This document shows, one piece after another, positions 1 to 64,000 of a stretch of DNA of 64,000 bases. The DNA is from Halorarius halobius (GTDB lineage: Archaea > Halobacteriota > Halobacteria > Halobacteriales > Haloarculaceae). Position numbers and translations under genes: made by a program. The DNA is taken from contig NZ_CP101161.1 of NCBI RefSeq assembly GCF_024298865.1, positions 579,227-643,226 on the forward strand, in the 5' to 3' direction. The notes under the pieces were generated by a model. The model saw nothing but the letters and a program-made list of their open reading frames with translations. It did no database searches and had not been told where the DNA came from. Each line of letters starts with the position of its first letter. Within the stretch, counting starts at the first letter, position 1.

Positions 1-219
1 GAGCCCGAGGGCACCGAGGCGACGGAGGACCACCTGACCGCGTTCGCCGCGGAGGTGACCCACGACCTGCGGACGCCGCTGTCGGTCGCGCAGGGCCGAC
101 TCGACCTGCTCGACCCCGACGGGGAGAGCGCCGAGCGACTGCGCGAGGCGCTCGACGACATCGAACGGGTGGTCGACTCGCTCCCGGAGCGGGCCAGGGA
201 GTTCGACCCCGACGACTGA
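1..219 (+). CDS. C-terminal part of a histidine-kinase-like protein, HisKA domain only
   Basis: The window opens inside a gene; the last 72 codons are visible. The segment THDLRTPLSVAQGRLDLL is a HisKA dimerisation and phospho-acceptor helix with its histidine and the following D-L-R-x-P-L. A second amphipathic helix follows and the protein then ends in FDPDD. No HATPase_c domain (N, G1 or G2 boxes) follows, so the chain stops where a normal kinase would continue. Haloarchaea encode many multi-domain sensor proteins; this one might depend on a partner ATPase or act as a phosphotransfer module. The N-terminal domains lie outside the window. Confidence 0.75.
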   Translation, partial: EPEGTEATEDHLTAFAAEVTHDLRTPLSVAQGRLDLLDPDGESAERLREALDDIERVVDSLPERAREFDPDD

Positions 220-236
220 CGCCCCAGCCTCAACAC

Positions 237-243
237 GTATATT
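237..243 (+). promoter_or_regulatory. TATA box of the following gene
   Basis: The sequence GTATATT lies 28 bases before the ATG at 271. That distance fits a haloarchaeal promoter giving a leaderless mRNA. Confidence 0.5.
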
Positions 244-270
244 CCCCGAGACCGTACGCGGCACAAGCGA

Positions 271-987
271 ATGGAGGAGAGCGTCTCGGGATTCAGCGAG
301 CGGGGGTCGTGGGGTGACGTGGTCGAACACGGCGAGCGCGTCACGCGAGCGATGCGTGACGTGCGCCGGGCGCGCGAGGACGTGGAGCTGTCCGATGCCG
401 CGCTCGCGGAGTGGGACGAGTGGCGCCCCAAACAGCACGAGCGGCTCGACGAGGACGTCAACGAGAAGACCGCGGAACAGGCCAGCGTCCGGGAGGGCAC
501 CGGCGAGCAGGAGGGCGTCGACCCCGACGAGGACCTGAAGAACGCCGGCGACAAGCTCGCCGACTCCTACGAGGGGCTCGACGACCCGGAGGAGGCCGTC
601 GAGGACGCCCGCCGGTCGGTCGACTATCTCGCCCGGGCCGCCGACTCCGCCGGCCGGAAGGCACTCCGGAAGGTCGAGGGTGCCGTCTACAAGAACGTGA
701 TGACCCAGATAGCGCCGTACTACTTCGACAACGAACTCGTCAGCGCGAACGTCAAGCGGCTCGGCACCGACGACTACCGCCTCGAGGTGAACGTCAACGA
801 CGACGACCTGAAGATTCACGTCTCGAACCGGCTCGCCGACTACGAGTCGAGCGTCGACCGCTGGCACGTCGACACCGAGAAGGGGACCGAGGTGGTCGAG
901 GCCGTCGAAGGGGTCGAGACGCCCGACGAACAGGACGAGGGCGACGAGGGGCTCACGAACGGCGAGTCCCGGCCCACCTCGAACTGA
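271..987 (+). CDS. Conserved haloarchaeal hypothetical protein (DUF5828-like)
   Basis: The product is 238 residues, strongly acidic and without signal peptide or membrane segments, so it is probably cytoplasmic. The N-terminal half (about residues 20-130) is charged and helical; residues 135-210 look like a mixed alpha/beta domain (around PYYFDNELVSANVKRL). The tail is rich in Asp, Glu and Gly. From memory the opening MEESVSGFSERGSWGDVVEHG resembles a haloarchaea-only family of unknown function, DUF5828. A TATA box sits 28 bases upstream. The next gene on the same strand starts 41 bases downstream with its own TATA-like box. No function can be assigned. Confidence 0.75.
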   Translation: MEESVSGFSERGSWGDVVEHGERVTRAMRDVRRAREDVELSDAALAEWDEWRPKQHERLDEDVNEKTAEQASVREGTGEQEGVDPDEDLKNAGDKLADSYEGLDDPEEAVEDARRSVDYLARAADSAGRKALRKVEGAVYKNVMTQIAPYYFDNELVSANVKRLGTDDYRLEVNVNDDDLKIHVSNRLADYESSVDRWHVDTEKGTEVVEAVEGVETPDEQDEGDEGLTNGESRPTSN

Positions 988-1027
988 GCCCGAAGACACT
1001 TACTACACCCGTCGCTCGGTCGCACGT

Positions 1028-1750
1028 ATGGCCGAGGGTGGGAACGAAACGGTCGGCGAGCCGCAGGGGATGGCGAGCGCCTCGACGGTCCACGGGCGCG
1101 TCGTCGTCTACCCGGTCCGCGACTGTCCGGTCACCCGGCTCGCCGCCGAGTACGGCCTGCGGACGCTCGTCACGCCCGACCGGTTCGACCGTGCGCCACA
1201 GGCCGTCGTCGAGACGACCGAGACGGCTCGGCTCCGCGAGTTGGGCGCGCATCCGGTCGTTCGTGCCGGCGACGTGACGGTGTGTCGGCTCCCGACGCTG
1301 GAGCGGTCGACCGGCGACGTGACCGCGCCGGCCTGCGGCCACGACCACTGTCTGGCCCACGGGTTCGGCTTCCTCCCCATCGACCCCTACCACGTCCGCT
1401 GGGAGGACGACCACCTCCACTGCTCGTTCGCCGCGCTCGACACCGGCGAAATCGAGGCCGCGGTCCACGCGCTCGGCGACGCCGACTTCGTGGTGAAGCT
1501 CCAACAGCTCGTCCAGAGCGGCGACGCGGACGGGGGCGCCGGCGGCCACACCGCCGTGGTGGACCTCGACCGGCTCACCGACCGCCAGCGCGAGGTGGCC
1601 GCGGCGGCCGCCGAACGGGGGTACTTCGACCCCGACGGCCCGACCGCGGCGACGGTCGCCGAGGAACTCGGCGTCTCGAAGTCCACCCTCTCTGAACACC
1701 TCCGGGTCGTCCAGCGGGAACTCCTCCGGCAGACGTTCACCGAGGCGTGA
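1028..1750 (+). CDS. Bat-type HTH transcriptional regulator
   Basis: The 240-residue protein has a C-terminal HTH_10 domain (about residues 180-235). It starts LTDRQREV and contains VAEELGVSKSTLSEHL, the recognition helix pattern of the bacterio-opsin activator family. The N-terminal 170 residues have the usual mixed sensor-like fold of this family with a Cys/His-rich patch (ACGHDHCLAHGFGF, about residue 100) that could bind a metal or respond to redox state. It should act as a DNA-binding regulator; its targets are unknown. A TATA-like ACTTACT lies about 25 bases before the start. The tandem gene downstream has its own promoter-like CTTAAAG. Confidence 0.85.
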   Translation: MAEGGNETVGEPQGMASASTVHGRVVVYPVRDCPVTRLAAEYGLRTLVTPDRFDRAPQAVVETTETARLRELGAHPVVRAGDVTVCRLPTLERSTGDVTAPACGHDHCLAHGFGFLPIDPYHVRWEDDHLHCSFAALDTGEIEAAVHALGDADFVVKLQQLVQSGDADGGAGGHTAVVDLDRLTDRQREVAAAAAERGYFDPDGPTAATVAEELGVSKSTLSEHLRVVQRELLRQTFTEA

Positions 1751-1834
1751 CCGGCGACGGCGCGACCCCACACTTAAAGCGCCGAACTGTTCGCCACCAG
1801 CACCAATCCGGAAAGCCCGCTGTGTCCACCTGTG

Positions 1835-2785
1835 ATGCGACGAGAGACCACGAGGCGCGGCGTCCTCAAGATGGGCGGGGCGGCCGTCGCGGCGGCCGCC
1901 GTCGGCATCGGGAGCGCCACCGCGGCGGAAAGCGAGTGGACGACCCGCGCGACGCCGACGGGCAACACGCTGTACGGCATCGAGATGACGACGGACGGCG
2001 CCTACGCGGTCGGCGGGGGCGGCGTCGTGCTGGAGCGGGCCCCCGAGGGCTACCGGAAGGTCATCGACGGGGGGCCGACCGGCAACGGCAACGGCCTGTA
2101 CGGCGCCGACACCACCGACTACGGCACCCGGCTCTGGTTCGTCGGCTCGTCGGGCGCCATCGGCGAGTACGACGTCGAGGCGGGCGTCCTCTACGACCAC
2201 TCGGCGCCCAACGACGTGACGAACAACTTCAACGACGTCGCCGTCAGGGGCACCGGCGACAGCGCCAACGTGTACGTCGCCGGCGACTCCGGGAAGATAT
2301 ACTACTCGTTCGACGGCGGGAAGACGGGCACGTGGAACAGCGTCACCCCCGGGTCGGGGTCGGCGATCAACGCGCTCGACTTCTTCGGCGACCGCTACGG
2401 CCACGCCGTCGACGGCAACAAGACGGTGTTCTACACCCGCGACGGCTCGACGTGGGACACGCTCGGCATCGAGAACGCCGACCACAACTTCTACGGCGTC
2501 GACAGCGACGGGTTCGACGACGTGACCGTCTCGGGCGGCGGCGGCACCGTCTACAACTGGACGGGGAGCCAGTGGGTCCGTCAGGACACCGGCGACGCGA
2601 GCCTGCGCGACCTCGAGGTCACGGGCACGCCCGGCCTCACCGTCGGCGGCGGCGGGGCGGTGTTCCGCCGCGGCGAAACCGGGTGGACCCAGGAGCAGAC
2701 CCCGGTCGGGGACAACCTGAAGTCGGTACTGCGCGGCAACGTCGAGATCGCGGTCGGCGCGGGCGGCACCGTCATCGAGAACTGA
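1835..2785 (+). CDS. Tat-exported beta-propeller protein (YCF48-like)
   Basis: The product has about 316 residues. It begins with a twin-arginine signal, with arginine pairs before GVLKMGGAAVAAAAVGIG, so it is exported folded through the Tat pathway. The mature part is a run of blade-like repeats with phrases such as GVVLERAPEGYRKV, GTRLWFVGSSGAIGEY and NVYVAGDSGKIYYSFDGG. This resembles sialidase-like or YCF48-type propellers. There is no lipobox. A GTG three bases upstream is an alternative start. The ligand is unknown. Clear neighbouring operon partners are absent: the upstream regulator is 85 bases away and the downstream MaoC gene has its own TATA-like sequence. Confidence 0.8.
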   Translation: MRRETTRRGVLKMGGAAVAAAAVGIGSATAAESEWTTRATPTGNTLYGIEMTTDGAYAVGGGGVVLERAPEGYRKVIDGGPTGNGNGLYGADTTDYGTRLWFVGSSGAIGEYDVEAGVLYDHSAPNDVTNNFNDVAVRGTGDSANVYVAGDSGKIYYSFDGGKTGTWNSVTPGSGSAINALDFFGDRYGHAVDGNKTVFYTRDGSTWDTLGIENADHNFYGVDSDGFDDVTVSGGGGTVYNWTGSQWVRQDTGDASLRDLEVTGTPGLTVGGGGAVFRRGETGWTQEQTPVGDNLKSVLRGNVEIAVGAGGTVIEN

Positions 2786-2795
2786 CGCGGCCGAG

Positions 2796-2803
2796 CTTTT
2801 TGG
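2796..2803 (+). promoter_or_regulatory. TATA-like box of the MaoC / CoA-transferase operon
   Basis: CTTTTTGG lies about 25 bases before the ATG at 2826, the spacing expected for a leaderless haloarchaeal mRNA. Confidence 0.45.
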
Positions 2804-2825
2804 TCCCCGGCACCCTCCGGGGCGT

Positions 2826-3377
2826 ATGACACCGGACACCGACCGCCGCCTCGTCGAGGGGTGGCAGGGTCGCTTCTACGAGGATTTCGCCGTCGGGGAC
2901 GTGTACAAACACCCGTACGGCAGGACGGTGACCGAGACGGACAACGTCTGGTTCACCAACCTGACGATGAACAGCAACCCGATGCATTTCAACGAGGCGT
3001 ACGCGTCGGAGACGGAGTTCGGCGAGCGTCTCGTCGACGGCACGTTCGTCATCGCGCTCGCCGTCGGCATGAGCGTCGTCGACGTGAGCGCGAACGCCAC
3101 CGCCAACCTCGGCTACGACGACGTGCGCCACACCGGCCCCGTGTTCCACGGCGACACGCTGTTCGCGGAGAGCGAGGTGCTCTCGAAGCGGGAGAGCGAC
3201 TCCCGCGACCACGTCGGCATCGTCGAGACGGAACTGCGCGCGTACAACCAGGACGACGAGCAGGTGCTCACCCTGCGGCGGACGCCGATGGTGCTCAAAC
3301 GGGAGCACGCCGAGCCCTCGGCGGCGCGGCCTCCGGGCTGGCCGGCGGGCGTCGGCACCCAGCCGGAGGAGCTGTGA
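2826..3377 (+). CDS. MaoC-family hot-dog acyl-CoA hydratase
   Basis: This is a single 183-residue MaoC-like hot-dog domain that should hydrate or dehydrate a short-chain or branched acyl-CoA. The hydratase motif is present as TMNSNPMHFNEAYA (about residues 47-60). The His is kept, but the position usually held by the catalytic Asp in (R)-enoyl-CoA hydratases is Asn; from memory, mesaconyl-CoA-hydratase-like members share this TMN pattern. The gene overlaps the following CoA-transferase by four bases (GTGA), so the two are translationally coupled and probably act on the same CoA thioester. The exact substrate is not determinable. Confidence 0.85.
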   Translation: MTPDTDRRLVEGWQGRFYEDFAVGDVYKHPYGRTVTETDNVWFTNLTMNSNPMHFNEAYASETEFGERLVDGTFVIALAVGMSVVDVSANATANLGYDDVRHTGPVFHGDTLFAESEVLSKRESDSRDHVGIVETELRAYNQDDEQVLTLRRTPMVLKREHAEPSAARPPGWPAGVGTQPEEL

Positions 3378-4825
3378 GCCGAATCGAGGCCGGGGTGCCC
3401 GTCCGTGCGGCCGAGAGCGTCGCCGCCGCCGTCGAACCCGGCACGGTGCTCGGCGTCTCGGGGTTCGGGAGCGTCGGCTACCCGAAGGCCGTCCCGCTGG
3501 CGCTCGCCGAGCGCGGGGACGCCGCCGACCTCGGGCTGACGGTCGTCAGCGGCGGCAACGTCGGCGCGGAGATAGACGAGACGCTGATGGCGACCGGCGC
3601 AATCGCCCGGCGCTACCCGTACCAGGGGAGCGACGAAGCGAACGCCCGGGTCAACGACGGCCGCCTCGCCTTTCACGACCGACACGTCTCGCAGGTGGCC
3701 GACGAACTGCTGTACGGCGGTCTCCCCGCCCCCGACCTGACGGTCGTTGAGGCCGTCGCGGTGGGCGACGGCTGGCTTGCCCCTTCCACGTCGCTGGGTG
3801 CGACCCCGGCGCTCGTCGAGGCGGCCGACCGGCTGGTCGTCGAAGTGAACGACGCCCAGCCCCGGGGACTCGAGGCGCTCCACGACGTCTACCGGCCGGG
3901 AGCACCGCCCGGCCGCGACCCCATCCCGCTGACCGAGGCGGGCGAGCGCATCGGCGACACCCGCGTCGCGTTCGACCCCGGGAAACTGGACGCCGTCGTC
4001 CGCGTCGACCGCCCGGACGCCACCTACGAGTTCCGCGACCCGACCGCCGAGGACCGGCAGGTGGCCGCGAACCTCGCGAATTTCCTGAGCGAGGAAATCG
4101 AGCGCAACCCCGCACTCGCGGAGGCGGTCAACCTCCAGTTCGGCGTCGGGAGCGTCGGCAACGCCGCGGCGCTCGCTATCGAGGACGTGGCGTTCGGCGA
4201 CCGCGAGGTGGCGTACGTCGGCGAGGTCATCCAGGATTCGGTGCTCGACGCCGTGGACGCGGGCGGGCTGACGGCCGCCAGCGCCACCTCGCTGGCGCTG
4301 TCCGCGGAAGGACAGAATCGGCTGTTCGGTGACCTCGACCACTACGCCGAGCGGGTCGTCCTGCGGCCCTCGGACGTGTCGAACGCGCCGGGCGTCGTCC
4401 GCCGGTTCGGCGTGGTCGCCGTGAACGCCGCCGTCGAGGTGGACCTGACGGGCCACGTCAACTCCACGCACCTGCGAGGGACGCGGATGGTGAACGGAAT
4501 CGGCGGGAGCGGCGACTTCACCCGGAGCGGGCTGGTGAGCGTCGTCGCGGTGCCGTCGACGGCGGCGGGCGGCGACGCCTCCCGGGTCGTCCCGATGGCG
4601 ACCCACGTCGACCACACCGAACACGACGCGGGCGTCGTCGTCACCGAACACGGCGTCGCGGACCTGCGGGGGCTGTCGCCACGCGAGCGCGCCCGGGAGA
4701 TGGTCGACGTGGCCCATCCCGCGTTCCGCCCGGCGCTCGACCGCTACCTCGAACGGGGCCTCGAGTCGGGCGGCCACACCCCCCACGACCTCGAGACGGC
4801 GTTCGACCCGCTCGAGCGGGAGTGA
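3374..4825 (+). CDS. Acetyl-CoA hydrolase / CoA-transferase family protein
   Basis: From the GTG at 3374, which overlaps the stop of the hydratase gene, the product has 483 residues, normal for the ACH1/Cat1 family (succinyl-CoA:acetate CoA-transferases and acetyl-CoA hydrolases). It shows a glycine-rich N-terminal segment (LGVSGFGSVGYPK), the GVGSVGNAAAL region, and the family motif MVNGIGGSGDF near residue 380 followed by TEHGVADLRG. The reading frame stays open further upstream inside the hydratase gene, but the overlap makes 3374 the sensible start. Together with the hydratase it suggests a small acyl-CoA utilisation operon, perhaps for a dicarboxylic or branched acid. Confidence 0.85.
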   Translation: MSRIEAGVPVRAAESVAAAVEPGTVLGVSGFGSVGYPKAVPLALAERGDAADLGLTVVSGGNVGAEIDETLMATGAIARRYPYQGSDEANARVNDGRLAFHDRHVSQVADELLYGGLPAPDLTVVEAVAVGDGWLAPSTSLGATPALVEAADRLVVEVNDAQPRGLEALHDVYRPGAPPGRDPIPLTEAGERIGDTRVAFDPGKLDAVVRVDRPDATYEFRDPTAEDRQVAANLANFLSEEIERNPALAEAVNLQFGVGSVGNAAALAIEDVAFGDREVAYVGEVIQDSVLDAVDAGGLTAASATSLALSAEGQNRLFGDLDHYAERVVLRPSDVSNAPGVVRRFGVVAVNAAVEVDLTGHVNSTHLRGTRMVNGIGGSGDFTRSGLVSVVAVPSTAAGGDASRVVPMATHVDHTEHDAGVVVTEHGVADLRGLSPRERAREMVDVAHPAFRPALDRYLERGLESGGHTPHDLETAFDPLERE

Positions 4826-4828
4826 GCG

Positions 4829-5989
4829 TCAGGCCAGCCGCCGCACCGCGACGAGGACGACCACCACCAGCGCCATACAGCCGGCGAGCATCGCCCAGCC
4901 GGCGCCGTAGCCCGCCGTGTCCGCGAGATAGCCGAACAGCGGCGGCGCGAGCAGGCCTCCCACGTTGGCGGCGGTCTGGCCGCCCGCGGTGGCCGCGCCT
5001 ATCTCCCCCTCGCCGACGAGCGCGGCGAGACAGGAGTAGAACACACCCGCGGAGCCGAGGACGGTGACGCCGATGCCGAGGAGTAGCGCCACCGCGACCG
5101 GGAGCGGCGGCGTCCCGAGCGCGAGCGCCACGAGCAGGAGGCCGCCGACCGCGGTCTGTACGGCCGTGACGGTCGCGGCGCCGCGCCCGCCGCCGAGCCG
5201 GTCCGCGAGCGCGCCGGCGCCGAGCCGACCCGCGCTCCCCGCCGCCTGTGTCCCCGCGAGCACGACGCCCGCCACGGCCGGCGAGGTGCCGACCGCCTCG
5301 TCGACGTACAGCAGGGTGTAGCCGGTCGTCGTGAACACGCCCGCGCCGATGAACAGCCCCGCCGCCACGAGCAGGAGGTACGCGCGGTTCCCCCGGAGGC
5401 TCCCCACGTCGGGGAGCGACCACGCGCCGGCGCTCCCCGCGCCGCTGTAGGTGACCGCGAACACGGCGACGTAGGCGGCCGCGGCGCCCGCGACGACGCC
5501 GAACCCCCACTGCCAGGCGGCGACGCTGGCGACGGCCGCGATAGCCAGCGACGCGGTGCCGGAGCCGACGGTGACGCCGACCTGCTTGAGCCCCATGGCG
5601 AAGTTCTCGCGGCCGGGCGGCGCGCTCGTGACGATGCCGCGGTTCGAGGCCGGCATCGCCGTCGCGTAGAAAGCACCCAGCAGGAACGCGACCCCGAGCA
5701 GGGCGGCGAAGGTGGGCGCGACGCCGAGCAGGCCGGCCGCGACCGCCAGCCCCCCGAGACCGAGGAGCATCACGCGCTTCTCGCCGAACCCGTCGACGGC
5801 CGCGCCGCTGGGAAACAGGTTCAGCGTGTAGCCGAGCGTCGCCACCGTCACCAGCACGCCCACCAGCGTCCGCGAGACGCCGAACGTCCCACGGAAGTAG
5901 GAGGTGGCGGCGAAAAGCGAGTAGTAACACAGCGACGCGGCCGTCTGCCAGCCGGCGACCGCGAGCACAGAGCGCCACCCCGCGTTCAT
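4829..5989 (-). CDS. Major facilitator superfamily transporter
   Basis: The 386-residue protein is almost entirely hydrophobic with about 12 membrane segments. Short charged loops are typical of MFS permeases, for example after segment 2 (DGFGEKRVMLL) and midway (PGRENFAMGLKQVGVTVGSG). The latter resembles the nitrate/oxalate/drug-type MFS signature region. No accessory domains or substrate-specific residues can be named. It converges with the CoA-transferase gene, with only three bases between their ends. It is divided from the haem genes by about 40 bases on the same strand. It could be an exporter or an organic anion permease. Confidence 0.85.
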   Translation of the reverse strand: MNAGWRSVLAVAGWQTAASLCYYSLFAATSYFRGTFGVSRTLVGVLVTVATLGYTLNLFPSGAAVDGFGEKRVMLLGLGGLAVAAGLLGVAPTFAALLGVAFLLGAFYATAMPASNRGIVTSAPPGRENFAMGLKQVGVTVGSGTASLAIAAVASVAAWQWGFGVVAGAAAAYVAVFAVTYSGAGSAGAWSLPDVGSLRGNRAYLLLVAAGLFIGAGVFTTTGYTLLYVDEAVGTSPAVAGVVLAGTQAAGSAGRLGAGALADRLGGGRGAATVTAVQTAVGGLLLVALALGTPPLPVAVALLLGIGVTVLGSAGVFYSCLAALVGEGEIGAATAGGQTAANVGGLLAPPLFGYLADTAGYGAGWAMLAGCMALVVVVLVAVRRLA

Positions 5990-6027
5990 CCGGTCGGGCT
6001 ACCCGGCCCGGTGGTGAAAGCGATTGG

Positions 6028-6765
6028 TCACCGGCAATCCCGGGCGCGACCGACAGCCGCCCGGGCCAGCGCCTCGAAGTCGGCCTCGTCGGGCACCACG
6101 TCGACCGCGATGCCGTGCGACTCGGCCGTCTCGCGGGTCGGAGCGCCGATACAGCCGACGATGGCGTCGTTCAGCCCGGCAATAGCGGCCTCGCGGACGC
6201 CCCGCTCGTCGGCCGCGGCGAGGGCGTTCTCGACGGTGAGCGATGAGGTGAACAGCGCCACGTCGAGGTCGCCGGCGGCCGCCCGCTCCGCGGAGACGCC
6301 GCTGTCGGCGGGCCGGGTCAGCCGGTAGAGGACCGTCTCGTGGACGTACGCGCCCGCATCCTCGAGTCCGTCGAGCAGGACGGCGCTCCCGTGGTCCGAG
6401 CGGGCCACCTCGACGCGGGCGCCCGCAACCTCGTCGGCGAGTCGGTCGACCAGCCCCGCCGAGGAGAACTCCTCGGGCACCACGTCGACCGCGTAGCCGG
6501 CCGCACGGAGCGCGTCGGCGGTCGACGCGCCGATGGCACACACCGCACCCGACGGTGACCAGCCGGCGGCGGCGAGTTCCACGCCCGTCTTCGACGTCAG
6601 GACCGTGTAGTCGGCGTCTTCGCGAGGCGTGGCGCCGGTCGGCTCCACCTGCAACATCGGGTCCGGCAGGGGCTCAGCCCCGAGCGACGCCAGCAGTTCG
6701 ACCGCGGCGTCGAGCCGTTCGTCGGCGGGCCGGAAGACGGCGACCGTCGGTTTCGTATCGTCCAT
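6028..6765 (-). CDS. hemD: Uroporphyrinogen-III synthase
   Basis: This poorly conserved enzyme closes hydroxymethylbilane into uroporphyrinogen III with inversion of ring D. The 245-residue length and two-domain alternating alpha/beta pattern fit. Typical phrases are YTVLTSKTGVELAA near residue 53, VCAIGASTADALRAAGY near 75, and LFTSSLTVENAL near 170. The assignment is strengthened by position: it is the last gene of a hemC-cobA-hemD operon and starts six bases after the end of cobA. The product feeds both haem and sirohaem/cobalamin branches. Cytoplasmic. Confidence 0.9.
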   Translation of the reverse strand: MDDTKPTVAVFRPADERLDAAVELLASLGAEPLPDPMLQVEPTGATPREDADYTVLTSKTGVELAAAGWSPSGAVCAIGASTADALRAAGYAVDVVPEEFSSAGLVDRLADEVAGARVEVARSDHGSAVLLDGLEDAGAYVHETVLYRLTRPADSGVSAERAAAGDLDVALFTSSLTVENALAAADERGVREAAIAGLNDAIVGCIGAPTRETAESHGIAVDVVPDEADFEALARAAVGRARDCR

Positions 6766-6771
6766 GGCGGT

Positions 6772-7542
6772 TTACTCCCCCTCCGTGGGCGGCTCACCAC
6801 CCGTCCGCAGGAACGCCTCCACGCGCTCTCTGGTGGCCGCGACCGGGCCGATGACGGTTATCGCGGGCGGTTCGATGCCTTCCTCGTCGCGCACCTCGAC
6901 GATGGTGTCGAGCGTGCCGACCGCGACCTGCTGGTCGGGCCAGGTCGCCCGCTCGACGAGCGCGACGGGCGTCTCGGGGTCCATCCCCTCCTCCATCAGG
7001 ACTCGCGTGTAGTCCGGGAGCCGGCCGACGCCCATGTAGACGACGATGGTGCCGCCCGTCGCCGCCAGCGCGCCCCAGTCGACCGCCGACTCGTCTTTCG
7101 TGGGGTCTTCGTGGCCGGTGACGAACGACACCGAGGAGTTGTGGTCGCGGTGGGTGACCGGGATGCCGGCGACGCCCGGCCCGGCGACGCCCGCGGTCAC
7201 GCCGGGGACGTACTCGAACTCGACGCCGTGGTCCGCGAGATGTTCCATCTCCTCGCCACCGCGTCCGAACACGAACGGGTCGCCGCCCTTCAGGCGGACG
7301 ACCGTCTTCCCCTGCTCGGCGAGTTCGACAAGCCGGTCGTTGGTGTACTGCTGGGAGGTGCGGTCGCCGCCCGCGCGCTTGCCGACGTCCTCGGCCTTCT
7401 CGTCGGGCACTAGCGCCAGTGCCGGCCCCGGAAGCTTGTCGTGGAGCACCACGTCGGCCTCCTCGATGAGCCGTTTGGCCTTCACCGTCAGCAACTCGGG
7501 GTCGCCGGGGCCGGAGCCGACCAGGTAGACGCGCCCGGTCAT
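6772..7542 (-). CDS. cobA: Uroporphyrinogen-III C-methyltransferase
   Basis: The 256-residue protein uses S-adenosylmethionine to methylate uroporphyrinogen III at C-2 and C-7, giving precorrin-2 for sirohaem, cobalamin and the alternative haem route of archaea. It carries the tetrapyrrole methylase fingerprints VGSGPGDPELLTVKA at the N-terminus, VRLKGGDPFVFGRGGEE near residue 82, and the VPGVTAGVAGPGVAGIPVTH region. Its length matches the single-domain SUMT enzymes and it lacks the CysG oxidase/ferrochelatase part. Its ATG overlaps the stop of hemC by four bases, showing translational coupling. Confidence 0.95.
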   Translation of the reverse strand: MTGRVYLVGSGPGDPELLTVKAKRLIEEADVVLHDKLPGPALALVPDEKAEDVGKRAGGDRTSQQYTNDRLVELAEQGKTVVRLKGGDPFVFGRGGEEMEHLADHGVEFEYVPGVTAGVAGPGVAGIPVTHRDHNSSVSFVTGHEDPTKDESAVDWGALAATGGTIVVYMGVGRLPDYTRVLMEEGMDPETPVALVERATWPDQQVAVGTLDTIVEVRDEEGIEPPAITVIGPVAATRERVEAFLRTGGEPPTEGE

Positions 7543-8603
7543 TCCTCGGCGCCGGCCTCGCGTTTCGCCTCGGCGATTAGCTCGTCGGCCCCACGCTCGG
7601 CGAGGTCGGCGGCGAACTCGCGGGCCATCTCGGCGTGGCGCTCGACCGGGATGTCACGCACCTCCCGGACCTCCTCGGTGCCGTCGCGGTCGAGCACCCG
7701 CACGACGGTGTGGACGTACGCGCCCCGGAGCGTCGCGTAGACGCCGATGGGAGCGACACAGCCACCGTTCAGTGCCCCGAGGACGGTCCGCTCGACGGTG
7801 GTCTCGACCCGGGTCCGGGCGTGGTCGACCCGGTCGTGGATGCTGTCGGCGAGGTCGCCGTCGCGAGCGGTGACCGCGAGCGCGCCCTGTCCGGGCGCGG
7901 GGACGAACCGCTCGGCGTCGAGTCGCTGGTAGTCGAGGTGGTGGAGCAGGCCCGCGCGGTCGAGGCCGGCCTCGGCCATCACCATCGCGTCGAACTCGGT
8001 GTCGACCTCGCGTTCGAGCGCACGCCGCTCGATTTCCGCGAGCGCGTCGAACCACGCCTCGACGGACTGCTCGTACGCGCCCTCCCCGTCCTCGCTGTCG
8101 ACGCGGTCGGCGTGCTCCCGCTGAAGCGACGGCGCGAGCAGTTTCTCGATGCGCGTGTCGACGTTGCCGCGGACGGGTTCGACGGTGAGGTCCGGCCGCT
8201 CGGCGAGCAGTTGGGCGCGCCGGCGGAGGCTCCCGGTGCCGACCGTCGCGCCGTCGGGCAACTCGTCGAGGCTCCGGCCGTCGGGTGTCACCAGCAGGTC
8301 GCCCGGGGCGGCCCGCTCGGGGACGCCCGCGACCACCAGGTCGTCGGGGAACTCCGTCGGCATGTCCTTCATCGAGTGGACGGCGGCGTCACAGTCGCCC
8401 TCGAGGACGCGCTCGTCGAGCGCGCGGACGAACGCCCCGGTCTTGCCGAGCCGGTGGACGAGTTCGTCGCGCACGCGGTCGCCCTCGGTGGCTACCTCCA
8501 CGAGCTCGACGGGCCGGCGACGGGTCGAGAGCGCCTCCTGTACCGTCGCGGCCTGCCGAAGCGCGAGCTGTGACCCGCGCGTGGCGAGGCGAATGTCGGT
8601 CAT
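7539..8603 (-). CDS. hemC: Hydroxymethylbilane synthase (porphobilinogen deaminase)
   Basis: The enzyme polymerises four porphobilinogens into hydroxymethylbilane. The reading frame is open further upstream, but homology starts at the ATG at 8603 (MTDIRLATRGSQLALRQA), giving 354 residues. Visible family features are HSMKDMPTEFPDDL near residue 80, GTGSLRRRAQLL near 125, and the cofactor-attachment cysteine in LNGGCVAPIG near residue 290. The protein contains an acidic insertion (about residues 165-185, DRVDSEDGEGAYEQ) compared with bacterial enzymes. It is the first gene of the operon. About 170 bases separate it from the divergent glutaredoxin gene, enough for two promoters. Confidence 0.95.
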   Translation of the reverse strand: MTDIRLATRGSQLALRQAATVQEALSTRRRPVELVEVATEGDRVRDELVHRLGKTGAFVRALDERVLEGDCDAAVHSMKDMPTEFPDDLVVAGVPERAAPGDLLVTPDGRSLDELPDGATVGTGSLRRRAQLLAERPDLTVEPVRGNVDTRIEKLLAPSLQREHADRVDSEDGEGAYEQSVEAWFDALAEIERRALEREVDTEFDAMVMAEAGLDRAGLLHHLDYQRLDAERFVPAPGQGALAVTARDGDLADSIHDRVDHARTRVETTVERTVLGALNGGCVAPIGVYATLRGAYVHTVVRVLDRDGTEEVREVRDIPVERHAEMAREFAADLAERGADELIAEAKREAGAEE

Positions 8604-8772
8604 GTGTCGCCCTCGGCGTCCCACCGTGAAACCCCCTTCGGGTCGGGCGCGATGAACTGCATGCCGCGATAGGAAATCGGCCCCGTGGGGCGTGTCCCAC
8701 CGTTTCGCGCCTGCGCGAACGCGGCGCATCGCCTCGGTACGCCTTTCCGTCCGGCGACCGTAGCCGGCGGCG

Positions 8773-9030
8773 ATGACGCTGGAACTGTACGAACTGGAGG
8801 GCTGTCCGTACTGCGCGAAGGTGAAACAGAAACTCGACGAACTCGACCTGGAGTACGAGTCGCACATGGTGCCCCGCTCGCACGACGAGCGGACCGAAGT
8901 GAAGGAAGTCAGCGGACAGACGGGCGTGCCCGTCCTGGTCGACACCGACCACGGCGTCGAGGGGATGTCCGAGAGCGACGACATCGTCGCGTACCTCGAG
9001 AAGACGTACGGACAGGAAGCGAGCGCCTGA
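8773..9030 (+). CDS. Glutaredoxin-like thiol protein (CPYC)
   Basis: An 85-residue thioredoxin-fold protein with the active site CPYC at residues 12-15 in LYELEGCPYCAKVKQKL. It also has the cis-proline motif TGVPVLVD and the glutathione-site-like SESDDIVAYLEKTYG. Haloarchaea use gamma-glutamylcysteine rather than glutathione, so it probably reduces mixed disulfides with that thiol or serves as a general thiol-disulfide carrier. A paralogue with CPFC lies at 51184-51483. It is divergent from hemC and convergent with hemL. No operon partner is seen. Confidence 0.9.
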   Translation: MTLELYELEGCPYCAKVKQKLDELDLEYESHMVPRSHDERTEVKEVSGQTGVPVLVDTDHGVEGMSESDDIVAYLEKTYGQEASA

Positions 9031-9075
9031 GCCCCGAGCGCCGGGTACTCGGCCGCTGACCGCCGTTTTGCCACA

Positions 9076-9268
9076 AACCTTATTCCCACCCAGTAGCGGG
9101 TTCGTACTGCGAGCGGGACTCGCGAGGGTCACACGCCTGCCTCGCAGGCGGACCCTCTTTCACGTTCGCGATGACGCTCGCGTCGTGCGCCGACATCGCG
9201 TCCCGGGACAGTCGCTCCCGGGCGGACGGCGGCTTCGGCCGCCGTGAGCGGTCTCCCCGCGGGGACCC
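9076..9268 (+). ncRNA. Candidate structured RNA: chain of six stem-loops
   Basis: The gap between the glutaredoxin and hemL ends has no gene but a dense run of hairpins. Paired arms are 9109-9113/9119-9123; 9124-9130/9151-9157 enclosing 9134-9140/9144-9150 with a three-base bulge; 9167-9173/9194-9200; 9202-9208/9216-9222; 9226-9233/9238-9245 closed by a TTCG tetraloop; and 9250-9253 with 9255-9257 against 9261-9267. A TATA-like ACCTTATT (about 9077-9084) lies some 25 bases before the first hairpin on the plus strand. The TTCG loop is also on the plus strand. No known RNA family was recognised. The alternative is a cluster of repeat or terminator hairpins between convergent genes. Confidence 0.35.
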
Positions 9269-9281
9269 ACGACGGCGCCGT

Positions 9282-10628
9282 TCAGAGACACTCCCTGTAC
9301 GCGTCCAGCGTCCGCTCAACGTCCTCCTCGGTGTGGGCATAGGAGACGAAGTTCGCCTCGTACTGGTTCTGCGAGACGAGTACGCCCGCCTCGCGCATCG
9401 CCGGCCGGAACAGCCGCGCGTAGCGGTCCGTCTCCATCCGGCTCACGTCCCGGCCACCCTTCGGGCACTCCTCGAACCGCGGGCAGTCGGGGTTCTGCCG
9501 ACAGCCGTTCGTGCACGTGTCGCCCTCCGCCTGTGGTGGGCTGTCGGCCCGCGTGAACGCCACCTTGAAGATGGAGTCGGTGCCGACGACGGTGTACCCG
9601 GGCGCCTGCTCGGCGACGATGTCGGTCAGCCCCTCCCGGAGTTGGCGGCCGATGTCGTTCACGTGGTCGTACACGTCGTTCTCGGCGGCGAACTTCAGCG
9701 TCTCCAGCCCCGCGGCCATCGTCGCCGGATGCCCCGAGAACGTTCCCGCCTGGAACACCTCGCCCGAGGGGGTGAACTGCTCGACGTACTCCGTCTTGCC
9801 GCCGATGGCGCCGACGGGGAAGCCGCCGCCGATTATCTTCCCGAACGTCGTCAGATCGGGGTCGATGCCGAACTTCCCCTGTGCACACTGGAGGCCGCCG
9901 ACCCGGAACCCGGTGATGACCTCGTCCCAGACGAGGAGCGCGCCCGCGCCCGTACAGAGGTCGCGGAGCGTCTCGTGGTAGCCGTCCACGGGGTAGGCGA
10001 TGCCGGCGTTCGCCTGCACGGGTTCGACGAGCACGCAGGCGATGTCGTCGCCGTGCTCCTCGAACACGCGCTTGGCGGCGTCGGCGTCGTTGAACGGCAC
10101 CGGGAGCGTGTGCTCGGCGAACGACTGGGGGATGCCGTTCGTCGACGGCCGCGGGTGGTCGGCGTCGCCCTCGACGAGCGTCGACTCCTGAGCGCCGTGG
10201 TAGCCGCCCTGCATCACGACCACCTTGTTCCGGCCGGTGACCGCGCGGGCGAGTCGCACCGCCGAGACGGTGGCCTCGGTGCCGCTGTTGACGAACCGGA
10301 GCATCTCGACGGAGGGGACGTGCCGGGCGACGAACTCGGCGTGGTCGACCTCGAGTTCCGTCGGCATCCCGAACAGCGGGCCGTCGGCGACGCGCTTCTG
10401 GACGGCGGCGGTCACCGATTCGGGCAAGTCGTGGCCGAGGAGCAGGGGACCGAGCCCCTGTATCCAGTCGACGTAGCGGTTGCCGTCGGCGTCGACGACG
10501 TGGCCACCGTCGCCCGTGCGGGCGAAGACTGGGTACGGCTGGGGAGCGGCACGCACCGCGCTGTTGACTCCACCGGGGAGGACGGAGAGGGCACGGTCGT
10601 ACAGCTCCCGCGAGCGGTCGTGATTCAT
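9282..10628 (-). CDS. hemL: Glutamate-1-semialdehyde 2,1-aminomutase
   Basis: This PLP enzyme converts glutamate-1-semialdehyde to 5-aminolevulinate, the entry to tetrapyrrole synthesis by the C5 route. The chosen ATG at 10628 gives 448 residues beginning [20 protein letters not shown], the family start; an open extension upstream lacks similarity. The PLP lysine is in [17 protein letters not shown] near residue 264. Near residue 375 there is a Cys-rich insertion with four cysteines spaced C-x3-C-x5-C-x6-C, which is not part of bacterial HemL. The palindrome ACGGCGCCGT just beyond the stop could help termination. Confidence 0.95.
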
Positions 10629-10743
10629 GGGCGGGCGTTGGGCCGGCCACCGGTTAGTCCTTTCTCGTTGCGCGCGAGTGACCGCTCGGCGCGCGGACGC
10701 CACCCCGAAGGGCTGATAACGCCGGCCGGCAACTAGCGGGTAG

Positions 10744-11382
10744 ATGCTGCCCTCCTCGTGGAAACGGGACTTCGCAAGCGGGCTCGTCGTGCTCGTGCCG
10801 ATACTCGTGACGGCGTTCGTCGTCGCCTACGTGTACACGGCCATCCTGAGCATCGGCATCCTCTCGGACGTGTTTCCCCAGGGCACCAAGGGCTACACCA
10901 TCGTCCTGGTCACGCTGGTCATCTTCGTGCTCGTCGTGCTGTCCATCGGCTACCTGATGCGGACGACGCTGGGTGACCTCATGGAGGCGGGGCTCGACAG
11001 CCTGTTCAACCGCCTGCCCGGCCTGCGCATCGTCTACAACGCCTCGAAGATGGCCGCCGAGACGGCGCTTTCCGGCACCGACGACCTGCAAGCGCCCGTG
11101 AAACTGGAGACATGGAACGGGATGCGGATGACCGCGTTCAAGACGGGGAAGTCGACCCGCGACGGCCGCGACGTCCTCTTTTTGCCGACCGCACCGAACA
11201 TCACCACCGGGTTCGTCATCGAGGTGGACCCCGGCGAGTACGAGGAGACCGACGAGAGCGTCGAGGACGCGCTGACGCGCATCCTCTCTGCGGGGTTCGG
11301 TGAGTCGCGCGACCAGTCCATCCCCATCGACATCACCGAGGAGGACGGCGTCGTCGCCAGCGACGGGAGCGGCGACGACTAG
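10744..11382 (+). CDS. DUF502 family membrane protein
   Basis: A 212-residue protein with two long hydrophobic segments (about residues 12-38 and 54-76), then a soluble domain beginning [21 protein letters not shown]. This is the pattern of DUF502. It contains the family-like segments [19 protein letters not shown] and an acidic haloarchaeal C-terminus. It is anchored in the cytoplasmic membrane; its function is not known. It faces the proline dehydrogenase gene and the two coding regions overlap by four bases at their 3' ends. Confidence 0.85.
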
Positions 11383-12209
11383 CCTAGAATCGCACGGAGC
11401 GCGAACAGCGCGTTCTCCTTGCGCTCGCGGACGCGCCGGTAGAAGTACGACAGCCACTTGTCGCCGTACGGGACGTACTGGTTCACGTCGTAGCCCGCCT
11501 CGGCGAGCTGGAACTGTGCTTCCTCTCGGACGCCCATCAGCATCTGTATCTCGAACTCGGTGCCGTACTCGTCGTGGAGGTCCAGTGCGTACCCGACCAT
11601 CTCCGGGTCGTGGCTCCCGACGGCGACGTGGTCGGCGTGCTCGAACAGGTACTCCAGTTCCTCGCGGTAGCGCTCGTTCACCGTCGCCTTCCCCCTGTAC
11701 GCGACCTCCTTCGGCGGGTCGTAGGCCCCCTTCACCAGCCGGACGGTTCCCGGAAGCTCGACGAGGCGTTCGAGGTCCTCGCGCGTCCGCCGCAGGTTCG
11801 CCTGCACGCAGACGCCCATCGCCGCGTGGTCGGTGACGTGGTGCTCGAAGGCGTCGAGCGTCGCGTCCGTCGTCGTGTGGTCCTCCATGTCCAGCCAGAC
11901 GAACACGCCGCGGACCTCGGCGCGCGCGACCACGTCCGCAAGGTTCTCGCGGAACACGTCTTCGCCGACGTCGATGCCCAGTTGGCTCGGCTTCACCGAG
12001 ATGCAGGCGTCGACGCCCGCGTCCGCGATGTCGTCGACCAAGTCGCAGTAGGCGGCGGCGTCGTCGGCCGCCTTCGCCGGGTCGTCGTAATGTTCCCCGA
12101 GGAGGTTGAGGATGGCCCCCACGCCGTCGGCGTTCAACTCCCGTACGTGGTCGAGCGCCGCGGGCGCGTCCTCGCCCGCGACGAAGTTGTTCGCTACAGG
12201 GGGAATCAT
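11379..12209 (-). CDS. Proline dehydrogenase
   Basis: FAD-dependent oxidation of proline to pyrroline-5-carboxylate. The selected ATG at 12209 gives 276 residues starting MIPPVANNFVAG, typical of short single-domain archaeal and Gram-positive PRODH. Family motifs visible are ISVKPSQLG (near residue 75), VRLVKGAYDPPKEVAYRGK (near 160) and the C-terminal YVPYGDKWLSYFYRRVRERKEN, whose paired arginines bind the proline carboxylate. It lacks the P5C dehydrogenase half of PutA. A longer upstream open frame was ignored because it lacks PRODH similarity and runs antisense to carS. Confidence 0.93.
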   Translation of the reverse strand: MIPPVANNFVAGEDAPAALDHVRELNADGVGAILNLLGEHYDDPAKAADDAAAYCDLVDDIADAGVDACISVKPSQLGIDVGEDVFRENLADVVARAEVRGVFVWLDMEDHTTTDATLDAFEHHVTDHAAMGVCVQANLRRTREDLERLVELPGTVRLVKGAYDPPKEVAYRGKATVNERYREELEYLFEHADHVAVGSHDPEMVGYALDLHDEYGTEFEIQMLMGVREEAQFQLAEAGYDVNQYVPYGDKWLSYFYRRVRERKENALFALRAILG

Positions 12210-12336
12210 GCCCGCAAATACTGCCGGCAGGGTTATGACGCTTTCCGGATACGGCTCGTCGGGGAACGCTCCGAACCTCCGTCTGACGGCGCCGTCGAAC
12301 CCGGTTCGTTTTTGTGTCGGCCGCCGACACGCCGGT

Positions 12337-12885
12337 ATGGTCGTCGAGACGGTCGTGGTCGCGCTGTGGGCGATGCTACCCGCGTACGTCCCGAACAACG
12401 CCGCGGTGCTGTTCGGCGGCGGGGCGCCCATCGACGGCGGCCGGGAGTGGCGCGGCCGCCGTCTGCTCGGTGACGGGAAGACGTGGCGAGGTACCGCCGT
12501 CGGTATCGCCGCGGGCGTCGCGCTCGCCATCGTCCTCGACGCCGTCCAGCCCGCCGTCTCCGGCGCCACCGGCTTCGACATCCCGGGGTTCCCGCTTGCC
12601 GTCGGCGCGGCGCTTGCCGCGGGTGCGATGCTCGGTGACATCCTCGCGTCGTTCCTCAAGCGCCGCACCGGCCGCGACCGGGGCGCGGCGTTCCCGGGAC
12701 TCGACCAACTCGACTTCGTGGTGGTCTCGCTCCTGCTGGTCGCGCTGGTGGCACCCACGTGGTTCCGGGGTGTGTTCCTGTCGGAGCCGCTTCGGCTGGT
12801 CGTGGTGCTCGTGGCTACGCCGCTGTTGCATCTGGTAACGAACGCCGGCGCGTACGTGCTGGGGCTGAAAGACGAGCCCTACTAG
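12337..12885 (+). CDS. carS: CDP-archaeol synthase
   Basis: This integral membrane enzyme transfers CMP from CTP to unsaturated archaetidic acid, forming CDP-archaeol for archaeal phospholipids. The 182-residue product has about five membrane segments and the diagnostic cytoplasmic stretch RRLLGDGKTWRGTAVG (about residues 42-57). It also has GAMLGDILASFLKRRTGRDRG and FPGLDQLDFVV, with acidic residues likely to bind Mg2+. It ends VTNAGAYVLGLKDEPY. The ATG at 12337 is preceded by GTTTTTGTG about 25 bases upstream, a plausible promoter. It is divergent from proline dehydrogenase. Confidence 0.93.
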   Translation: MVVETVVVALWAMLPAYVPNNAAVLFGGGAPIDGGREWRGRRLLGDGKTWRGTAVGIAAGVALAIVLDAVQPAVSGATGFDIPGFPLAVGAALAAGAMLGDILASFLKRRTGRDRGAAFPGLDQLDFVVVSLLLVALVAPTWFRGVFLSEPLRLVVVLVATPLLHLVTNAGAYVLGLKDEPY

Positions 12886-13044
12886 TCCAGTTTCTTCACG
12901 TCGAGCCTGCGGCCGTCTACGGGCGAGCAAGCAGTTCGCCCGCACGGCCCGAGACGATGGAGCCACCCGGTTGCGCAAAACCGGAGGAGAGTACGCGGGC
13001 GTGCTCCCCCGCGGCGCTTCGCGCTACCCCGTTCCGTGCGCCCA

Positions 13045-13058
13045 CGAAGGTTCAAGTA
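13045..13058 (+). promoter_or_regulatory. BRE/TATA-like promoter of small RNA copy A
   Basis: CGAAGGTTCAAGTA resembles a haloarchaeal BRE plus TATA box. It ends 22 bases before the conserved GTGACGTA at 13081, so transcription could begin there. The following bases GGAACGCGGCCAC recur after the TATA box of the gene at 49437. Confidence 0.45.
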
Positions 13059-13080
13059 GGGGAACGCGGCCACCCGCCCC

Positions 13081-13155
13081 GTGACGTAGCCGTCGCGGCG
13101 GGGCGAACGAGGCGGTTGCGCGACCCACCGCCCCGCCGAGCAGGGGGTCGCCTGT
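13081..13155 (+). ncRNA. Candidate small RNA, copy A (pseudoknot-forming)
   Basis: This 75-base element recurs on the other strand at 42281-42355. It starts GTGACGTA. It then has stem arms GGCGGGGCG (13097-13105) and CGCCCCGCC (13129-13137). Inside the loop GCGACCC (13120-13126) can pair with GGGTCGC (13145-13151) outside it, giving an H-type pseudoknot. Linkers differ between the copies while the start, both stems and GGCGAAC are kept. The promoter-like site above fits a start at 13081. Its 3' end abuts the stop codon of the GNAT gene on the opposite strand. It could instead be a 3' element of that gene. Confidence 0.5.
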
Positions 13156-13664
13156 CAGCCCAGTTCCTTCCGGTAGAGCCGTAGCGTCAGCGCCTCCCCG
13201 GCGAACGTCACCTCGGCGTCCCGTTCGTGGACGAACCCGTTCGTCTCGTAGAGCCGCTGGGCCGCGGTCAACCGCGGCATCGTGTCGAGCACGAGCGCGT
13301 CGAACCCCGCGTCCCGGGCGCGGGCTTCGAGTTCGTCGTAGAGGCGCTGGCCGAACCCCCGGCGCTGGTGGTCGGGAGCGACGCGCATCCGCTTTATCTC
13401 GGCCGTCCGGTCCGGCAGGTCGCCGAACAGCGGCTCCGTCCCGCCGTCCAGCGGCCGGTACGCACCCATGGCGACCACCTCGTCGGCGAGCGTTCCGACC
13501 AAGAACGCCCCGCCGTCGAGATACGTCCCCTCGACGTCGTCGAGATCGGGGTCCTCGGCGTCTTCGGCGAACCCGCCGGCGTCCCGCATCGCCGCGGCGT
13601 GGAGGCGTTTGACCGCCCGCTCGTCGTCGGACCGATACCGGCGGACCGTCAGGTCCCTGGTCAC
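13155..13664 (-). CDS. GNAT family N-acetyltransferase
   Basis: A 169-residue acetyltransferase using acetyl-CoA on an unknown amine. The acetyl-CoA binding loop is clear: RMRVAPDHQRRGFGQRLYDELEARARDAG (motif A is Q-R-R-G-F-G, near residue 99). The later LTAAQRLYETNGF (near 137) is the C-terminal GNAT pattern. The opening TRDLTVRRYRSDDERAVKRLH is the usual start. Its end overlaps the neighbouring RNA element, and its ATG overlaps the stop of the gamma-glutamylcyclotransferase-like gene by four bases, so the two are coupled. Residue pattern is closest to RimI/ArgA-like small GNATs; the substrate is unknown. Confidence 0.88.
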   Translation of the reverse strand: MTRDLTVRRYRSDDERAVKRLHAAAMRDAGGFAEDAEDPDLDDVEGTYLDGGAFLVGTLADEVVAMGAYRPLDGGTEPLFGDLPDRTAEIKRMRVAPDHQRRGFGQRLYDELEARARDAGFDALVLDTMPRLTAAQRLYETNGFVHERDAEVTFAGEALTLRLYRKELG

Positions 13665-14050
13665 GACTCGACCTGGACCACGACGCCCTCGCTGTCGACG
13701 TAGCGTTCGACCCGCTCGGCGAGCGTGCCGTCGCCCGGCCAGCCGACGGCTTCCTCGCTGTCCAGTCGGTCGGGGTCGCCGACGTACACCTCGGCCGTCC
13801 GGCCGTCGTCGGTCGGGACGGACACCCGGACGTACAGCCCCGAGTCCACGCCCTCGTAGCGGTCGAGCGCCTCCATCTGCTCGGTGGTGAGCAGTTGCCC
13901 CTCGACGGTGCCGCCCGGCGCGAGCGTCGGGTACTCGCCCTCGACGGCGTGGACGCCATGGAGGGTCGCGTCCGCGCCGAAGGTGGCGTCCGGCACGACC
14001 GCGAGTGCCTGATGCGGGTCGAGTAGCGTGCCGTAGACGAACACGTCCAT
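13661..14050 (-). CDS. Gamma-glutamylcyclotransferase-like (AIG2/GGCT) protein
   Basis: The ATG at 14050 gives 129 residues opening MDVFVYGTLLDPHQ, the hallmark YGTL loop of the GGCT/AIG2 fold. The catalytic acid is probable in MEALDRYEGVDSGLYVRVSV (near residue 68). Family members release 5-oxoproline from gamma-glutamyl amino acids or amines. This fits haloarchaea, which use gamma-glutamylcysteine as a thiol, but the substrate here is not shown. It is translated just before the GNAT gene with a four-base overlap. Upstream open sequence in this frame runs antisense to the MATE gene and was excluded. Confidence 0.85.
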   Translation of the reverse strand: MDVFVYGTLLDPHQALAVVPDATFGADATLHGVHAVEGEYPTLAPGGTVEGQLLTTEQMEALDRYEGVDSGLYVRVSVPTDDGRTAEVYVGDPDRLDSEEAVGWPGDGTLAERVERYVDSEGVVVQVES

Positions 14051-14123
14051 ACCGGCCGGACGGGCGCCCGCACCAAAGTTCCGACTCCGGTACGCTGAAT
14101 GGGTAGTCGCCCGAGCCACGGGT

Positions 14124-15500
14124 ATGGACACGCGCCGGCTCCGTGCGGTGTGGACGCGCGTGTTCGCGCTGGCGTGGCCCGTGATGGCCGAGCAGACGTT
14201 CCGCACGGCGATGCGGACGACGGACGTGCTGGTGACGGCGCTGTTCTCGCCGGCCGCGGTCGTCGCCATCGGCCTCGCGGACCTGTACGCGCGGTTCCCG
14301 CTCCGCATCGGACTCGGCCTCGGCGGCGGCGCCATCGCGCTCTCCTCGCAGGACACCGGCGCCGCGAGCGTCGAGAACCGCGACGAGGCGGTGACGCAGG
14401 CCCTCGTCGTCGCCTTCCTGCTGGGGGTGCCGTTCGTCGCCGTCGGCGGCCTGTTCGGCGAGACGGCCATCCGCGTGTTCGGCGCGAGCGACGACGTCGT
14501 TCGCCTCGGCGCGACGTACCTCGCCATCGTGTTCGCCACCGCGCCCGCGCGGCTGGTCGCGCTCGTCGGTGCCCGTTCGCTACAGGGCACCGGCGACACC
14601 CGCACCCCGATGTACGTCAACGTGTTCGCCAACTCACTGAACATCGCCGGGAGCGTCGTCCTCGGACTGGGGCTGTTCGGCGCTCCGCGCCTCGAAATCG
14701 TCGGCGTCGGCCTCGCCACCGCGACGGCGAACGTCGTCACCGCCGTCCTGTTGCTCGCGGCCATCGCCTCGTCGTACACGGCGGCGTCGTTCACCCTGCC
14801 CCGCCAACTCGTCGTCGTCCGTCAGTTGTTGCAGGTGAGCGCGCCCCGAATCGCCGAGGGGTTCGCCTCCGAACTCGCCGAGTTCCCGTTCAACGCCCTG
14901 TTGCTCGGCTTCCCGAACGGCCGCGCGGTCAACGCCGGTTTCCAGATAGGCCGCCGCGTCTACCAGCAGGTCACCGGCCCGCTGTCGCGCGGCTACAACG
15001 TCGCCGCCTCGGTGCTGGTCGGCCAGTCGCTCGGCGAGGGCGCGCCCGACGAGGCGCGGTACGACGGCCGCGCGGTCGCGGCGCTTGGCGTCGTGACCGT
15101 CGGCACCGTCGGCGTCCTGCTCGTCGTCGCGGCGCCGTCGGCCGTCGGGCTGTTCACCGACGACCCTGCGACGGCACGCTACGCGACGGCGTTCGCCCGC
15201 GTGTACGGCGTCTCGGGCGTCGCGCTCGTCACGTTCTCGGCGCTGTCCGGCGGCCTGCAGGGCGCAAGCGAGACCCGCATCCCCTTCCTCGCGCGCACCA
15301 CGGGGATGTTCGGGCTGTTCCTCGGGCTGTCGTGGCTCCTCGGCCGGACGCTCGGCTACGGTCCGGCGGGCGCGTACGTCGGCGTCGCCGCCGCCTACGG
15401 GTGGATGGCCGTCGTCGTCGCCGGAGGATTCGAGCGCTCCGACTGGGCGGGCCGAGCCGCCGAGATGATGGCCGAGCGGGGGAGTAGCCCCACGGATTAG
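14124..15500 (+). CDS. MATE family efflux transporter
   Basis: A 458-residue protein with about 12 membrane helices arranged as two homologous halves, each starting with a helix like FALAWPVMAEQTFRTAMRTTDVL. This is the NorM/DinF multidrug and toxin extrusion pattern; it would export cations or lipophilic compounds using Na+ or H+. The internal segment VGARSLQGTGDTRTPMYVNV (near residue 155) and its counterpart GGLQGASETRIPFLARTTGM in the second half are the family repeats. It is probably in the cytoplasmic membrane. The 3' end overlaps the convergent VTT-domain gene by four bases. Confidence 0.92.
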   Translation: MDTRRLRAVWTRVFALAWPVMAEQTFRTAMRTTDVLVTALFSPAAVVAIGLADLYARFPLRIGLGLGGGAIALSSQDTGAASVENRDEAVTQALVVAFLLGVPFVAVGGLFGETAIRVFGASDDVVRLGATYLAIVFATAPARLVALVGARSLQGTGDTRTPMYVNVFANSLNIAGSVVLGLGLFGAPRLEIVGVGLATATANVVTAVLLLAAIASSYTAASFTLPRQLVVVRQLLQVSAPRIAEGFASELAEFPFNALLLGFPNGRAVNAGFQIGRRVYQQVTGPLSRGYNVAASVLVGQSLGEGAPDEARYDGRAVAALGVVTVGTVGVLLVVAAPSAVGLFTDDPATARYATAFARVYGVSGVALVTFSALSGGLQGASETRIPFLARTTGMFGLFLGLSWLLGRTLGYGPAGAYVGVAAAYGWMAVVVAGGFERSDWAGRAAEMMAERGSSPTD

Positions 15501-16012
15501 AACAGCGACAGCAGGCCGCCGACGACCAGCAGGGTCACCAGCAGGCGACCGAGGTTGCCGACGAACGCCGCAACGGCGAACTTCCGGTAGTCGGGGTCGA
15601 GTACCGAGAATGCGTACACCGAGGTGGTGTCGGGCAACAGCGGCACGCACAGCGTCAGCGCCAACCCGACGTAGCCGTGTCGCTGGACGAACCCCCGGAG
15701 CTCCATGAACCGGGGGAGTCCCGGCAGTCGTGCGGTGATTCGCTGAAGGGCGGCGAACTCGGTGACGCTCCGGCTGACGTGCAGTGCGACGACGCTCCCG
15801 AGCGCCTTCCCGACGCTGGAGACGAGCACGATGACCGCGAGCGTCACGGGGTACGACAGCCCGAGCCGGAGCGGCGCGGCGAGGACGATTTCCCCTGGTA
15901 ACGGCAGGACGAACGCGACGAGAAACGAGTAGACGAAGACGACGACCAGCCCCGCGGGGCCGGTCGCGGTACGGACGAGCGTCTCGATGGGTTCAAGCGC
16001 GATGGAGGGCAC
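15497..16012 (-). CDS. VTT-domain (DedA-like) membrane protein
   Basis: The GTG at 16012 gives 171 residues; the larger open frame upstream is antisense to citrate synthase. The protein has four or five membrane segments with a re-entrant-type stretch FVLPLPGEIVLAAPLRLG (near residue 33). The Gly-rich helix SSVGKALGSVVALHVSR and the FVQRHGYVGLALTLCVPLLPDTTSVYAFS segment are typical of the VTT/SNARE-associated family. DedA proteins are implicated in lipid transport or membrane homeostasis; the role here is unknown. A second DedA-like gene lies at 40000-40554. Confidence 0.8.
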   Translation of the reverse strand: MPSIALEPIETLVRTATGPAGLVVVFVYSFLVAFVLPLPGEIVLAAPLRLGLSYPVTLAVIVLVSSVGKALGSVVALHVSRSVTEFAALQRITARLPGLPRFMELRGFVQRHGYVGLALTLCVPLLPDTTSVYAFSVLDPDYRKFAVAAFVGNLGRLLVTLLVVGGLLSLF

Positions 16013-16053
16013 GCTACCGGTCGTTCGAGGAGGGGTAGAGTAACGGTTTCGGC

Positions 16054-17205
16054 TTACCGGTCGCCGAGCGCCGGGAACTCGCGGTCGGTCTCGCCCGTGT
16101 AGTGGGCGCGGGGGCGAATGAGGCGGTTGTCCTCCTGATACTCGAGCGTGTGACCGATCCAGCCGCCGACCCGCGACATGGCGAAGATGGGGGTGAACAT
16201 GTCGACGGCGATGCCGAGCTGGTAGTAGACCGTGCCGGAGTAGAAGTCGACGTTCGGGGCGATACCCTTCTCGACGAGCCCCTTCTCCGCGAAGTACCCC
16301 TCGATGGCGTCGGCCATGTCGTACCATTTGGTGTCGCCGGAGGCCTCCCCCAGCTCCTTCGATTTCGTCTCCAGAATCTTCGCGCGGGGGTCCTTCACGT
16401 TGTAGACGCGGTGGCCCATCCCGGGCACGCGCCAGTTCTCGCGCTCCTCGCGGGCGCGCTCGACGAACTCGACGGGGTCCTCGCCGCTGTCGTCTATCTC
16501 CAACAGCATCTCCATGACGTCCTGGTTGGCGCCGCCGTGGAGCGGCCCCGAGAGCGCGCCGATACCGCCCGTGACCGACGAGTAGAGGTCCGCCAGTGTC
16601 GAGCCGATGACCATCGCGGTGAACGTGGAGGCGTTCAGCCCGTGGTCGGCGTGCAGGGTCAACGCCATGTCGAACGTCTCTTCGGCGACCGGGTCCGGCT
16701 CCGCGCCGGTGAGCATGTAGAGGAAGTTGGCGGCGTGGCTCAGGTCGTCGCGGGGCTCCAGCGGCTCCTCGCCCCGACGGACGCGGTCGAACGCGGCCAG
16801 CACGGTGGGCATCTTCGCCGTCACCTTGCGGCCGATGCGGCGGGCCGCCTCGAGGTCGCCGCCTTCGGGGTCGGCGTCGTCCTCCGCCGAGAGATAGGAA
16901 GTGAGCGTCCGGAGCGCGGCCATCGGCTCCTCGTCGGCCTCGGCCAGCGCCCGAACGGTGTCGAGGACGGCGTCGTCGACGGACCGGGCCGCAACGAGCG
17001 ACTCGTTGAACTCCGACAGCTCCGACTCGGTGGGGAGTTCGCCGTGCCACAGCAGGTAGACGACCTCCTCGAAGGTGGCGCCCTCGGCGAGGTCCTCGAT
17101 GTCGTAGCCGCGGTAGATGAGCCGCCCGGCGTCACCGTCGATATAGCTGAGCGACGACTCGGCGACGACCACGCCCTCGAGCCCCTTCTTGAGTTCCTCG
17201 GACAT
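16054..17205 (-). CDS. Citrate synthase
   Basis: The enzyme condenses acetyl-CoA and oxaloacetate into citrate at the head of the TCA cycle. The 383-residue length fits archaeal type I citrate synthases. Key features are LSYIDGDAGRLIYRGYDIEDLA at the N-terminus, the first active-site His in LHADHGLNASTFTAMV, the GGANQDVMEML helix, and the second His in PGMGHRVYNVKDPRAKIL. The catalytic Asp lies in PNVDFYSGTVYYQLG. It is a single-gene unit here, about 40 bases upstream of the VTT gene on the same strand. It could be 2-methylcitrate synthase, but nothing nearby suggests that. Confidence 0.95.
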   Translation of the reverse strand: MSEELKKGLEGVVVAESSLSYIDGDAGRLIYRGYDIEDLAEGATFEEVVYLLWHGELPTESELSEFNESLVAARSVDDAVLDTVRALAEADEEPMAALRTLTSYLSAEDDADPEGGDLEAARRIGRKVTAKMPTVLAAFDRVRRGEEPLEPRDDLSHAANFLYMLTGAEPDPVAEETFDMALTLHADHGLNASTFTAMVIGSTLADLYSSVTGGIGALSGPLHGGANQDVMEMLLEIDDSGEDPVEFVERAREERENWRVPGMGHRVYNVKDPRAKILETKSKELGEASGDTKWYDMADAIEGYFAEKGLVEKGIAPNVDFYSGTVYYQLGIAVDMFTPIFAMSRVGGWIGHTLEYQEDNRLIRPRAHYTGETDREFPALGDR

Positions 17206-17333
17206 GTCGTGAACCTTCCGAGCGTCCCGGGAAAAGCATTATCGTTCACGCATCCGCGCTCGGGCGCGGACGCGCTCGCCCTCCCGCGAACCCATGCGTG
17301 GGTGACCCCGTCGCCGCCCTGCCGCCGCGTAGG

Positions 17334-17340
17334 TTTTTAC
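17334..17340 (+). promoter_or_regulatory. TATA-like box of the PhoU/TrkA-C gene
   Basis: TTTTTAC lies 24 bases before the ATG at 17364, in the position expected for a leaderless transcript. Confidence 0.45.
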
Positions 17341-17363
17341 CCCCGGCCACGGAAGCGAGAGGT

Positions 17364-18566
17364 ATGTCACGGGAGGTCGAGTACGAACCGGTGAGCGTGA
17401 AGGCGGTGTTGGCGGAGATGAAGGACACCGCCGAACTGCTCATCGACCTCTCGTACTCGGCGGTACTGCTCCGCTCCGACCAGGTGGCCGAGGAGGTGCT
17501 CGAACTCGAGGAGCGGATGGACGTGCTCCAGTTGCGCGCCCGGATGGGGCTACTGATGGCCGCACGGACGACGGAGGACGCCGAGGCGCTGGCGCCCGTC
17601 CTCGGCATCGTCGGCGCCGCCGAGAAGATAAGCGACGCCGCCGGCGACATCGCCAAGGTCGTCTTGGAGGACATCGGCCTGCCCGAGGCGATGCGAACTG
17701 CGCTCCCCGAGTCGGTCGAGTCGCTGGTGCGAGCGGGCGTCGAGGCCGACTCGTCGCTGGCGGGGCCGACGCTCGGCGAGAGCAACCTCGAAACCGAAAC
17801 CGGCGTGCGGGTCATCGCCATCCGCCGGGGGGGCGACTGGCTTCTCAACCCCGGCGTCGACACCGCGCTCCGGGCCGGCGACGTGACGCTGTTGCGCGGC
17901 CCCGAGGACGGCATCGCCGAGGTGTACGAGCGGCTCACCGGCGACCGGTACGACCCCCCGGAGCCGCCCGCAGAGGGGGTCACCGACCTCGACCGCGCGA
18001 TGGACTCCATCGTCCTGATGAAGGACATCTCGGAACTCGCGGTGGATTTGGCGTACGGGGCAGTCCTGTTCGACTCCGACGGTCTCGCGGAGGAGGTGCT
18101 GGAACTGGAAGCGGAGGTGGACGCGCTCCAGTCGCGGTTCGAGGCGTGGACGCTCCGGGCCGCCGCGGACGTCGACGACCCCGTCTCCCTGCGCGGTCTG
18201 ATGCATCTCGCCGCGGCGACGGAGGTCATCTCCGATGCCGCCCTCGAAATCTCGGAGGGCGTGCTCCGCGGGCTGGGTACCCATCCGGTCATCGAAGAGG
18301 CCGTCCTCGAGTCGGACGAGGTCATCGTCCGGTTGGCCGTCGCCCCGGGCTCGCGGCTCGACGGCGCGACGCTGGGCGACGTGGCCGTCAAGACGGAGAC
18401 GGGGATGCGCGTCATCGCGGTGCGGCGCGGCCCCGACCGGGAGGGTGGCGACTGGGTCGTCTCGCCCGGGCCGGCGACGGCGCTCCACGGCGACGACGTG
18501 GTCATCGCCAAGGGGACCCGCACGGGCGCGGAGCGGCTCGCGGAGCTGGCCGACGCCACGGTGTAG
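17364..18566 (+). CDS. Duplicated PhoU / TrkA-C regulatory protein
   Basis: A 400-residue soluble protein built from two copies of the same pair of domains. Each copy has a helical PhoU-like bundle (residues about 5-110 and 205-310; compare MKDTAELLIDLSYSAVLLRSD with MKDISELAVDLAYGAVLFDSD). Each is followed by a TrkA-C/RCK-C beta domain (about 120-190 and 320-395; TETGVRVIAIRRG and TETGMRVIAVRRG). Such proteins regulate potassium channels or other ion transport in archaea, probably by binding a nucleotide ligand such as c-di-AMP; ligand and partner here are inferred. No transporter gene is adjacent. Confidence 0.85.
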   Translation: MSREVEYEPVSVKAVLAEMKDTAELLIDLSYSAVLLRSDQVAEEVLELEERMDVLQLRARMGLLMAARTTEDAEALAPVLGIVGAAEKISDAAGDIAKVVLEDIGLPEAMRTALPESVESLVRAGVEADSSLAGPTLGESNLETETGVRVIAIRRGGDWLLNPGVDTALRAGDVTLLRGPEDGIAEVYERLTGDRYDPPEPPAEGVTDLDRAMDSIVLMKDISELAVDLAYGAVLFDSDGLAEEVLELEAEVDALQSRFEAWTLRAAADVDDPVSLRGLMHLAAATEVISDAALEISEGVLRGLGTHPVIEEAVLESDEVIVRLAVAPGSRLDGATLGDVAVKTETGMRVIAVRRGPDREGGDWVVSPGPATALHGDDVVIAKGTRTGAERLAELADATV

Positions 18567-18824
18567 TCAGCTCCGGGCGAGTCGGTAGGCACTGCCGGCC
18601 GTCAGAATCAGGGTGACGAGCAGGCCGACGCCGACGGCGAGCACGAACCCGAGCGCGACGTACCACGCCGGCGAGTAGAGGTGACCGGCGCTGGTCACCT
18701 GGCCGTAGACGAGAACCGCCGCGAGCACGGTCCCGAGCGCGAACCCGATGGCGGCGTTGCGACGGACCGCGAGCGCGTCGACCAGCGCGGCCGTCCCCGG
18801 GCGGTCGGGCGGTGACTGTGACAC
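18567..18824 (-). CDS. Small two-helix membrane protein
   Basis: From a GTG at 18824 the product is 85 residues (start VSQSPPDRPGTAAL). It has two hydrophobic helices, about residues 25-45 (NAAIGFALGTVLAAVLVYG) and 57-80 (YVALGFVLAVGVGLLVTLIL), and a short basic tail. It probably sits in the cytoplasmic membrane. No known function was recognised; similar haloarchaeal small proteins carry DUF numbers. The large open frame extending upstream is antisense to the sulfotransferase-like gene and was not accepted. The gene is convergent with the PhoU gene, its stop directly next to that gene's stop. Confidence 0.65.
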   Translation of the reverse strand: MSQSPPDRPGTAALVDALAVRRNAAIGFALGTVLAAVLVYGQVTSAGHLYSPAWYVALGFVLAVGVGLLVTLILTAGSAYRLARS

Positions 18825-18911
18825 GCCGGACCGTAGGCGCTCCGACGGCAAAGCGATTTGGAAGCCGACGCGAACCACAAAACGTACCCCGGTGGACCCC
18901 TCCGGGCAGAT

Positions 18912-20297
18912 ATGGAGCAGTCTCGCCGCACCCTCGCCCGGGGTGTGACCGCCCTCCTCGTCGTCGCGTTGCTCGTCCCCGCGGGCGTGTCGGCCGTGAC
19001 GTACGACCCGACCGACTTCCAGCGCGGCCACATCGAGGAGCCCGCGAACGGGTCGACCGTCGTCGGCATCCAGGGGTTCCACTTCCAGGGGCAGGGCGCA
19101 AAGAAGAAGCCCGCCCGCCTCGCCTCCATCGGTCCGAACGGCTCGCTGAACTGGCAGTTCGACGGGTCGGCCGTCGGCGCCCGCTGGTTCTACGACGTCG
19201 ACCCGCTGGAGAACGGCAACCTGCTCGTCGTCTCGACGAACCAGGACGGGACCATCGTCTACGAGTTCGACCCCGAACGCAAGGAGGCCGTCTGGACCGA
19301 GCGGTTCGACATCCACGACACCCACGACGTGGACAAACTGCCGAACGGTGACCTCGTGGTCGCCAACATGCGCCAGTACAACGAGACGACGGGCGTCTCG
19401 AACGACCGCGTGTTCGTCTACAACCGCTCGACCGACGAAATCACGTGGGAGTGGCTGTTCCGCAACCACTACCCCAACTCGACCGACGGCGGCTTCAACT
19501 CCGACTGGAGCCACGTCAACGACGTCGACCGCGTCGGCGACGACCACTTCCTCGTGTCGCCGCGGAACTTCGACCAGGTCATCCTCATCAACCGCACGAC
19601 CAAGGAGATAGACATGCGGCTGGGGAGCGACGACGACTACTCCGTCCTGCACGAGCAGCACAACCCCGACTGGCTGGTCAGCGCCGAGGGCAACCCCACT
19701 ATCGTCGTCGCCGACTCCGAGAACGACCGCGTCGTCGAGTACGAGCGGCGCTGTACGGGCGACCCGATGGATGCGCCGCCCGAGGACTGCTCGTGGAACC
19801 GGACGTGGTCGGTCGGTAGCGACCAGTTCAACTGGCCGCGCGACGCCGACCGCCTCCCGAACGGCAACACCCTGGTGACGGACTCGCTGAACCACCGCGT
19901 CGTCGAGATAACCCCCGACGGCGAAATCGTCTGGGAGTACTACGCGACGTGGGGGCCCTACGACGCCGAGCGGGTGTCGATGGGGGGCTCCTCGAAGGGC
20001 CCGACCATCGCCGACATGGACGCGGGCGGGACGTACGACGTGACCGGGAGCGCGAACGACCCGCCGGTCGCCACCGAGTCGGAGAGCGGCCCCGGCGCGA
20101 TGCTGGCGAGCCTCGGGTTCACGGACCTGTCGCGAACGTGGTCGCACGTCACGCCGTGGGCCAAGCCCATCTGGATGGGCGGGTGGGCGTTCGTCACGAC
20201 GGTGCTTGCGGGGCTGGTGCTCGTCGGCTGGGGCGTGACGGAGATGGCGCTCCACCGCGGCGAGATACGGCGGCGCGTACGCCGGCTGGCCCGGTAG
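18912..20297 (+). CDS. Arylsulfotransferase-like (ASST) membrane-anchored propeller protein
   Basis: A 461-residue protein with an N-terminal signal or anchor (ARGVTALLVVALLVPAGVSAV) and a C-terminal membrane helix (VTTVLAGLVLVGWGVTEMAL). Between them lies a six-bladed propeller with repeated D-x-x-P/E-N-G-N and D-S-x-N-x-R-V-V phrases, for example DVDPLENGNLLVVS, DADRLPNGNTLVTDSLNHRVVEI and DTHDVDKLPNGDLVVAN. This is the arylsulfotransferase (ASST) family pattern, with conserved histidines in FDIHDTHDVDKL and WSHVNDVDRV. True sulfotransferase activity is not proven. It likely acts on the outer face of the membrane. Confidence 0.75.
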   Translation: MEQSRRTLARGVTALLVVALLVPAGVSAVTYDPTDFQRGHIEEPANGSTVVGIQGFHFQGQGAKKKPARLASIGPNGSLNWQFDGSAVGARWFYDVDPLENGNLLVVSTNQDGTIVYEFDPERKEAVWTERFDIHDTHDVDKLPNGDLVVANMRQYNETTGVSNDRVFVYNRSTDEITWEWLFRNHYPNSTDGGFNSDWSHVNDVDRVGDDHFLVSPRNFDQVILINRTTKEIDMRLGSDDDYSVLHEQHNPDWLVSAEGNPTIVVADSENDRVVEYERRCTGDPMDAPPEDCSWNRTWSVGSDQFNWPRDADRLPNGNTLVTDSLNHRVVEITPDGEIVWEYYATWGPYDAERVSMGGSSKGPTIADMDAGGTYDVTGSANDPPVATESESGPGAMLASLGFTDLSRTWSHVTPWAKPIWMGGWAFVTTVLAGLVLVGWGVTEMALHRGEIRRRVRRLAR

Positions 20298-21257
20298 TCA
20301 GGCCGGCTCCTCAAGGTCGATGCGGTCCTGGATGAGGTCGCGCAGGTCGTCGGCGTCCTCGACGTCGGCGAGCTCCTCGCGCTCGATGAGCGCCGTCCCG
20401 TCGACGTTCTCGCGGTTCGTCCGGTCGACGACGTACACCGACCGGGTGCGGGTCACCTCCCCGACCGAGGACATGATGCGAGCGCGCTTCTCGGCGGTGC
20501 GGGTGAACTCCGAGTGGCCCGTCAGCATCGACTCGCTGGCGTCCTCGGAGACGGCCTTGAACGGCGCGCGCTGGGTCGGGTGGACCGTGTAGCCGACCCG
20601 CGTCAGGACGGTGACGACCGCCTCGTCGGTCGGGTCGGGCTCCGGGTCGTCCGGCTCGGGCTCGCCGTCGCGGACCTCCTCGGCGCCGTCGAGTACCTCG
20701 ACGGGCGCGGACAGCTCCTGCTCGAACAGCTCCTCTAGCTGTGCGGCCACCTCGACGCTGGCGTTCATCCCGTCTTCGTACTTCGAGACGGTGCGCCGCG
20801 AGACGCCGAGCTCCTGGGCGAGCTGGCCGAGCGACCACTCGCGGTCCTCGCGGGCGTCCGCGAGCACCTCGCCGTCGATGTTGACGTACAGCCCGCCGGG
20901 CGCCGCGTAGATGAGCGGCGGGACGCCCTCGACGAACAGTTCGACGGCGGTGTCGGGCGAGAGCACGGGCACGCCGTGTCGGAAGTAGACGACGCCGGGT
21001 TTGAGCTCCTCGTCGCGGGTCCGGAGCCCGAGCACGAGCGGCGTGGCGCCGAGATAGGTGCCGAGCCGCCGCATCTCGGCGCCGGTGGCGGCGTCGAACG
21101 CGTCGATGTTCGCGAGCACCTTCACCAGGAGGACGTCGTCGTCGCGCCGCGCGGCCAAATCGAAGCTCTTGGGCCGGACGGCACACCGGTCGCTGACGAG
21201 GAACCCCGCGTCCCCGAGCATCGCGGTGATGTTCCCTACGAGTGCCTCCCGGGACAT
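20298..21257 (-). CDS. XRE-type HTH transcriptional regulator
   Basis: The 319-residue protein matches the archaeal 'putative HTH-type transcriptional regulatory protein' family. The N-terminal 110 residues form a nuclease-like or sensor domain ([26 protein letters not shown]). The cro/C1 HTH lies near residues 130-185 ([37 protein letters not shown]). The C-terminal half is a winged or regulatory domain with an acidic linker ([14 protein letters not shown]). A TATA box, TATATAAC on the minus strand, lies about 24 bases before the ATG. Targets are unknown. The 3' end abuts the sulfotransferase-like gene. Confidence 0.88.
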
Positions 21258-21280
21258 AGGCGTACATAATCGTTTTCTCG

Positions 21281-21288
21281 GTTATATA
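21281..21288 (-). promoter_or_regulatory. TATA box of the XRE regulator gene
   Basis: On the minus strand the sequence reads TATATAAC, 24 bases from the ATG at 21257. This is a strong haloarchaeal TATA box for a leaderless message. Confidence 0.55.
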
Positions 21289-21417
21289 CGTTGTGGGGGC
21301 CCGAAACCTTGCCTTCGGGCGATTGACGGGACCGCTGGCGATACACCTAAGTGAGGCGGGCGCCGCGAGCCGAAACCGCCTTGCCCGGCGTCGGCGTATC
21401 TCCGGTATCCGAACCGC

Positions 21418-22719
21418 ATGACGGTCATCGGCCTCGACGACACCGACTCCCGGACCCAGGGGATGTGTACGACGTACGCGGCCGCGCTGGTCGCCGAGCG
21501 ACTGCGCGCCCGTGCCAGCGTCGAGCGCCTGCTTCTCGTCCGTCTGAACCCCGCGGTCCCGTACAAGACCCGCGGGAACGCGGCGCTTGCGGTCCACACC
21601 GACGCCGACCCGGAGACGGCGTTTTCGGTCGCGGAGGAGGTGGTCGCGGAGGAGGCGATGGCCGGCGACGACCGCACGAACCCGGGGCTGGTCGTCGCGC
21701 CCGGCGACCCCGGGGCGGTGCCCGAGGCCGTCGCCGACTGGTCGGAGCGGGCGCTCCGCGAGTTGCTGGACGCCGACGACGCCCGCGCGCTCGCGGCCGA
21801 TGCCGGCTACCGCGTCGAGGCGTGGCAGTCGGGGCAGGGCGTCGTCGGTGCGCTCGCGGCCGTCGGCGCGTGGCGAGCGTGGGAGCGGGACGGCACCGCG
21901 CCCGGCCTCGGAGACGACGCCGACCCGACGTACGAGACCATCTCCTACCGCCCGCGCGACCGGTGGGGGACCGACCGGGACGTGGACGCCCGGAGCGTGT
22001 TCGCCGCCGCGGACGACCACTACCCGGCGGTGTGGGACACCGTCGACCGGGTGGAACGCGAGACGGTCTGTGTCCCGCACACGCCCGGCCCGGTGCTCCA
22101 CGGCATCAGGGGCGACGACCCGGAGGCGACCCGCGCCTGCGCGGCGGCCGTCGAGAGCGAACCGGTCGAGCGGCGCGAGACGTTCGTGACGAACCAGGGC
22201 ACCGACGCCCACCTCGCCGAGGCCACCGTTTCAGGTGCACGCGAGGGGCGGAGCTACCGACTCGACGCCACCGTTTCGGGTGCACCCGAGACCCGGCGCG
22301 GCGGTCACGTCTTCCTCGAACTCCGCGATGGCGACGCGACGGTCGACGCGGCGGCGTTCGAACCGACCGGCCGGTTCCGCGACAGGGTGCGGGCGCTCCG
22401 GGTCGGCGACGACCTGACGGTCTGTGGCGAACTCGCGGACGGCACCCTGAAACTGGAGAAGTTCGGCGTCCGCGCGCTCGACCGGGCGGAACTGGTGACG
22501 CCGACGTGTCCCGACTGCGGGCGGTCGATGAGTTCGGCGGGACGGAATCAGGGCTACCGCTGTCGGGACTGCGGCACCTCGGCGCCCGGCAAGGTCGAAC
22601 GCGAACTGGACCGTGCGCTCGAACCGGGCTGGTACGAGGTGCCGCCGAGCGCGCGCCGCCACGTCGCCAAGCCGCTCGTCCGCGGCGGGTTCGATGCCCC
22701 GACCCACCCGGAGCGCTAG
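21418..22719 (+). CDS. tiaS: tRNA(Ile2) 2-agmatinylcytidine synthetase
   Basis: TiaS attaches agmatine to C34 of tRNA-Ile(CAU), so that the tRNA reads AUA. The 433-residue product begins MTVIGLDDTDSRTQGMCTTY, the archaeal signature with catalytic acidic residues. It has the kinase-like N-terminal half (CVPHTPGPVLHGIRGDDP near residue 220), then an OB-fold domain (about 285-360). It ends in a zinc ribbon with paired cysteines in CPDCGRSMSS and YRCRDCG. The stretch before the OB fold contains two near copies of ATVSGA. It is an essential archaeal enzyme. It converges with thrC, overlapping by four bases. Confidence 0.95.
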   Translation: MTVIGLDDTDSRTQGMCTTYAAALVAERLRARASVERLLLVRLNPAVPYKTRGNAALAVHTDADPETAFSVAEEVVAEEAMAGDDRTNPGLVVAPGDPGAVPEAVADWSERALRELLDADDARALAADAGYRVEAWQSGQGVVGALAAVGAWRAWERDGTAPGLGDDADPTYETISYRPRDRWGTDRDVDARSVFAAADDHYPAVWDTVDRVERETVCVPHTPGPVLHGIRGDDPEATRACAAAVESEPVERRETFVTNQGTDAHLAEATVSGAREGRSYRLDATVSGAPETRRGGHVFLELRDGDATVDAAAFEPTGRFRDRVRALRVGDDLTVCGELADGTLKLEKFGVRALDRAELVTPTCPDCGRSMSSAGRNQGYRCRDCGTSAPGKVERELDRALEPGWYEVPPSARRHVAKPLVRGGFDAPTHPER

Positions 22720-23777
22720 CTCTTCAGCCCCGACCCGGTGAGGGGGACGACCACGTCCGCGTCGGCGTCGAGGACGCCACGCTCCCGATAGACGTCGAGC
22801 GCCGCGGGCGCGACCGCGCAGGTCGGTTCGGTGTAGAAGCCGCCGCGGTGCAGGCGGTCGAGCGCCGACTCGACGGCCGCCGCGTCGAGCGCGATGGCAT
22901 CGCCGTCCGTCGCCTCGATGGCGTCGAGAATCTGCCTCTTCCGGACGGGGTCCCGAATCTGGATGCCGTCGGCGGTCGCGTTGTCGCCGGCGGCCGCCGC
23001 CCGGCCGTGGAGTTCCTCGACGATGGGCGCGTAGCCGGCCGCCTGCGCGCCCAGCAGGCGGGGCATCCGGTCGGTCCAGCCTGCCTCCCGGAGGGCGCGG
23101 AAGCCGCGATAGGCACCGAGAAACAGGGTTCCGTGGCCGAGCGGCGTGACGATGGCGTCCGGAACGGACCAGCCGCGCTGTGCGGCCACCTCCATGGCGA
23201 ACGTCGCAGTGCCGGCGAAGAAGGCGGGGTTCCACGCGTGGGAGGCGTACCAGCCCTCCCCCGACTCGACCGCGTCGATGCAGGCGTCGGTCACGTCGGC
23301 GCGCGTCCCCTCGACCCGTTCCACGTCGGCGCCGGCCCGCTCGATGGCTCGCAGTTTCGACTGCTTGACCGACGCGGGGACGTAGACGGTGGCGTCGATG
23401 CCGGCACGGGCCGCGTAGGTGGCGATAGCCGCGCCAGCGTTGCCCGAGGAGTCCTCGACGACGCGGTCGACGCCGAGTTCAGCGGCCCGCGACAGCGTCG
23501 TGGTCGCCCCCCGGTCCTTGAACGACCCCGTCGGGAACACGTACTCCAGTTTGAACGTCGCGTCCCAGTCGGACGCGTCGACCAGCGGCGTGAACCCCTC
23601 GCCGAGCGTCACCTCGCGGTCGACGGGCAGGAACTCGTCGAACGCCCACAGTCCATCGCGGGCGTCGACGTCGGGCGGGCCGTCGGGTCGGGGCGGGTCC
23701 GCGAAGTCGAGCGGCGCGCCGCACGCACAGCGCCAGCGGTCGCGGTACGTGCGGGCGCAGGCGGCACAGTCGAGCAT
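22716..23777 (-). CDS. thrC: Threonine synthase
   Basis: This PLP enzyme converts O-phosphohomoserine to threonine. The ATG at 23777 yields 353 residues starting MLDCAACARTYRDRWRCACG, a small zinc-ribbon-like N-terminus usual for archaeal ThrC. The PLP lysine is in FPTGSFKDRGATTTLSRA (near residue 90) and the SSGNAGAAIATYAARAG loop follows. The phosphate-binding glycines are in TPLGHGTLFLGAYRGF. It is slightly shorter than some family members, and the frame upstream of 23777 is antisense to the Nudix-like gene region. Related family members can be cysteate or other synthases, but the N-terminus favours ThrC. Confidence 0.88.
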   Translation of the reverse strand: MLDCAACARTYRDRWRCACGAPLDFADPPRPDGPPDVDARDGLWAFDEFLPVDREVTLGEGFTPLVDASDWDATFKLEYVFPTGSFKDRGATTTLSRAAELGVDRVVEDSSGNAGAAIATYAARAGIDATVYVPASVKQSKLRAIERAGADVERVEGTRADVTDACIDAVESGEGWYASHAWNPAFFAGTATFAMEVAAQRGWSVPDAIVTPLGHGTLFLGAYRGFRALREAGWTDRMPRLLGAQAAGYAPIVEELHGRAAAAGDNATADGIQIRDPVRKRQILDAIEATDGDAIALDAAAVESALDRLHRGGFYTEPTCAVAPAALDVYRERGVLDADADVVVPLTGSGLKS

Positions 23778-23823
23778 GGGCGAGGGTGGGGCGCGTCGGG
23801 GTTTGTGGGTGTCGGTCGCCCGG

Positions 23824-24360
23824 TTACAGGAACAGGCGGGCGTCCTCGGCGACGGCTCCCTCCAGTTCGTCGGGGAGCGCGTCGACCCAGTCGACGGCGA
23901 CGGCGGTGTCACAGCCGACGGTCGGGTCGTCGGCGACCGGGTCGCCAGCGACCGGCGCCGCGGGGAGCACGACGTGGTGGACGATGACGTGACCGCCACC
24001 GCCGTTCTCGCGGTAGTCGACCCGGCGGACGCGCTCGGGGCGCCCGATGCCGGGCGTCGCGCCCGTGAGGCTCTCGACGACGCCCTCGGCGGCGGCCACC
24101 CAGTCCCCACCGGAGGCGACGGGGACGGCAGGCAGGGTCCAGCCGTGCGAGCCGTCGTCCATCAGCAGGATGCGGCCCGCACCGTTCACGACGCCGACCA
24201 CGGCCCATCCAGCGGTGTCGCCGAGGTCATCGCGCACGGCGGGGAACTCGTCGGCGTCGACGTGGTGGGTCCGTTCGCGGTAGTCGACGTCGTCTCGGTC
24301 GGCGAGCGGTTCGGGGTCGGTGAGGCTGTCCATCATCGCGGCGGGGGAGTTCTCTGTCAT
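23824..24360 (-). CDS. Nudix-fold protein with degenerate Nudix box
   Basis: The ATG at 24360 gives 178 residues (MTENSPAAMMDSL). Residues about 50-170 follow the Nudix fold: GWAVVGVVNGAGRILLMDDG and LPAVPVASGGDWVAAAEGVV, then strands HVIVHHVVLPAA and AVDWVDALPDEL. In the box region the expected R-E-x-x-E-E metal ligands are not present; the sequence reads EGVVESLTGATPG. It may bind a nucleotide without hydrolysing it, or use other residues. It lies about 46 bases downstream of thrC's start on the same strand. Function is unknown. Confidence 0.7.
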   Translation of the reverse strand: MTENSPAAMMDSLTDPEPLADRDDVDYRERTHHVDADEFPAVRDDLGDTAGWAVVGVVNGAGRILLMDDGSHGWTLPAVPVASGGDWVAAAEGVVESLTGATPGIGRPERVRRVDYRENGGGGHVIVHHVVLPAAPVAGDPVADDPTVGCDTAVAVDWVDALPDELEGAVAEDARLFL

Positions 24361-24594
24361 GGATGCAGGGCGTCGGTGCGGGCGGTGGTCGACGCAGGCG
24401 GAACGGAGGGCCGGCGTCGGCGGGCGGTACGTGGCTGGTCGCGTGGCCGTGTCTCGACGACGCACGCGTCCGGCCCGCGAGCGTCGCAACTACCGCTATT
24501 CGGCAACTGATACAAAAAGGCGCCGATTTTATTTCGGCTGTTTCTACGCGTATAGAAATTCGCTCTCCGGGGGCAAAAGCGTTGGGGCGGGGGG

Positions 24595-25743
24595 CTACTC
24601 GGGCAGTTCCGGAGGAGGCTGGGTCACCACGTCGATTCCCGAGAAGACGAACGTGGTGCCGTCGTCGACTTCGACGCGGCCGGCCCAGCCGTGGCCGGAG
24701 ACGACCCGCTCGACGACGAGCAGTCCCAGCCCTTTTCGGTCGGTGCCGAAGTCGCCGTCGAACAGCGAGTCGACGATGGCCGGCGGCAGTCCCGGGCCGT
24801 CGTCGGCGACGACGAACCCTTCGTCGGTGCCCCGGACCGTCACCGTGACGCCGTCGCCGCAGTGCTCGGCGACGTTCCGAAACAGGTTCTCGAACACCTG
24901 TTCGAGCCGCGATTCGTCGGCCATCAGCGTCCGGTCGCGCTCGACGGTCAGCGTCGCGTTCGGCGGCGAGACGGTGTCCCAGGCACGCCGGGCGACCACT
25001 CTCAGGTCCACCGGCTCCCGTTCGCCCACGTCCGCGCCCTCCCGAGCCAGCGACAGCGTCTCGGTGATGAGCCGCTCCATCCGGTCGAGCGCGTCCTCGA
25101 CGGTCTCGAGGTGTTCGCGTTGGGGCGGGGACGCCGACTCCGCGACCAGTTCGGTGTACCCCTTCGCGGCCGTCAACGGGTTCCGGAGGTCGTGGGCGAG
25201 CACGCCCGCGAACTCCAGCAGGCGCTCGTTCTGTGCCTCCAGCGCCGCGTAGTGTTTCTGGCGTTCGAGTTCGTAGCCGACCCAGCGGGTGAGCAGGCGC
25301 ACGAACCGCTCCTCGTCGGGACCGAACGGCTCCTCGCGGGGCTCGGTCCCCGAGTAACAGAGCGTGCCGTACACCTCGCCGTCGACCAGCACCGGCGCGC
25401 CGATGTAACACTGCAGGCCGGTCGTCTCCCGCGCGCGGTCGTCGCTGAACGGCGAGTTCCCCGCGTCCGACACCGCGATGAGTTCCTCGTCGTCGACGAC
25501 GTGGCGACACCACGTCACGTCGAGGTCGTGGGTCGAACCAGCGACGTACGCCCCTTCGACGGCCGTCGAGTCGATTATCTCGTACTCGCCGCCGCCCGTG
25601 TACGACAGCACGCCGTAGTCGACGCCGAGACGGTCGCGGCCGACGGTTATCGCCCGCCGTATCTTCTCCTCGATGGGGAGCGTTGGGTCCGCCCCCAGTT
25701 CGTAGAGGTCCTGGAAGTAGTTGGTCGCGTCCGAGTCGCCCAT
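24595..25743 (-). CDS. GAF-domain sensor histidine kinase
   Basis: A 382-residue soluble kinase. Residues about 10-165 form a GAF sensor domain (DRLGVDYGVLSY, STHDLDVTWCRHVV, YIGAPVLVDGEVYGTLCYSG). The H-box is FAGVLAHDLRNPLTAAKGYTEL near residue 185. The N-box is EQVFENLFRNVAEHC, with G-boxes VADDGPGLPP and DRKGLGLLVVERVVSGHGW. It should autophosphorylate on the H-box His in response to a light, redox or small-molecule cue and pass phosphate to a receiver. The single-domain receiver at 28310-28687 on the same strand is a candidate partner. Its own TATA-like sequence lies about 25 bases upstream. Confidence 0.92.
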   Translation of the reverse strand: MGDSDATNYFQDLYELGADPTLPIEEKIRRAITVGRDRLGVDYGVLSYTGGGEYEIIDSTAVEGAYVAGSTHDLDVTWCRHVVDDEELIAVSDAGNSPFSDDRARETTGLQCYIGAPVLVDGEVYGTLCYSGTEPREEPFGPDEERFVRLLTRWVGYELERQKHYAALEAQNERLLEFAGVLAHDLRNPLTAAKGYTELVAESASPPQREHLETVEDALDRMERLITETLSLAREGADVGEREPVDLRVVARRAWDTVSPPNATLTVERDRTLMADESRLEQVFENLFRNVAEHCGDGVTVTVRGTDEGFVVADDGPGLPPAIVDSLFDGDFGTDRKGLGLLVVERVVSGHGWAGRVEVDDGTTFVFSGIDVVTQPPPELPE

Positions 25744-25766
25744 GTCACCGGTGACACACGCTTCGG

Positions 25767-25775
25767 ATTTATCTC
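25767..25775 (-). promoter_or_regulatory. TATA box of the GAF kinase gene
   Basis: On the minus strand AGATAAATC lies 24 bases before the ATG at 25743. It overlaps the end of the glycosyltransferase gene, so the kinase may be transcribed both from this site and by read-through. Confidence 0.45.
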
Positions 25776-27200
25776 TTAGTCGCCGTCGCCGAACCCGGAC
25801 CGCTCCATCGCGCCCCAGGCGTCGACGCCGCGCAGGTACTCGACGAGGCCGTGCCACGCGACGAGTGTCTTCCACTGTCGGTAGCCGAAGTTCTCCAGCA
25901 CGCCGTACCACAGCAGTCGGACCACCTGCCGGGGGTCGTCGTAGCGGTTGAAACTCCAGACCTCGCTGAACACGCCGAACCACGACAGGAACACGCCGAA
26001 CCCGGTCGTCAGCAGGAAGAAGGCGACGAGGAACTCGACGTTGAGGACGCCGAAGTACCACGCCAGCGGGAGTATCAGGTAGCCCAGCCCCTCGATGAGC
26101 GGGCCGAACGTCTCGGCGGCGACGAACATCGGCATGACCAGCGTGCCTACCCGGCCGTACGCGCGGTTGAACAGCATGTCCCGGTGGGCGACGACGGTGT
26201 CGACCATCCCGCGGTACCAGCGGCGGCGCTGGCGGCCGAGCACCCGGCGGCTCGCGGGTACCTCAGTCCACGCGACCGGTTCGGGGATGAAGTCGACGGT
26301 GTACTCGCGGCCGGCGTCCGAGAGATGCCGGTGGAGGCGGACGATTATCTCGAAGTCCTCGGTGACCGTGTCGTGGCGGTAGCCGCCGACCTCCCGGACG
26401 ACATCCGTCCGGAACAGGCCGAACGCGCCGGAGATGAGGATGAGGCCGTTGACGCGGTTGAGTCCCAGCCGCCCCGAGTAGAACGCCCGCAGATACTCCA
26501 TCACCTGCATGCCCGGCAGACCGGTCTTCGGGAGGCCGACCCGCTCGACGACGCCGTCCTCGATGTCGCAGGCGTTGGCGACGCGGACGACGCCGCCGGA
26601 GGCGACGGCCGTGTCCGGCCGTTCGAGGAACGGGCGGACGATCTGCAACAGCGCGTCGCGGTCGATGACCGTGTCGGCGTCGACCGCACAGAACAGCGGC
26701 ATGTCGGTCAGCCAGATGCCGGCGTTGAGCGCGTCGCTTTTCCCGCCGTTGGCCTTGTCGACGACGAGCAGTTGGTCGGTGCTCCGTGACCGGTAGACGT
26801 CGTCGATGGGCTCGCAGGGCACGTCGAACGGCACCGGCGCGTCGACGGCCTCGAGGTCGAACGCCTCCCGCAGTCGGTCCATCGTGGCGTCGGTGGAGCC
26901 GTCGTTGACGACGACCACCTCCAGGTCCGGGTAGTTCAGCGCCAGCATCGACCGGACGCTCTCGACGATGGTCGCCGCCTCGTTGTACGCCGGCACCACC
27001 ACGCCGATGCCGGGGTAGAAGGGGCTGGCGAACCGGCGGAACGGCGGGTCCCACCGGGCCTCGCGAACGTCCTCCTCGAGTTCGAACAGCGCCAGGACGT
27101 GGATACAGAGGTAGAAGACGTTGATGACGGCGTAGTAGGCGACGACGACCACGCCGAACGCGGCCAACCCCCGGAGGAACCAGCCGGCGACAGTCGTCAC
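25776..27200 (-). CDS. Family 2 processive glycosyltransferase
   Basis: From a GTG at 27200 that overlaps the previous stop by four bases, the product is 474 residues. A membrane helix (about 8-35) precedes the GT-A domain with VVVPAYNEAATIVESV and VVVNDGSTDATMDRL. Then come the DxD metal site in FCAVDADTVIDRDAL, the catalytic-base region TVTEDFEIIVRL, and the acceptor motif LGRQRRRWYRGMVDTV (Q/RxxRW). Two or three C-terminal membrane helices follow. This resembles hyaluronan/cellulose-synthase-like polymerases. It lacks a PilZ domain. It is encoded with a HEAT protein and a receiver, suggesting regulated surface polysaccharide. Confidence 0.9.
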   Translation of the reverse strand: MTTVAGWFLRGLAAFGVVVVAYYAVINVFYLCIHVLALFELEEDVREARWDPPFRRFASPFYPGIGVVVPAYNEAATIVESVRSMLALNYPDLEVVVVNDGSTDATMDRLREAFDLEAVDAPVPFDVPCEPIDDVYRSRSTDQLLVVDKANGGKSDALNAGIWLTDMPLFCAVDADTVIDRDALLQIVRPFLERPDTAVASGGVVRVANACDIEDGVVERVGLPKTGLPGMQVMEYLRAFYSGRLGLNRVNGLILISGAFGLFRTDVVREVGGYRHDTVTEDFEIIVRLHRHLSDAGREYTVDFIPEPVAWTEVPASRRVLGRQRRRWYRGMVDTVVAHRDMLFNRAYGRVGTLVMPMFVAAETFGPLIEGLGYLILPLAWYFGVLNVEFLVAFFLLTTGFGVFLSWFGVFSEVWSFNRYDDPRQVVRLLWYGVLENFGYRQWKTLVAWHGLVEYLRGVDAWGAMERSGFGDGD

Positions 27201-28294
27201 GGCTCCACCTCCCTGCCGTGGCGTGCCAGCCGGTCGTAGTCGGCCTGCTCGCGGCTCCAGGCCCACGCGGCCGCGGGCACCTCCGGCGCGTCCGGTCGGT
27301 CCCGCCGGCGGGCCAGCGCGTCGGTGCCCGTCACCAGCGCCCGCGCGTCCGTCTCGGTCGCCAGCGCACCCGCAAGGACCGACAGCGCCCGCTCGTCGCC
27401 CCAGTCGGCGAGCGTCCGGTACACAGCGGCGCGGACCCGTGGTGAAGGGTCGCCCGTCAGCCGCTCCAGATACCGACCGCCACGGAGGTCTTCGCGCCAG
27501 CCGAGCCCGGAGAGCGCACGAGCGCTGGCGGCTCTGACGGCCGCCGACTCGGCTTCCAGCGTCGCCGTCAGCCACGAGATGTCACCGCCGCCGACGCTGG
27601 ATTCGAGTTCGCGACAGACCTCGAGCACCTGCACCAACAGCGACTCCGGCCACGCGTCGGCGCGGGTAGCCGCCATCGAGAGCAGTGCCGCCGGGTCGCG
27701 GCGGGCGACCCGGTAGAGCGTGTCCTGTCCGAACACCGTGAACGGCGCGTCGGTGCCGTCCAGCAGGAGCGTGAGGCCGTCGGCGACCGTCGTCGGCGCG
27801 TCGCTGTCGTGATAGAGGCGCGTGACGGTGGCACGCTCCCTGGGGGTCCGGGGGGTGAAATTCGACGCCCGACAGAGGTCGGGCCGCTGGAGCAAGACGA
27901 GCCACGTCAGCGCTTGCAGGCGGTCGTACTCGCGGCGGCGGTCGAGACGACGCGCCGACCGCGCGGGGATGCCGAGCGCCTCGCCCAGGTCCCGCAGGCG
28001 CTCGGCGTCGCTCCCCTGGAGTTCGCGGAGATACTCGTCGAGCAACGACTCTACCACCTCGCGTTCGAGTGCCGACAGCCCCGCGACCCACGGCTCCCAG
28101 CCGGCGGTCGGGGTGAACACCCGGTCGAGCAGTTCCTCGCGGAGGCGGTCGCGGTGTCGGTCACGGCGGGCCCTCGCCGCCGCGCGGTACACCGAGAGGC
28201 CGACGGTGAGCGAGAACGACACCGTCAGCGCGACGCCCAACACCAGCGCCGCGACGACGAGCGGCGACAGGTCGGTGGGCACGGGGGCCGCCAT
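27197..28294 (-). CDS. Membrane-anchored HEAT-repeat protein
   Basis: A 365-residue protein with one N-terminal membrane helix (about residues 9-35, LVVAALVLGVALTVSFSLTVGL) and a long soluble part of helical repeats. Typical HEAT units are seen near residues 235-345, for example SAAVRAASARALSGLG, SPRVRAAVYRTLADWGDERAL and TDARALVTGTDALARR. Such proteins usually serve as protein-interaction scaffolds. It is in an operon between the receiver (15 bases upstream) and the glycosyltransferase (four-base overlap), so it may link the phosphorylated receiver to the membrane enzyme. That link is inference from gene order. Confidence 0.8.
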   Translation of the reverse strand: MAAPVPTDLSPLVVAALVLGVALTVSFSLTVGLSVYRAAARARRDRHRDRLREELLDRVFTPTAGWEPWVAGLSALEREVVESLLDEYLRELQGSDAERLRDLGEALGIPARSARRLDRRREYDRLQALTWLVLLQRPDLCRASNFTPRTPRERATVTRLYHDSDAPTTVADGLTLLLDGTDAPFTVFGQDTLYRVARRDPAALLSMAATRADAWPESLLVQVLEVCRELESSVGGGDISWLTATLEAESAAVRAASARALSGLGWREDLRGGRYLERLTGDPSPRVRAAVYRTLADWGDERALSVLAGALATETDARALVTGTDALARRRDRPDAPEVPAAAWAWSREQADYDRLARHGREVEP

Positions 28295-28309
28295 CAGCCC
28301 CGGCCCCCG

Positions 28310-28687
28310 TCAGTCATCCAGTTGCCTCCGTACCCGGGCGAGCAGTTCGGTGCTACTGAACGGCTTGGTGACGTAGTCGTCGGCGCCGCGTTCGAACCCG
28401 TCGAGTACCTGTTCCTCGCGGCCCCGGGAGGTGAGCAGTATCACCGGCAGGTCGGAGTCGACCGGCAGTTCTCCCCCGCGTATCATCCGCAGAAGCCCAG
28501 TACCGTCGAGCCGCGGCATCATCACGTCGAGCACCGCCAGCGCCGGCTCGAACCCCGCCTCGAGGCGGTCGGCGGCATCCCGGCCGTCCTCGCAGACCGT
28601 TACCTCGTAGCCGGCGCTCCCGAGCCGGTGGTCGAGCAGTCGTCTGATGGCGTCGTCGTCGTCGACGACGAGCACCTGCTTGCTCAT
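28310..28687 (-). CDS. Single-domain response regulator (CheY-like)
   Basis: A 125-residue receiver domain with no output domain. The acidic pocket is in VLVVDDDDAIRRLL, the phospho-acceptor Asp in ALAVLDVMMPRLDG (near residue 54), the Thr/Ser in PVILLTSRG, and the Lys in GADDYVTKPFSSTELL. It probably acts by protein contact, most likely with the HEAT protein or glycosyltransferase encoded directly downstream in the same operon. The GAF kinase at 24595-25743 may phosphorylate it. Confidence 0.93.
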   Translation of the reverse strand: MSKQVLVVDDDDAIRRLLDHRLGSAGYEVTVCEDGRDAADRLEAGFEPALAVLDVMMPRLDGTGLLRMIRGGELPVDSDLPVILLTSRGREEQVLDGFERGADDYVTKPFSSTELLARVRRQLDD

Positions 28688-28733
28688 CAGTCGTCGGGCG
28701 GTCGCACCCCTGCGGCAAAACGTTGTTCCCGGG

Positions 28734-29690
28734 TCAGTACTCGTCGACGTCGGTCCCCACGGAACAGACGTACTCGCCGGTGGCGACCTGCGGGAGCCGA
28801 CGGCTCCGCCAGAACACGCCCTCGGAGTCGGCGGTCACCTCCGCCTTCGGCTCGCCGAAGACGTCGGTCACCTCGAACAGGGTGTCGCCGCGGGCCACCT
28901 CCTCGCCGAGTTCCTTCTTCAGGACGGCCAGCCCCCCCGACGGCGAGCCGTACTGCTCGAAGCCGGTGGCGCGCACCTGTGGAGTCGGCTCCACGTCGCC
29001 CTCGAGGAAGCCGTAGTAAGTGAGGACGTTCATCACGCCCCGGACGCCCGTCCGGATGGATGTCTCGTCCCAGCCGACGGCGCCGCCCAGTTCCGGGTCG
29101 ATGGTCGGGACGCCGTCGTCGGGGGCCGCACGGGCCAACTGCCCGTCCGGACCCTTCTGGTCGAGGATGTGGCCACAGCCGAACACCTTCGCCAGTTCGA
29201 GACAGTCGCGGTGGAGGCGGTGGCGGTGGCCACAGCGAACGCGCGTCTCGTTTATCATCCGGCTCGTCGACCCCTGGTGCAGGTCGAGCACGAGGTCCGC
29301 GCGAGTGGCGGCGTCGAACGTCGCGGCGGCGATGCGCTCGCTTGCGGTGCCGGACTCGTCGCCGGGGTACGCCCGATTCAGCTTCGTGTCGTCGACCGGG
29401 TTGCGGTGCTCGGCCACCTGGTAGCCGTACCAGTTGACGATGCCGACGACGAGGACGGTGCCCGCCAGTTCCGACGGGTCGAGCCGCGGGACGACCCGGT
29501 GGACGACCCCGAGCCCGTTGAGTTCGTCGCCGTCGGAGACCGCCTGCATGTAGAGCGTCTTCCCGTCGTCGGCGCCGTTGACGACACAGACCGGAAGCGA
29601 CACCTCGGAGCCGTCGCGGGCCTCGCCGACCGGCAGCCGCCCCACGCTCTTCTCGCCGGGGGCGGCACTCGCCGTTCCGAGGCTTGTCAT
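28734..29690 (-). CDS. Succinylglutamate desuccinylase / aspartoacylase family protein
   Basis: The ATG at 29690 gives 318 residues. This is the zinc carboxypeptidase-like AstE/AspA fold that removes acyl groups from N-acyl amino acids. The second zinc ligand is visible in LVLDLHQGSTSRMINETRVRC-like sequence near residue 135. The first site, usually HGDE, reads SDGDELNG here, so the His is replaced by Asp while the Glu remains. A beta-rich C-terminal domain (about 240-318) follows, with EEVARGDTLFEVTDVFG. An acyl-amino acid or ectoine-derivative substrate is possible but unproven. It is a single gene, 46 bases upstream of the receiver on the same strand. Confidence 0.8.
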   Translation of the reverse strand: MTSLGTASAAPGEKSVGRLPVGEARDGSEVSLPVCVVNGADDGKTLYMQAVSDGDELNGLGVVHRVVPRLDPSELAGTVLVVGIVNWYGYQVAEHRNPVDDTKLNRAYPGDESGTASERIAAATFDAATRADLVLDLHQGSTSRMINETRVRCGHRHRLHRDCLELAKVFGCGHILDQKGPDGQLARAAPDDGVPTIDPELGGAVGWDETSIRTGVRGVMNVLTYYGFLEGDVEPTPQVRATGFEQYGSPSGGLAVLKKELGEEVARGDTLFEVTDVFGEPKAEVTADSEGVFWRSRRLPQVATGEYVCSVGTDVDEY

Positions 29691-29762
29691 TACTCCAACG
29701 CGGCCAGCCACGCGCTTTAAGCTACTGATACCCGCCGGGATTTCCGGCGGCCGGGAGCGCCG

Positions 29763-31214
29763 TCAGCCCGCGACGCCGGACAGTACGCCGCCCGTCCGCA
29801 CGATGAAGTAGACGACGAACAGCGCCGCGAGCACCCACTGGCCCGCACCCACGTCGTCGAACTCACCGACCGCCGCCTTCACGATGGGGTACGAGACGAT
29901 ACCCGCCGCGATGCCGTACGCGATGGAGAAGGTGAACGGCATCACGATGATGGTGAGGCCGGCGGGCACCGCGAACGTGAGGTCGTCCCACGCGATTTCG
30001 GCGACGTTGGTGAGCATGATGATGCCCACGACCACGAGCACGAGATGCGAGGCGTACGTCGGCACCGCCGCCGCCAGCGGGACGACGGCCAGCGACAGCA
30101 GGAACAGGACACCGATGACCAGCGCGGTCATCCCGGTGCGGCCGCCCTCCTCGACGCCGGTCGCGGACTCGATGTACGTCGTCACGGTGGAGGTGCCGAG
30201 CATCCCGCCGACGGTGGTGCCGACGGCGTCGGCCATCAGCGGCTCGTCCATGTCGGGAAGGTTGCCGTCCTCGTCGAGGAAGCCGGCTATCTGGGAGACT
30301 CCCGTGAGGGTCCCCGCGGTGTCGAAGAAGTCGACGAAGAAGAACGTGAACACCACGAGCGCGAAGCCGAACGGCTCGACGTTCCGGAGCCCCTCGATGA
30401 ACGCACCGGCGAGCGGCGCGATGTTGTACGAGGAGGCCTCGTACACGATGGGGACGTTCGGCGCGACTGGAACCGGGGTCTTCAGGGTCGCCCCCGCCTG
30501 GCTGGCGGCCTCGACGGCCGGCCCGGCGGTGAAGCCGAGCGCCTTCGCGGCGTAGCCCGCGAGCGTGGTGAGGATGACGCCGATGATGATGGAGCCACGG
30601 ACGCCGCGGGCGTACAGCGCCAGCGTGACGAACAGCCCAGCCACCGACAGGATGGCGACGGGGTCGGTCGCCAGCACCGGGCTGAACGTGATGAACGTCG
30701 CGGGGTCGCCCGCCACGACGTGCATCTCCTCTAACCCGATGATGGCGAGGAAGAGGCCGATACCCGCACCGACGGAGAGCTTCACCGGTTCGGGGAACAG
30801 TCGGATGATGGCCTCCCGGGCACCGACCGCGGTCAGGAGGATGAAGATGACTCCCTCGACGACGACGGCCGCCAGCGCCGTCTGCCACGGTATACCCAGT
30901 CCGAGGACGACCGTGAACGCGAAGAAGGCGTTCAGTCCGAGCCCGGGTGCCTGTCCGAACGGCCTGTTCGCGTACAGCGCCATCACCAGCGTCGCCACCG
31001 CGGCCGCGATGAGCGTCACGACCGCGATCATCTGGAACGTCCGGAGGTCGGAGACCCCCTCGATCTGGATGGCGTTCGAGAGGATGGCCGGGTTGACGAC
31101 GACGATATAGCTCATCGTCAGGAACGTCGTCATCCCCGCCAGCACCTCCGTCCGGAGGTCCGTGTCGTGCTCGTCGAAGCCGAAGAAGTCGGCCAGCGTG
31201 TCGTTAAGCCCCAT
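29763..31214 (-). CDS. NCS2-family purine permease (AzgA-like)
   Basis: A 483-residue protein with 12-14 membrane helices, opening MGLNDTLADFFGFDEHDTDLRTEVLAGMTTFLTMSYIVVVNP-style as in the AzgA/PbuG guanine-hypoxanthine permeases. Family elements are FFVDFFDTAGTLTGVSQ near residue 290 and the segment VGGMLGTSTVTTYIESATGVEEGGRTG near 330. It imports purine bases with H+. An HTH-phosphoribosyltransferase gene and pyrE follow nearby, which fits nucleotide salvage. A TATA-like ACTTAAGT lies about 32 bases upstream. Confidence 0.9.
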   Translation of the reverse strand: MGLNDTLADFFGFDEHDTDLRTEVLAGMTTFLTMSYIVVVNPAILSNAIQIEGVSDLRTFQMIAVVTLIAAAVATLVMALYANRPFGQAPGLGLNAFFAFTVVLGLGIPWQTALAAVVVEGVIFILLTAVGAREAIIRLFPEPVKLSVGAGIGLFLAIIGLEEMHVVAGDPATFITFSPVLATDPVAILSVAGLFVTLALYARGVRGSIIIGVILTTLAGYAAKALGFTAGPAVEAASQAGATLKTPVPVAPNVPIVYEASSYNIAPLAGAFIEGLRNVEPFGFALVVFTFFFVDFFDTAGTLTGVSQIAGFLDEDGNLPDMDEPLMADAVGTTVGGMLGTSTVTTYIESATGVEEGGRTGMTALVIGVLFLLSLAVVPLAAAVPTYASHLVLVVVGIIMLTNVAEIAWDDLTFAVPAGLTIIVMPFTFSIAYGIAAGIVSYPIVKAAVGEFDDVGAGQWVLAALFVVYFIVRTGGVLSGVAG

Positions 31215-31245
31215 GTTGCACGTCTGAGCACAGCGAACAGTCAGG

Positions 31246-31253
31246 ACTTAAGT
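31246..31253 (-). promoter_or_regulatory. TATA-like box of the purine permease gene
   Basis: ACTTAAGT, a palindrome, lies about 32 bases before the ATG at 31214 on the minus strand inside an AT-rich run, consistent with a promoter. Confidence 0.45.
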
Positions 31254-31361
31254 ATTTTCCTACCGGACGGGAGGAGATATGCACGTTCACGCATAATCAG
31301 GGAGCGTCCGCGGCGAGCCGCCGGGGGAGCACTTTTGCCGCCGGTCCGTCGAGTGGGCGTC

Positions 31362-31769
31362 ATGACCGACGCGAACGAGCGGTTCCTCGCTGACCACGAC
31401 CACCTCCGGGACCTCGGCATCGCCATCACGGACCAGCGCGAGGGGTACGTGCGCCTGCGGCTCCCGCACGACGACGCGCTGACGAACCCGGGGTCCGACG
31501 CGATGCAGGGCGGCGTCGTCTCGACGCTCATCGACCACGGCGGCGGCGCGGCGCTCCGGACGACGCTGGACGAGCCGCTGGAGACGCCTCACGCGTCGAC
31601 GGAGCTGAACGTGAGCTTCGTCCAGCCGGCGACCGACGACCTCGTCGCGGAGGCCGAGGTGGTGCGGTCGGGCTACTCGCGGGGCGTCGTCACGGTGGAG
31701 GTGCGCCGCGAGGGCGACGGGGAGACCGTCGCCACCGGACGCGTCTCGCTGTACATCGGCCGGGAGTGA
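31362..31769 (+). CDS. PaaI-type hot-dog thioesterase
   Basis: The ATG at 31362 yields 135 residues: one hot-dog domain of the PaaI/YdiI family that hydrolyses acyl-CoA thioesters. Active-site features are LTNPGSDAMQGGVVSTLIDHGGGAA-like sequence near residues 45-65 (the Gly-Gly and Asp on the long helix). The strands TELNVSFVQPATDDLVAEAEV and TVATGRVSLYIGRE also fit. It is cytoplasmic. The substrate is unknown. It is convergent with the HTH-phosphoribosyltransferase gene and divergent from the permease. Confidence 0.88.
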   Translation: MTDANERFLADHDHLRDLGIAITDQREGYVRLRLPHDDALTNPGSDAMQGGVVSTLIDHGGGAALRTTLDEPLETPHASTELNVSFVQPATDDLVAEAEVVRSGYSRGVVTVEVRREGDGETVATGRVSLYIGRE

Positions 31770-31775
31770 GGACCG

Positions 31776-32489
31776 CTACTCCAGCGTCGTCAGGGCGCCG
31801 ACGGGCGCGTCGACCCGCTCACGCGCCCGGTCGATGCCCTCCTCGCCGACGCCGATGAGCGCGAACACGCCGGTGACGTCCGCGCCCGCGCGGTCCGCGA
31901 TGTCCAGGAGGAGTTCCTGCGTCTCGCCCGAGCGGATGAGGTCGTCAACGACCAGCACCGTGTCGCCGGAGCCGATGGCCCGCGCGGGGAGGTAGTAGGT
32001 GAGTTCGATACCCGAGTCGAGCCGCTGGCGCGACTCGATGAACTCCTCGACGGCCGTCTCCTTCGACTTCTTCGCGTACGCGACGGTCGCGCCGAAGTGG
32101 GAGGCCATCGCCGACGCGAGCGTGATGCCGTCGGTCGCCGCAGTCAACACCACGTCCGGCGCGTCGAACGCGAACGCCTCGGCGGCGACCGGCGCGACGA
32201 GGTCCAGAAGCGACTGGTCGAACACGACCTGCGAGTTGTCGACGTAGCCGTCCCGGTCACGCTCGATGCGGGCGGCGAGTTCGTCGGCGAGCATCTCGCG
32301 GCCGACGCCGCCGACGACCGCCTCGGCGCGCTCGACGCCGGGGAGGACGTGGCCGTTGACGTAGCGGTTCAGGTCGCCCGCCGGCAGTCCCGTCTCGGCG
32401 GCGAGTTCGTCGTACGTCCGCGTCTCCTTCAGCGTCCGCAACACGTCGACCGCCTGCAACTGGAGGGCGGCCTTCTCCGCTCTGTTCAT
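31776..32489 (-). CDS. HTH-phosphoribosyltransferase fusion, probable purine regulator
   Basis: The ATG at 32489 gives 237 residues (MNRAEKAALQLQAVDVL); a GTG six bases upstream is possible. Residues about 1-60 contain a helix-turn-helix (YDELAAETGLPAGDLNRYVNG). Residues about 85-235 are a type I PRTase domain with the PRPP loop DTVLVVDDLIRSGETQELL and VVLTAATDGITLASAMASHFG. This domain order is like B. subtilis PurR, where PRPP is the signal rather than a substrate. Its position next to a purine permease and pyrE supports regulation of nucleobase uptake or salvage; enzyme activity cannot be excluded. Confidence 0.75.
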   Translation of the reverse strand: MNRAEKAALQLQAVDVLRTLKETRTYDELAAETGLPAGDLNRYVNGHVLPGVERAEAVVGGVGREMLADELAARIERDRDGYVDNSQVVFDQSLLDLVAPVAAEAFAFDAPDVVLTAATDGITLASAMASHFGATVAYAKKSKETAVEEFIESRQRLDSGIELTYYLPARAIGSGDTVLVVDDLIRSGETQELLLDIADRAGADVTGVFALIGVGEEGIDRARERVDAPVGALTTLE

Positions 32490-32561
32490 ACCCACAGTTG
32501 CGTAGGTGTGCGACTATGGGGGTTTCGGTCCGCTACGGAAGGAATCTATCCACGCGCGTGG

Positions 32562-33086
32562 TCACTCGGCGTCGGCGAGCAGTTCGGAGGCCGTGACGAG
32601 CGCCTCCAGTTCCACGTCCGCGTCCGCGAGGTTCTCGCGGGCGCCCTCCTCGCGGTCCACGACGACGAGCACGCGGTTCACGACCGCGCCCGCCTCCCGG
32701 AGCGCCTCGACGGCGTCGACGGCCGACTGGCCGGTGGTGGCGATGTCCTCGAGGACGACCACCTCCTCGCCCGGTTCGAAGGCGCCCTCGATGCGGTTGC
32801 CGGTGCCGTACTCCTTGGCCTTCTTGCGGACGATGACGTAGGGGGTGCCCGTGGCGACGCTGGTGGCCGCGACGAGGGGGACGGCCCCGAGCGCGACGCC
32901 CGCGAGTTTGGTGTCTCCGACCCGTTCGGCGAACGCGTCGGCGATGAGTTCCAGACACCGCGGCTCCGTCTCGAACAGGTACTTGTCGACGTAGTAGTCG
33001 GAGGTGCCGCCGTGTGACAGTTCGAACTCGCCGAACTTCACGGCCTCGGCCTCCCGCAGGGCGGCGATGAGTTCGTCGTTGGCCAT
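32562..33086 (-). CDS. pyrE: Orotate phosphoribosyltransferase
   Basis: The enzyme joins orotate and PRPP to give OMP in pyrimidine synthesis. The ATG at 33086 yields 174 residues starting [21 protein letters not shown]. Signature parts are the substrate loop [50 protein letters not shown]-like sequence in the centre, and the PRPP motif [23 protein letters not shown] near residue 108. Length is normal for archaeal PyrE. It is on the same strand as the HTH-PRTase gene, 72 bases apart. Confidence 0.95.
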
Positions 33087-33149
33087 GCGCGAGCGTCGGT
33101 CGGCGGCCGTGGTAAACCCCCCGATAGCCGCCCACACGGGGGGAGAAGG

Positions 33150-33157
33150 GCTTTACC
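33150..33157 (+). promoter_or_regulatory. TATA-like box of the PQQ-propeller lipoprotein gene
   Basis: GCTTTACC lies 23 bases before the ATG at 33180, the expected distance for a leaderless mRNA. Confidence 0.4.
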
Positions 33158-33179
33158 GAGTGCGGCCGTGCGGCCGACG

Positions 33180-34481
33180 ATGCCCTCCAGACGCCGCTTG
33201 CTGACCGCGGCCGCCGCGCTCTCGACGACGCTGGCCGGCTGTACCGACGGCTCGACACCCGGAACGCCCACCGGGACACCACCCCCGAGCGAGACGCCGT
33301 CCGCTCCCTCGGCCACGCCGAGAGCGGGCGCGGACCCGGCCGTCCGGTGGTCCCGCGAGTTGCCCCACGCGGCGCTGACCGCCCCCCGCATCGGCGTCGG
33401 TCCCGACGCACCCGAACCGGCGCTGTACGTCGGCCGTGACGCCACGGATGGGGAGACAGCCGACTCGTTCCCGTTCTACGCGCTGTCCCTGCAGGACGGG
33501 TCGACGGCGTGGCGCGTCGACCTCCCGAACCCGGTCCAGCACGACCCCGTCGTGAAGGGCGACCGCGTGTACGTCGCCACGGGCCGCCCGAGCAAGCGTG
33601 AGGCGACCGACCTCTACGCGCTGTCGCTCGCCGACGGCCACGTCGTCTGGTCGTTCGAGGGGAACGGGCCGGTGTTCCCGATGGACGCCACGGAAGAGAC
33701 GGTGGTCGTGGGCCAGCGCGACGACGAGGTCGGCCCCCGCGGCGAGTCGCTGTACGCCCTGGCGGCCGGCGACGGGAGCCAACGGTGGCGCGTCGACAGC
33801 GGCGACGCCGTCGGCGCACGACGCTACCGCGACACGCTGTTCGCGGAGACGTTCGGTGGCCTGCGCGCGCTCGACCCGGCGACGGGCGACCAGCGGTGGC
33901 AGGTCACCGCCGACGAGAGGGTCGACGGCCCGGCGTACAACCGGGAGTCGGTGTTCGTCGGCACCGACGCGGTGCAGGCGCTCGCGCTCGCCTCCGGCGA
34001 CGAACAGTGGTCCCGCTCGTTCGAGTTCACCGTCTCGGGCGTCACCGACGCCCCGGGCGCGCTCGGCGAGACGGTGTACGTCGGCGACTACGACGGCCGC
34101 CTGCTCGCGCTGTCGCCGCTGTCGGGCGAGACACGGTGGACCGCGGAGGGGTTCCGCGGGCAGTTCTCGCCGACCGCCCGCCGGTTCTCGGGCGACCTGT
34201 TCGTCTCCAGCAGAACCGTCGCCCGCCTCGACCCCGTCTCCGGTGAGGTGCGGTGGCGGTACGAGCCCGACACGCGAGGCTATCTCGGCGTCGACCCCGG
34301 GCCGGAGACGGTGTTCGTCGACGCCCCGCGGGCGGGGCTGGTCGCCGCGCTCGCGTTCGACGGCACCGAGCGGTGGACGTACCGCCCCGACGGCTACGCC
34401 GGGAGCGACGCGGCGGGAAACACCGTCGTCGTCACCGCCGGCGGGACGGTCGTCTCGCTGAACGGCAAGAAGGAGGCGTAG
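33180..34481 (+). CDS. PQQ-type beta-propeller lipoprotein
   Basis: A 433-residue secreted protein. The N-terminus has a Tat-like arginine cluster and a lipobox: PSRRRLLTAAAALSTTLAGC, so it is exported and lipid-anchored at Cys about 21. The mature part has a Pro/Thr-rich linker and then repeated blades with the W-x-x-x/ L-x-L-x-D-G-x-x-x-W pattern of PQQ-like (BamB-like) propellers, for example ALSLQDGSTAWRVD, ALSLADGHVVWSF and ALDPATGDQRWQV. No cofactor ligands can be named. A GTG at 33168 is an alternative start. It is probably a surface binding or assembly protein. Confidence 0.82.
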   Translation: MPSRRRLLTAAAALSTTLAGCTDGSTPGTPTGTPPPSETPSAPSATPRAGADPAVRWSRELPHAALTAPRIGVGPDAPEPALYVGRDATDGETADSFPFYALSLQDGSTAWRVDLPNPVQHDPVVKGDRVYVATGRPSKREATDLYALSLADGHVVWSFEGNGPVFPMDATEETVVVGQRDDEVGPRGESLYALAAGDGSQRWRVDSGDAVGARRYRDTLFAETFGGLRALDPATGDQRWQVTADERVDGPAYNRESVFVGTDAVQALALASGDEQWSRSFEFTVSGVTDAPGALGETVYVGDYDGRLLALSPLSGETRWTAEGFRGQFSPTARRFSGDLFVSSRTVARLDPVSGEVRWRYEPDTRGYLGVDPGPETVFVDAPRAGLVAALAFDGTERWTYRPDGYAGSDAAGNTVVVTAGGTVVSLNGKKEA

Positions 34482-36209
34482 TCAGACGGCTTCCGGCCCG
34501 GTCTTCCCGGTACGAATCTGGTGGGCGTTCTCCACCGGTAGGACGAACACCTTTCCGTCGCCCGGTTCGCCCGTCGTCGCCGCGTCGCGGATGGCTTCCG
34601 CGACCTCGGCGGCGGGCACGTCCGCGACGACGCACTCCACCTTCACCTTCTGGTGGAGGTCGACCGTGTACTCCTCGCCGCGCCACTGGCCGGTCTTCGC
34701 CGGTTGCGAACCGCGCCCCGAGACGTTCGTCACCGTCAGCGAGGGCGCACCCACTTCGGCGAGGCCGCGCTTGACGTCCGCGAGCTTGTCCGGGCGGATG
34801 AACGCCATCACGAGCTTGATGTCGCCGTCGTTGGGGCGGCCGCCGTCCGTGCGGACGATACCGTCGTCCCCGACGACGCGGCCCCCGTCGGCGGCCGTCT
34901 CGGGCCCCCCGAACTCGGGGTAGGTGTCGACGCCGTGTTCCGAGACGTCGAGCCCCTCGCGTTCGTGGTCGGGGGAGACGCGGGCCTCACCCAGCGACCG
35001 CAGGAGCCCGAACACCGCCGCGGTCGCGGCGACGGTCCAGGCCGTGATGAGCACCACCAGTGCCACCTGCCCGACGAGCGCGTCGAGGAAGAAGGCGGCG
35101 TCGAAGCCGGCCGCCCACGTCGGCACCGCGACCACCGGGTACAGCAGAGCCCCGAGCAGGCCCGCGGAGCCGTGGACCGGGAAGACGGCACAGACGTCGT
35201 CGATCTTCAGCCGCTTCTCGACGAACCCGAACACGAGCGGCAGTTGTGCGCCCGCGACGAGGCCGACGAACAGCGCGCCGACCCAGAGGATGTCGTCGGT
35301 GATGGAGGTGATGCCCACCAGCCCCGCGAGCATCCCGTTGGCGACGTACAGCGTGTCGACCTTGCCGGTCTTGTACAGCGCCGTGCCGCCCGCGCCGATG
35401 GCGCCGGCGGCCATTCCGAGCGTCGTCGTGAGCGCGACCCGACCGACGTAGTCGAACGCGCCCAGCGAGAGGATGCCCTCGTCCGCGGCGGCGGTCGCGT
35501 CGAACACCGATGCCGCGGTGCCGACGTTGAACCCGTACCAGCCGAACGCGAGGATGAGCGTCCCCAGCACCGCGAACGTCAGCGAGTGGCCGGGGATGAC
35601 GTTCACCGAGCCGTCGGTGTTGTAGCGGTCCATCCGCGGGCCGATGATCCACGCCGCGGTCAGGCCGGCGACCCCGCCCATCCCGTGGACGATGACGCCG
35701 CCCGCGAAATCGTGGAAGCCGATGGTCGAGAGGATGCCGCCGCCCCACGTGAAGCCGACGACGACGGGGTAGATGACTGCCGCCAGCAGTATCGTGTAGG
35801 TGACGTACGCGCGGAGCTTCGCGCGGCCGGCGACCGCGCCCGACACGATGGTCGCGGCGGTCATCGCGAACACCGCGCCGAACAGCCAGCTCACCCAGCC
35901 GTCCGACCCGGCCGACCACGTCGCCGTGAGGTCGGCGAGCGCGTACTCGCCGCCGCCGGTCAGGCCGCCGACGATGGTGGAGACGCCCGCGCCGACGAGG
36001 AAGAAGGCGATGACGCCGATGCTCCACGTCAGCATGTTCTTCGTCAACTGGTTGGCGACGTTCTTCGAGCGCACCTGCCCCGCCTCCAGCATGGCGAAGC
36101 CGGCGTGCATGAAGAAGATGAGGAACGTGACCGTCAGCACCCACAGGAGGTTCACCCCCTCCGCGAGCGCGGCCACGTCCACCCCCGACTGCAAGGCGAT
36201 ACCGTTCAT
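34482..36209 (-). CDS. amt: Ammonium transporter with fused C-terminal PII domain
   Basis: The 575-residue protein joins an Amt channel (about residues 15-420, 11 helices) and a complete PII (GlnB/GlnK) domain (about 463-575) by an acidic Gly-rich linker. Amt features include [30 protein letters not shown]-type sequence at the start and the central histidine region [20 protein letters not shown]. The PII part has the T-loop with Tyr in [15 protein letters not shown] and the ATP-binding [19 protein letters not shown]. The PII domain is nearly the same as the free GlnK at 36909-37256. Fusion would tether the gate regulator to the channel. Confidence 0.95.
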
Positions 36210-36289
36210 TCGCAATCACGTGGACGAGCGTCCACCTTCGTCTCGTATTCTACCATAGTTTGACTCCAACTCACGTCCAGCCGTGACGG

Positions 36290-36396
36290 AACTATCCTAC
36301 ATAAGCGTTAGCTTGAAAATCGCAAAGTTGTCTGGAGTATAAGGAACGGGCGTCCAATATGCCGTACGATATTACGGATATAAGGTCGTTCTTCGT
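36290..36396 (-). promoter_or_regulatory. Upstream control region of the amt-PII fusion gene
   Basis: No gene is accepted between 36210 and 36486. On the minus strand a TATA-like CTTATGTAG (about 36295-36305) lies 90-100 bases before the start. A second, CTTATAT (36378-36384), lies 170 bases before it. The latter sits in a 19-base sequence, 36378-36396, that is identical to 38795-38813 upstream of the second amt gene. Similarity extends to about 36445. This suggests shared regulation by nitrogen supply. Confidence 0.45.
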
Positions 36397-36486
36397 CAAG
36401 GAATCGTGCGTTCGTCGCGAGAGAGTCTGGACGGCCGTCCACCGCCTGACGCGCGGGAACGGGCCACACGGGCCGACGCGCGGTCG

Positions 36487-36906
36487 CTACAGCAGGCCGC
36501 GTCGGTCGCCCTCTGTCGCGGTCCGGACCGCGGCGTCCGCGACGACGCGCTGAACGCGGTCGTCCATCGCCAGCGCCGCGAGGAACGCCTCGCGGCCGGT
36601 GTCGTCCGTGAACCGACAGACGGCGAGGAGGTTGTCGCCGCCGGTCAACTCGAACACCGCGTGGGCCCCGCCGAGCGTGCGGAGGCAGTCGGCCACCCCG
36701 TCGACGTCGCCGGGCGCGACGGCCAGCCGGACGACGACGGTCCGGGCGTCGAGGGCGTCGTGGTCGACGAGCGGCGCGTACCCCCGTATCCGGCCGTCCG
36801 ATTCGAGTGCATCCAGTCGCCCCTCGTCGACCGCGAGGCCGGCGCGGCCGACGCGCTCGTCCGCGCGCCGGCGGGCCGGCTCCTCCCCCCCGGAGCGCCC
36901 GGACAC
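36487..36906 (-). CDS. Lrp/AsnC-family transcriptional regulator
   Basis: From the GTG at 36906, two bases after the glnK stop, the product is 139 residues. Residues about 10-40 follow an Lrp HTH (ARRRADERVGRAGLAVDEGR, then LDALESDGRIRGYAPLVDHDAL), though the recognition helix is unusually rich in Arg and Gly. The ligand-binding RAM-like domain follows: TVVVRLAVAPGDVDGVADCL, then HAVFELTGGDNLLAVCRFTD. As the third gene of the amt-glnK operon it could control nitrogen genes in response to an amino acid. Start is chosen for the operon spacing. Confidence 0.78.
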   Translation of the reverse strand: MSGRSGGEEPARRRADERVGRAGLAVDEGRLDALESDGRIRGYAPLVDHDALDARTVVVRLAVAPGDVDGVADCLRTLGGAHAVFELTGGDNLLAVCRFTDDTGREAFLAALAMDDRVQRVVADAAVRTATEGDRRGLL

Positions 36907-36908
36907 GG

Positions 36909-37256
36909 TCAGACCGCTTCCGGCCCCGTCTTGCCGGTGCGGATCTGGTAGGCCGCGTCGACGGGCAGGACGAACACCTTCCCGTCGCCCGGCTCGCCGG
37001 TCTTGGCGGCCTCGCAGATGGCCTCCGCCACGTCGCTCCCCTCGACGTCGGCGACGACGCACTCGACTTTCACCTTCTGGTGGAGGTCCACCGTGTACTC
37101 CTCGCCGCGGTACTGGCTCGTCTTGGCGGGCTGAGAGCCGCGCCCGGAGACGTCCGTGACGGTCAGGGAGGGCGCGCCGACCTCGGCGAGCCCCCGCTTC
37201 ACGTCAGCCAGTTTGTCGGGGCGGACGTACGCGACGACCATCTCGATGTCGCTCAT
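36909..37256 (-). CDS. glnK: Nitrogen regulatory protein PII (GlnK)
   Basis: A 115-residue trimeric signal protein that binds ATP/ADP and 2-oxoglutarate and blocks the Amt channel with its T-loop when nitrogen is plentiful. Visible: [20 protein letters not shown], the T-loop [20 protein letters not shown] with a Tyr at the uridylylation-type position, and the B-loop [19 protein letters not shown]. Its ATG overlaps the amt stop by four bases (ATGA), the usual amt-glnK coupling. The Lrp-like gene follows directly. Confidence 0.97.
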
Positions 37257-38614
37257 TCGGACTCACCCCCGTCGGTCCGGAGTTCGCGGCCGCCGTCCGC
37301 GACGGCGGCGGGGCCGTCCCCACCGCTCTCGACGGTGAACTCGGGGTAGGCGGACATGCCGTGTTCGCCCTGGTCGAGCCCGACCTCCTCCTCCTCCTCG
37401 CTGACGCGCAGGCCGATGACCGCATCGATGGCGCCGAGCACGAGCATCGAGGTGAGGACGGTCCAGGTGCCGATGAGCAGCGAGCCGGCGACCTGCATGA
37501 CGAGCTGGTTCAGCGAGAACCCGGCCACGTCGAAGAACGGGATGAGCATCGTCCCGATGAAGCCGGCCGACCCGTGGACGGCGAACACGCCACAGACGTC
37601 GTCGATGCCCAGCGAGTCGACGGCCCACCGGTAGACGAGCGGCGTCTGGACGCCGCCGACGATGCCGATGACGAGCGCACCGGGCCAGGAGACGTGGACG
37701 CAGGCGCCCGTGATGGCGACCAGCCCCGCGAGCAGACCGTTCGCGGCGAACAGCGGGTCGGGCTTCCCCTCCCGGACGGTCGTTACCATCGTGGAGGCGA
37801 GCATGCCGGCACCCATCGCCAGCGTCGTGTTGAGCGCGACCCGGCCGAGCGCGGCGCCGTTGAAGCCGCCGTCGCTCGTCAGCACCGTCGCCTGCGTGCC
37901 GACGTTGAACCCGTACCAGCCAAAGGCGAGGATGAGCGTCCCGATGACCGCAAAGAGGACGCTGTGGCCCGGAATCGGCTTCGCGTCGCCGTTGCTGTCG
38001 AACCGGCCCTTGCGCGGGCCGACCATGTAGGCGGCGGTCAGACCCGCGATGCCGCCCATCGCGTGGACGACCGTCGCGCCCGCGAAGTCCTTGTAGCCGA
38101 CGCCGAGCGCCTCCCCGAGGAACCCCGTCGAGGAGAGCAGACCGGTGCCGCCCCACGTCGACCCCGAGACGACGGGGTAGAGGACGGCGACCAGCACGAA
38201 CGCGTAGACGACGTACGCGGAGTACTTCATCCGCTCGGCGACCGCGCCCGACACGATGGTCGCGGCGGTCATGGCGAAGACGGCGCCGAACAGCCAGCCG
38301 ACCCACGCCGTGGGGTCGTTGACGTACGCGAACGCCGAGGAGACCGAGAACTCGACGCTCGGCGAGCCGAGCATCCCCGCCATCGCGGAGACGCCCGCCC
38401 CCACGAGGAAGAACACCAGCACGCCCATCGACCAGTCGGTCATGTTCTTCATCACGACGTTGCCGGCGTTCTTGGCGCGTACCTGTCCGGCCTCCAGCAG
38501 CGCGAACCCGGGCTGCATGAAGAAGATGAGGAACGTCACCACCAGCACCCACACCGCGTTGATGCTGTCGGCGATGGCGGTGATGTCACCCTGCATCGGA
38601 ACGAACTCCATCAT
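37253..38614 (-). CDS. amt: Ammonium transporter
   Basis: A 453-residue Amt/MEP/Rh channel with 11 predicted helices, conducting ammonium or ammonia into the cell. The N-terminal segment [20 protein letters not shown] and [19 protein letters not shown] are typical. The twin-His region is [20 protein letters not shown], and [19 protein letters not shown] holds the second. The C-terminal tail is short and acidic without a PII domain, unlike the other amt gene. ATG codons at 38614 and 38611 are both possible. It is the first gene of amt-glnK-lrp. Confidence 0.95.
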
Positions 38615-38936
38615 CAGTCAGTACCTCCGTCAATCGGACTGCAAACGTCCATGTTTTCTCCTTTTTCGGCCATGTTCGTGACCTCGTATGCGGTCGATGC
38701 TCACGGAGGTTTGCTATATAATGGTTTGGTTGCGAGTTTCAGAATTTCCGCCGCAACTAATGACGTTCGTTCGAAATGCGATACAATAATATCAATATAA
38801 GGTCGTTCTTCGTTAGAGAACCGGACGCGCGTCGGTCGGGGAACTGGACGGTCGTCAACGGCAGAATCTGCCGAACGTGGGGTGTGACGCTTGCACGCGC
38901 GACGGACGTAGCCCGAGCGGGGAGTCGCTCCGGACG
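38615..38936 (-). promoter_or_regulatory. Long upstream region of the amt-glnK-lrp operon
   Basis: No gene is supported in these 322 bases between amt and hemB. The half near amt is AT-rich. On the minus strand a TATA-like ATTATATAG (about 38712-38721) lies about 100 bases before the amt start. A second, CTTATAT (38795-38801), lies 181 bases before it, within the 19-base core shared with the other amt gene (38795-38813). Similarity between the two upstream regions spans about 38776-38861. The rest shows no clear feature. Confidence 0.45.
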
Positions 38937-39917
38937 TTACAGTAGTTCCGCGACGTCCTCGGCGAAGTAGGTGAGAATCAGGTCCGCGCCCGCCCGCTTG
39001 ATGGACAGCAGCGACTCGTGAGCGACCGCCTCCAAATCGAGCCACCCCTGCTCGGCGGCGGCGTGGAGCATCGCGTACTCGCCGGAGACGTTGTAGGCGG
39101 CGACGGGCCGGTCGACGGACTCGCGGACGTCCCGCACCACGTCGAGATACGGGAGCGCGGGCTTGACCATCACCACGTCCGCGCCCTGCTCGACGTCGAG
39201 ACGGACCTCCCGCTTCGCTTCCCGGCGGTTCGCGGGGTCCATCTGGTAGTGGCGCCGGTCGCCGAACGCGGGTGCGCCGTCGGCGGCATCGCGGAACGGT
39301 CCGTAGAACGCGGAGGCGTACTTCGCGGCGTACGCCATGATGGGCACGTCCGCGAGGCCTGCCCCGTCGAGCGCCTCGCGAATGGCCGCGACCTGTCCGT
39401 CCATCATCCCCGAGGGCGCTATCATGTCGGCGCCGGCCTCGGCCTGCGAGACGGCGGTCTTCGCGTACAACTCGAGCGTCGCGTCGTTGCGGACGGTCAA
39501 CTCGGGGTCCGCGGCGGCGTCGGATTCTAGCACGCCACAGTGGCCGTGGTCGGTGTACTCGCACAGACAGAGGTCAGCGATGACGTAGGCGTCGGTCCGG
39601 TCGGTGATGCGGCGGGTCGCCCGCTGGACGACGCCGTCCTCCGCGTACGCGCGACTTCCCTCCGGGTCCTTCGATTCGGGGATGCCGAACAGCATCACCG
39701 CTTCGACGCCCGTCTCCATGACCTCGCGCACCCGGGCGACACTCTCCTCGACGGGGACCCGCTCGTGGCCCGGCATCGACTCGATGGGGACCCGCTCGTC
39801 GGCCGTCGCGTCGACGAACACGGGCGCGATGAGGTCCGACGCCGACACCGACGTCTCCGAGACCATCTCGCGGACGCCGTCGCCACGCAGGCGACGTGGC
39901 CGCTCGGTGAACTCCAT
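38937..39917 (-). CDS. hemB: Delta-aminolevulinic acid dehydratase (porphobilinogen synthase)
   Basis: The enzyme condenses two 5-aminolevulinates into porphobilinogen, the step between HemL and HemC, whose genes are at 9282 and 7539. The 326-residue product has the zinc site [16 protein letters not shown] with three cysteines, so it is a Zn-type enzyme. It has the catalytic lysines in [18 protein letters not shown] and [15 protein letters not shown], and the magnesium-site-like [16 protein letters not shown]. Complete, cytoplasmic. It is on the same strand as the nitrogen genes but separated from them by 322 bases. Confidence 0.97.
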
Positions 39918-39999
39918 GCCCGGGGTTACGAGGGGAGGGTCAAAACCACATCGTTCGGTGTCAAAAGGGATTTACCGGCGCCTGAGTTACCGCAGGTAG

Positions 40000-40554
40000 A
40001 TGCTGTCGTCCCTCCAGAGCGGGTCGATTCCCCCCATCATCGAGAACGCGCTCCGGGAGGCGATGCCCGTGGTCCGTGACATCCTGAACTCCGAGTACGC
40101 CTTCCTCATCCTGCTGGGCGTGTTCGTGCTCGAGGGGGCGATGCTGATGTACGTGATGCCCAGCGAGGGCATCGTCCCCGCGGCCATCCTCCTGCTGGGG
40201 GAGTCGCCCGTCGAGTACGCGCTCATCATCGGCGTCGCCGTCGTCGGTGCGACAATCGGCCAGTTCGCGCTGTTCTCGCTGGCGAAACGCGGCGGCCGCG
40301 AGTACCTGCTGGAGAAGCGCTGGTTCCGCATCTCCGAGGAGAAACTCGACCGGTTCGACGGCTGGTTCGACCGGTGGGGGCCGGTCGTCGTGCCCGTCTC
40401 GAACTCCCTGCTTTTCACCCGCGGGATGCTCACCGTCCCCGCGGGGCTCGCGGAGATGGACGACCGGGAGTTCGTGGCGTTGTCGGCGCTCGGAACGCTC
40501 TCCTTCGAGTGTATCCTCGCGGCCATCACGCTCGGCCTGCTCGGCGCGCTGTAG
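40000..40554 (+). CDS. DedA family membrane protein
   Basis: A 184-residue protein with four or five helices. The DedA-type segment is FVLEGAMLMYVMPSEGIVPAAILLLG (about residues 47-72), then GVAVVGATIGQFALFSLAKRGGREYLLEKRW-type sequence and GPVVVPVSNSLLFTRGMLTVPAG. The ExxxP and GxxxG/RxxxP-like positions of DedA are recognisable. It is thought to move or balance membrane lipids; the substrate is not known. It is transcribed away from hemB. The GNAT cluster begins 66 bases downstream. Confidence 0.85.
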   Translation: MLSSLQSGSIPPIIENALREAMPVVRDILNSEYAFLILLGVFVLEGAMLMYVMPSEGIVPAAILLLGESPVEYALIIGVAVVGATIGQFALFSLAKRGGREYLLEKRWFRISEEKLDRFDGWFDRWGPVVVPVSNSLLFTRGMLTVPAGLAEMDDREFVALSALGTLSFECILAAITLGLLGAL

Positions 40555-40620
40555 TGTGGGTGTGCCAACAGTTCTCAGTTTCACGGAACGGCTAAGGGGG
40601 CCCCTCTACTCGGTTCAGGT

Positions 40621-41160
40621 ATGCCAGGACCCGTATTCCTCGCGGGTGACGCCGTCGCCCTCCATCCCATCGAGGAGGACGACCTCGAGTTCACCCAGCG
40701 GTACAGCAACGACCCCCGCATCCGTCATGGGCTGACGACATCCGAGCCACAAAACGCCTACGAGACCCAGCAACGGCACGAACAGCACAGCGACACCGAC
40801 GACGGCGTCGGCCTGCTGGTCGTCCCCGACGGCACCGACGAGCCCGTCGGCATCATCGTCCTGTTCGACATCGACGACACCCACGGCACCGGGGAACTCG
40901 CCTGCTGGGTCGTCCCGGACGCGCAGGGCAACGGCTACGCCACCGAGGCCACGGCGCTGATGGTCGACCACGCGCTCGGGGAGCGGCGGCTCCACAAGGT
41001 CATCGCCCGTGCGCTGGTCGGCAACGAGGCGTCGCGCGGCGCGCTCGAATCCGTCGGCTTCGTCGAGGAGGGCGTCCAGCGCGACGAGAAGTACGTCGAC
41101 GGCCGGTTCCGTGACGTGATGCGCTACTCGATTCTCACCGACGAGTGGGGTGGTGTCTGA
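40621..41160 (+). CDS. GNAT acetyltransferase 1 of a tandem triplet (RimJ/RimL-like)
   Basis: A 179-residue acetyltransferase of the RimJ/RimL type. The start MPGPVFLAGDAVALHPIEEDDLEF recurs in its two neighbours. The acetyl-CoA site is VVPDAQGNGYATEATALMVDHAL with Q-G-N-G-Y-A near residue 100. The typical end is LVGNEASRGALESVGFVEEGVQRDEKYVDG. Such enzymes acetylate protein N-termini, antibiotics or small amines. The stop codon and the next ATG share one base (TGATG), showing coupling. Confidence 0.9.
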   Translation: MPGPVFLAGDAVALHPIEEDDLEFTQRYSNDPRIRHGLTTSEPQNAYETQQRHEQHSDTDDGVGLLVVPDGTDEPVGIIVLFDIDDTHGTGELACWVVPDAQGNGYATEATALMVDHALGERRLHKVIARALVGNEASRGALESVGFVEEGVQRDEKYVDGRFRDVMRYSILTDEWGGV

Positions 41161-41708
41161 TGCCGGGCCCCGCGTTCCGAACGGGCGAGGCGGTCGCGCT
41201 CCACACGGTCGAGGAGGACGACCTCGAGTTCCTCAAGCGCCTCCGCAACGACCCGGAGATTCGCCACGGGATGACGTTCTCCCGGCCGGAGAACGAGACG
41301 GCCATCGAGGAGTGGTTCGAGGAGCACGTCTCCGAGACGACAGGCGAGGGCGCACAGTTCCTCGTCTGTCCGCGCGACGCCCCCGGTGACCCCGTCGGCT
41401 TCGTCTCGCTGTTCGACGTCGAGCGCCCCGAGTCCCACGGCGACATCGCCTACTTCCTCGACCCCGACGAGCGGGGCAACGGCTACGCGACCGCGGCCGT
41501 CGAACTCCTCGTCGGCTACGCCATCGAGGAACAGCGGCTCCACCGGGTTCACGCGGTCGCGCTGGCCGGCAACGAGGCGTCGCGTCGCGTGCTCGAACGG
41601 GTCGGCTTCGTCGAGGAGGAGACCCGGCGCGCGGAGAAACTCGTCGACGGCGAGTTCCGCGACGCCGTCTCCTACTCGATTCTCGCCGAGGAGTGGGGTG
41701 ATTCCTGA
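41160..41708 (+). CDS. GNAT acetyltransferase 2 of a tandem triplet
   Basis: The ATG at 41160 overlaps the previous stop by one base and gives 182 residues, MPGPAFRTGEAVALHTVEEDDLEF. It is closely similar to gene 1 through the acetyl-CoA loop DPDERGNGYATAAVELLVGYAI and the tail LAGNEASRRVLERVGFVEEETRRAEKLVDG. The middle variable region (about 40-70) differs, which may reflect another acceptor. It runs into gene 3 with the same TGATG overlap. Cytoplasmic; substrate unknown. Confidence 0.9.
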   Translation: MPGPAFRTGEAVALHTVEEDDLEFLKRLRNDPEIRHGMTFSRPENETAIEEWFEEHVSETTGEGAQFLVCPRDAPGDPVGFVSLFDVERPESHGDIAYFLDPDERGNGYATAAVELLVGYAIEEQRLHRVHAVALAGNEASRRVLERVGFVEEETRRAEKLVDGEFRDAVSYSILAEEWGDS

Positions 41709-42277
41709 TGCCGGGGCCGTTGTTCCGGCGGACGACCGACGGCGAGGTGTCGCTTCGCCCACGCGAGCGCGAGGACAACGAGTTCTACCACCGGAACGTC
41801 AACGACCCCGCAGTGCGGCGGCTCCTGCGGAACACCGAGCCGAAGAACCTGCGGGCCATCGACGGGGAGTTCGAGGAGCACTCCGGTAACGACGGCGACT
41901 ACGACGGCTACGGGTTCGTCATCTGCGCCGAGGGCGACGACGGTCCCACGCCCGTCGGCTCAATCGGCATCTGGCGCATCGACCACGTCAACGCGAACGC
42001 GTGGATGGGCGCGTGGGTCGACCCCGAGTTCCACGGCGAGGGGTACGCACCCCGCGGCGCGGCGCTCATCGTCGAGTTCGCGTTCACCGAGTTGAACCTC
42101 AATCGGGTGCAGACGGGCGTGTTCGAGCCGAACCGCCCCTCCCAGCGCGTGATGGAGAAACTCGGCTTCGAGCGCGAGGGCGTCCAGCGACAGGAGAAGT
42201 TCATCGACGGCGAGTTCGTCGACACCTACCTGTACGCGATGCTCCGCGAGGACTGGGACGGCGACGAGTGGCTGTAG
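41708..42277 (+). CDS. GNAT acetyltransferase 3 of a tandem triplet
   Basis: A 189-residue, more diverged member beginning MPGPLFRRTTDGEVSLRPRE. The acetyl-CoA loop is VDPEFHGEGYAPRGAALIVEFAF with H-G-E-G-Y-A near residue 112. The tail VFEPNRPSQRVMEKLGFEREGVQRQEKFIDG is the RimJ/RimL pattern. It starts on the last base of gene 2's stop codon. Its 3' end abuts the candidate small RNA copy B on the opposite strand, which is the same arrangement seen at the GNAT gene at 13155. Confidence 0.9.
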   Translation: MPGPLFRRTTDGEVSLRPREREDNEFYHRNVNDPAVRRLLRNTEPKNLRAIDGEFEEHSGNDGDYDGYGFVICAEGDDGPTPVGSIGIWRIDHVNANAWMGAWVDPEFHGEGYAPRGAALIVEFAFTELNLNRVQTGVFEPNRPSQRVMEKLGFEREGVQRQEKFIDGEFVDTYLYAMLREDWDGDEWL

Positions 42278-42280
42278 CGA

Positions 42281-42355
42281 GCAGGCGACCCCGTGGTCGG
42301 CGGGGCGGTGGGTCGCACGACGGCCGAGTTCGCCCCGCCGCAGTAGTTACGTCAC
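42281..42355 (-). ncRNA. Candidate small RNA, copy B (pseudoknot-forming)
   Basis: On the minus strand this element starts GTGACGTA (42355-42348) like copy A at 13081. The stem arms are GGCGGGGCG and CGCCCCGCC (42339-42331 and 42307-42299). The pseudoknot arms are GCGACCC (42316-42310) and GGGTCGC (42291-42285). Bases between the arms differ from copy A at most linker positions while the arms do not. A TATA-like CTTTATCA on the minus strand (42386-42379) lies 24 bases before GTGACGTA. The end abuts the GNAT 3 coding end. It might instead be a 3' element of that gene read on the plus strand. Confidence 0.5.
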
Positions 42356-42378
42356 GAGGTCGGTGGTTGCGGATTCGG

Positions 42379-42386
42379 TGATAAAG
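42379..42386 (-). promoter_or_regulatory. TATA-like box of small RNA copy B
   Basis: CTTTATCA on the minus strand, 24 bases upstream of the conserved GTGACGTA, parallels the TTCAAGTA box upstream of copy A. Confidence 0.4.
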
Positions 42387-42400
42387 TTCAGGGAGGCGCG

Positions 42401-42430
42401 CGCTGGCCGCGACGCCGTGCGCGGCCAGCG
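42401..42430. repeat. Inverted repeat (hairpin)
   Basis: CGCTGGCCGCG (42401-42411) and its exact complement (42420-42430) enclose eight bases. It lies in the 312-base gap between the GNAT triplet and the HTH gene. The rest of that gap has a GCGAGC-rich stretch (about 42485-42520) and no coding signal. The role is unknown. Confidence 0.6.
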
Positions 42431-42543
42431 GCGTGCGAGGGACCAAGCCGCGACCGGGGCGCGGTTCGACCGGAGGGAGAACCGCGTGGCGAACGGCGAG
42501 CGTAGCGAGCCGTGAGCAAGGGAGCGGCGCGGTGTCTTTTTCC

Positions 42544-42589
42544 TCCAGTGTTTGCCGGCGAGCCGGAGGCTTGCCGTGCAAACACTGGA
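42544..42589 (-). terminator. Long hairpin directly after the HTH gene stop codon
   Basis: TCCAGTGTTTGC (42544-42555) pairs with 42578-42589, and the inner arms 42556-42563 and 42569-42576 continue the stem with one bulged base and a five-base loop. The hairpin begins right after the TAG at 42590-42592 of the minus-strand gene. It may end or stabilise that mRNA, but no T-run follows in that direction, so a simple terminator is not certain. Confidence 0.45.
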
Positions 42590-43186
42590 CTAGAAGGAGA
42601 CGTCCGTCTCCATCCCCTCGGTGGCGTCCTCCAGGCCGTCCTCCTTGACCTCCTCGGTCATGTTCGCCGAGAGGTCCGCGTCCGTGAACGCGTCCTCGAA
42701 CTCGGACTGGAAGCGATGGGAGACCCGCCGGGCGGCGTTCTGCGCCTCCACGACCCGCACGTAGCGGCGCACCGTCGAGGCCGACACGTCCAGTTCCTCG
42801 GCCATCGCGTCGACGGTCATGTCTGCCGCGAGCATCTCGCGGAGGTCCGCAAGCGTGAACGGCGCGTCGGTGTCGCGCTCGCGAACGAGATGCAGGTCCA
42901 TCCGCGCGCGGAACACGACGCTCCGGGAGACATCGAGCGCCTCCGCGATGTCCGTGTCGCTGTCGCCTTCGTAAAATCCGCGGACGACACGGGCGAGCGC
43001 CTCGTCGTCGAGGTCGGTCCCGAACTCCGTGGCCTCCCGCATCTCCGCGACCACCTCCCGCACGCGGTCCGCGTCTCCATCCTGGCCGGTCAAGGAACCC
43101 CGCTCGTCCGCCTGCTCCTCGGTCACGGTGTCCTCGTCCGTGACGTCGATGAAGATGTCGCGGAGTTCCTCTGTCTTCTCGTCCAT
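42590..43186 (-). CDS. HTH protein resembling 'conditioned medium-induced protein 4'
   Basis: A 198-residue acidic protein beginning MDEKTEELRDIFIDVT. It has two helix-turn-helix-like units: DTDIAEALDVSRSVVFRARMDL (near residue 78) and MTVDAMAEELDVSASTVRRYVRV (near 122). From memory the whole resembles a haloarchaeal family annotated as conditioned medium-induced protein 4, which is linked to growth-phase response; this is a resemblance rather than proof. It is probably a transcription factor. A TATA box TATAAATA lies 28 bases before the ATG, so the mRNA is likely leaderless. A long hairpin follows the stop. Confidence 0.75.
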   Translation of the reverse strand: MDEKTEELRDIFIDVTDEDTVTEEQADERGSLTGQDGDADRVREVVAEMREATEFGTDLDDEALARVVRGFYEGDSDTDIAEALDVSRSVVFRARMDLHLVRERDTDAPFTLADLREMLAADMTVDAMAEELDVSASTVRRYVRVVEAQNAARRVSHRFQSEFEDAFTDADLSANMTEEVKEDGLEDATEGMETDVSF

Positions 43187-43213
43187 CGTGACTGCAGAAG
43201 TACACTCTCGGCG

Positions 43214-43221
43214 TATTTATA
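43214..43221 (-). promoter_or_regulatory. TATA box of the HTH gene at 43186
   Basis: TATAAATA on the minus strand, 28 bases before the ATG at 43186. It is one of the clearest TATA boxes in the window. Confidence 0.6.
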
Positions 43222-43314
43222 CCTGCCGGGGGGATGCGTCAACCGACAGTTCCAAGTTCGTTTACGGGAACCACGGCGTATGCTCGGTACTGACACGGCG
43301 CAGGAGGGTGAGCG

Positions 43315-43905
43315 ATGAGCACGGAGACGCGGAACGTCGACCTCGTCGGGCAAGAGGTGGCGTGGAACCTCGCCCGGACGGCGGTGTTCGCCGCGCTGAT
43401 GGGTGCGTTCGCGTTCGTCTCGTTCCCGTACCCGCTGTCGCCGGCGCCGGTCACCCTGCAGGTGCTCGGCGTGTTCCTCGCGGGCATCATGCTCGGCCCG
43501 GTGTGGGGCGGGGTGGCGATGGTGCTGTACCTGCTGGCGGGCGTCGTCGGCGCGCCGGTGTTCGCCGGCGGCACCGCCGGCCTCGGCACGCTGTTCGGCG
43601 CGAGCGGCGGCTACCTGCTGTCGTACCCCATCGCCGCCGCGGCCATCGGCTACGTCGTCCACGGCCGGGAACTCGGCTCCTTCCGCGACGTGGGCGTCGG
43701 TCGGCTCGTCGCCGGGATGGCCGTCGGCACCGTCGTCATCTACGCGCTCGGCACCGCACAGCTGTATCTCGTCCTGCGGTCGTCGCCCGAGTGGACGCTC
43801 TTGCGGGCCGTCGTCGCCGGCGCCGTCGTGTTCCTGCCCGCGGAGGCGCTGAAGATGGCCGCCGCGCTCGGCATCGTCCGCTCGGACGCCATCACGGCCG
43901 AATGA
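43315..43905 (+). CDS. bioY: Biotin transporter substrate-binding component BioY
   Basis: A 196-residue membrane protein with six helices, the S-component of the biotin ECF transporter. Diagnostic are SPAPVTLQVLGVFLAGIMLGPVWGGVAMVLYLLAG-type sequence (about residues 44-80) and GGTAGLGTLFGASGGYLLSYPIAA (near 86). It binds biotin and works with the ATPase and T-component genes that follow. Its stop overlaps the ATPase start by three bases (ATGA). The gap upstream (43187-43314) holds the divergent HTH promoter; a biotin-regulated operator was not identified. Confidence 0.95.
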   Translation: MSTETRNVDLVGQEVAWNLARTAVFAALMGAFAFVSFPYPLSPAPVTLQVLGVFLAGIMLGPVWGGVAMVLYLLAGVVGAPVFAGGTAGLGTLFGASGGYLLSYPIAAAAIGYVVHGRELGSFRDVGVGRLVAGMAVGTVVIYALGTAQLYLVLRSSPEWTLLRAVVAGAVVFLPAEALKMAAALGIVRSDAITAE

Positions 43906-44600
43906 TAGCGACGCGGGACCTCGTCCATCGGCGCGGCGACACCGTCGCCGTGGACGGCGTCTCGCTGGCCATCGACGACGACGAGTACGTCGTGCTCGCG
44001 GGGCCGAACGGCGCCGGCAAGACGACGCTCGTCCGCCACTTCAACGGCCTGCTCGACCCCGACTCCGGCGAGGTGCTGGTCGACGACACCCGGGTGCAGG
44101 AGGACCTCGTCGCCGCCCGCACCAGCGTCGGGATGGTGTTTCAGGACCCCCGCGACGGGTTCGTCGCCGCGACGGTCGGCGGCGACGTGGCGTTCGGCCC
44201 CGAGAACCTGGGGCTCGCGCACGACGAAATCGACCGCCGGGTCACGGCGGCGCTGTCGGCGGTCAACATGGCCGACCGGCGCGAGGAGCGCATCGACGAA
44301 CTCTCGGGCGGCGAGCAGGCGCGTGTCGCCATCGCGGGCGCGCTGGCGATGGAACCCGACCACCTCGTCCTCGACGAACCGTTCGCCGGCCTCGACTGGC
44401 CCGCCCGTCAGTCCGTCATGGAACGGCTGACCGACCTCGCGGAGGCGGGCACGGGCGTCGTCGTCGTCACCCACGACCTGCGCGACCACCTGGCGGTCGC
44501 GGACCGCGTGGTCGTGATGAACGACGGACAGGTGGCGCTCGACGCGCCGCCCGACGACGCCGCCGGCGAACTCGACGCGCTGGGCGTCCGGCCGTGCTGA
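43902..44600 (+). CDS. bioM: Biotin ECF transporter ATPase
   Basis: The ATG at 43902 gives 232 residues. Walker A is AGPNGAGKTTLVRHF (near residue 34), the Q-loop is VGMVFQDPRDGFVAATVGGD, the signature is IDELSGGEQARVAIAGALAM, Walker B is HLVLDEPFAGLDW, and the H-loop is VVVTHDLRDH. Thus all ABC motifs are intact. It energises BioY together with the T-component. It overlaps both its neighbours, so the three genes form one coupled operon. The upstream open frame was not used. Confidence 0.95.
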   Translation: MIATRDLVHRRGDTVAVDGVSLAIDDDEYVVLAGPNGAGKTTLVRHFNGLLDPDSGEVLVDDTRVQEDLVAARTSVGMVFQDPRDGFVAATVGGDVAFGPENLGLAHDEIDRRVTAALSAVNMADRREERIDELSGGEQARVAIAGALAMEPDHLVLDEPFAGLDWPARQSVMERLTDLAEAGTGVVVVTHDLRDHLAVADRVVVMNDGQVALDAPPDDAAGELDALGVRPC

Positions 44601-45298
44601 GATACACGCCGGGCGACTCGCCGGCCCACCGGCTCGACCCCCGAACGAAACTGTTCGTGCAGGCGGCGTTCGTCGCGGCCGCGTTCGCCCACACCACCCC
44701 CCGAGGACTGGCGGTGCTGACCGCCGTCGCCGTCGGCCTGCTGGCGGCCGCCCGACTCCGGCCCTGGCGGGTCGCGTACGGCTACCGCTACGCGCTCCCC
44801 ATCCTGCTTGCGGCCCCGCTCGTCGCGGGGGCGACGCTCGGTCCGCCCTGGCTCCGAATCGAGGCGACGCTGGCGACCGCACTGGCCTCCTATCGCGTCC
44901 TGCTCGTGCTCGTCGTGAGCGCCTTCTACGTCCACACGACCCCCGCCCGGGAGTCGCGGGCCGCCATCCAGCGGAGCGTCCCCGGGAAACCGGGCCAGTT
45001 TCTCGGCCTCGGCGTCGGCTTCGTGTTCCGCTTCCTCCCCGTGTTGCGCGACGACCTGGGGCGGATTCGGCAGGCGTCGGCGGCCCGCCTGGGCGACCGC
45101 CGGCCGGTCCACGAACGGATGCGACAGGTCGCCGTCGGCGGCCTGAACCGCGCGCTCTCGCGAGCCGACACCTTCGCGCTCGCCCTGCAGGCCCGGTGTC
45201 TCGCGTGGAACCCGACGCTCCCGGACCTCCGATTCTCGCGGGCCGACTGGTGGGGGGTCGCCGCCGGGGGCGCGCTGGCCGCGTTCGCGCTGGTATAA
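44594..45298 (+). CDS. bioN: Biotin ECF transporter transmembrane component
   Basis: From a GTG at 44594, inside the end of the ATPase gene, the product is 234 residues (VLRYTPGDSPAHRLDPRTKL). Four or five helices and the two cytoplasmic Ala-Arg-containing coupling motifs of EcfT proteins are visible as RQASAARLGDRRP and LQARCLAWNP. The start PGDSPAHRLDPRTKLFV is an EcfT hallmark. It forms the scaffold between BioY and BioM. The following Fe-S gene is about 100 bases away with its own TATA box. Confidence 0.93.
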   Translation: MLRYTPGDSPAHRLDPRTKLFVQAAFVAAAFAHTTPRGLAVLTAVAVGLLAAARLRPWRVAYGYRYALPILLAAPLVAGATLGPPWLRIEATLATALASYRVLLVLVVSAFYVHTTPARESRAAIQRSVPGKPGQFLGLGVGFVFRFLPVLRDDLGRIRQASAARLGDRRPVHERMRQVAVGGLNRALSRADTFALALQARCLAWNPTLPDLRFSRADWWGVAAGGALAAFALV

Positions 45299-45372
45299 CT
45301 CCACCGGCAAAACACGGCCTCAGACGCTGAAACCGCCGTATTTCGCAAGGATTGCATCTGCGGGTAAGAAGA

Positions 45373-45378
45373 TTTAAG
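45373..45378 (+). promoter_or_regulatory. TATA box of the Fe-S oxidoreductase gene
   Basis: TTTAAG lies about 25 bases before the ATG at 45403, with AAGAAGA just upstream. The spacing suggests a leaderless mRNA. Confidence 0.5.
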
Positions 45379-45402
45379 CGCGTCACGTCCCCTTGCGTGA
45401 CT

Positions 45403-47607
45403 ATGCCTGTGACGCCGCCCCTGCAAGCGGGCGAAACGATCACCCGGGAGACGTTCTGGCAGATCACGCCGACCGGCGAGGTCACCTTCTACTACCTCGC
45501 GGCCGTGACCATCGTCGTCTTCTTCTACGGGGTGTACAGCCGGTTCGCCCGCTACGCCGAGGGCGACGACGACTGGTTCGACCGCCTCGACGACCTGCCG
45601 GGCCGGGTCGTCGACGCCGCGAAAATCGTCGCATCGAACGAGAAACAGTTCAACCGCGACCTCGTCGGAGGGGTGATGCACGCGTTCATCATGTGGGGGT
45701 TCTTCACCCTGCTCATCGGGACCGCCATCATCGGATTCGACATCGACATCTACCGGAATCTCACGATGCTTCTGACGGGCGAGCGACAGTCGTTCTTCGT
45801 GGGTGACTTCTACCTCTCGTACTCGCTGGTGATGGACGCGCTCGGCTTCCTGTTCGTCGTCGGGCTCGGCATCGCACTGTACCGCCGGTACGTCACCCGC
45901 AACGAGCGGCTCCACGGCAAGCACACCAACTGGGAGGACGCCTTCCTCGTGTGGTCGCTGTTCCTGCTCGGCGTCGGCGGCTACCTCGTCGAGGGGATGC
46001 GCATCCTCGGGACCGGCTTCCCCGAGTTCGAGACCGTCTCGTTCGTCGGCTGGTTCGTCGCCGACGTGTTGCTCGCGGCCGGCCTCACCCCCGAGGCCGC
46101 CACCGCGCTGTACCCGCTGGCGTGGTGGAGCCACGCACTGCTGGCGTTCGTGTTCATCGCGGCCATCCCGTACGCGAAGCCGTTCCACATGATCTCCTCC
46201 TTTGCGAACGTCGTCACCCGTGACGAGAAGGCCGGCCAGCGCCTGCCCGGCGTCCCCGCGGATCTCGACGCCGACACGGGCGCGGAGTCCATCGACTCCT
46301 TCTCGTGGAAGGAGATGCTCGACCAGGACGCCTGCACGAAATGCGGCCGCTGTTCGTCGGTCTGTCCCGCCAACGCCTCCGGGCGCAACCTCGACCCGCG
46401 CGACGTCATCCTCGACCTGAAGCAGTACCGCGAACAGGTCGACGCCGGCGGCGAGACCAAGGAGATAATCGCCGACGGCGGCGACTCCGTCATCGCCGCC
46501 GAGACGATGGAGTCCTGCATGGCCTGCATGGCCTGCATGGACGCCTGCCCGGTCGAAATCGAGCACCTCAAGAGCTTCACGCGGATGAACCGCCAACTCA
46601 CCGACCAGGGCGACCTGCAGGCGCCCATCCAGGAGGTGTTCCAGAACGTGATGCAGAAGGGCAACACGTTCGGCGACCCCCAGCGCAAGCGCGCCAACTG
46701 GGCGGACGAACTCGAGTTCGACATCACGGACGCCCGCGATGAGTCGGTCGACTACCTCTGGTACGTCGGCGACTACCCCAGCTACGACGACCGGAACAAG
46801 AAGGTCGCGCGGTCGCTGGCGAAGATACTCCAGCACGCCGACGTGAGCTTCGGCATCCTGTTCGACGACGAGAAGTACGACGGCAACGACATCCGCCGGG
46901 TCGGCGAGGAGTTCCTGTTCGTGGAACTGGCGGGCCACCACGTCGAGTCGTTCGAAGAGTGCGAGTTCGACAACATCGTCTGCACCGACCCCCACTCGTA
47001 CAACACGTTCAAGAACGAGTATCCGGAGGTCGACTTCGAGGAGTTCGCGGACGACCCCATGATGCCGTTCGAAATCGAGGAGGCCTGGAACCAGGACGGC
47101 GAGGTGGACGTGCTCCACTGGACGCAGGCCGTCGAGGAACTCGTGAACGACGGCGCACTCGGGCTCTCGGGGACGGAACTCGACTACACCGTCACCTACC
47201 ACGACCCCTGCCACCTCGGCCGGTTCAACGACGAGTACGAAGCGCCCCGCGAACTGGTGCGTGCGACCGGCTGTGACCTCCACGAGATGCCGCGCAACCG
47301 CGCCAACTCCTACTGCTGTGGCGGCGGCGGCGGCGGGCTCTGGATGGAGCTCGACGAGGAGGAAAAACCCAGCGAGGAGCGCCTTCGCGAGGCGCTGGAG
47401 GACACCGACGCGGGCGACGCCGTCGAGAAGTTCGTCGTCGCCTGCCCGATGTGCATGACGATGTACGAGGACGGCCGCAAGACCGGCGGCTTCGAGGAGG
47501 AAATCGAGATCGTCGACGTGGCGGAACTCATCGTCGAGGCGCTGGAATCGAACGGCGGGCCGGCGGTCGGCGCCGCGGATACGGGTGCCGCACCCGCCGA
47601 CGACTGA
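45403..47607 (+). CDS. Membrane-bound (Fe-S) oxidoreductase, NarI-like plus HdrD-like
   Basis: A 734-residue fusion. Residues about 20-260 contain five or six helices with histidines (GVMHAFIMWGFFTLLIG, WWSHALLAFVFIAAIPYAKPFHM) that can hold haem b, as in NarI. Two [4Fe-4S] motifs follow: CTKCGRCSSVCPA (near 310) and CMACMACMDACPVEI (near 370). The C-terminal half has the HdrD/GlpC cysteine-rich motifs: DPCHLGRFNDEY with YCCGGGGGGLW, and VACPMCMTMYED. It likely passes electrons between a soluble donor such as electron-transfer flavoprotein and quinone. The ATG at 45403 is chosen from the TATA box. Confidence 0.88.
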   Translation: MPVTPPLQAGETITRETFWQITPTGEVTFYYLAAVTIVVFFYGVYSRFARYAEGDDDWFDRLDDLPGRVVDAAKIVASNEKQFNRDLVGGVMHAFIMWGFFTLLIGTAIIGFDIDIYRNLTMLLTGERQSFFVGDFYLSYSLVMDALGFLFVVGLGIALYRRYVTRNERLHGKHTNWEDAFLVWSLFLLGVGGYLVEGMRILGTGFPEFETVSFVGWFVADVLLAAGLTPEAATALYPLAWWSHALLAFVFIAAIPYAKPFHMISSFANVVTRDEKAGQRLPGVPADLDADTGAESIDSFSWKEMLDQDACTKCGRCSSVCPANASGRNLDPRDVILDLKQYREQVDAGGETKEIIADGGDSVIAAETMESCMACMACMDACPVEIEHLKSFTRMNRQLTDQGDLQAPIQEVFQNVMQKGNTFGDPQRKRANWADELEFDITDARDESVDYLWYVGDYPSYDDRNKKVARSLAKILQHADVSFGILFDDEKYDGNDIRRVGEEFLFVELAGHHVESFEECEFDNIVCTDPHSYNTFKNEYPEVDFEEFADDPMMPFEIEEAWNQDGEVDVLHWTQAVEELVNDGALGLSGTELDYTVTYHDPCHLGRFNDEYEAPRELVRATGCDLHEMPRNRANSYCCGGGGGGLWMELDEEEKPSEERLREALEDTDAGDAVEKFVVACPMCMTMYEDGRKTGGFEEEIEIVDVAELIVEALESNGGPAVGAADTGAAPADD

Positions 47608-47609
47608 CC

Positions 47610-47930
47610 TTACAGGAGTTCCTCCACCTCGTCGCGCACGGCCCGCAGGACCGCGGTCGCGCCCCCTGCGGCCCGCACGAGGTCCCGCTGTTGGCTGTAG
47701 TCGATGAGGCCCACCTCCTCCAGCACGGGGACGTGGGTGTGATACAGCGAGAAGTAGACGTCCCGCACCAGTTCGTCCGGGACCGCCGTACGGTCCGCGT
47801 CCAGTTCCCGTTCGGCGACGTGTTCGGCCAGGTCGGGGAGCGATACGGTCCGGTGGTCGACGACGAACCGAACCACAGTTCGTCGGCGGCCGTGTGCCAG
47901 CGCGCGGAACCCGGCGTCCACCTCGCTCAT
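47610..47930 (-). CDS. Small HTH protein (DUF7344-like)
   Basis: A 106-residue protein with the winged-helix pattern common in haloarchaea: FRALAHGRRRTVVRFVVDHRTVSLPDLAEHVAE, then VRDVYFSLYHTHVPVLEEVGLIDYSQQR. This is the DUF7344/ArsR-like fold in which a recognition helix (DVYFSLYHTHV) precedes the wing. It probably binds DNA; targets are unknown. It is convergent with the Fe-S oxidoreductase gene, two bases apart, and divergent from the winged-helix gene at 48148. Confidence 0.85.
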   Translation of the reverse strand: MSEVDAGFRALAHGRRRTVVRFVVDHRTVSLPDLAEHVAERELDADRTAVPDELVRDVYFSLYHTHVPVLEEVGLIDYSQQRDLVRAAGGATAVLRAVRDEVEELL

Positions 47931-48115
47931 GTATCCGTCACGCCACCCCGAGCGGTATCAACGTACCGTGTACGACCGGCTTACCCGCCGGTTTATCATC
48001 CGAGACGCCGCGACCCGACCGTGACCGGCAACGACCGGCGCGTGCCGGGTGGACGCGCCGAGTAAGCCCTGGCTGGGAGGGGCGACCACCCCGTCGGGTG
48101 CGAGCGCGGGCACGG

Positions 48116-48122
48116 TTTTTAG
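48116..48122 (+). promoter_or_regulatory. TATA-like box of the winged-helix/halocyanin cluster
   Basis: TTTTTAG lies 26 bases before the ATG at 48148, giving the usual leaderless spacing. Confidence 0.45.
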
Positions 48123-48147
48123 TCTCCGCCCGAACAGTAGCGAGCAG

Positions 48148-48423
48148 ATGGAGGGCGTTCTCTGGTACGTGCTGGCGAGTTCCCGGGGCGGGCCCACGCG
48201 GGCCGAACTCGTCCGGGCGCTCGACGAGCGGCCGCGGAACGCCAACCAACTGGCCGAGGCACTGGGCTACGACTACACGACCATCCGGCACCACCTCGAC
48301 GTGTTGCTGGACAACGGCGTCGTTCGGCGCGCGGGCGACGACTACGGCGCCGTCTACCTGCTGACCGAGCAGGCGGAGGCGAACCGCGAGACGCTCGAGG
48401 AGATACTGGGGACCGTGCTATGA
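48148..48423 (+). CDS. Winged-helix transcriptional regulator
   Basis: The ATG at 48148 yields 91 residues: MEGVLWYVLASSRGGPTRAE. It is an ArsR-like winged helix with the recognition helix in LAEALGYDYTTIRHHLDVLL and the wing NGVVRRAGDDYGAVYLLT. The open frame extends upstream but the TATA box argues for 48148. It is the first of three consecutive plus-strand genes (regulator, three-helix membrane protein, halocyanin). This suggests control of a membrane-bound copper redox unit. Confidence 0.88.
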   Translation: MEGVLWYVLASSRGGPTRAELVRALDERPRNANQLAEALGYDYTTIRHHLDVLLDNGVVRRAGDDYGAVYLLTEQAEANRETLEEILGTVL

Positions 48424-48478
48424 GTTCGGACGAAATTTGGAAACGACCTATACGGGCGAACTGCGAAGGGGTGAACCG

Positions 48479-48781
48479 ATGAGCCTCTGGCTCGACGCGG
48501 CCCGCGTCGCCGCGGCCGTGAACGTGCTACTGCTGCTGGGGTTGGGGTGGGTCTGGCTCCAGGGCTACCGACGCCACGGGGCACAGCACACGCTGGCGAT
48601 GCTTGTCGTCGCGGCCTTCCTCCTCGTGGAGAACGCGCTGTGGCTCTACTTCTATCTCGTCCACCCGGCGTTCATCGGCTGGTTCACGGAGACTACGGTC
48701 GAGGTGCAAGCCGGGATGACCCTGCTGTGTGGTCTCGAACTCGTCGCGTTAGCGTTCCTCGCGTACATCACCTGGCAGTAG
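48479..48781 (+). CDS. Small three-helix membrane protein
   Basis: The ATG at 48479 gives 100 residues with three hydrophobic helices (about 8-30, VAAAVNVLLLLGLGWVWLQ; 38-62, MLVVAAFLLVENALWLYFYL; 75-97, TLLCGLELVALAFLAYITW). No known family was identified. It lies between the winged-helix regulator and the halocyanin gene, so it may anchor or receive electrons from halocyanin, or act as a sensor for the regulator. This is inference from gene order. Confidence 0.75.
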   Translation: MSLWLDAARVAAAVNVLLLLGLGWVWLQGYRRHGAQHTLAMLVVAAFLLVENALWLYFYLVHPAFIGWFTETTVEVQAGMTLLCGLELVALAFLAYITWQ

Positions 48782-48851
48782 CCGGGAGGTGGGACGAACT
48801 TTGGACGCAGTTCGGAAAACGCTGATACGGCCGTCCGTGCCACCGTCTCGC

Positions 48852-49397
48852 ATGGCACCCTCACGACGCACGTTCCTCGGCGGCGTGGCGCTGACGGTCG
48901 GCCTCGCTGGCTGTACGGGCGGCCCGGGCGGGCAGGCGGACACCGAATCACCGACCGAGTCGGCGACGGCAACCGAAACGTCGACCCCGACGAGCACCGA
49001 CGCGGGAACGCCGGCCGCCGACGCGACGGTGGTCGTCGGCCCGGACGGCTCGCTCGTCTTCGACCCCGAGACCCTCGAGGTCGAGGTGGGCGCGACGGTC
49101 CGGTTCCGGTGGGACTCCGGCGGCCACACCGTCACCGTCGACTCCCAGCCCGAAGGAGCGAACTGGGAGGCCACGGGCCAGTCGACGGAGAGCGCCGGCT
49201 TCACCCACACCCACACGTTCGACGTGGCGGGCCGGTACGACTACTACTGCGTCCCGCACCGCGGCGCGGGGATGGTCGGCTCGGTGGTGGTCGGCGACGA
49301 CGCGATGGCGTCGGACACCGCGACCACGATGCCGACCGACTCACCCACCCCGACCGACGGGGACGACGGTGGGGGCGGCTACGGCGGCGACTACTGA
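48852..49397 (+). CDS. Halocyanin-like blue copper lipoprotein
   Basis: The ATG at 48852 gives 181 residues. The N-terminus has a Tat-like SRRTFLGGVALTVGLAGC with lipobox, a Thr/Glu-rich linker, then one plastocyanin domain (about 60-145). Copper ligands are visible: the His in WDSGGHTVTVDS, the Cys and His in YYCVPHRGAGMVG, and the Met in AGMVG. This is a type I copper electron carrier anchored outside the membrane. It ends in a Gly/Tyr-rich tail. It probably exchanges electrons with a membrane oxidase. Confidence 0.93.
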   Translation: MAPSRRTFLGGVALTVGLAGCTGGPGGQADTESPTESATATETSTPTSTDAGTPAADATVVVGPDGSLVFDPETLEVEVGATVRFRWDSGGHTVTVDSQPEGANWEATGQSTESAGFTHTHTFDVAGRYDYYCVPHRGAGMVGSVVVGDDAMASDTATTMPTDSPTPTDGDDGGGGYGGDY

Positions 49398-49401
49398 ACC
49401 G

Positions 49402-49410
49402 AGAGTTCAA
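49402..49410 (+). promoter_or_regulatory. TATA-like box of the Cas4-like gene
   Basis: GTTCAAGTA lies 26 bases before the ATG at 49437. The box and the bases after it (GGAACGCGGCCAC) repeat those upstream of small RNA copy A at 13050. Confidence 0.5.
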
Positions 49411-49436
49411 GTACCGGAACGCGGCCACGGCCCCCG

Positions 49437-50084
49437 ATGCACGCGTTCAGCGACCTCGCCACCGCCGCGTACTGTCCCCGGAAACTGTACTACCGGCTCC
49501 GCGAGGGCGACCACACGGTGCCCGAGACGGTCCGCGAGCGGCGGAGCCTCGCCTTCCGCTACCCGGAGCTCCGGGACCCCGACGACGACCTCTCGAGGGA
49601 GCCCATCGCGGTCACGCCGACCCAGTACCGGACGAACCTCGCGTGTGCCCGCGAGCGGCTTGACGCGTGGGACGCACTCGCGAACCCCCCGCGGACGAAC
49701 GTCCTGCTCGAAGGCCGAGAGGCGCGCGGCATCGCCCACAAGGTGCTCGAGGACCCGCTCGCCGTCTCCGTCGTCTCGGCGGGCGACCCGCCCGACGAGG
49801 GCGCGTGGCGACCACAGACGGCACGGGCCGTCGCGGCCGCGAAGGCGCTGTCGTGGGAGGAAGAGGTCGAAGTGGGCCACGCCTACGTCGAGTACCCGGC
49901 CCACGGCGTCGTCCGCAAACTCCCGCTGTCGACGCGGCGGAAGGCCATCTACCGGGAGGCGGTCACCCGCGCCGACGCCATCGACGGGCCGCCGGCCCGC
50001 CTCTCGGACGACGCGCGGTGTGACCCCTGCGAGTACCGCGAGGAGTGCGGCGTGACGACCCGGTCACTCAGGTCGCTGCTGTAG
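49437..50084 (+). CDS. Cas4-like PD-(D/E)XK family protein lacking the nuclease core
   Basis: A 215-residue protein like Cas4/Dna2 (DUF83). The four Fe-S cysteines are present: one in TAAYCPRKLYYRL (near residue 12) and three in CDPCEYREECG at the C-terminus. The first nuclease motif is recognisable in LEGREARGIAHKVLEDP (G-x-x-x-H). The following strands that hold the catalytic Asp and the E-x-K seem to be missing; the chain goes from VSVVSAGDPPDEG to PQTARAVAAAKAL and on to HAYVEYPAHGVVRKLPL. It is probably not a nuclease. No CRISPR array or other cas gene is nearby. Confidence 0.75.
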   Translation: MHAFSDLATAAYCPRKLYYRLREGDHTVPETVRERRSLAFRYPELRDPDDDLSREPIAVTPTQYRTNLACARERLDAWDALANPPRTNVLLEGREARGIAHKVLEDPLAVSVVSAGDPPDEGAWRPQTARAVAAAKALSWEEEVEVGHAYVEYPAHGVVRKLPLSTRRKAIYREAVTRADAIDGPPARLSDDARCDPCEYREECGVTTRSLRSLL

Positions 50085-50660
50085 CCACGCCTCGATGTCG
50101 TCCGCGAGCGGGCCGCGCCGGTGTATCTCGCCGGCCTCGACGTCCACGACGGTCGAGCCGCCCCCCGGCGTCTCGCCCCCGTCGACCACGACCGCGGCCG
50201 CATCGCGTATCTCCGGGTCGAGGTCGGCGACCCGGCGGGCACTCCCGCGGCCGGAGACGTTCGCGCTCGTCGCCGTTATCGGGAGGGCGAGCCGCTCAAG
50301 CAGCGCCAGCGCCACCTCGTGGTCCGGGATGCGGACGCCGACGCGGTCGCGGCCGCCGGTGAGGACGTCCGGCACGCCGGGACCGCGCTCCACGACAACC
50401 GTGACCGGGCCGGGGAGGAACTCGCGCATGAACTCGAGTTCGCGCTCGGTGGGGCTGGTCACGCCGCGGGCGGCGGCGACGGAGTCGACGGCCAGCGACA
50501 CCGGCTTCGAGCGGTCGCGCCGCTTCGCCTCGAACACGCGCTCGACGGCGTGGCGGTTCGTGACGTCCGCGCCGAGCCCGTACACCGTCTCGGTCGGGTA
50601 GACGACGAGCCCGCCGTCCCGGATGGCCTCGGCGGCGCGGTCGAGCGTCTCCTCGTCCAT
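50064..50660 (-). CDS. L-threonylcarbamoyladenylate synthase (Sua5/YrdC)
   Basis: A 198-residue enzyme making threonylcarbamoyl-AMP for t6A37 in ANN-decoding tRNAs. Family features are VVYPTETVYGLGADVTNRHAV at the N-terminus, KRRDRSKPVSLAV, the FLPGPVTVVVERGPGVPDVL region, and LPITATSANVSGRGSA. The length is that of the YrdC domain alone; the C-terminal Sua5 domain is absent. It follows the cysteine-free redoxin gene by one base and overlaps the Cas4-like gene convergently by 21 bases. Confidence 0.93.
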   Translation of the reverse strand: MDEETLDRAAEAIRDGGLVVYPTETVYGLGADVTNRHAVERVFEAKRRDRSKPVSLAVDSVAAARGVTSPTERELEFMREFLPGPVTVVVERGPGVPDVLTGGRDRVGVRIPDHEVALALLERLALPITATSANVSGRGSARRVADLDPEIRDAAAVVVDGGETPGGGSTVVDVEAGEIHRRGPLADDIEAWLQQRPE

Positions 50661-50661
50661 G

Positions 50662-51183
50662 CTACAGGTCGTCGACGGCCTCCTCGACGGCGTCGTACGG
50701 CGGGAAGTCGGGCCACTCCTCGGCGACCCACGCCCACCGGACCGTCATGTCGGTGTCGACGACGTAGACGGCGGGCTTCGGCTCCGCGATACCCGTCATC
50801 CCGTCGAGGTCGTGGACGATGCCGTACTGCTCGGCGACCTCGTTCGAGGGGTCCGAGAACAGCCGGAACGCCTCGAAGTCGCGCCACTCGCGCAGGAACT
50901 CCTCGTGCTCGTACGGCGTCGAGATGGAGAGGCCGACTACGTGGGCGTCCCAGTCGTCGACCCACTCGCGGTCGCGAATCTCCTGCCAGATGTACGTCGC
51001 CGGGAAGTCGCCGTCCATCGGGTGGAAGACGAGCACGACCGGGTCGTCGGCCGCGAGCTCCGACAGCGACCGGTCCTCCCAGAACTCGTCGGTTGCGAGC
51101 GGCCGGGTGAAGTCGGGCGCGGTCTCGCCCGCGGCGACGTGGTCGGACGCCTCGAACTCGACGACGTCGAACCCCAGCTCCAT
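50662..51183 (-). CDS. Peroxiredoxin-fold protein without cysteine
   Basis: A 173-residue AhpC/TSA-fold protein. The redoxin frame is clear in GETAPDFTRPLATDEFWEDRSL, VVLVFHPMDGDFPATYIWQEI, GLSISTPYEHEEFLREWRDFEAFRLFSDPSNEVA-type sequence and AVYVVDTDMTVRWAWVAEEW. At the peroxidatic site the motif should contain T-x-x-C, but it reads DFPATYIWQE, and the protein has no cysteine anywhere. It cannot act as a thiol peroxidase. It lies between a CPFC glutaredoxin and Sua5 in one operon. It may be a binding or sensor protein. Confidence 0.85.
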   Translation of the reverse strand: MELGFDVVEFEASDHVAAGETAPDFTRPLATDEFWEDRSLSELAADDPVVLVFHPMDGDFPATYIWQEIRDREWVDDWDAHVVGLSISTPYEHEEFLREWRDFEAFRLFSDPSNEVAEQYGIVHDLDGMTGIAEPKPAVYVVDTDMTVRWAWVAEEWPDFPPYDAVEEAVDDL

Positions 51184-51483
51184 TCAGGCGTCACCTCCCG
51201 CACCGTCGGCGCGAACCGACTCCTGTTCCCGCTGGCCGTACGTCGCCTCGACGTAGTCGACGATGTTGGCGCTCTCGGACATCGTGACGCCGGTCGATTC
51301 GTCGACGAGCGCCGGGACGGTGCGGGCGCCGGTCAGCCGCTTGACCGCGTCGCGTCGGGAGTGGCGCGCCTCCACGAACCGGGACCGGTACGGTACGTCG
51401 TTGTCCTGCAGGACCCGTACGACCCGCTCGCAGAACGGACAGCCCTGGAGCCGGTAGAGCGTGATGGCCGTGTCGTCGGACAT
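51184..51483 (-). CDS. Glutaredoxin-like thiol protein (CPFC)
   Basis: From the ATG at 51483 the product is 99 residues: TLYRLQGCPFCERVVRVLQDN with the active site CPFC, TVPALVDESTG with the cis-proline and TMSESANIVDYVEATYG. It is a paralogue of the CPYC protein at 8773-9030. Its stop is directly followed by the ATG of the redoxin-fold gene, so the two are co-translated. A very long open frame upstream in this frame is antisense to other genes and was ignored. Role: thiol-disulfide exchange in the cytoplasm. Confidence 0.9.
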   Translation of the reverse strand: MSDDTAITLYRLQGCPFCERVVRVLQDNDVPYRSRFVEARHSRRDAVKRLTGARTVPALVDESTGVTMSESANIVDYVEATYGQREQESVRADGAGGDA

Positions 51484-51600
51484 GCGACCGGATAGGGCCG
51501 TTCGTCCCCTAAGCGTGTCGCCCGCGGACACCGCCCGCGGGAACCCGCACTTATGACAAGTCTTAATCCCCTCCCCGGACAACTCACGGCAGTCTGAAAA

Positions 51601-52971
51601 ATGGGCGCAGCCACGTCTCTGCTTGCCCCCGCGCAGGTATCGGTGTTCGGTGCCAGCATCAGCGAGGGGGTGTTCATCGGGGTCGGAGTGGCGATCATCG
51701 TCGTGCTCATCGTCCTCTCGGCGTTCTTCTCGTCGTCGGAGATAGCGATGTTCTCGCTGGCGAGCCACCGGGTCGAATCGCTGGCCGACGAGGGGAAGCC
51801 GGGCGCGAGCGCGCTGAAGGAGCTCCGCGACGACCCCCACCGCCTGCTCGTCACCATCCTCGTCGGCAACAACATCGTCAACATCGCGATGTCCTCTATC
51901 GCGACGGGTCTGCTCGGCTACTTCCTCTCGCGGGGCCAGGCGGTGCTCGCGGCGACGTTCGGCATCACCGCCCTGGTGTTGCTGTTCGGCGAGTCCGCGC
52001 CCAAGAGCTACGCCGTCGAGAACACCGAGTCGTGGGCGCTCAGCGTCTCCCGGCCGCTGAAGCTCGCGGAGTATCTCCTGCTTCCGCTGGTCGTCGTCTT
52101 CGACTACCTGACCCGCGTCGTCAACAAGGTGACCGGCGGCCGCTCGGCCATCGAGACCTCCTACGTCACCCGCGACGAGATACGTGACATCATCGAGACG
52201 GGCGAACGCGAGGGGGTCATCGAGGAGGACGAACGCGAGATGTTCCAGCGCATCTTCCGGTTCAACAACACCATCGCCAAGGAGGTGATGACGCCGCGGC
52301 TCGACATGGACGCCATCCCGATGGACGCCTCCATCGAGGAGGCCATCGAGACCTGCATCCAGTCGGGCCACGCACGGCTCCCCGTCTACGAGGGCGGCCT
52401 CGACAACATCACCGGCGTCGTCCACATCCGCGACCTCGTGCGGGACATGAACTACGGCGAGGGCGAGGAACTGGAACTCGCGGACCTCATCCAGCCGACG
52501 CTCCACGTTCCCGAGTCGAAGAACGTCGACGAACTGCTCGCCGAGATGCGCTCGAACCGGATGCATATGGTCATCGTCATCGACGAGTTCGGCACCACCG
52601 AGGGGCTGGTGACGATGGAGGACCTCACCGAGGAAATCGTCGGCGAAATCCTCGAAGGCGAGGAGGAGGAGCCCATCGAGTTCGTCGACAGCGACACCGC
52701 CATCGTGCGCGGCGAGGTGAACATCGAGGAGGTCAACGAGACGCTCGACATCGACCTCCCGGAGGGCGAGGAGTTCGAGACCATCGCCGGCTTCATCTTC
52801 AACCGCGCCGGCCGACTCGTCGAGGAGGGGGAACTCATCGCGTTCGACGGCGTCGAGATACGCGTCGAGGAGGTCGAGAACACCCGCATCATGAAGGCGC
52901 GGGTCACCCGTCTCGACCGGGAGGAGGAGCCGGAGCCCGAACTCGACGAGACGGTCGAAATCGAGGACTAA
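51601..52971 (+). CDS. CNNM / HlyC-CorC family membrane protein with CBS domains
   Basis: A 456-residue protein with an N-terminal DUF21/CNNM membrane domain of four helices (about residues 15-170, ALSAFFSSSEIAMFSLASHRV-like start). Then comes a CBS pair (about 200-330; EVMTPRLDMDAIPMDASIEEA and MVIVIDEFGTTEGLVTMEDL) and a C-terminal CorC/HlyC domain (about 345-435). Related proteins move or sense Mg2+ or Co2+. It is convergent with the Pit transporter, overlapping by four bases. The start codon follows a TATA-like ACTTATGAC about 45 bases upstream. Confidence 0.9.
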   Translation: MGAATSLLAPAQVSVFGASISEGVFIGVGVAIIVVLIVLSAFFSSSEIAMFSLASHRVESLADEGKPGASALKELRDDPHRLLVTILVGNNIVNIAMSSIATGLLGYFLSRGQAVLAATFGITALVLLFGESAPKSYAVENTESWALSVSRPLKLAEYLLLPLVVVFDYLTRVVNKVTGGRSAIETSYVTRDEIRDIIETGEREGVIEEDEREMFQRIFRFNNTIAKEVMTPRLDMDAIPMDASIEEAIETCIQSGHARLPVYEGGLDNITGVVHIRDLVRDMNYGEGEELELADLIQPTLHVPESKNVDELLAEMRSNRMHMVIVIDEFGTTEGLVTMEDLTEEIVGEILEGEEEEPIEFVDSDTAIVRGEVNIEEVNETLDIDLPEGEEFETIAGFIFNRAGRLVEEGELIAFDGVEIRVEEVENTRIMKARVTRLDREEEPEPELDETVEIED

Positions 52972-54173
52972 AGCACCGCCGAGACGGCGAGAAACCCGCC
53001 GTAGGCGACGGCGAAGGCGAGCGCGAGCGACCCCACCCACGCCAGCACCGTGTACCCCATCTTCTTCCGCGAGACGCCGGCGCCGCCGGCCGCGTACCCC
53101 GACCCGATGATGGCCGAGACGATTATCTCGTTGAACGAGACGGGTACGCCGAAGAACACCGCCGACTGGGCGATGAGAAACGAGGGGATGAGCGCCGCGA
53201 TGGACCGCCGGGGGCCCAGCGACGAGTAGTCCTGCGAGAGCGCCTTTATCATCCGGGGCGCGCCGGTCCACGACCCCGCCAGCAGGCCCAGACCGCCGGC
53301 GAGCAGGAGTGCCGGCAGCGGCACCGCCACCGTCTCGGGACCCAGAAGCGGGAGCAGCGGACCGAGCGCCAGCCCCACCTGCGAGCCGCCGGCCGAGAAG
53401 GCGACCAGCCCCCCCAGCGCCAGCAGGAAGTGGCGCTGGCCGGCGGCGGGGTCGTTCGTGAGGTCCCACCGCAAGGCGGCGGCGATGGCCCCGCCAAGCA
53501 GGAGCGTGACGGCCGCCTTGCCCGCGAACAGCGTTCGCGGCGTGACCGTGCCGCCGACGAGCGCCCGGGTGATGGCGGCGGCGATACCGAGCGCGCCCCC
53601 CGACGGTCCCAGCAGGACGAACTCGACGTTGGCGAGCACCAGTCCGACGAGCCCCCCGAGCAGTGGTACCGCGACGGGTTCGGGCACCCGCTCGTCGCGG
53701 AGGAGTTTCGCGGTGGCGAACGCGACGCCGCCACCGACGAACGGGACGAGCAGCCACAGCGTCGCTATCTCCTGGTACTTCGCCCACGCTGGCGCCCGGC
53801 CGAGCGCCAGCCCCGCGCCGACGACGGCGCCGGTGACGGTGAACGCCGTGGCGATGGGGTAGCCCGCGAACACGCCGACAGCGACGAGCACCGCGGCCGT
53901 CAGCAGGCCGACGATGGCCGCCGTCGGCGTCAGCGGCGCGCCCACGAGCAGTTCGGTGCCGACCGCCTCGGTGACGTTCGCCCCCTGCAGGAACGCGCCA
54001 CCCAGTCCGAGCAGGCCGACGACGAAGCCGGCCCGCATCACGCTGATGGCGTTGGCGCCGACCGCCGGCGCGAACGGCGTCGACCCCGAGGAGCCGGCCC
54101 CGATGGCCCACGCCATGAACAGCGACGCGACCCCGGCGACGACCAGCGTGACCACCGTCCCCGTGGCTACCAT
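52968..54173 (-). CDS. PiT-family inorganic phosphate transporter
   Basis: A 401-residue protein with about ten membrane helices in two inverted repeats. The signature repeats are FAPAVGANAISVMRAGF (near residue 35) and the later SFNEIIVSAIIGSGYAAGGAGV (near 345), with VAFSAGGSQVGLALGPLL in the middle. It imports phosphate with H+ or Na+. A TATA box TTATAAAC lies about 24 bases before the ATG, so the mRNA is probably leaderless. It is divergent from recJ across a short gap. Confidence 0.9.
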   Translation of the reverse strand: MVATGTVVTLVVAGVASLFMAWAIGAGSSGSTPFAPAVGANAISVMRAGFVVGLLGLGGAFLQGANVTEAVGTELLVGAPLTPTAAIVGLLTAAVLVAVGVFAGYPIATAFTVTGAVVGAGLALGRAPAWAKYQEIATLWLLVPFVGGGVAFATAKLLRDERVPEPVAVPLLGGLVGLVLANVEFVLLGPSGGALGIAAAITRALVGGTVTPRTLFAGKAAVTLLLGGAIAAALRWDLTNDPAAGQRHFLLALGGLVAFSAGGSQVGLALGPLLPLLGPETVAVPLPALLLAGGLGLLAGSWTGAPRMIKALSQDYSSLGPRRSIAALIPSFLIAQSAVFFGVPVSFNEIIVSAIIGSGYAAGGAGVSRKKMGYTVLAWVGSLALAFAVAYGGFLAVSAVL

Positions 54174-54196
54174 ACACGACTGTTATCGCGGCCCTC

Positions 54197-54204
54197 GTTT
54201 ATAA
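54197..54204 (-). promoter_or_regulatory. TATA box of the phosphate transporter gene
   Basis: TTATAAAC on the minus strand lies 24 bases before the ATG at 54173. Confidence 0.6.
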
Positions 54205-54234
54205 CCCCGAGACACCGGGGCCGGCGGCCGGACG

Positions 54235-54241
54235 TTTATAT
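54235..54241 (+). promoter_or_regulatory. TATA box upstream of the recJ leader ORF
   Basis: TTTATAT lies 26 bases before the ATG at 54267, not before the recJ start at 54308. A transcript would start near 54265. Confidence 0.6.
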
Positions 54242-54266
54242 CCGAAACCGCCCCAGTCCCGCTGTG

Positions 54267-54311
54267 ATGACCTCGTTCGCCGACGCGGCTCCGCCGAGGT
54301 GGCCCGCATGA
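54267..54311 (+). CDS. Possible 14-codon leader peptide before recJ
   Basis: The first ATG of the expected transcript opens a short frame, MTSFADAAPPRWPA, whose stop TGA overlaps the recJ ATG (ATGA). With the TATA box placed 26 bases upstream of 54267, this small frame would be the leaderless first ORF and recJ would be reached by re-initiation. It could instead be chance. No homologues could be searched. Confidence 0.3.
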   Translation: MTSFADAAPPRWPA

Positions 54312-55723
54312 CGACGAGCCCGCCCGTCCCCGAACTGGCCGACCGCGCCGCGGCCTGTGCCGACCGGCTCCGGGCGGCCGACGAGGTGCTGGTCGCCTCC
54401 CACATCGACGCCGACGGCCTCACCAGCGCCGCCGTCGCCAGCGCCGCGCTCGAACGCGCGGGCATCGCCCACGAGCAGACGTTCCAGAAACAGCTCGACG
54501 CCGACGCCGTCGCCGGCATCGCGGCCCGCGAGTACGACGTCGTGCTGTTCACGGACTTCGGCTCCGGCCAACTGGACGACATCGCCCGCCACGAGGAGCG
54601 CGGCGCGTTCACGCCAGTCGTCGCCGACCACCACCAGCCGGTCGAGGGCGCCGACACGGAGTACCACCTCAACCCCTTGCTCGTCGGCATCGACGGCGCG
54701 AAGGAGCTGTCGGGGGCAGGCGCCGCCTACGTCCTCGCGCGGGCGCTGGGCGAGGACAACCGGGACCTCGCGGCCACCACGGTCGTCGGCGCGGTCGGGG
54801 ACATGCAGGACTCCTCGGGCGAACTCCACGGCGCCAACGCCGCCATCGTCGCGGAGGGCGTCGAGGCGGGCGTGCTCGCGGAGGGGAAGGACCTCGCCGT
54901 CTACGGCAAGCAGACGCGCCCGCTCCCCAAGCTACTGGAGTACGCGACGGACGTGTTCGTGCCGGGCATCTCCAACTCCCAGTCGGGAGCCATCTCCTTC
55001 CTCGAGGACCTCGACGTCGAGACGAGGGACGACGAGGGCGACTGGAAGCGGTGGGTCGACCTCACCGACGACGAGCGACAGACGGTGGCAAGCGCGCTGG
55101 TGCAACACGCCGTCAAGCGGGGCGTCCCCGCCCGCAAGATAGACCGCCTCGTCGGCACCACCTACACCCTGCTGGATGAGCCGTCGGGGACGGAACTGCG
55201 GGACGCCTCGGAGTTCTCGACGCTTCTGAACGCGACGGCCCGCTACGAGCGCGAGGACGTGGGCCTCGCCGTCTGTCTCGGCGACCGCGGGGCGGCGCTC
55301 GACACCGCCCGCGGCCTGCTCCGCCAGCACCGGCGCAACCTCTCGGAGGGGCTCCAGTGGGTGAAGCGCCACGGCGTCACCCACGAGGACAACCTCCAGT
55401 GGTTCGACGCCGGGAGCGAGATACGCGAGACCATCGTCGGCATCATCGCGGGGATGTCGATGGGCGCCGACGGCGTCGACCGCTCCAAACCCGTCATCGC
55501 GTTCGCGGAGGACACCCCCGAGGAGACGAAGGTGTCCTCACGAGGGACGGGAAGCCTCGTCCGGCAGGGGCTCGACCTCTCGGCGGTGATGAGCGAGGCG
55601 AGCGCCGAGGTCGGCGGAAAGGGCGGCGGCCACGACATCGCCGCGGGCGCGACTATCCCCGCCGGCACGGAGGCGGCGTTCGTCGAGGCGGCCGACCGCA
55701 TCGTCGGCGAGCAACTGGGATAG
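54308..55723 (+). CDS. Archaeal RecJ-like single-stranded nuclease (DHH/DHHA1)
   Basis: A 471-residue protein from the ATG at 54308; a GTG at 54299 is an alternative. DHH motifs are seen in VLVASHIDADGLTSAAV (near residue 30), VVLFTDFGSGQLDD, and VVADHHQPVEGAD, with TVVGAVGDMQD. The DHHA1 end has VGGKGGGHDIAAGATIPAGTE near residue 440. These residues bind the two Mn2+ ions. Archaeal RecJ/GAN proteins act at the replication fork or in repair, degrading single strands. The usual neighbour rps15 is absent here. Confidence 0.88.
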   Translation: MTTSPPVPELADRAAACADRLRAADEVLVASHIDADGLTSAAVASAALERAGIAHEQTFQKQLDADAVAGIAAREYDVVLFTDFGSGQLDDIARHEERGAFTPVVADHHQPVEGADTEYHLNPLLVGIDGAKELSGAGAAYVLARALGEDNRDLAATTVVGAVGDMQDSSGELHGANAAIVAEGVEAGVLAEGKDLAVYGKQTRPLPKLLEYATDVFVPGISNSQSGAISFLEDLDVETRDDEGDWKRWVDLTDDERQTVASALVQHAVKRGVPARKIDRLVGTTYTLLDEPSGTELRDASEFSTLLNATARYEREDVGLAVCLGDRGAALDTARGLLRQHRRNLSEGLQWVKRHGVTHEDNLQWFDAGSEIRETIVGIIAGMSMGADGVDRSKPVIAFAEDTPEETKVSSRGTGSLVRQGLDLSAVMSEASAEVGGKGGGHDIAAGATIPAGTEAAFVEAADRIVGEQLG

Positions 55724-55753
55724 AGCCTTCTCGTTTCGGGCCCTACCCCGAAC

Positions 55754-55993
55754 ATGGACCCCCGCGTGTTCGAGTGCGTTGAGTGTGGCGCGACGTTCCC
55801 CGAGAGCGAGCGCGGCGACGACACGCTCCTCGCGTTCCGTCGCCACGTCGAGCGGCGCCACCCCACGGACCTGGAGATACTCGACGGCGACTACCTCTAC
55901 TTTCTCGACCAGCACTCGGAGGGGCGGCTAGACCCCGACGACGCCGACCTGTTGGACCACGACGGCCCGGTCGACTCGGCCGACGAGCAGTGA
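55754..55993 (+). CDS. Small C2H2-type zinc-finger protein
   Basis: A 79-residue acidic protein. Residues 7-36 form one zinc finger: CVECGATFPESERGDDTLLAF, then RRHVERRHP, with ligands C-x2-C and H-x4-H. The rest is an acidic helix-rich tail (DGDYLYFLDQHSEGRLDPDD). It may bind nucleic acid or protein. It is 30 bases downstream of recJ on the same strand and could be co-transcribed with it. Confidence 0.75.
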   Translation: MDPRVFECVECGATFPESERGDDTLLAFRRHVERRHPTDLEILDGDYLYFLDQHSEGRLDPDDADLLDHDGPVDSADEQ

Positions 55994-56152
55994 CGGTGGC
56001 ACCGCGGCGGAACTGAATCGCCGGGGCCCGAACCGCGTTCCTGCGGTGGCGTTTCATCGGAAACGGTGGGGTGTTACGTGGGGCCGCGGCGACAGGTCTT
56101 TGCCCGCCCACGGTGGGGACTCGGCCATGGACCGCGACGGAGGCGCCACGTC

Positions 56153-57634
56153 GTGAGACGCGCCGCGCTCGCCGGGAGCGTGCTGTCGGCGGCGCTGGTC
56201 GGCGTCGTCCCCGTCTCGGGGCTGTCGCCCGCGGCGCGGGCCGCGCTCGCCGTGGCGGCGTTCGCCGCCGGGTGCTGGATAACGGGCGCGCTCCCCCTCC
56301 CCGTGACGGCGGCGCTCGTCCCGCCGCTGGCGGCGGTGACGGGCGCCCAGCCGACGCTCTCCGCGGCGTTCGCGCCGATGGCCGACCCCGTCGTCTTCCT
56401 GCTGTTCGCGGGGTTCGTGCTGGCGGCGGCGCTCGAACGCCACGGCGTCGACCGCCGGGTCGCGTTCCTCGTGGTCCGGTCGCTCGGTACCTCGCCCCGG
56501 CGCCTGCTTCTGGCGGTGATGGTGACGACCGCGGGGCTGTCGATGTTGCTGTCGAACTCCGCGACGACGGCGATGATGGTGCCGGTGGCCGTCAGCGTCG
56601 CCCGAGCGGGGGCCGTCGGAACCGACGGCGGAGCGCCGAACGGGAACGAGCGGCCGAACTTCGAGCGGGCGCTGCTGCTGGGGACGGCGTACGCCGCCAG
56701 CATCGGCGGCGTCGGCACGCTCATCGGCACGCCGCCCAACGCCATCGTCGTCGCGGCGCTGGCGGAGGCGGGCATCCACGTCGGGTTCGCCGAGTGGCTC
56801 GCAATCGGTCTGCCGGTCGTCGCCGTCGGCCTGCCGGTCGCGTGGCTCCTGCTGCTGTGGCTGTTCCCGCCTGGCGAAGTGGACGTGGCCCGTGCGCGCC
56901 GCACCGCGACCGAGGGGCTGGCGTCGGCCGGCGGCCTCGACCGCGACGCCCGGGTGACGGTGGCCGTCGTCGCGGCGACCGCCGTCCTGTGGTTGGTGGG
57001 TGGCCTCGGCTTCCTGGTCCGGGGCCAGCTCCCGACGGACGTCCACGCGGCGCTGTTCGGCGGGCGCGGTCTGCTCCACTACGTCGTCGTCGGCTTGCTC
57101 GGCGTCGGTGCGCTGTTCGCGCTCGGCGCCGTCGAGTGGGACGAGGTGACAGACATCGACTGGGGGACGCTACTTCTGCTCGGCGGTGGCATCGCGCTCG
57201 CGGACGCGCTCGACCGCTCGGGCGCGGTCGCGTACCTGGCGACCGCCGCGGTCGAAACCGTCGGGGACATCCCCGTCGCGGTGCTCGTCTTCGGCCTCGT
57301 GGTCGGCGTCGTCGCGCTGTCGGAACTCGCCTCGAACACCGCGACAGCGGCCGTGCTCGCCCCCATCCTCGTCGGCGTCGGCCCCCGCTACGCCACGGCA
57401 CTCGGAACCACCGGCGACGGCGCGGCGGCGTTTCTCGCGGTGGTCGGCGCCGTCGCCGCCTCCTTCGGGTTCGCGCTCCCCGTGGCGACGCCGCCCAACG
57501 CCATCGCGTTCGGCACCGGCCACGTCGAGCGTGACGACATGCTCCGGGCGGGCGTCGTGCTCGATGCCGCCATGGCGCTCGTCGCCAGCGGGTCGCTGTA
57601 CCTGCTGTTCCGGTTCGTGCTCTCGTTCGGCTGA
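56153..57634 (+). CDS. SLC13/DASS-type anion or dicarboxylate symporter
   Basis: The GTG at 56153 gives 493 residues (VRRAALAGSVLSAALVGV). About 12 helices are visible. Two re-entrant motifs of the DASS family are SNSATTAMMVPVAVSVA (near residue 136) and SELASNTATAAVLAPILVGV (near 388). The paired proline loops IGGVGTLIGTPPNAIVVAAL and SFGFALPVATPPNAIAFGTG are diagnostic. It imports di- or tricarboxylates or sulfate with Na+. A nine-codon ORF (56127-56156) ends overlapping the GTG. A promoter was not identified with confidence. Confidence 0.88.
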   Translation: MRRAALAGSVLSAALVGVVPVSGLSPAARAALAVAAFAAGCWITGALPLPVTAALVPPLAAVTGAQPTLSAAFAPMADPVVFLLFAGFVLAAALERHGVDRRVAFLVVRSLGTSPRRLLLAVMVTTAGLSMLLSNSATTAMMVPVAVSVARAGAVGTDGGAPNGNERPNFERALLLGTAYAASIGGVGTLIGTPPNAIVVAALAEAGIHVGFAEWLAIGLPVVAVGLPVAWLLLLWLFPPGEVDVARARRTATEGLASAGGLDRDARVTVAVVAATAVLWLVGGLGFLVRGQLPTDVHAALFGGRGLLHYVVVGLLGVGALFALGAVEWDEVTDIDWGTLLLLGGGIALADALDRSGAVAYLATAAVETVGDIPVAVLVFGLVVGVVALSELASNTATAAVLAPILVGVGPRYATALGTTGDGAAAFLAVVGAVAASFGFALPVATPPNAIAFGTGHVERDDMLRAGVVLDAAMALVASGSLYLLFRFVLSFG

Positions 57635-57699
57635 TTTCGGCCGCCTCGACCCACAGAATCCGGTGTCCACGTGGTCGAAGGCCGGCTCCTACTCCACGA

Positions 57700-57726
57700 T
57701 TCTGTATCGTGATATGTGATTCATCC
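57700..57726 (+). repeat. Inverted repeat, left copy
   Basis: Twenty-seven bases starting TTCTGTATCGTG match the reverse complement of 58626-58652 at 23 positions. The pair flanks the enoyl-CoA hydratase gene. The bases before it can form a small hairpin (CACGAT with ATCGTG, 57695-57711). Confidence 0.55.
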
Positions 57727-57787
57727 CTGACAAGCCCCGAACGCCGCCCCTCCCGCGGAATCGGCCGACGACGCGGCCACGCACCGG

Positions 57788-57793
57788 ATTTAA
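57788..57793 (+). promoter_or_regulatory. TATA box of the enoyl-CoA hydratase gene
   Basis: TTTAAG lies about 25 bases before the ATG at 57818. Confidence 0.5.
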
Positions 57794-57817
57794 GCCCGAG
57801 GGACGGCACTCCCGGGC

Positions 57818-58567
57818 ATGAGCGTCCACTACGACCGCGAGGGGCCGGTGGCCGTCGTCACGGTCGACCGACCGGAGCGCCGCAACGCCATCGACAGCGA
57901 GACGGCCGACGCACTGCTCGACGCGTGGACCCGCTTCGAGGAGGGCGACGCCGCCGTCGGCGTGCTGACCGGGAGCGAGGGCACCTTCTCGGCGGGCGCG
58001 GACCTGAAGGCGATGGACCTGAACGACTCCCCGGAGGGGTGGCTCGGATTCACCCGAGAGCGGGTCTCGAAACCCACTATCGCCGCCGTCGAAGGGCCGT
58101 GTGTCGCGGGCGGCCTGGAGATGGCGCTGTGGTGTGACATCCGCGTGGCGAGCGAGACGGCCGAGTTCGGCTGTTTCGAGCGCCGGTTCGGCGTCCCGCT
58201 GGTCGACGGCGGCACCCAGCGGCTCCCCCGGGTCGTGGGACTGGGTCGCGCGCTCGACATGATACTCACCGGCCGCGCCGTCGACGCCGAGACGGCCGAG
58301 CGGTGGGGGCTCGCGACCCGTGTCGTCGACGCGGGCGAGGCCCGCGAGGCGGCCGTCGAGTTGGGCGAGCGCATCGCCGAGTTCCCCCAGGAGACGGTGC
58401 TGACCGACCGCGCGGCCGTCTACGACGGGGTTGGCACGCCGCTCCAGCAGGGCCTCGGCCTCGAAGGCTGGCACGGGTCGCGCGCGCTCCGCACGGCCGA
58501 GGCGGGCGCCGACCGATTCGCCGGCGGCGAGGGGCGCGGTGGCGAGGGAATCGAGCGCGAGGAGTAA
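57818..58567 (+). CDS. Enoyl-CoA hydratase/isomerase family protein
   Basis: A 249-residue crotonase-fold enzyme. Family signs are VDRPERRNAIDSETADALLDAW, the oxyanion loop GTFSAGADLKAMDL (near residue 62), and ISxxxG-like PTIAAVEGPCVAGGLEMALWCDIRVASE (near 87). The catalytic region FGCFERRFGVPLVDGGTQRLPRVVG follows, where the Glu of the ERRFG segment could act as a base. It hydrates enoyl-CoA or isomerises it; the substrate is unknown. The gene lies between the two arms of a 27-base inverted repeat and just before an AT-richer region. Confidence 0.88.
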   Translation: MSVHYDREGPVAVVTVDRPERRNAIDSETADALLDAWTRFEEGDAAVGVLTGSEGTFSAGADLKAMDLNDSPEGWLGFTRERVSKPTIAAVEGPCVAGGLEMALWCDIRVASETAEFGCFERRFGVPLVDGGTQRLPRVVGLGRALDMILTGRAVDAETAERWGLATRVVDAGEAREAAVELGERIAEFPQETVLTDRAAVYDGVGTPLQQGLGLEGWHGSRALRTAEAGADRFAGGEGRGGEGIEREE

Positions 58568-58625
58568 CGACGCGGCGCTTTCTCGGCGGCGTTCGGCGCT
58601 CGACCGCGGTGGCGCCACGCGACGG

Positions 58626-58652
58626 CGATAAATCACATGCCACGATACAGAA
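58626..58652 (-). repeat. Inverted repeat, right copy
   Basis: This is the reverse-complement partner of 57700-57726, with 23 of 27 positions matching. The 264 bases 58568-58831 hold no gene. After about 58640 the base composition becomes noticeably AT-richer. A TATA-like TTAATATAAG (about 58785-58800) precedes the next gene. Confidence 0.55.
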
Positions 58653-58831
58653 CTGCCGTCAACAGACGTTGCGACTATCCGATGCATATGCACGACCTAC
58701 AACTGAACTTGTAGCTTCTCCATCGTCGGTTGGACAGGTGCTATCTTATTAGCGAGACAACACGACGTTGACCATTCATGCCGAAATGTTAATATAAGAC
58801 CATTTGAGGGTGAGTCATCGTGTGGTAAGGA

Positions 58832-61459
58832 ATGACTAACAATATAAATCGGGGTGGACCGAGGGGGACCGATACGACGACAGACGCCGAGACCGACCGG
58901 CCGCGACTCGACCGCCGGGCATATATGCGGACGCTCGGGGCAGCCAGCGCCGGAATAGGTCTCGGTAGCGGTGGTCTCGCAGCCGGGTTGACCCAGCCGG
59001 CGGCCGCCGTCGACACGGTGCTCGACGATTTCGAAGACGGGGATCTCAGCGAGTACAGCGGCCACACGAGCCGCTACACGGTCCAGGGCACGACCACACT
59101 CGAGGGGGCCCAGACGCTCGAAGCAACCCAAACGTACGGCAAGATCGCCCACGAATCGGCGACGACGCCCCGCGGCTACGAGTACCGCTGTCGAATTATG
59201 GCGGGTAGCGGCAGCGCCGGCAACCCCGGCCTCCTCGTCAGCGCGCAGAGCCCCTCGAATCCCTGGGCCGACTGCTACTACGCGGCGGCAGATGCCGACA
59301 CCGATACGCTGTATCTCGGACGCCGAGCCGGGGGCAGCGGCACCACCCTCGCATCCGCGTCCGTGACGATTAACGAAGGAACAGAGTATCGGCTCGCTAT
59401 CGACCTCGATACGGACACCCTGACGGCCGTCCTGTACGATAGTTCGAACACGGAACTCGCTGCCACGACCGAGGTGACTGACACCACGCACACGGGCGGC
59501 ACGGTCGGATTCTACGGGGGCGGCGGGACACCCGCCTACTTCGATTACGTCGGCCAGACCGCCCTTGCCGAACCGCCCTCGCAGACGGCTATCTTCGAGG
59601 ACTTCGAAACCGGCACGCTCGGTGACGACTACACGTTCGACACGGGAAGTACGGGGGCGTCCGTGGTCGCCTCCCCCGTCTATCACGAGTCGAATGCACT
59701 CGAACTGGCCGGCACCACCGTCGAGATGATCAGCACGCCGGAGGCCCTGACGCTCGCACAGGGGGACTCGATTACGTATCGCGTCCGGGCGACCGGTGGC
59801 GCAAACCTCACGCATTTCACGTATGGCGTCCAAGACCACGGGAATCGCTACTTCGTCCGCGTCGCGTTCGCCGACGACGGGTTCGAACTCCAGCGGTACG
59901 AGGGCGGCTCCTCGACGGATCTGGACGTCACGACCACCTCGAGTCCACTCGCGGCGGACACGTGGTACGATGTCGAACTCGAGTGGAGTGAGGGCGGCGT
60001 GCATACCGCGACGCTGTTCGATCAGTCGGGGACACAGCTCGCGCAGGTGAGCGCGACAGATACGACGTGGGACTGGGGCCACGTCGGCTTCGACGCCTAC
60101 CTCGGGTCGGGCGAAGCCGTCTACTACGATTACCTCACGACCGAAGCGACGCCAGCGTCGTTCCCGCACGTCATCGACGACTTCGAAGACACCGACCTCA
60201 CGGAGGACTACACGTTCGAGAACAACAACGAGTCGGCGGCGACGCTGGTGTCGAGCCCGACCCGGACCGGCGGCCAAGCCTTGGAACTCAGCGGCGCACA
60301 CTGCCATCTCAACGGAACGGCGGAGTTGCCGTACGAGCCAGCGGCGGGCGACGTGTTCGGCGGCTGGGTGCGGGCGAGCTCCGACATCGACGGCTCGCTC
60401 GTGCTCACCTACGGCGTCCAGGACTTCGAGAACCGCTACTACGCGTACGTCGACGTCAGCACGGGGACAATCCGCATCCGGAAGAAGGTCCAGGGGACGA
60501 TCACGACGCTGGCCGAACAGACGGGACTGGGGCTCTCGCCCGATACGTGGTACGAACTGGAGGTGGACTGGCGCACCGACGGCACACACATCTTCACACT
60601 GTACGACACCACCGAGACCCAACTCGGCCAGGTGTCGGTCGCCGACGACCGGACGTGGCAGACCGGCACGGTCGGCTACAACGCTCACGTAGGGAATGGC
60701 GCCAGCGGGTATTTCGACTATGTCTGTATCAAAGAGACGAGTTTGCTCGGTGAGTTCGAGGGCGGCCTCGATGGGTGGTCCTCTGACAGTAGCGTACAGT
60801 TTAGCCGGATGAGTGTCGACGAACAGCCAGCGGCAGTGACGCAGGGCAACGACGTATTGAAGGTGCGTATCGATAGCGATCCGGAGCCAGCCATTCGGAA
60901 CGAGGAATATATCCAGCAGGCAGATCTCACCAGCACGCCGTATCTGGTAGCAGATGTGTTGCCTGCATCCGTGGAAAACTCGGATTCCCCGGTGAAGTTC
61001 CGGTTCGAGTACCACTACTCCAATCCAGGCGGGATCGAGCATTCACCCACCATGAACGTAGACCAACGGTATGGTGGCCGCCTTGGGTGGGATATGAGTG
61101 GATTGAGTACGACCAAGTTGAACTCACCCAAGCGACTGGAAATCGTCTGGTATCCGACCGACCACCCGCCATCGAAGTCGTTCGATTACAACGGTGTTGT
61201 GTATGTCGATAACATCCGACTGACGAGGGAGAGGAATCTGGTAACGAACGCAAGGTGGGCAAGAAAACAACGAGATATGGAGCGAGCATATGGGCCGATG
61301 ACTGATCAGGTAATCACTTCTCAGAACGCAACGAGGCAGGATGGGTATTACGAGTTCAGTAATGGCGGCACAGTAGCATATTATGCGGAGGTCTTACAAA
61401 ACGGGAATATACGCGAAACGTGCGACGGCGACACGTTCGTCTGGGAGGTGTCACAGTAA
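58832..61459 (+). CDS. Secreted multi-domain protein with repeated LamG-like domains and a CBM-like tail
   Basis: An 875-residue exported protein. The N-terminus has a Tat motif in DRRAYMRTLGAASAGIGLGSGG. Three similar domains follow (about residues 65-250, 255-450 and 455-665), each opening with DDFEDGDL-type and DFETGTLGDDYTF sequence and closing with GTVGFYGGGGTPAYFDYV, GHVGFDAYLG or GTVGYNAHVGNGASGYFDYV. These look like jelly-roll, sugar-binding folds. The last 200 residues are different, AT-richer, with VVYVDNIRLTRE as in carbohydrate-binding modules. It is probably a surface adhesin or polysaccharide-binding protein. Its stop overlaps the next ATG by one base. Confidence 0.8.
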   Translation: MTNNINRGGPRGTDTTTDAETDRPRLDRRAYMRTLGAASAGIGLGSGGLAAGLTQPAAAVDTVLDDFEDGDLSEYSGHTSRYTVQGTTTLEGAQTLEATQTYGKIAHESATTPRGYEYRCRIMAGSGSAGNPGLLVSAQSPSNPWADCYYAAADADTDTLYLGRRAGGSGTTLASASVTINEGTEYRLAIDLDTDTLTAVLYDSSNTELAATTEVTDTTHTGGTVGFYGGGGTPAYFDYVGQTALAEPPSQTAIFEDFETGTLGDDYTFDTGSTGASVVASPVYHESNALELAGTTVEMISTPEALTLAQGDSITYRVRATGGANLTHFTYGVQDHGNRYFVRVAFADDGFELQRYEGGSSTDLDVTTTSSPLAADTWYDVELEWSEGGVHTATLFDQSGTQLAQVSATDTTWDWGHVGFDAYLGSGEAVYYDYLTTEATPASFPHVIDDFEDTDLTEDYTFENNNESAATLVSSPTRTGGQALELSGAHCHLNGTAELPYEPAAGDVFGGWVRASSDIDGSLVLTYGVQDFENRYYAYVDVSTGTIRIRKKVQGTITTLAEQTGLGLSPDTWYELEVDWRTDGTHIFTLYDTTETQLGQVSVADDRTWQTGTVGYNAHVGNGASGYFDYVCIKETSLLGEFEGGLDGWSSDSSVQFSRMSVDEQPAAVTQGNDVLKVRIDSDPEPAIRNEEYIQQADLTSTPYLVADVLPASVENSDSPVKFRFEYHYSNPGGIEHSPTMNVDQRYGGRLGWDMSGLSTTKLNSPKRLEIVWYPTDHPPSKSFDYNGVVYVDNIRLTRERNLVTNARWARKQRDMERAYGPMTDQVITSQNATRQDGYYEFSNGGTVAYYAEVLQNGNIRETCDGDTFVWEVSQ

Positions 61460-62469
61460 TGCCCAACAAGACGGAAACGGCGAACGTCGTCACGACCATT
61501 TTGGGGTACGACGAGAACGACCCGCCGGATAGCGTCAACGGAGGATTACGAAGCAGCGCTATTCCGTGGTTATTCGACGAGTGGTTCCACGGCGACTTCG
61601 ATACCGTCCGAGAGCAAAGTCTTACTGATGCTACCGGAACGAAGACGCTCGAAGAGTACACCTCCAGTGAAAATCCATTTCCAGATTGGCGAATCAACTC
61701 AGCTATCGAGATCTCCTTCGATACACCGGACGACAAGACGGTCTCGAACCCGCAGGTCCAGATGACAGATCCGGAAGACCAGACGACTCCGGGCGGGGTA
61801 GCACCGGTCACGCTCGAAGGAGCGCCCGATGAGCCCACCAATCCATTCCGAACTGTCGTTGACTACGACGGTTCGAAGAACTATCAACAGGCGACCGTGA
61901 AAGGTCCGCTGACTGCCGGCCCCGAGAAAGTGGGGCCGATTGAAGGGGTCGAAGGGTACAGAGCGTCGATCATCCTCGGTGGGAGTGATCCTTATCTCGA
62001 ACAGCTCAAAGCGGATGGGAGGACACTGGCATCTATTGCTCCAGGTGCGAACATTCCAAAGATAATAGCCGATTTTATGTTGTTCGTCCCGACGTTTTAC
62101 TCTTTCCTCGACTTCGTCTTCATGGCCGACGGGACGACGCTCGTTCGGGTTTGGGACGCGAGCATGTATCCTGCCCATGCGCTATATGTGGGGGGAACAT
62201 TGGAAGATCAAAACGAGTTTGATGAGGGGGAAGAGTGGGTCACTCAGGGAGATCTCACGCAGCAAGTCGCATTTGACCAGTTTGCGTCAGAGGCAGGTTT
62301 CACTCCATTTACGCCGTTTGACCGGTATGGTTCATGGCTTTACGAGGATACGTTTAGAAATGGGGCACCGCCACATCCGGTGATGGTTCATAGAAAAAGT
62401 GGGACGTCCATCTCTGCACGTTCCGTTGAAAGGGAAGAAACGAATCCACTGTTCCCCACTTCAGTGTAG
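61459..62469 (+). CDS. Unknown protein coupled to the secreted multi-domain protein
   Basis: The ATG at 61459 shares one base with the previous stop (TAATG), giving 336 residues: MPNKTETANVVTTILGYDEND. No signal peptide is evident; one hydrophobic stretch (IIADFMLFVPTFYSFLDFVFM, near residue 210) may be a membrane or core helix. No known family was recognised. It is AT-richer than the core genome. A second, 5'-truncated copy of its N-terminal part is found at the end of the window. The tight coupling suggests it acts with the secreted protein, perhaps in assembly or as a toxin/immunity partner, but this is speculation. Confidence 0.7.
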   Translation: MPNKTETANVVTTILGYDENDPPDSVNGGLRSSAIPWLFDEWFHGDFDTVREQSLTDATGTKTLEEYTSSENPFPDWRINSAIEISFDTPDDKTVSNPQVQMTDPEDQTTPGGVAPVTLEGAPDEPTNPFRTVVDYDGSKNYQQATVKGPLTAGPEKVGPIEGVEGYRASIILGGSDPYLEQLKADGRTLASIAPGANIPKIIADFMLFVPTFYSFLDFVFMADGTTLVRVWDASMYPAHALYVGGTLEDQNEFDEGEEWVTQGDLTQQVAFDQFASEAGFTPFTPFDRYGSWLYEDTFRNGAPPHPVMVHRKSGTSISARSVEREETNPLFPTSV

Positions 62470-62537
62470 TAGGTGTAGATGAAGATTAGATTGATTAATC
62501 GCTAAATTACTATTCATACCCAGATGGACTAATCCAT

Positions 62538-63041
62538 ATGCGTACCCGTCTAATCCTCTGTGTTAGTCTCCTTCTTATCGCCGGGTGTGCTGCCCTCCAG
62601 TTCGATGAAGGGGCTACTCAAGACCGTCCTGTTTCTATTGTTATCAATAATTCGGCGAACGAGACACAAACCTTCGAGGTCTGGGTGGTTGAACTCCCGG
62701 CGACAGTAACAACACAACGGAGTGACGGACTTACTGCGAACTGGTCGATTGATCAAGGAATAGCTACGACATCCTCTGGCCCACATCCGTGGACGAAAGT
62801 TGAGATGCCCGAATCAGCGCGCCTTCACGGGCGAACAATACTCAAACCGGGAGAAGAAAACCGGAGCACTATTTCGGAGTTTAATCGAAATGCGGCTGTT
62901 GTTGTAGTCCTCTATCAGGACCCGAATATAAGCGGCTGGTGGGTGAGTGCAAATTGTGGCGGTCGGGCCTTGGTTGGAGTTGGAGTTTACACTCGCCCGA
63001 GTCAATACGGTGACGCATACGGCTCGTACGGGTGCCGGTAG
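62538..63041 (+). CDS. Lipoprotein, tandem paralogue 1
   Basis: A 167-residue protein with signal LILCVSLLLIAGC (lipobox I-A-G-C). The mature part has VSIVINNSANETQTFEVWVVELP, ILKPGEENRSTISEFNRNAAVVVVLYQD and a tail with several aromatic and Cys residues. It is a beta-sandwich-like lipoprotein of unknown function. It is paralogous to the gene at 63225: NNSAN-x-T-x-TFEVWVV, EEN-x-S-x-I-x-EF and the C-terminal Y-x-C are kept. It is AT-rich with low GC3. Confidence 0.8.
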   Translation: MRTRLILCVSLLLIAGCAALQFDEGATQDRPVSIVINNSANETQTFEVWVVELPATVTTQRSDGLTANWSIDQGIATTSSGPHPWTKVEMPESARLHGRTILKPGEENRSTISEFNRNAAVVVVLYQDPNISGWWVSANCGGRALVGVGVYTRPSQYGDAYGSYGCR

Positions 63042-63224
63042 CGGTGACTCCATCCTCTATTTCGAACGATTTCATTCCCAGACTGGTCCGATCTCGGACG
63101 GAACAACCGCAGGTTGGCTACTCACTCAGATTCCGTCGACCCTTCCGGGGGTTGTCATCAGTCGTTGTACCGTGCGAGTCGATATGCGGCGGCTATTGAT
63201 GACGGTGCTCCCTGAACCGCGATT

Positions 63225-63767
63225 ATGGACGACGGGACAGCCGAATTGAAGCACGTTTTCTCTGCGCTCTGTCTGGGGGTACTTATCGTTCTCTCCGGGT
63301 GTTCACCCCTCACATCGGATAGACCAGCTGGCCAAGAGGGTCCAGTTACACTTTCGGTCAATAATTCAGCGAACGTTACCCATACATTCGAAGTGTGGGT
63401 GGTTGATAGTGAATTAAACAATAGGGAGGTGATTATCCGGAAGAGAGGAGGCGAGATTGATAGAGCGTCACCGGGGCCAGGGCTCAGTAATTACCAACTC
63501 GACGGCGACTATGGGTTCGTGACAGCAATTGAATTACCCCAATATCAGTCCCGTTTTTACAGAAATTATACCCTTAGTCCCGATGAGGAGAACCAGAGTT
63601 CCATTGACGAATTTAAAGATGATTCAACAGTTATCGTTATCATCTACCGTGATAACCGAGTTGTAGCCTTGGTGACTGCCCATTGCGATGACGATCTCGT
63701 GTTTGTCGACGTGACGATGCGTCCATACGGGGCTGACACCGGATACAACTGCGAACCACCGGGATAA
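63225..63767 (+). CDS. Lipoprotein, tandem paralogue 2
   Basis: The ATG at 63225 gives 180 residues. The signal is HVFSALCLGVLIVLSGCSPL (lipobox L-S-G-C); a later start cannot be excluded. The mature part has VTLSVNNSANVTHTFEVWVVD, TLSPDEENQSSIDEFKDDSTVIVIIY and VFVDVTMRPYGADTGYNC. It is a second copy of the lipoprotein family at 62538, at moderate identity. The 183 bases between them have no clear gene. The function is unknown. Confidence 0.8.
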   Translation: MDDGTAELKHVFSALCLGVLIVLSGCSPLTSDRPAGQEGPVTLSVNNSANVTHTFEVWVVDSELNNREVIIRKRGGEIDRASPGPGLSNYQLDGDYGFVTAIELPQYQSRFYRNYTLSPDEENQSSIDEFKDDSTVIVIIYRDNRVVALVTAHCDDDLVFVDVTMRPYGADTGYNCEPPG

Positions 63768-63854
63768 CTGCCGTAACCGATAGAACGTCTGTATCCCACT
63801 CCGCGTGTCGACCGCATTCCCCTGGTCACCCGTCTCGGTTTCCGATGCGATTAG

Positions 63855-64000
63855 CGATACTTCCTTGAGACCCTGGAAGAGTACACTGCCAGTGAAAATC
63901 CATTTCCAGCCTGGCGAATCAACTCCGCCATCGAGATCTCCTTCGACACACCGGACGACAAGACGGTCTCGAACCCCCCGGTCCAGATGACAGATCCAGC
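63855..64000 (+). pseudogene. 5'-truncated copy of the gene at 61459
   Basis: From about 63867 to the window end the sequence is about 90 percent identical by eye to 61643-61776 within the gene at 61459. The reading frame (LEEYTASENPFPAWRINSAI) stays open, but a stop codon (63852-63854) lies upstream and no start codon is present. The first 60 codons are missing. It is probably a gene fragment left by duplication or recombination; the right end is outside the window. Confidence 0.8.

Follow-up and report, generated by a model that had tools for sequence, protein, structure and literature searches.

What does a response regulator act on when it carries no DNA-binding part? In some archaeal lineages most receivers are output-less, and few of their targets have been identified (PMC5847659). 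The question is raised here by a gene cluster of Halorarius halobius, found in a stretch of DNA of 64,000 nucleotides (the window). We identified a trio of genes on the minus strand, spanning 28687-25776 in the order REC, HEAT, GT2, followed by a gene for a GAF histidine kinase:

28310..28687, minus strand: REC, a stand-alone receiver response regulator, 125 aa (PF00072, 90 bits)
28526-28528, minus strand: phospho-acceptor D54 of REC (acceptor Asp and Lys conserved among trio receivers)
27197..28294, minus strand: HEAT, a HEAT-repeat protein predicted to be membrane-anchored, 365 aa (PF13646 and AF2 model)
about 27311-28099, minus strand: predicted cytosolic alpha-solenoid of HEAT, residues 66-328 (AF2 model, topology prediction)
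27197..27200, minus strand: HEAT stop codon overlapping the GT2 start by 4 nt, GTGA (sequence)
25776..27200, minus strand: GT2, a membrane synthase, 474 aa, GTG start (Pfam/NCBIfam, catalytic residues, AF2 fold)
26673-26681, minus strand: DxD of GT2 (sequence)
within 26355-26360, minus strand: ED of GT2 (sequence)
26217-26231, minus strand: QxxRW of GT2 (sequence)
24595..25743, minus strand: cytosolic GAF-HisKA-HATPase histidine kinase, 382 aa, an optional fourth gene (Pfam; variable in relatives)

The initial annotation had placed four genes here on one strand, and the sequence and Pfam domains confirm them, on the minus strand. It had also described an overlapping operon, which is correct for the joint between HEAT and GT2, where the 4-nt overlap likely reflects translational coupling, but not for REC and HEAT, which are separated by a 15-nt gap. 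GT2 and the kinase gene lie 32 nt apart. The open frames of the kinase (488 aa) and GT2 (599 aa) are longer than the likely genes, the extra length lying upstream of the likely starts. A scan of 24400-28900, which did not cover archaeal promoters, found terminator-like sites below the kinase and, on the opposite strand, a single weak match of sigma-70 type.

The HEAT protein and its pairing with the synthase

HEAT matches PF13646 (HEAT_2) with 37.4 bits in the Pfam scan, above the cut-off of 27.7, and its AF2 model (mean pLDDT 93.3) is an alpha-solenoid, which together identify it as a HEAT-repeat protein. The fold search returned designed HEAT-like and armadillo/importin solenoids, generic matches among which no specific structural relative stands out. 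An N-terminal hydrophobic helix occurs in 140 of 142 homologues, and in 130 of these 140 positive residues lie on its C-terminal side. The protein is thus predicted to be membrane-anchored, with its repeats in the cytosol.

HEAT and GT2 form a near-obligate pair. Across 391 haloarchaeal genomes, 68 of 69 GT2 places have HEAT immediately upstream, and every one of the 65 full-length HEAT genes adjoins GT2 (65/65); Haloarcula argentinensis (L033) is among the haloarchaea with the trio. In draws of three bacterial phyla HEAT precedes GT2 at 98 of 100 loci. No HEAT gene was found near 20 more distant haloarchaeal GT2 loci (0/20). In two bacteria (L321 and L322) both proteins are encoded as a single polypeptide of matching topology, whose HEAT and GT2 parts are joined through an additional membrane helix, as the topology requires. 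A HEAT-GT2 complex is therefore well supported, and we infer its existence in Halorarius halobius.

The order REC, HEAT, GT2 is conserved, as had been anticipated for the first three genes: REC lies upstream on the same strand at 65 of 67 haloarchaeal GT2 loci, 72 of 100 loci of the bacterial phylum draws and 53 of 73 loci of a further set. Because it recurs across Archaea and Bacteria, the arrangement is not due to chance. In the phylum draws, the module was found in 65 of 247 genomes of the draw around Marinilabilia, in 23 of 249 of that around Rossellomorea and in 10 of 249 of that around Stenotrophomonas. Its patchy distribution among Haloarchaea (63 of 391 genomes) and its presence on 14 plasmid records would suit a recurrently transferred island, in which REC would be a chance passenger of operon transfer without a functional tie. 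We consider this very improbable, as the order is kept across phyla and divergent loci, and the haloarchaeal trio receivers cluster: a tree of 187 REC domains, built on few alignment columns, needs three label changes for them.

At diderm loci, a TPR/YaiO outer-membrane barrel is encoded beside HEAT. The neighbours of bacterial members also include a weak deacetylase match, sulfatase-domain fusions and nucleotide-sugar genes, and in Planococcus (L244) CotH/VTC genes lie beside the HEAT-GT2 pair.

Catalytic residues and fold of the synthase

GT2 matches PF13641 (81.6 bits) and carries DxD (D174, D176), ED (E281-D282) and QxxRW (Q324-W328) motifs; the Pfam scan found neither PilZ nor any other extra domain in its 474 aa. 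Residues D100, D174, D176, E281, D282, Q324 and R327 are kept in 112 of 112 GT2 sequences and W328 in 111 of 112, so that the D, DxD, ED and Q(Q/R)xRW residues of processive-type GT2 polysaccharide synthases are all in place. The AF2 model (pLDDT 93.1) shows a HAS/BcsA-like fold, a GT-A domain followed by membrane helices, which superposes on HAS (8snc_A; Z 28.9, rmsd 3.2, 389 aligned) and BcsA (9fnn_A; Z 25.6, rmsd 3.4, 376 aligned). The best structural Z belongs to PcManGT, titled a mannosyltransferase (31.6 over 337 residues), and the fold alone is therefore no proof of polymerisation. Motifs and fold together suggest that GT2 is a polymerising enzyme.

Alternatively, GT2 might act as a single-sugar transferase on a lipid carrier or glycoprotein, in the manner of dolichol-phosphate-sugar enzymes, with HEAT as an assembly platform and no polymer made. 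The PcManGT match points this way, as do the three C-terminal helices of the model, since BcsA and HAS have more membrane helices. We regard single-sugar transfer as distinctly unlikely given the near-invariance of QxxRW and ED, the superposition of HAS and BcsA over 376-389 residues, the standing of PgaC/IcaA as closest NCBIfam model, and the barrels, deacetylase match, sulfatase-domain fusions and nucleotide-sugar genes alongside bacterial members.

PNAG synthase and bacterial cellulose synthase were rejected as readings of GT2 on their score cut-offs. The PgaC/IcaA model (TIGR03937) matches with 130.3 bits (E 8.8e-38) against a cut-off of 422.3, and the cellulose synthase model TIGR03030 with 53.5 bits against 699.1, PilZ being absent as well. 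Nor does GT2 carry the C-terminal MshEN domain of an NfrB-type synthase or any further domain.

The receiver and its kinase

PF00072 is the only domain of REC above its cut-off in the Pfam scan. With the REC fold, the acceptor D54, K108 and no output domain, the protein is a REC-only response regulator; the initial annotation was thus right to describe a receiver without DNA-binding output, and equally a GT2 with DxD and QxxRW but no PilZ. The acceptor Asp is kept in about 96% and the Lys in 98% of trio receivers (n=114), and in 66 and 67, respectively, of the 72 receivers at bacterial draw loci.

A same-strand upstream REC is missing at 28 of the 100 loci from the bacterial draws and at 20 of the 73 in the further set, and one haloarchaeal locus (L232) has an intact pair that no same-strand REC precedes. 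The receiver is therefore not needed everywhere for HEAT-GT2 to work. The counts from the bacterial draws and the further set would also fit a scheme in which HEAT-GT2 is the machine, synthesis is controlled by expression or other regulators, and REC shares the operon but acts elsewhere, as a phosphorelay intermediate or phosphate sink (Spo0F-like or CheY-sink-like). Consistent with this, the proteins encoded directly upstream at L313-L316 are hybrid kinases that contain REC domains of their own and look like phosphorelays, and no REC-HEAT fusion was found. Three observations make such a relay or sink unlikely, however. REC stays adjacent at nearly all haloarchaeal loci while the kinases vary. 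Among 13 REC-GGDEF proteins encoded beside HEAT, 12 have lost the GGDEF signature (scored with a profile derived from 5 of these same 13) and the REC adjoining HEAT remains. Finally, partial Mantel correlations in bacteria give greater co-divergence of REC with HEAT given GT2 (0.31) than of REC with GT2 given HEAT (0.18), a weak indication, as saturation affects the HEAT distances and neighbours have a common history.

The kinase contains GAF, HisKA and HATPase_c domains. It had been proposed as a fixed fourth gene, which the haloarchaeal GT2 loci contradict: a full kinase of the window's type lies downstream on the same strand at 15 of 67 loci, downstream on the opposite strand at 15 and upstream at 1, is split, partial or weak at 5 and is absent at 31. 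As presence and orientation vary, we reject the four-gene cassette as a conserved unit; it holds in some relatives only. Places of kinase orthologues adjoin a trio in 34 of 42 cases, and in one genome (G018) the kinase persists where the trio is gone. From its adjacency, the GAF kinase in the window probably feeds REC.

A proposed mechanism and known systems

We propose, as a somewhat better than even prospect, a synthase-dependent surface-polysaccharide module with GT2 as polymer synthase, HEAT as obligatory partner and REC as a switch that docks on HEAT. GT2, of the hyaluronan/cellulose/PNAG synthase type, would make a polymer and pass it across the membrane. HEAT would contribute a single membrane helix adjoining the synthase, with its cytosolic alpha-solenoid close by the catalytic domain. 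REC would be phosphorylated by a histidine kinase, probably the neighbouring one in this cluster and others elsewhere, and may then dock on the solenoid and turn synthesis on or off, filling the role of c-di-GMP with PilZ, MshEN or PgaD in known systems. Our computations cover conservation, order, fusion, predicted topology and the intact catalytic and phospho-acceptor residues. Given the ordered co-conservation, the cytosolic HEAT repeats, the natural fusions and a receiver with its acceptor and no DNA-binding part, the simplest reading is a chain from REC through HEAT to GT2, and control of the synthase by phosphorylation is what these features suggest. Weighing against it, HEAT sequences are strongly divergent, with 10-25% identity between domains, so that a conserved docking face for REC is putative.

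More broadly, chances seem evenly balanced that Archaea and Bacteria share a widespread and as yet unnamed class of synthase-dependent polysaccharide secretion system, whose HEAT solenoid lets a phosphorylated stand-alone REC serve as direct allosteric ligand of the synthase. Aspartyl phosphorylation would then play the part that c-di-GMP has in the cellulose, PNAG and Nfr systems, and the bacterial receiver-GGDEF hybrids, with their mostly degenerate signatures, would mark a passage between the two modes.

Among known systems, PgaC/PgaD (IcaA/IcaD) is similar in that its synthase model is nearest to GT2 and a membrane partner gene lies beside the synthase. PgaD is the small membrane partner of PgaC; here the partner is a HEAT solenoid, and GT2 scores far below the PgaC cut-off. 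BcsA and hyaluronan synthase share the catalytic-domain-plus-membrane fold and catalytic motifs, but GT2 is 14-19% identical to the chains of HAS and bacterial BcsA compared, PilZ is absent and no BcsB was seen beside GT2.

NfrA-NfrB-YbcH of Escherichia coli, as described in PMC8669469, resembles the module in its processive-type GT2 with DxD/TED/QxxRW, its TPR outer-membrane barrel (here in diderms) and post-translational control of the synthase by a local signal (here proposed). NfrB has its own c-di-GMP-binding MshEN domain, whereas GT2 ends after the membrane helices, a separate HEAT subunit replaces MshEN and the signal protein encoded alongside is a receiver.

In open-licence PMC literature we found the HEAT-GT2 pair only as gene-list entries (PMC2879425, PMC11677781), besides analogues (PMC8669469, PMC10374906); PMC10434189 lists a HEAT protein in another context. 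In Clostridium perfringens NELoc-2, CP4_0467 (a 377-aa HEAT protein) and CP4_0468 (a 466-aa GT2, 'chitin synthase') appear by description to be the same pair; the stretch listed in PMC2879425 has CotH/VTC genes alongside and no receiver, and no mechanism is given there. The module is a candidate polysaccharide machine of Archaea and Bacteria whose function is not given in the papers found, and one in which phospho-signal control of an exopolysaccharide synthase would become directly testable. Archaeal stand-alone REC proteins in general are expected to act by protein-protein contact, according to PMC5847659; for one such output-less receiver, we propose a concrete and conserved candidate target.

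Gene layout and predicted structures

The genome is haloarchaeal and high in GC (G000:C1), as indicated by its GC profile and relatives. Four genes follow one another on the minus strand of the window:

28310-28687, minus strand: stand-alone receiver (REC), 125 aa, first in order
27197-28294, minus strand: HEAT-repeat protein (HEAT), 365 aa, second in order
25776-27200, minus strand: glycosyltransferase (GT2), 474 aa, GTG start, third in order
24595-25743, minus strand: GAF-HisKA-HATPase kinase, 382 aa, fourth in order

The initial annotation described one overlapping operon. The order on one strand holds, but overlap is confined to the HEAT/GT2 joint (4 nt); REC and HEAT are separated by 15 nt, and GT2 and the kinase by 32 nt. 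A domain scan and motif alignment bore out the DxD and QxxRW motifs reported for GT2 and the lack of PilZ, and also identified an ED motif. The nearest NCBIfam model is PgaC/IcaA (130.3 bits versus a cut-off of 422.3). The AF2 model of GT2 (pLDDT 93.1, pTM 0.92) matched PcManGT (Z 31.6, rmsd 3.0, 337 residues), Chlorella virus hyaluronan synthase (Z 28.9, rmsd 3.2, 389 residues) and E. coli BcsA (Z 25.6, rmsd 3.4, 376 residues). The modelled fold supports assignment to the membrane synthases of the hyaluronan synthase/BcsA class, with matches that fit polymerising and single-transfer enzymes alike. The HEAT model (pLDDT 93.3, pTM 0.85) comprises a helix at 7-59 and then an all-helical solenoid, which resembled generic solenoids in a fold search.

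Elsewhere in the window, GC drops to 0.585 and 0.514 across 60001-64000, versus ~0.70 in the remainder, and this segment may be mobile or of foreign origin. A match to an SO2946-like C-terminal domain comes from an 875-aa frame at 58832-61459.

Conservation of the trio and variability of the kinase

Among 391 genomes drawn from the haloarchaeal class, 63 hold GT2 (E <= 1e-60); G001, from the same genus as the window genome, gave no match. HEAT lies directly upstream on the same strand at 68 of 69 GT2 places (G046, whose match splits over two frames, is counted twice), the exception being a decayed copy in G037. Conversely, all 65 full-length HEAT places adjoin GT2; 26 short matches elsewhere, covering part of the profile, were left out as members. 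We fetched 68 loci and found GT2 in 67, with HEAT immediately upstream on the same strand in 66 and REC in 65 (L180 is decayed and L232 lacks REC). The proposed four-gene conservation thus stands for REC-HEAT-GT2 but not for the kinase as a fixed fourth gene, which is absent from 31 of the 67 loci. Fifteen loci carry a complete window-type kinase downstream in the same orientation and another 15 carry it downstream in the opposite orientation; 1 has it upstream, and in 5 it is split, partial or weak. By coordinate comparison, 34 of 42 kinase orthologue places are beside a trio and 8 are away from one. G018 (locus L173, G018:C3:109000-123000, about 6880-7020) bears a deletion scar: it has lost the receiver, HEAT and all of GT2 but ~33 C-terminal codons, which precede an intact kinase with 72% identity. 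The reverse, a broken kinase beside an intact trio, occurs in G291 and G296. The kinase is outside the fixed core of the module. The REC-HEAT-GT2-kinase order recurs in a named Haloarcula halophila record. One 525-kb replicon (G387:C2) carries two trio copies (L193, L212) whose HEAT scores are equal; the second of them has a split kinase, and its GT2 match begins at profile position 50.

We also searched a genome collection with an alignment of the haloarchaeal GT2s. The best 80 of 400 confirmed loci come from many phyla and are 36-78% identical; their ranking favours close matches, and some are haloarchaeal, repeating the class draw. HEAT is present in 76 of these 80: it directly precedes GT2 in 74, is one gene apart from it in L109 and lies at a distance in L096. 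In L041, L050 and L094 the sequence upstream is short or missing, and no HEAT was found in L083. Of the 73 loci in which HEAT and GT2 are both complete, 53 have a REC no more than 2.6 kb upstream in the same orientation; in L042 and L047 a REC adjoins HEAT on the opposite strand. To escape the ranking bias, we drew genomes from three phyla (GT2 cut-off E <= 1e-80), around Rossellomorea (23/249 carriers), Stenotrophomonas (10/249) and Marinilabilia (65/247). We fetched 100 of 105 places, leaving out three seeds already in the set, one place at a contig start and one inside another stretch. All of the 100 but L343 and L412 have HEAT upstream (98/100), and 72 have a REC upstream in the same orientation. 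As a control, 21 loci of more distant haloarchaeal GT2s were searched with 1.5-kb flanks; the 20 with a GT2 profile match had neither HEAT (0/20) nor REC (0/20). The pair also occurs in eight stretches of named records, with the order REC-YaiO-HEAT-GT2 in Mesorhizobium ciceri and no annotated receiver in the upstream stretch in Deinococcus, Planococcus, Legionella and Bacteroides.

The HEAT-GT2 link and a proposed route of control

Two genomes of the Rossellomorea draw encode HEAT and GT2 in one open frame (L321, 1381 aa; L322, 1011 aa), and chance origin is unlikely because GC is only 0.48 and 0.40. Both begin with a membrane helix and continue through the HEAT repeats to a second membrane helix, after which GT2 starts with an N-terminal helix of its own; the extra helix is required between back-to-back proteins if HEAT and the catalytic domain are both cytosolic. 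An N-terminal membrane helix is present in 140 of 142 HEAT frames, and in 130 of the 140 Lys/Arg is commoner after it than before, so the repeats are predicted to be cytosolic. HEAT and GT2 distances correlate strongly (r 0.90, 160 triples). We consider it highly probable that HEAT and GT2 form a complex, and much likelier than the whole receiver-to-synthase chain.

The acceptor Asp is retained by about 96% of 114 trio receivers (66/72 in phylum-draw loci), and the conserved Lys by 98% of them (67/72). In a tree of 187 receivers built on few columns, those of haloarchaeal trios take 3 label changes, and all others as a group take 14 versus 57.7 in shuffles, a figure to which near-copies contribute. 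At the receiver position, 13 bacterial proteins join REC to GGDEF, and a GG(D/E)EF-like signature survives in just one of them, L086; the receiver is therefore the constant part. In the protein encoded upstream of the L322 fusion (8006-10030, minus strand), an ODP metallo-beta-lactamase domain is combined with GGDEF and REC, a possible redox input into the module.

Partial correlations for RR-HEAT given GT2 and RR-GT2 given HEAT are 0.29 and 0.16 in all 160 triples, 0.31 and 0.18 in bacteria, and 0.43 and 0.41 in haloarchaea; this sequence co-divergence weakly fits a REC-HEAT-GT2 order. The initial annotation suggested that phosphorylation may control polymer synthesis directly through HEAT. 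In such a chain, the neighbouring or another kinase would phosphorylate the receiver, which would bind the cytosolic HEAT solenoid; the solenoid, kept beside GT2 by its membrane helix, may then alter catalysis or channel gating. We judge the chain as a whole somewhat better than even.

Neighbouring genes and known systems

Selected proteins near the bacterial pair were scanned. Several diderm loci have a TPR/YaiO-type outer-membrane protein (L078, L072, L060, L080, L083, L096) or TPR alone (L065, L099, L076). GT2 carries a C-terminal sulfatase-superfamily domain, perhaps a polymer-decorating transferase, in L313, L317 and L320, and a sulfatase-domain frame lies just downstream of GT2 in L106 and L101. 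Weak polysaccharide-deacetylase matches occur nearby in L083 and L109, and next to the Legionella copy are genes for nucleotide-sugar dehydrogenase and epimerase. Such neighbours are trappings of a secreted polysaccharide.

Large proteins adjoining the pair in bacteria (L088:7350-10628, L067:7414-10632, L048:1865-3985; 707-1093 aa, one N-terminal membrane helix) have no Pfam match; that of L048 resembles a glycoside hydrolase by eye. In a Halorubrum GT2 (L007 of G052, 2916 to 781, minus strand) the C terminus extends into a long tail with DGGFVWTTDPSxGVG-type repeats, which the window GT2 lacks.

We found no study of the REC-HEAT-GT2 module in the open-licence literature. The HEAT/GT2 pair appears in the gene list of C. 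perfringens NELoc-2, where the list itself gives no mechanism (PMC2879425), and in a listing in PMC11677781. CotH/polyphosphate-polymerase/DUF4956 genes adjoin the Planococcus copy, as they do Gram-positive Pel loci (PMC7112168). An archaeal two-component survey describes abundant stand-alone receivers, without OmpR-type or GGDEF regulators, that act by protein contact (PMC5847659). The GT2 is comparable to that of E. coli Nfr, which works with an outer-membrane TPR barrel and is switched by c-di-GMP through MshEN (PMC8669469). We assign the module to the synthase-dependent polysaccharide systems, as a variant not previously studied in that literature.

Follow-up and report, generated by a model that had tools for sequence, protein, structure and literature searches.

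Two copies of a similar DNA block lie near two ammonium transporter genes of Halorarius halobius, and the question raised by this locus is whether they represent a common control region for nitrogen assimilation, a conserved RNA leader or the trace of a duplication. The window, i.e. the whole stretch of DNA analysed, comprised 64,000 nucleotides. The genes of the locus are arranged on the minus strand in the order hemB, amt1, glnK1, an Lrp-like ORF and amt2-PII (Table 1). Since all neighbouring genes run on the minus strand, the block is located upstream of both amt genes.

The initial annotation had described an identical 19-base core, weaker similarity over about 90 bases, a position ahead of both amt starts, and a second TATA-like box about 95 bases before each amt gene; all of this was borne out. 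The 19-mer ATATAAGGTCGTTCTTCGT occurs exactly at 36378-36396 and 38795-38813, and the ungapped similar block (36346-36445 and 38763-38862) comprises 100 nt at 70% identity, approximately 150-180 nt from the amt start codons. Second TATA-like boxes are located at 36297-36305 and 38714-38721, approximately 94-105 nt before the start codons. At up to three mismatches, no match to the 19-mer was found in the window beyond the two blocks, and none in 100 shuffles. In the whole genome, the exact 19-mer has two copies, both at amt, and a single additional match carries three mismatches. A repeat or mobile element was ruled out by this copy number and location.

Conservation was assessed in a set of 76 regions upstream of amt, taken from 57 genomes in the same family-level group. 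The conserved arrangement, termed cassette here, was recovered in 72 of the 76 regions by a profile refined iteratively from the anchor AC.ACCTTATAT. A leave-one-out core score of at least 15 was reached by 68 of the 76 regions versus 0 of 1520 shuffled controls (shuffle maximum 13.4). Within the window, the core profile gave its two highest scores, 36.4 (amt2) and 36.0 (amt1), at the blocks, the next-best place reaching 7.5. A core lacking from orthologous amt promoters had been named beforehand as refuting the claim; the core is conserved there, and the claim survived. The two blocks are likely, in our judgement with considerable confidence, to be two copies of a haloarchaeal nitrogen-assimilation control region consisting of a promoter and operators. 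Isolated operator-like matches of 14-15 bits at window positions 27403, 29039, 26396 and 49690 were without a core and may be due to chance.

Table 1. Predicted elements and genes of the amt locus (window coordinates)
Feature	Position	Strand	Basis
hemB	38937-39917	-	neighbour of amt1
amt1 predicted operator O1 CGTTGACGACCGTCCAGTT	38842..38860	-	centre -45 from P1 core; operator PWM 22.0, top in 64 kb window
amt1 predicted operator O2 GACCGACGCGCGTCCGGTT, weaker middle site	38819..38837	-	PWM 12.4
amt1 predicted operator O3 TAACGAAGAACG..., degenerate, abuts BRE/TATA of P1	38802..38820	-	fixed register in 63 non-redundant promoters
amt1 predicted promoter core P1 ACGACCTTATATTGATATTATTGTATC (BRE + TATA + TAwTAT)	38780..38806	-	core PWM 36.0
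amt1 putative operator O4 TCGAACGAACGTCAT at predicted P1 +1	38759..38777	-	position kept family-wide, +39 from core
amt1 predicted second promoter P2 CAACCAAACCATTATATAGCA	38712..38732	-	offset +74 from P1
amt1 leader half-site TGGACG at O6 position	38635..38654	-	sequence; TGGAC positional peak at 156-158
amt1, ammonium transporter	37253..38614	-	PF00909 6.5e-104; TIGR00836
glnK1 (P-II)	36909..37256	-	PF00543 6.2e-24
Lrp/AsnC-like ORF, RAM domain, degenerate HTH, between glnK1 and amt2	36490..36906	-	NCBIfam TranRegLrp_Halo NF041396 2.8e-10, below cut-off
amt2 predicted operator O1 GGTGGACGGCCGTCCAGAC	36425..36443	-	PWM 17.3
amt2 predicted operator O3 TTGACGAAGAACGACC, abuts BRE/TATA of P1	36385..36403	-	fixed register
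amt2 predicted promoter core P1 ACGACCTTATATCCGTAATATCGTACG	36363..36389	-	core PWM 36.4
amt2 putative operator O4 TTGGACGCCCGTTCC at predicted P1 +1	36342..36360	-	sequence and conserved position
amt2 predicted second promoter P2 CAAGCTAACGCTTATGTAGGA	36295..36315	-	PWM 24.9 at +74
amt2 predicted operator O6, palindrome GTGGACGCTCGTCCAC immediately before start codon	36218..36237	-	PWM 17.0/15.5, both strands
amt2 fused to C-terminal P-II (GlnK) domain	34482..36209	-	PF00909 and PF00543

Positions in the consensus were numbered in gene orientation, with the first base of AC.ACCTTATAT as position 0. P1 is a BRE-preceded TATA box with the consensus AC.ACCTTATAT...TAATAT (TATA at 6-12, TAATAT at approximately 16-21), so that the BRE, the TATA box and the proximal element of a predicted archaeal promoter are all present. 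A second TATA box, P2 (consensus AAgCnAAnncTTATGTAg), lies at +74 or +75 in 71 of the 72 promoters; the two TATA boxes are therefore approximately 80 bp apart. By contrast, the start of the aligned protein is found at a variable distance, from 187 to 271. We infer that transcription starts from both P1 and P2.

The putative operators were compared in 63 non-redundant promoters. The inverted repeat GTnGACGnnCGTCCA is present in O1 and rcO4, and O3 clearly retains one half; O1, O3 and O4 represent one common motif. O1 has the consensus GgTnGACGaaCGTCCaga with its centre at -45/-44 and a weak preference for AA at the two central bases, and is followed by the weaker O2 at -22. O3 (opposite strand, GTyGTnnttCGTCCAGaaa) is centred at -4 and touches the BRE; at both amt1 and amt2 it includes part of the 19-mer. 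O4 (opposite strand, GTaGACGnnCGTCCAAAAT) overlies the predicted +1 with its centre at 39, and its central bases are variable. A short TGGAC site recurs at 156-158; at amt2 in the window, this site forms a perfect palindrome by the start codon.

Operator centres in amt, narK, nasD and lrp promoters were located at -45, -34, -22, -4, 39 and 69. Expressed in helical turns of 10.5 bp, the main spacings are 3.9 (O1-O3), 4.1 (O3-O4), 8.0 (O1-O4) and 2.9 (39-69); the O2-O3 spacing of 1.8 turns fits whole turns more poorly. O1 lies one helical turn nearer in several promoters of narK and nasD, at -34 rather than -45. Such near-whole-turn spacing is good but indirect evidence that a protein complex would occupy one face of the DNA.

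The conserved leader offered as an alternative by the initial annotation, i.e. a riboswitch-like RNA element in the amt mRNA, found no support in the distribution of conservation. The TATA box has a mean information of 1.5 bits per base. Between O4 and P2 the value drops to background level, approximately 0.25-0.3, and after P2 it is approximately 0.2-0.3 except at the short, operator-like TGGAC site; conservation peaks upstream of the predicted P1 start, and no family was matched in an Rfam search. The predicted leaders of approximately 65-160 nt are long for haloarchaea and O6 of amt2 would fold as a hairpin, both of which speak for an RNA element, and yet we consider this explanation very improbable.

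To assess the occurrence of the control region at other genes, the R1 profile, for which amt promoters were the sole training set, was used; it matched 56 of the 57 family genomes. Among the 15 family matches outside amt, the downstream gene was narK in 10 cases, nasA in two, and nasD and lrp in one each; one match (G013:883085, E=0.004) had no assigned gene. A NarK-type example matched TIGR00886 (5e-57, under cut-off), a nasA example matched haloarchaeal NasA (NF041323) above cut-off, and the nasD example, with NIR_SIR domains, matched ferredoxin-nitrite reductase PRK09566 (4e-126, under cut-off). Class-wide, matches were obtained in 135 of 194 genomes and 50 of 66 genera. A sample of 38 class matches comprised amt (29), nasD (6), narK (1), lrp (1) and an orphan near hemL (1). 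The last was found in G062 (C1:2741350-2743700) about 2 kb past the first amt element, with hemL next and no amt, and may be what is left of a second amt that was lost. When 84,980 species were scanned with an exact pattern, 33 loci were obtained, 29 of them haloarchaeal, many from Haloferax and Haloarcula; amt was downstream in 28 of these, and one was cut by the end of the record. The remaining four loci, which are bacterial and have no such gene downstream, are chance matches.

These results support the claim of a common nitrogen control region, as the cassette is conserved at orthologous amt genes throughout the class and recurs at nitrate and nitrite assimilation genes. The sequences compared show that the cassette exists, that it is rigidly spaced and conserved, and that it is confined to nitrogen genes. 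They also bear on a recent duplication of the amt locus, in which the shared block would merely reflect common descent. Amt1 and Amt2 are paralogous and their coding regions can be aligned; the proteins are only approximately 50-55% identical, however, in contrast to the identical core, and the cassette precedes non-homologous genes and is kept across families. Common descent of the loci is excluded as the source of the shared cassette because narK, nasA, nasD and amt are non-homologous; in G226, divergent nasD and amt genes are each preceded by a cassette. Duplication as the sole explanation was refuted by the narK, nasA and nasD copies, and we give a purely genealogical origin of the block hardly any credence.

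In the genome of H. halobius itself, the profile search returned the two amt cassettes and no others. A copy at glutamine synthetase, as suggested by the initial annotation, was not found: neither cassette nor operator was detected in the glnA-lrp intergenic region, and glnA was ruled out as a cassette member. A search for narK at E<=1e-15 gave no match, an empty answer that carries little weight for a search of this kind. In a genome of the same genus (G008, C1:2033900-2043000), a truncated nasA and a truncated lrp lie tail to tail, and lrp keeps a strong cassette copy; this looks like decay of a nitrate-assimilation cluster. Because the own genome has just the amt copies, no operator at glnA-lrp and no narK match, and nasA is truncated in G008, the regulon may have been reduced to amt in Halorarius. 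Two similar stretches 20 kb apart in the own genome (C1:3587315 and C1:3567177) resemble the -10/O4 part alone (TATATTCTGGCC..ATTAGACG.TTGTCC). They were rejected as cassettes; no TATA box was seen, and no nitrogen gene was recognised downstream.

In methanogens, NrpR binds operators at amt/glnK and other nitrogen-assimilation promoters and has an equivalent physiological role. NrpR (PF01995) was found in none of the 10 genomes searched, including the own one, and methanogen controls were positive. In haloarchaea, amt-glnK and nas are strongly ammonium-regulated and NtrBC is absent; amt-glnK is induced without ammonium, and no amt transcript is seen with ammonium (PMC3831643). The nitrogen regulatory network has been described as poorly understood (PMC6801745), and transcriptional control of amt-glnK has been stated as unknown (PMC3831643; PMC6801745).

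The regulator is, at about even chances, a protein of the Lrp/AsnC family, perhaps the glnA-linked Lrp or a paralog. This family is favoured, first, because the placement of O3 and O1 resembles that at archaeal Lrp activators, which occupy one site within a few bp of the BRE, on its upstream side and at a constrained position, and further phased sites (PMC2995911). The predicted sites share with Lrp-type sites an inverted repeat of 13-17 bp, a location just before the BRE and, O2-O3 excepted, spacing near whole turns. Second, lrp genes are linked to the cassette or to amt-glnK in two families: the cassette precedes an lrp gene in G008 and G119, and in G226 an lrp gene comes after amt-glnK; G119 and G226 belong to a family other than that of G008. 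Third, the ORF at 36490-36906 is, judged by its NF041396 match below cut-off, a predicted degenerate relative of the haloarchaeal glnA-linked Lrp, and its homologs hold the same position in related genera. Fourth, the glnA-linked Lrp of Hfx. mediterranei was recovered on the nasABC promoter by pull-down (PMC8143581). In Halobacterium, Lrp affects glnA (PMC2894021). For the glnA-linked Lrp of the own genome (G000:C1:434416), the solved structure 8q90 appears to be a very close relative (1.1e-71). The ORF at 36490-36906 is possibly a stand-alone effector-sensing partner of Lrp, and Amt-PII fusions like Amt2 occur in relatives as well.

A real control region served by another regulator, of ArsR-, TrmB- or HTH_10-like type or of a new HTH family binding GACGnnCGTC repeats, is a serious possibility, to which we assign somewhat less than an even chance. 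The GC-rich operator centre is atypical of Lrp (the centres of published archaeal Lrp sites are AT-rich, those of the cassette only weakly so), cassette-bearing lrp genes are few, and the own glnA lies next to lrp without the element, which speaks against Lrp. In one family, 5 of 18 genomes have Lrp and no detected cassette (counted regardless of amt presence). The association of lrp genes with the cassette in two families, the pull-down on the nasABC promoter (PMC8143581) and a geometry fitting Lrp activators argue against a non-Lrp regulator.

The direction of control, the regulator and its effector would fit together as follows. The region has two TATA boxes, P1 and P2, approximately 80 bp apart, and phased GTnGACGnnCGTCCA repeats lie both about P1 and past P2. 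O1 and O3 are probably occupied on the same face of the DNA, just upstream of the BRE, by a regulator acting as a dimer or oligomer, which under nitrogen limitation would help to recruit TBP/TFB to P1. O4, at the +1 of P1 and upstream of P2, may serve cooperative binding or repression, and O4 and P2 would be part of the same complex as O1-O3. Glutamine is a possible effector.

The location of O4 at +1 could favour repression over activation. A repressor at O3/O4 might block TBP/TFB or RNA polymerase in ammonium sufficiency and be released by nitrogen limitation; O4 covers the predicted +1, O3 touches the BRE, and the lack of amt transcript with ammonium (PMC3831643) agrees with this. A remote phased upstream site such as O1 is, however, typical for activators, and mutation of the nasABC promoter in Hfx. 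mediterranei reduced expression, as expected for an activator site (PMC8143581). We regard repression as possible, but rather doubtful. A more extended proposal is put forward tentatively, with somewhat less than an even chance: a class-wide haloarchaeal nitrogen regulon would replace NrpR, an Lrp-family regulator would wrap phased operators round two rigidly coupled TATA boxes, and P1/P2 would form a single switch for ammonium and nitrate uptake.

Among known systems, the methanogen NrpR regulon differs in its operator, and NrpR was absent from the 10 genomes searched. A nitrogen-shift motif of Hfx. volcanii, AAAGACTAART, is AT-rich and occurs at 492 genes (PMC6801745). That study likewise deals with genes that respond to nitrogen, its input promoters include amt1/amt2, and it also invokes an Lrp-like regulator; its motif was not found in the conserved cassette consensus of the family. 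For Hfx. mediterranei, palindromes had already been pointed out in the promoters of nasABC and nasD (PMC2483277), and Lrp was pulled down on nasABC (PMC8143581), both of which resemble the present case; the accessible sections of these two papers contain no link to amt, consensus, regulon or two-TATA layout. The cassette consensus, the amt-nas link and the fixed two-TATA layout were not found in the main texts of the papers searched, and the cassette appears to be previously undescribed.

For the control of haloarchaeal nitrogen assimilation, the cassette offers a concrete handle on the regulator. It defines exact predicted operators and promoters together with a candidate regulon, and it occurs in species that are genetically tractable (Haloferax has it at amt); with operators this precise, the regulator should therefore be findable by footprinting or pull-down and testable by deletion. 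The SELEX consensus of Ptr2 is reportedly GGACGATTTTCGTCC, with similar half sites and a 5-bp spacer. As at archaeal Lrp-activated promoters (Ptr2 of M. jannaschii, LysM, Ss-LrpB; PMC2995911), an inverted-repeat dimer site is located a few bp before the BRE at a constrained position, and further sites lie on the same helical face. The cassette departs from these promoters in its GC-rich repeat GTnGACGnnCGTCCA, in having an additional site at +1, and in a second TATA box that lies at a fixed distance of 80 bp.
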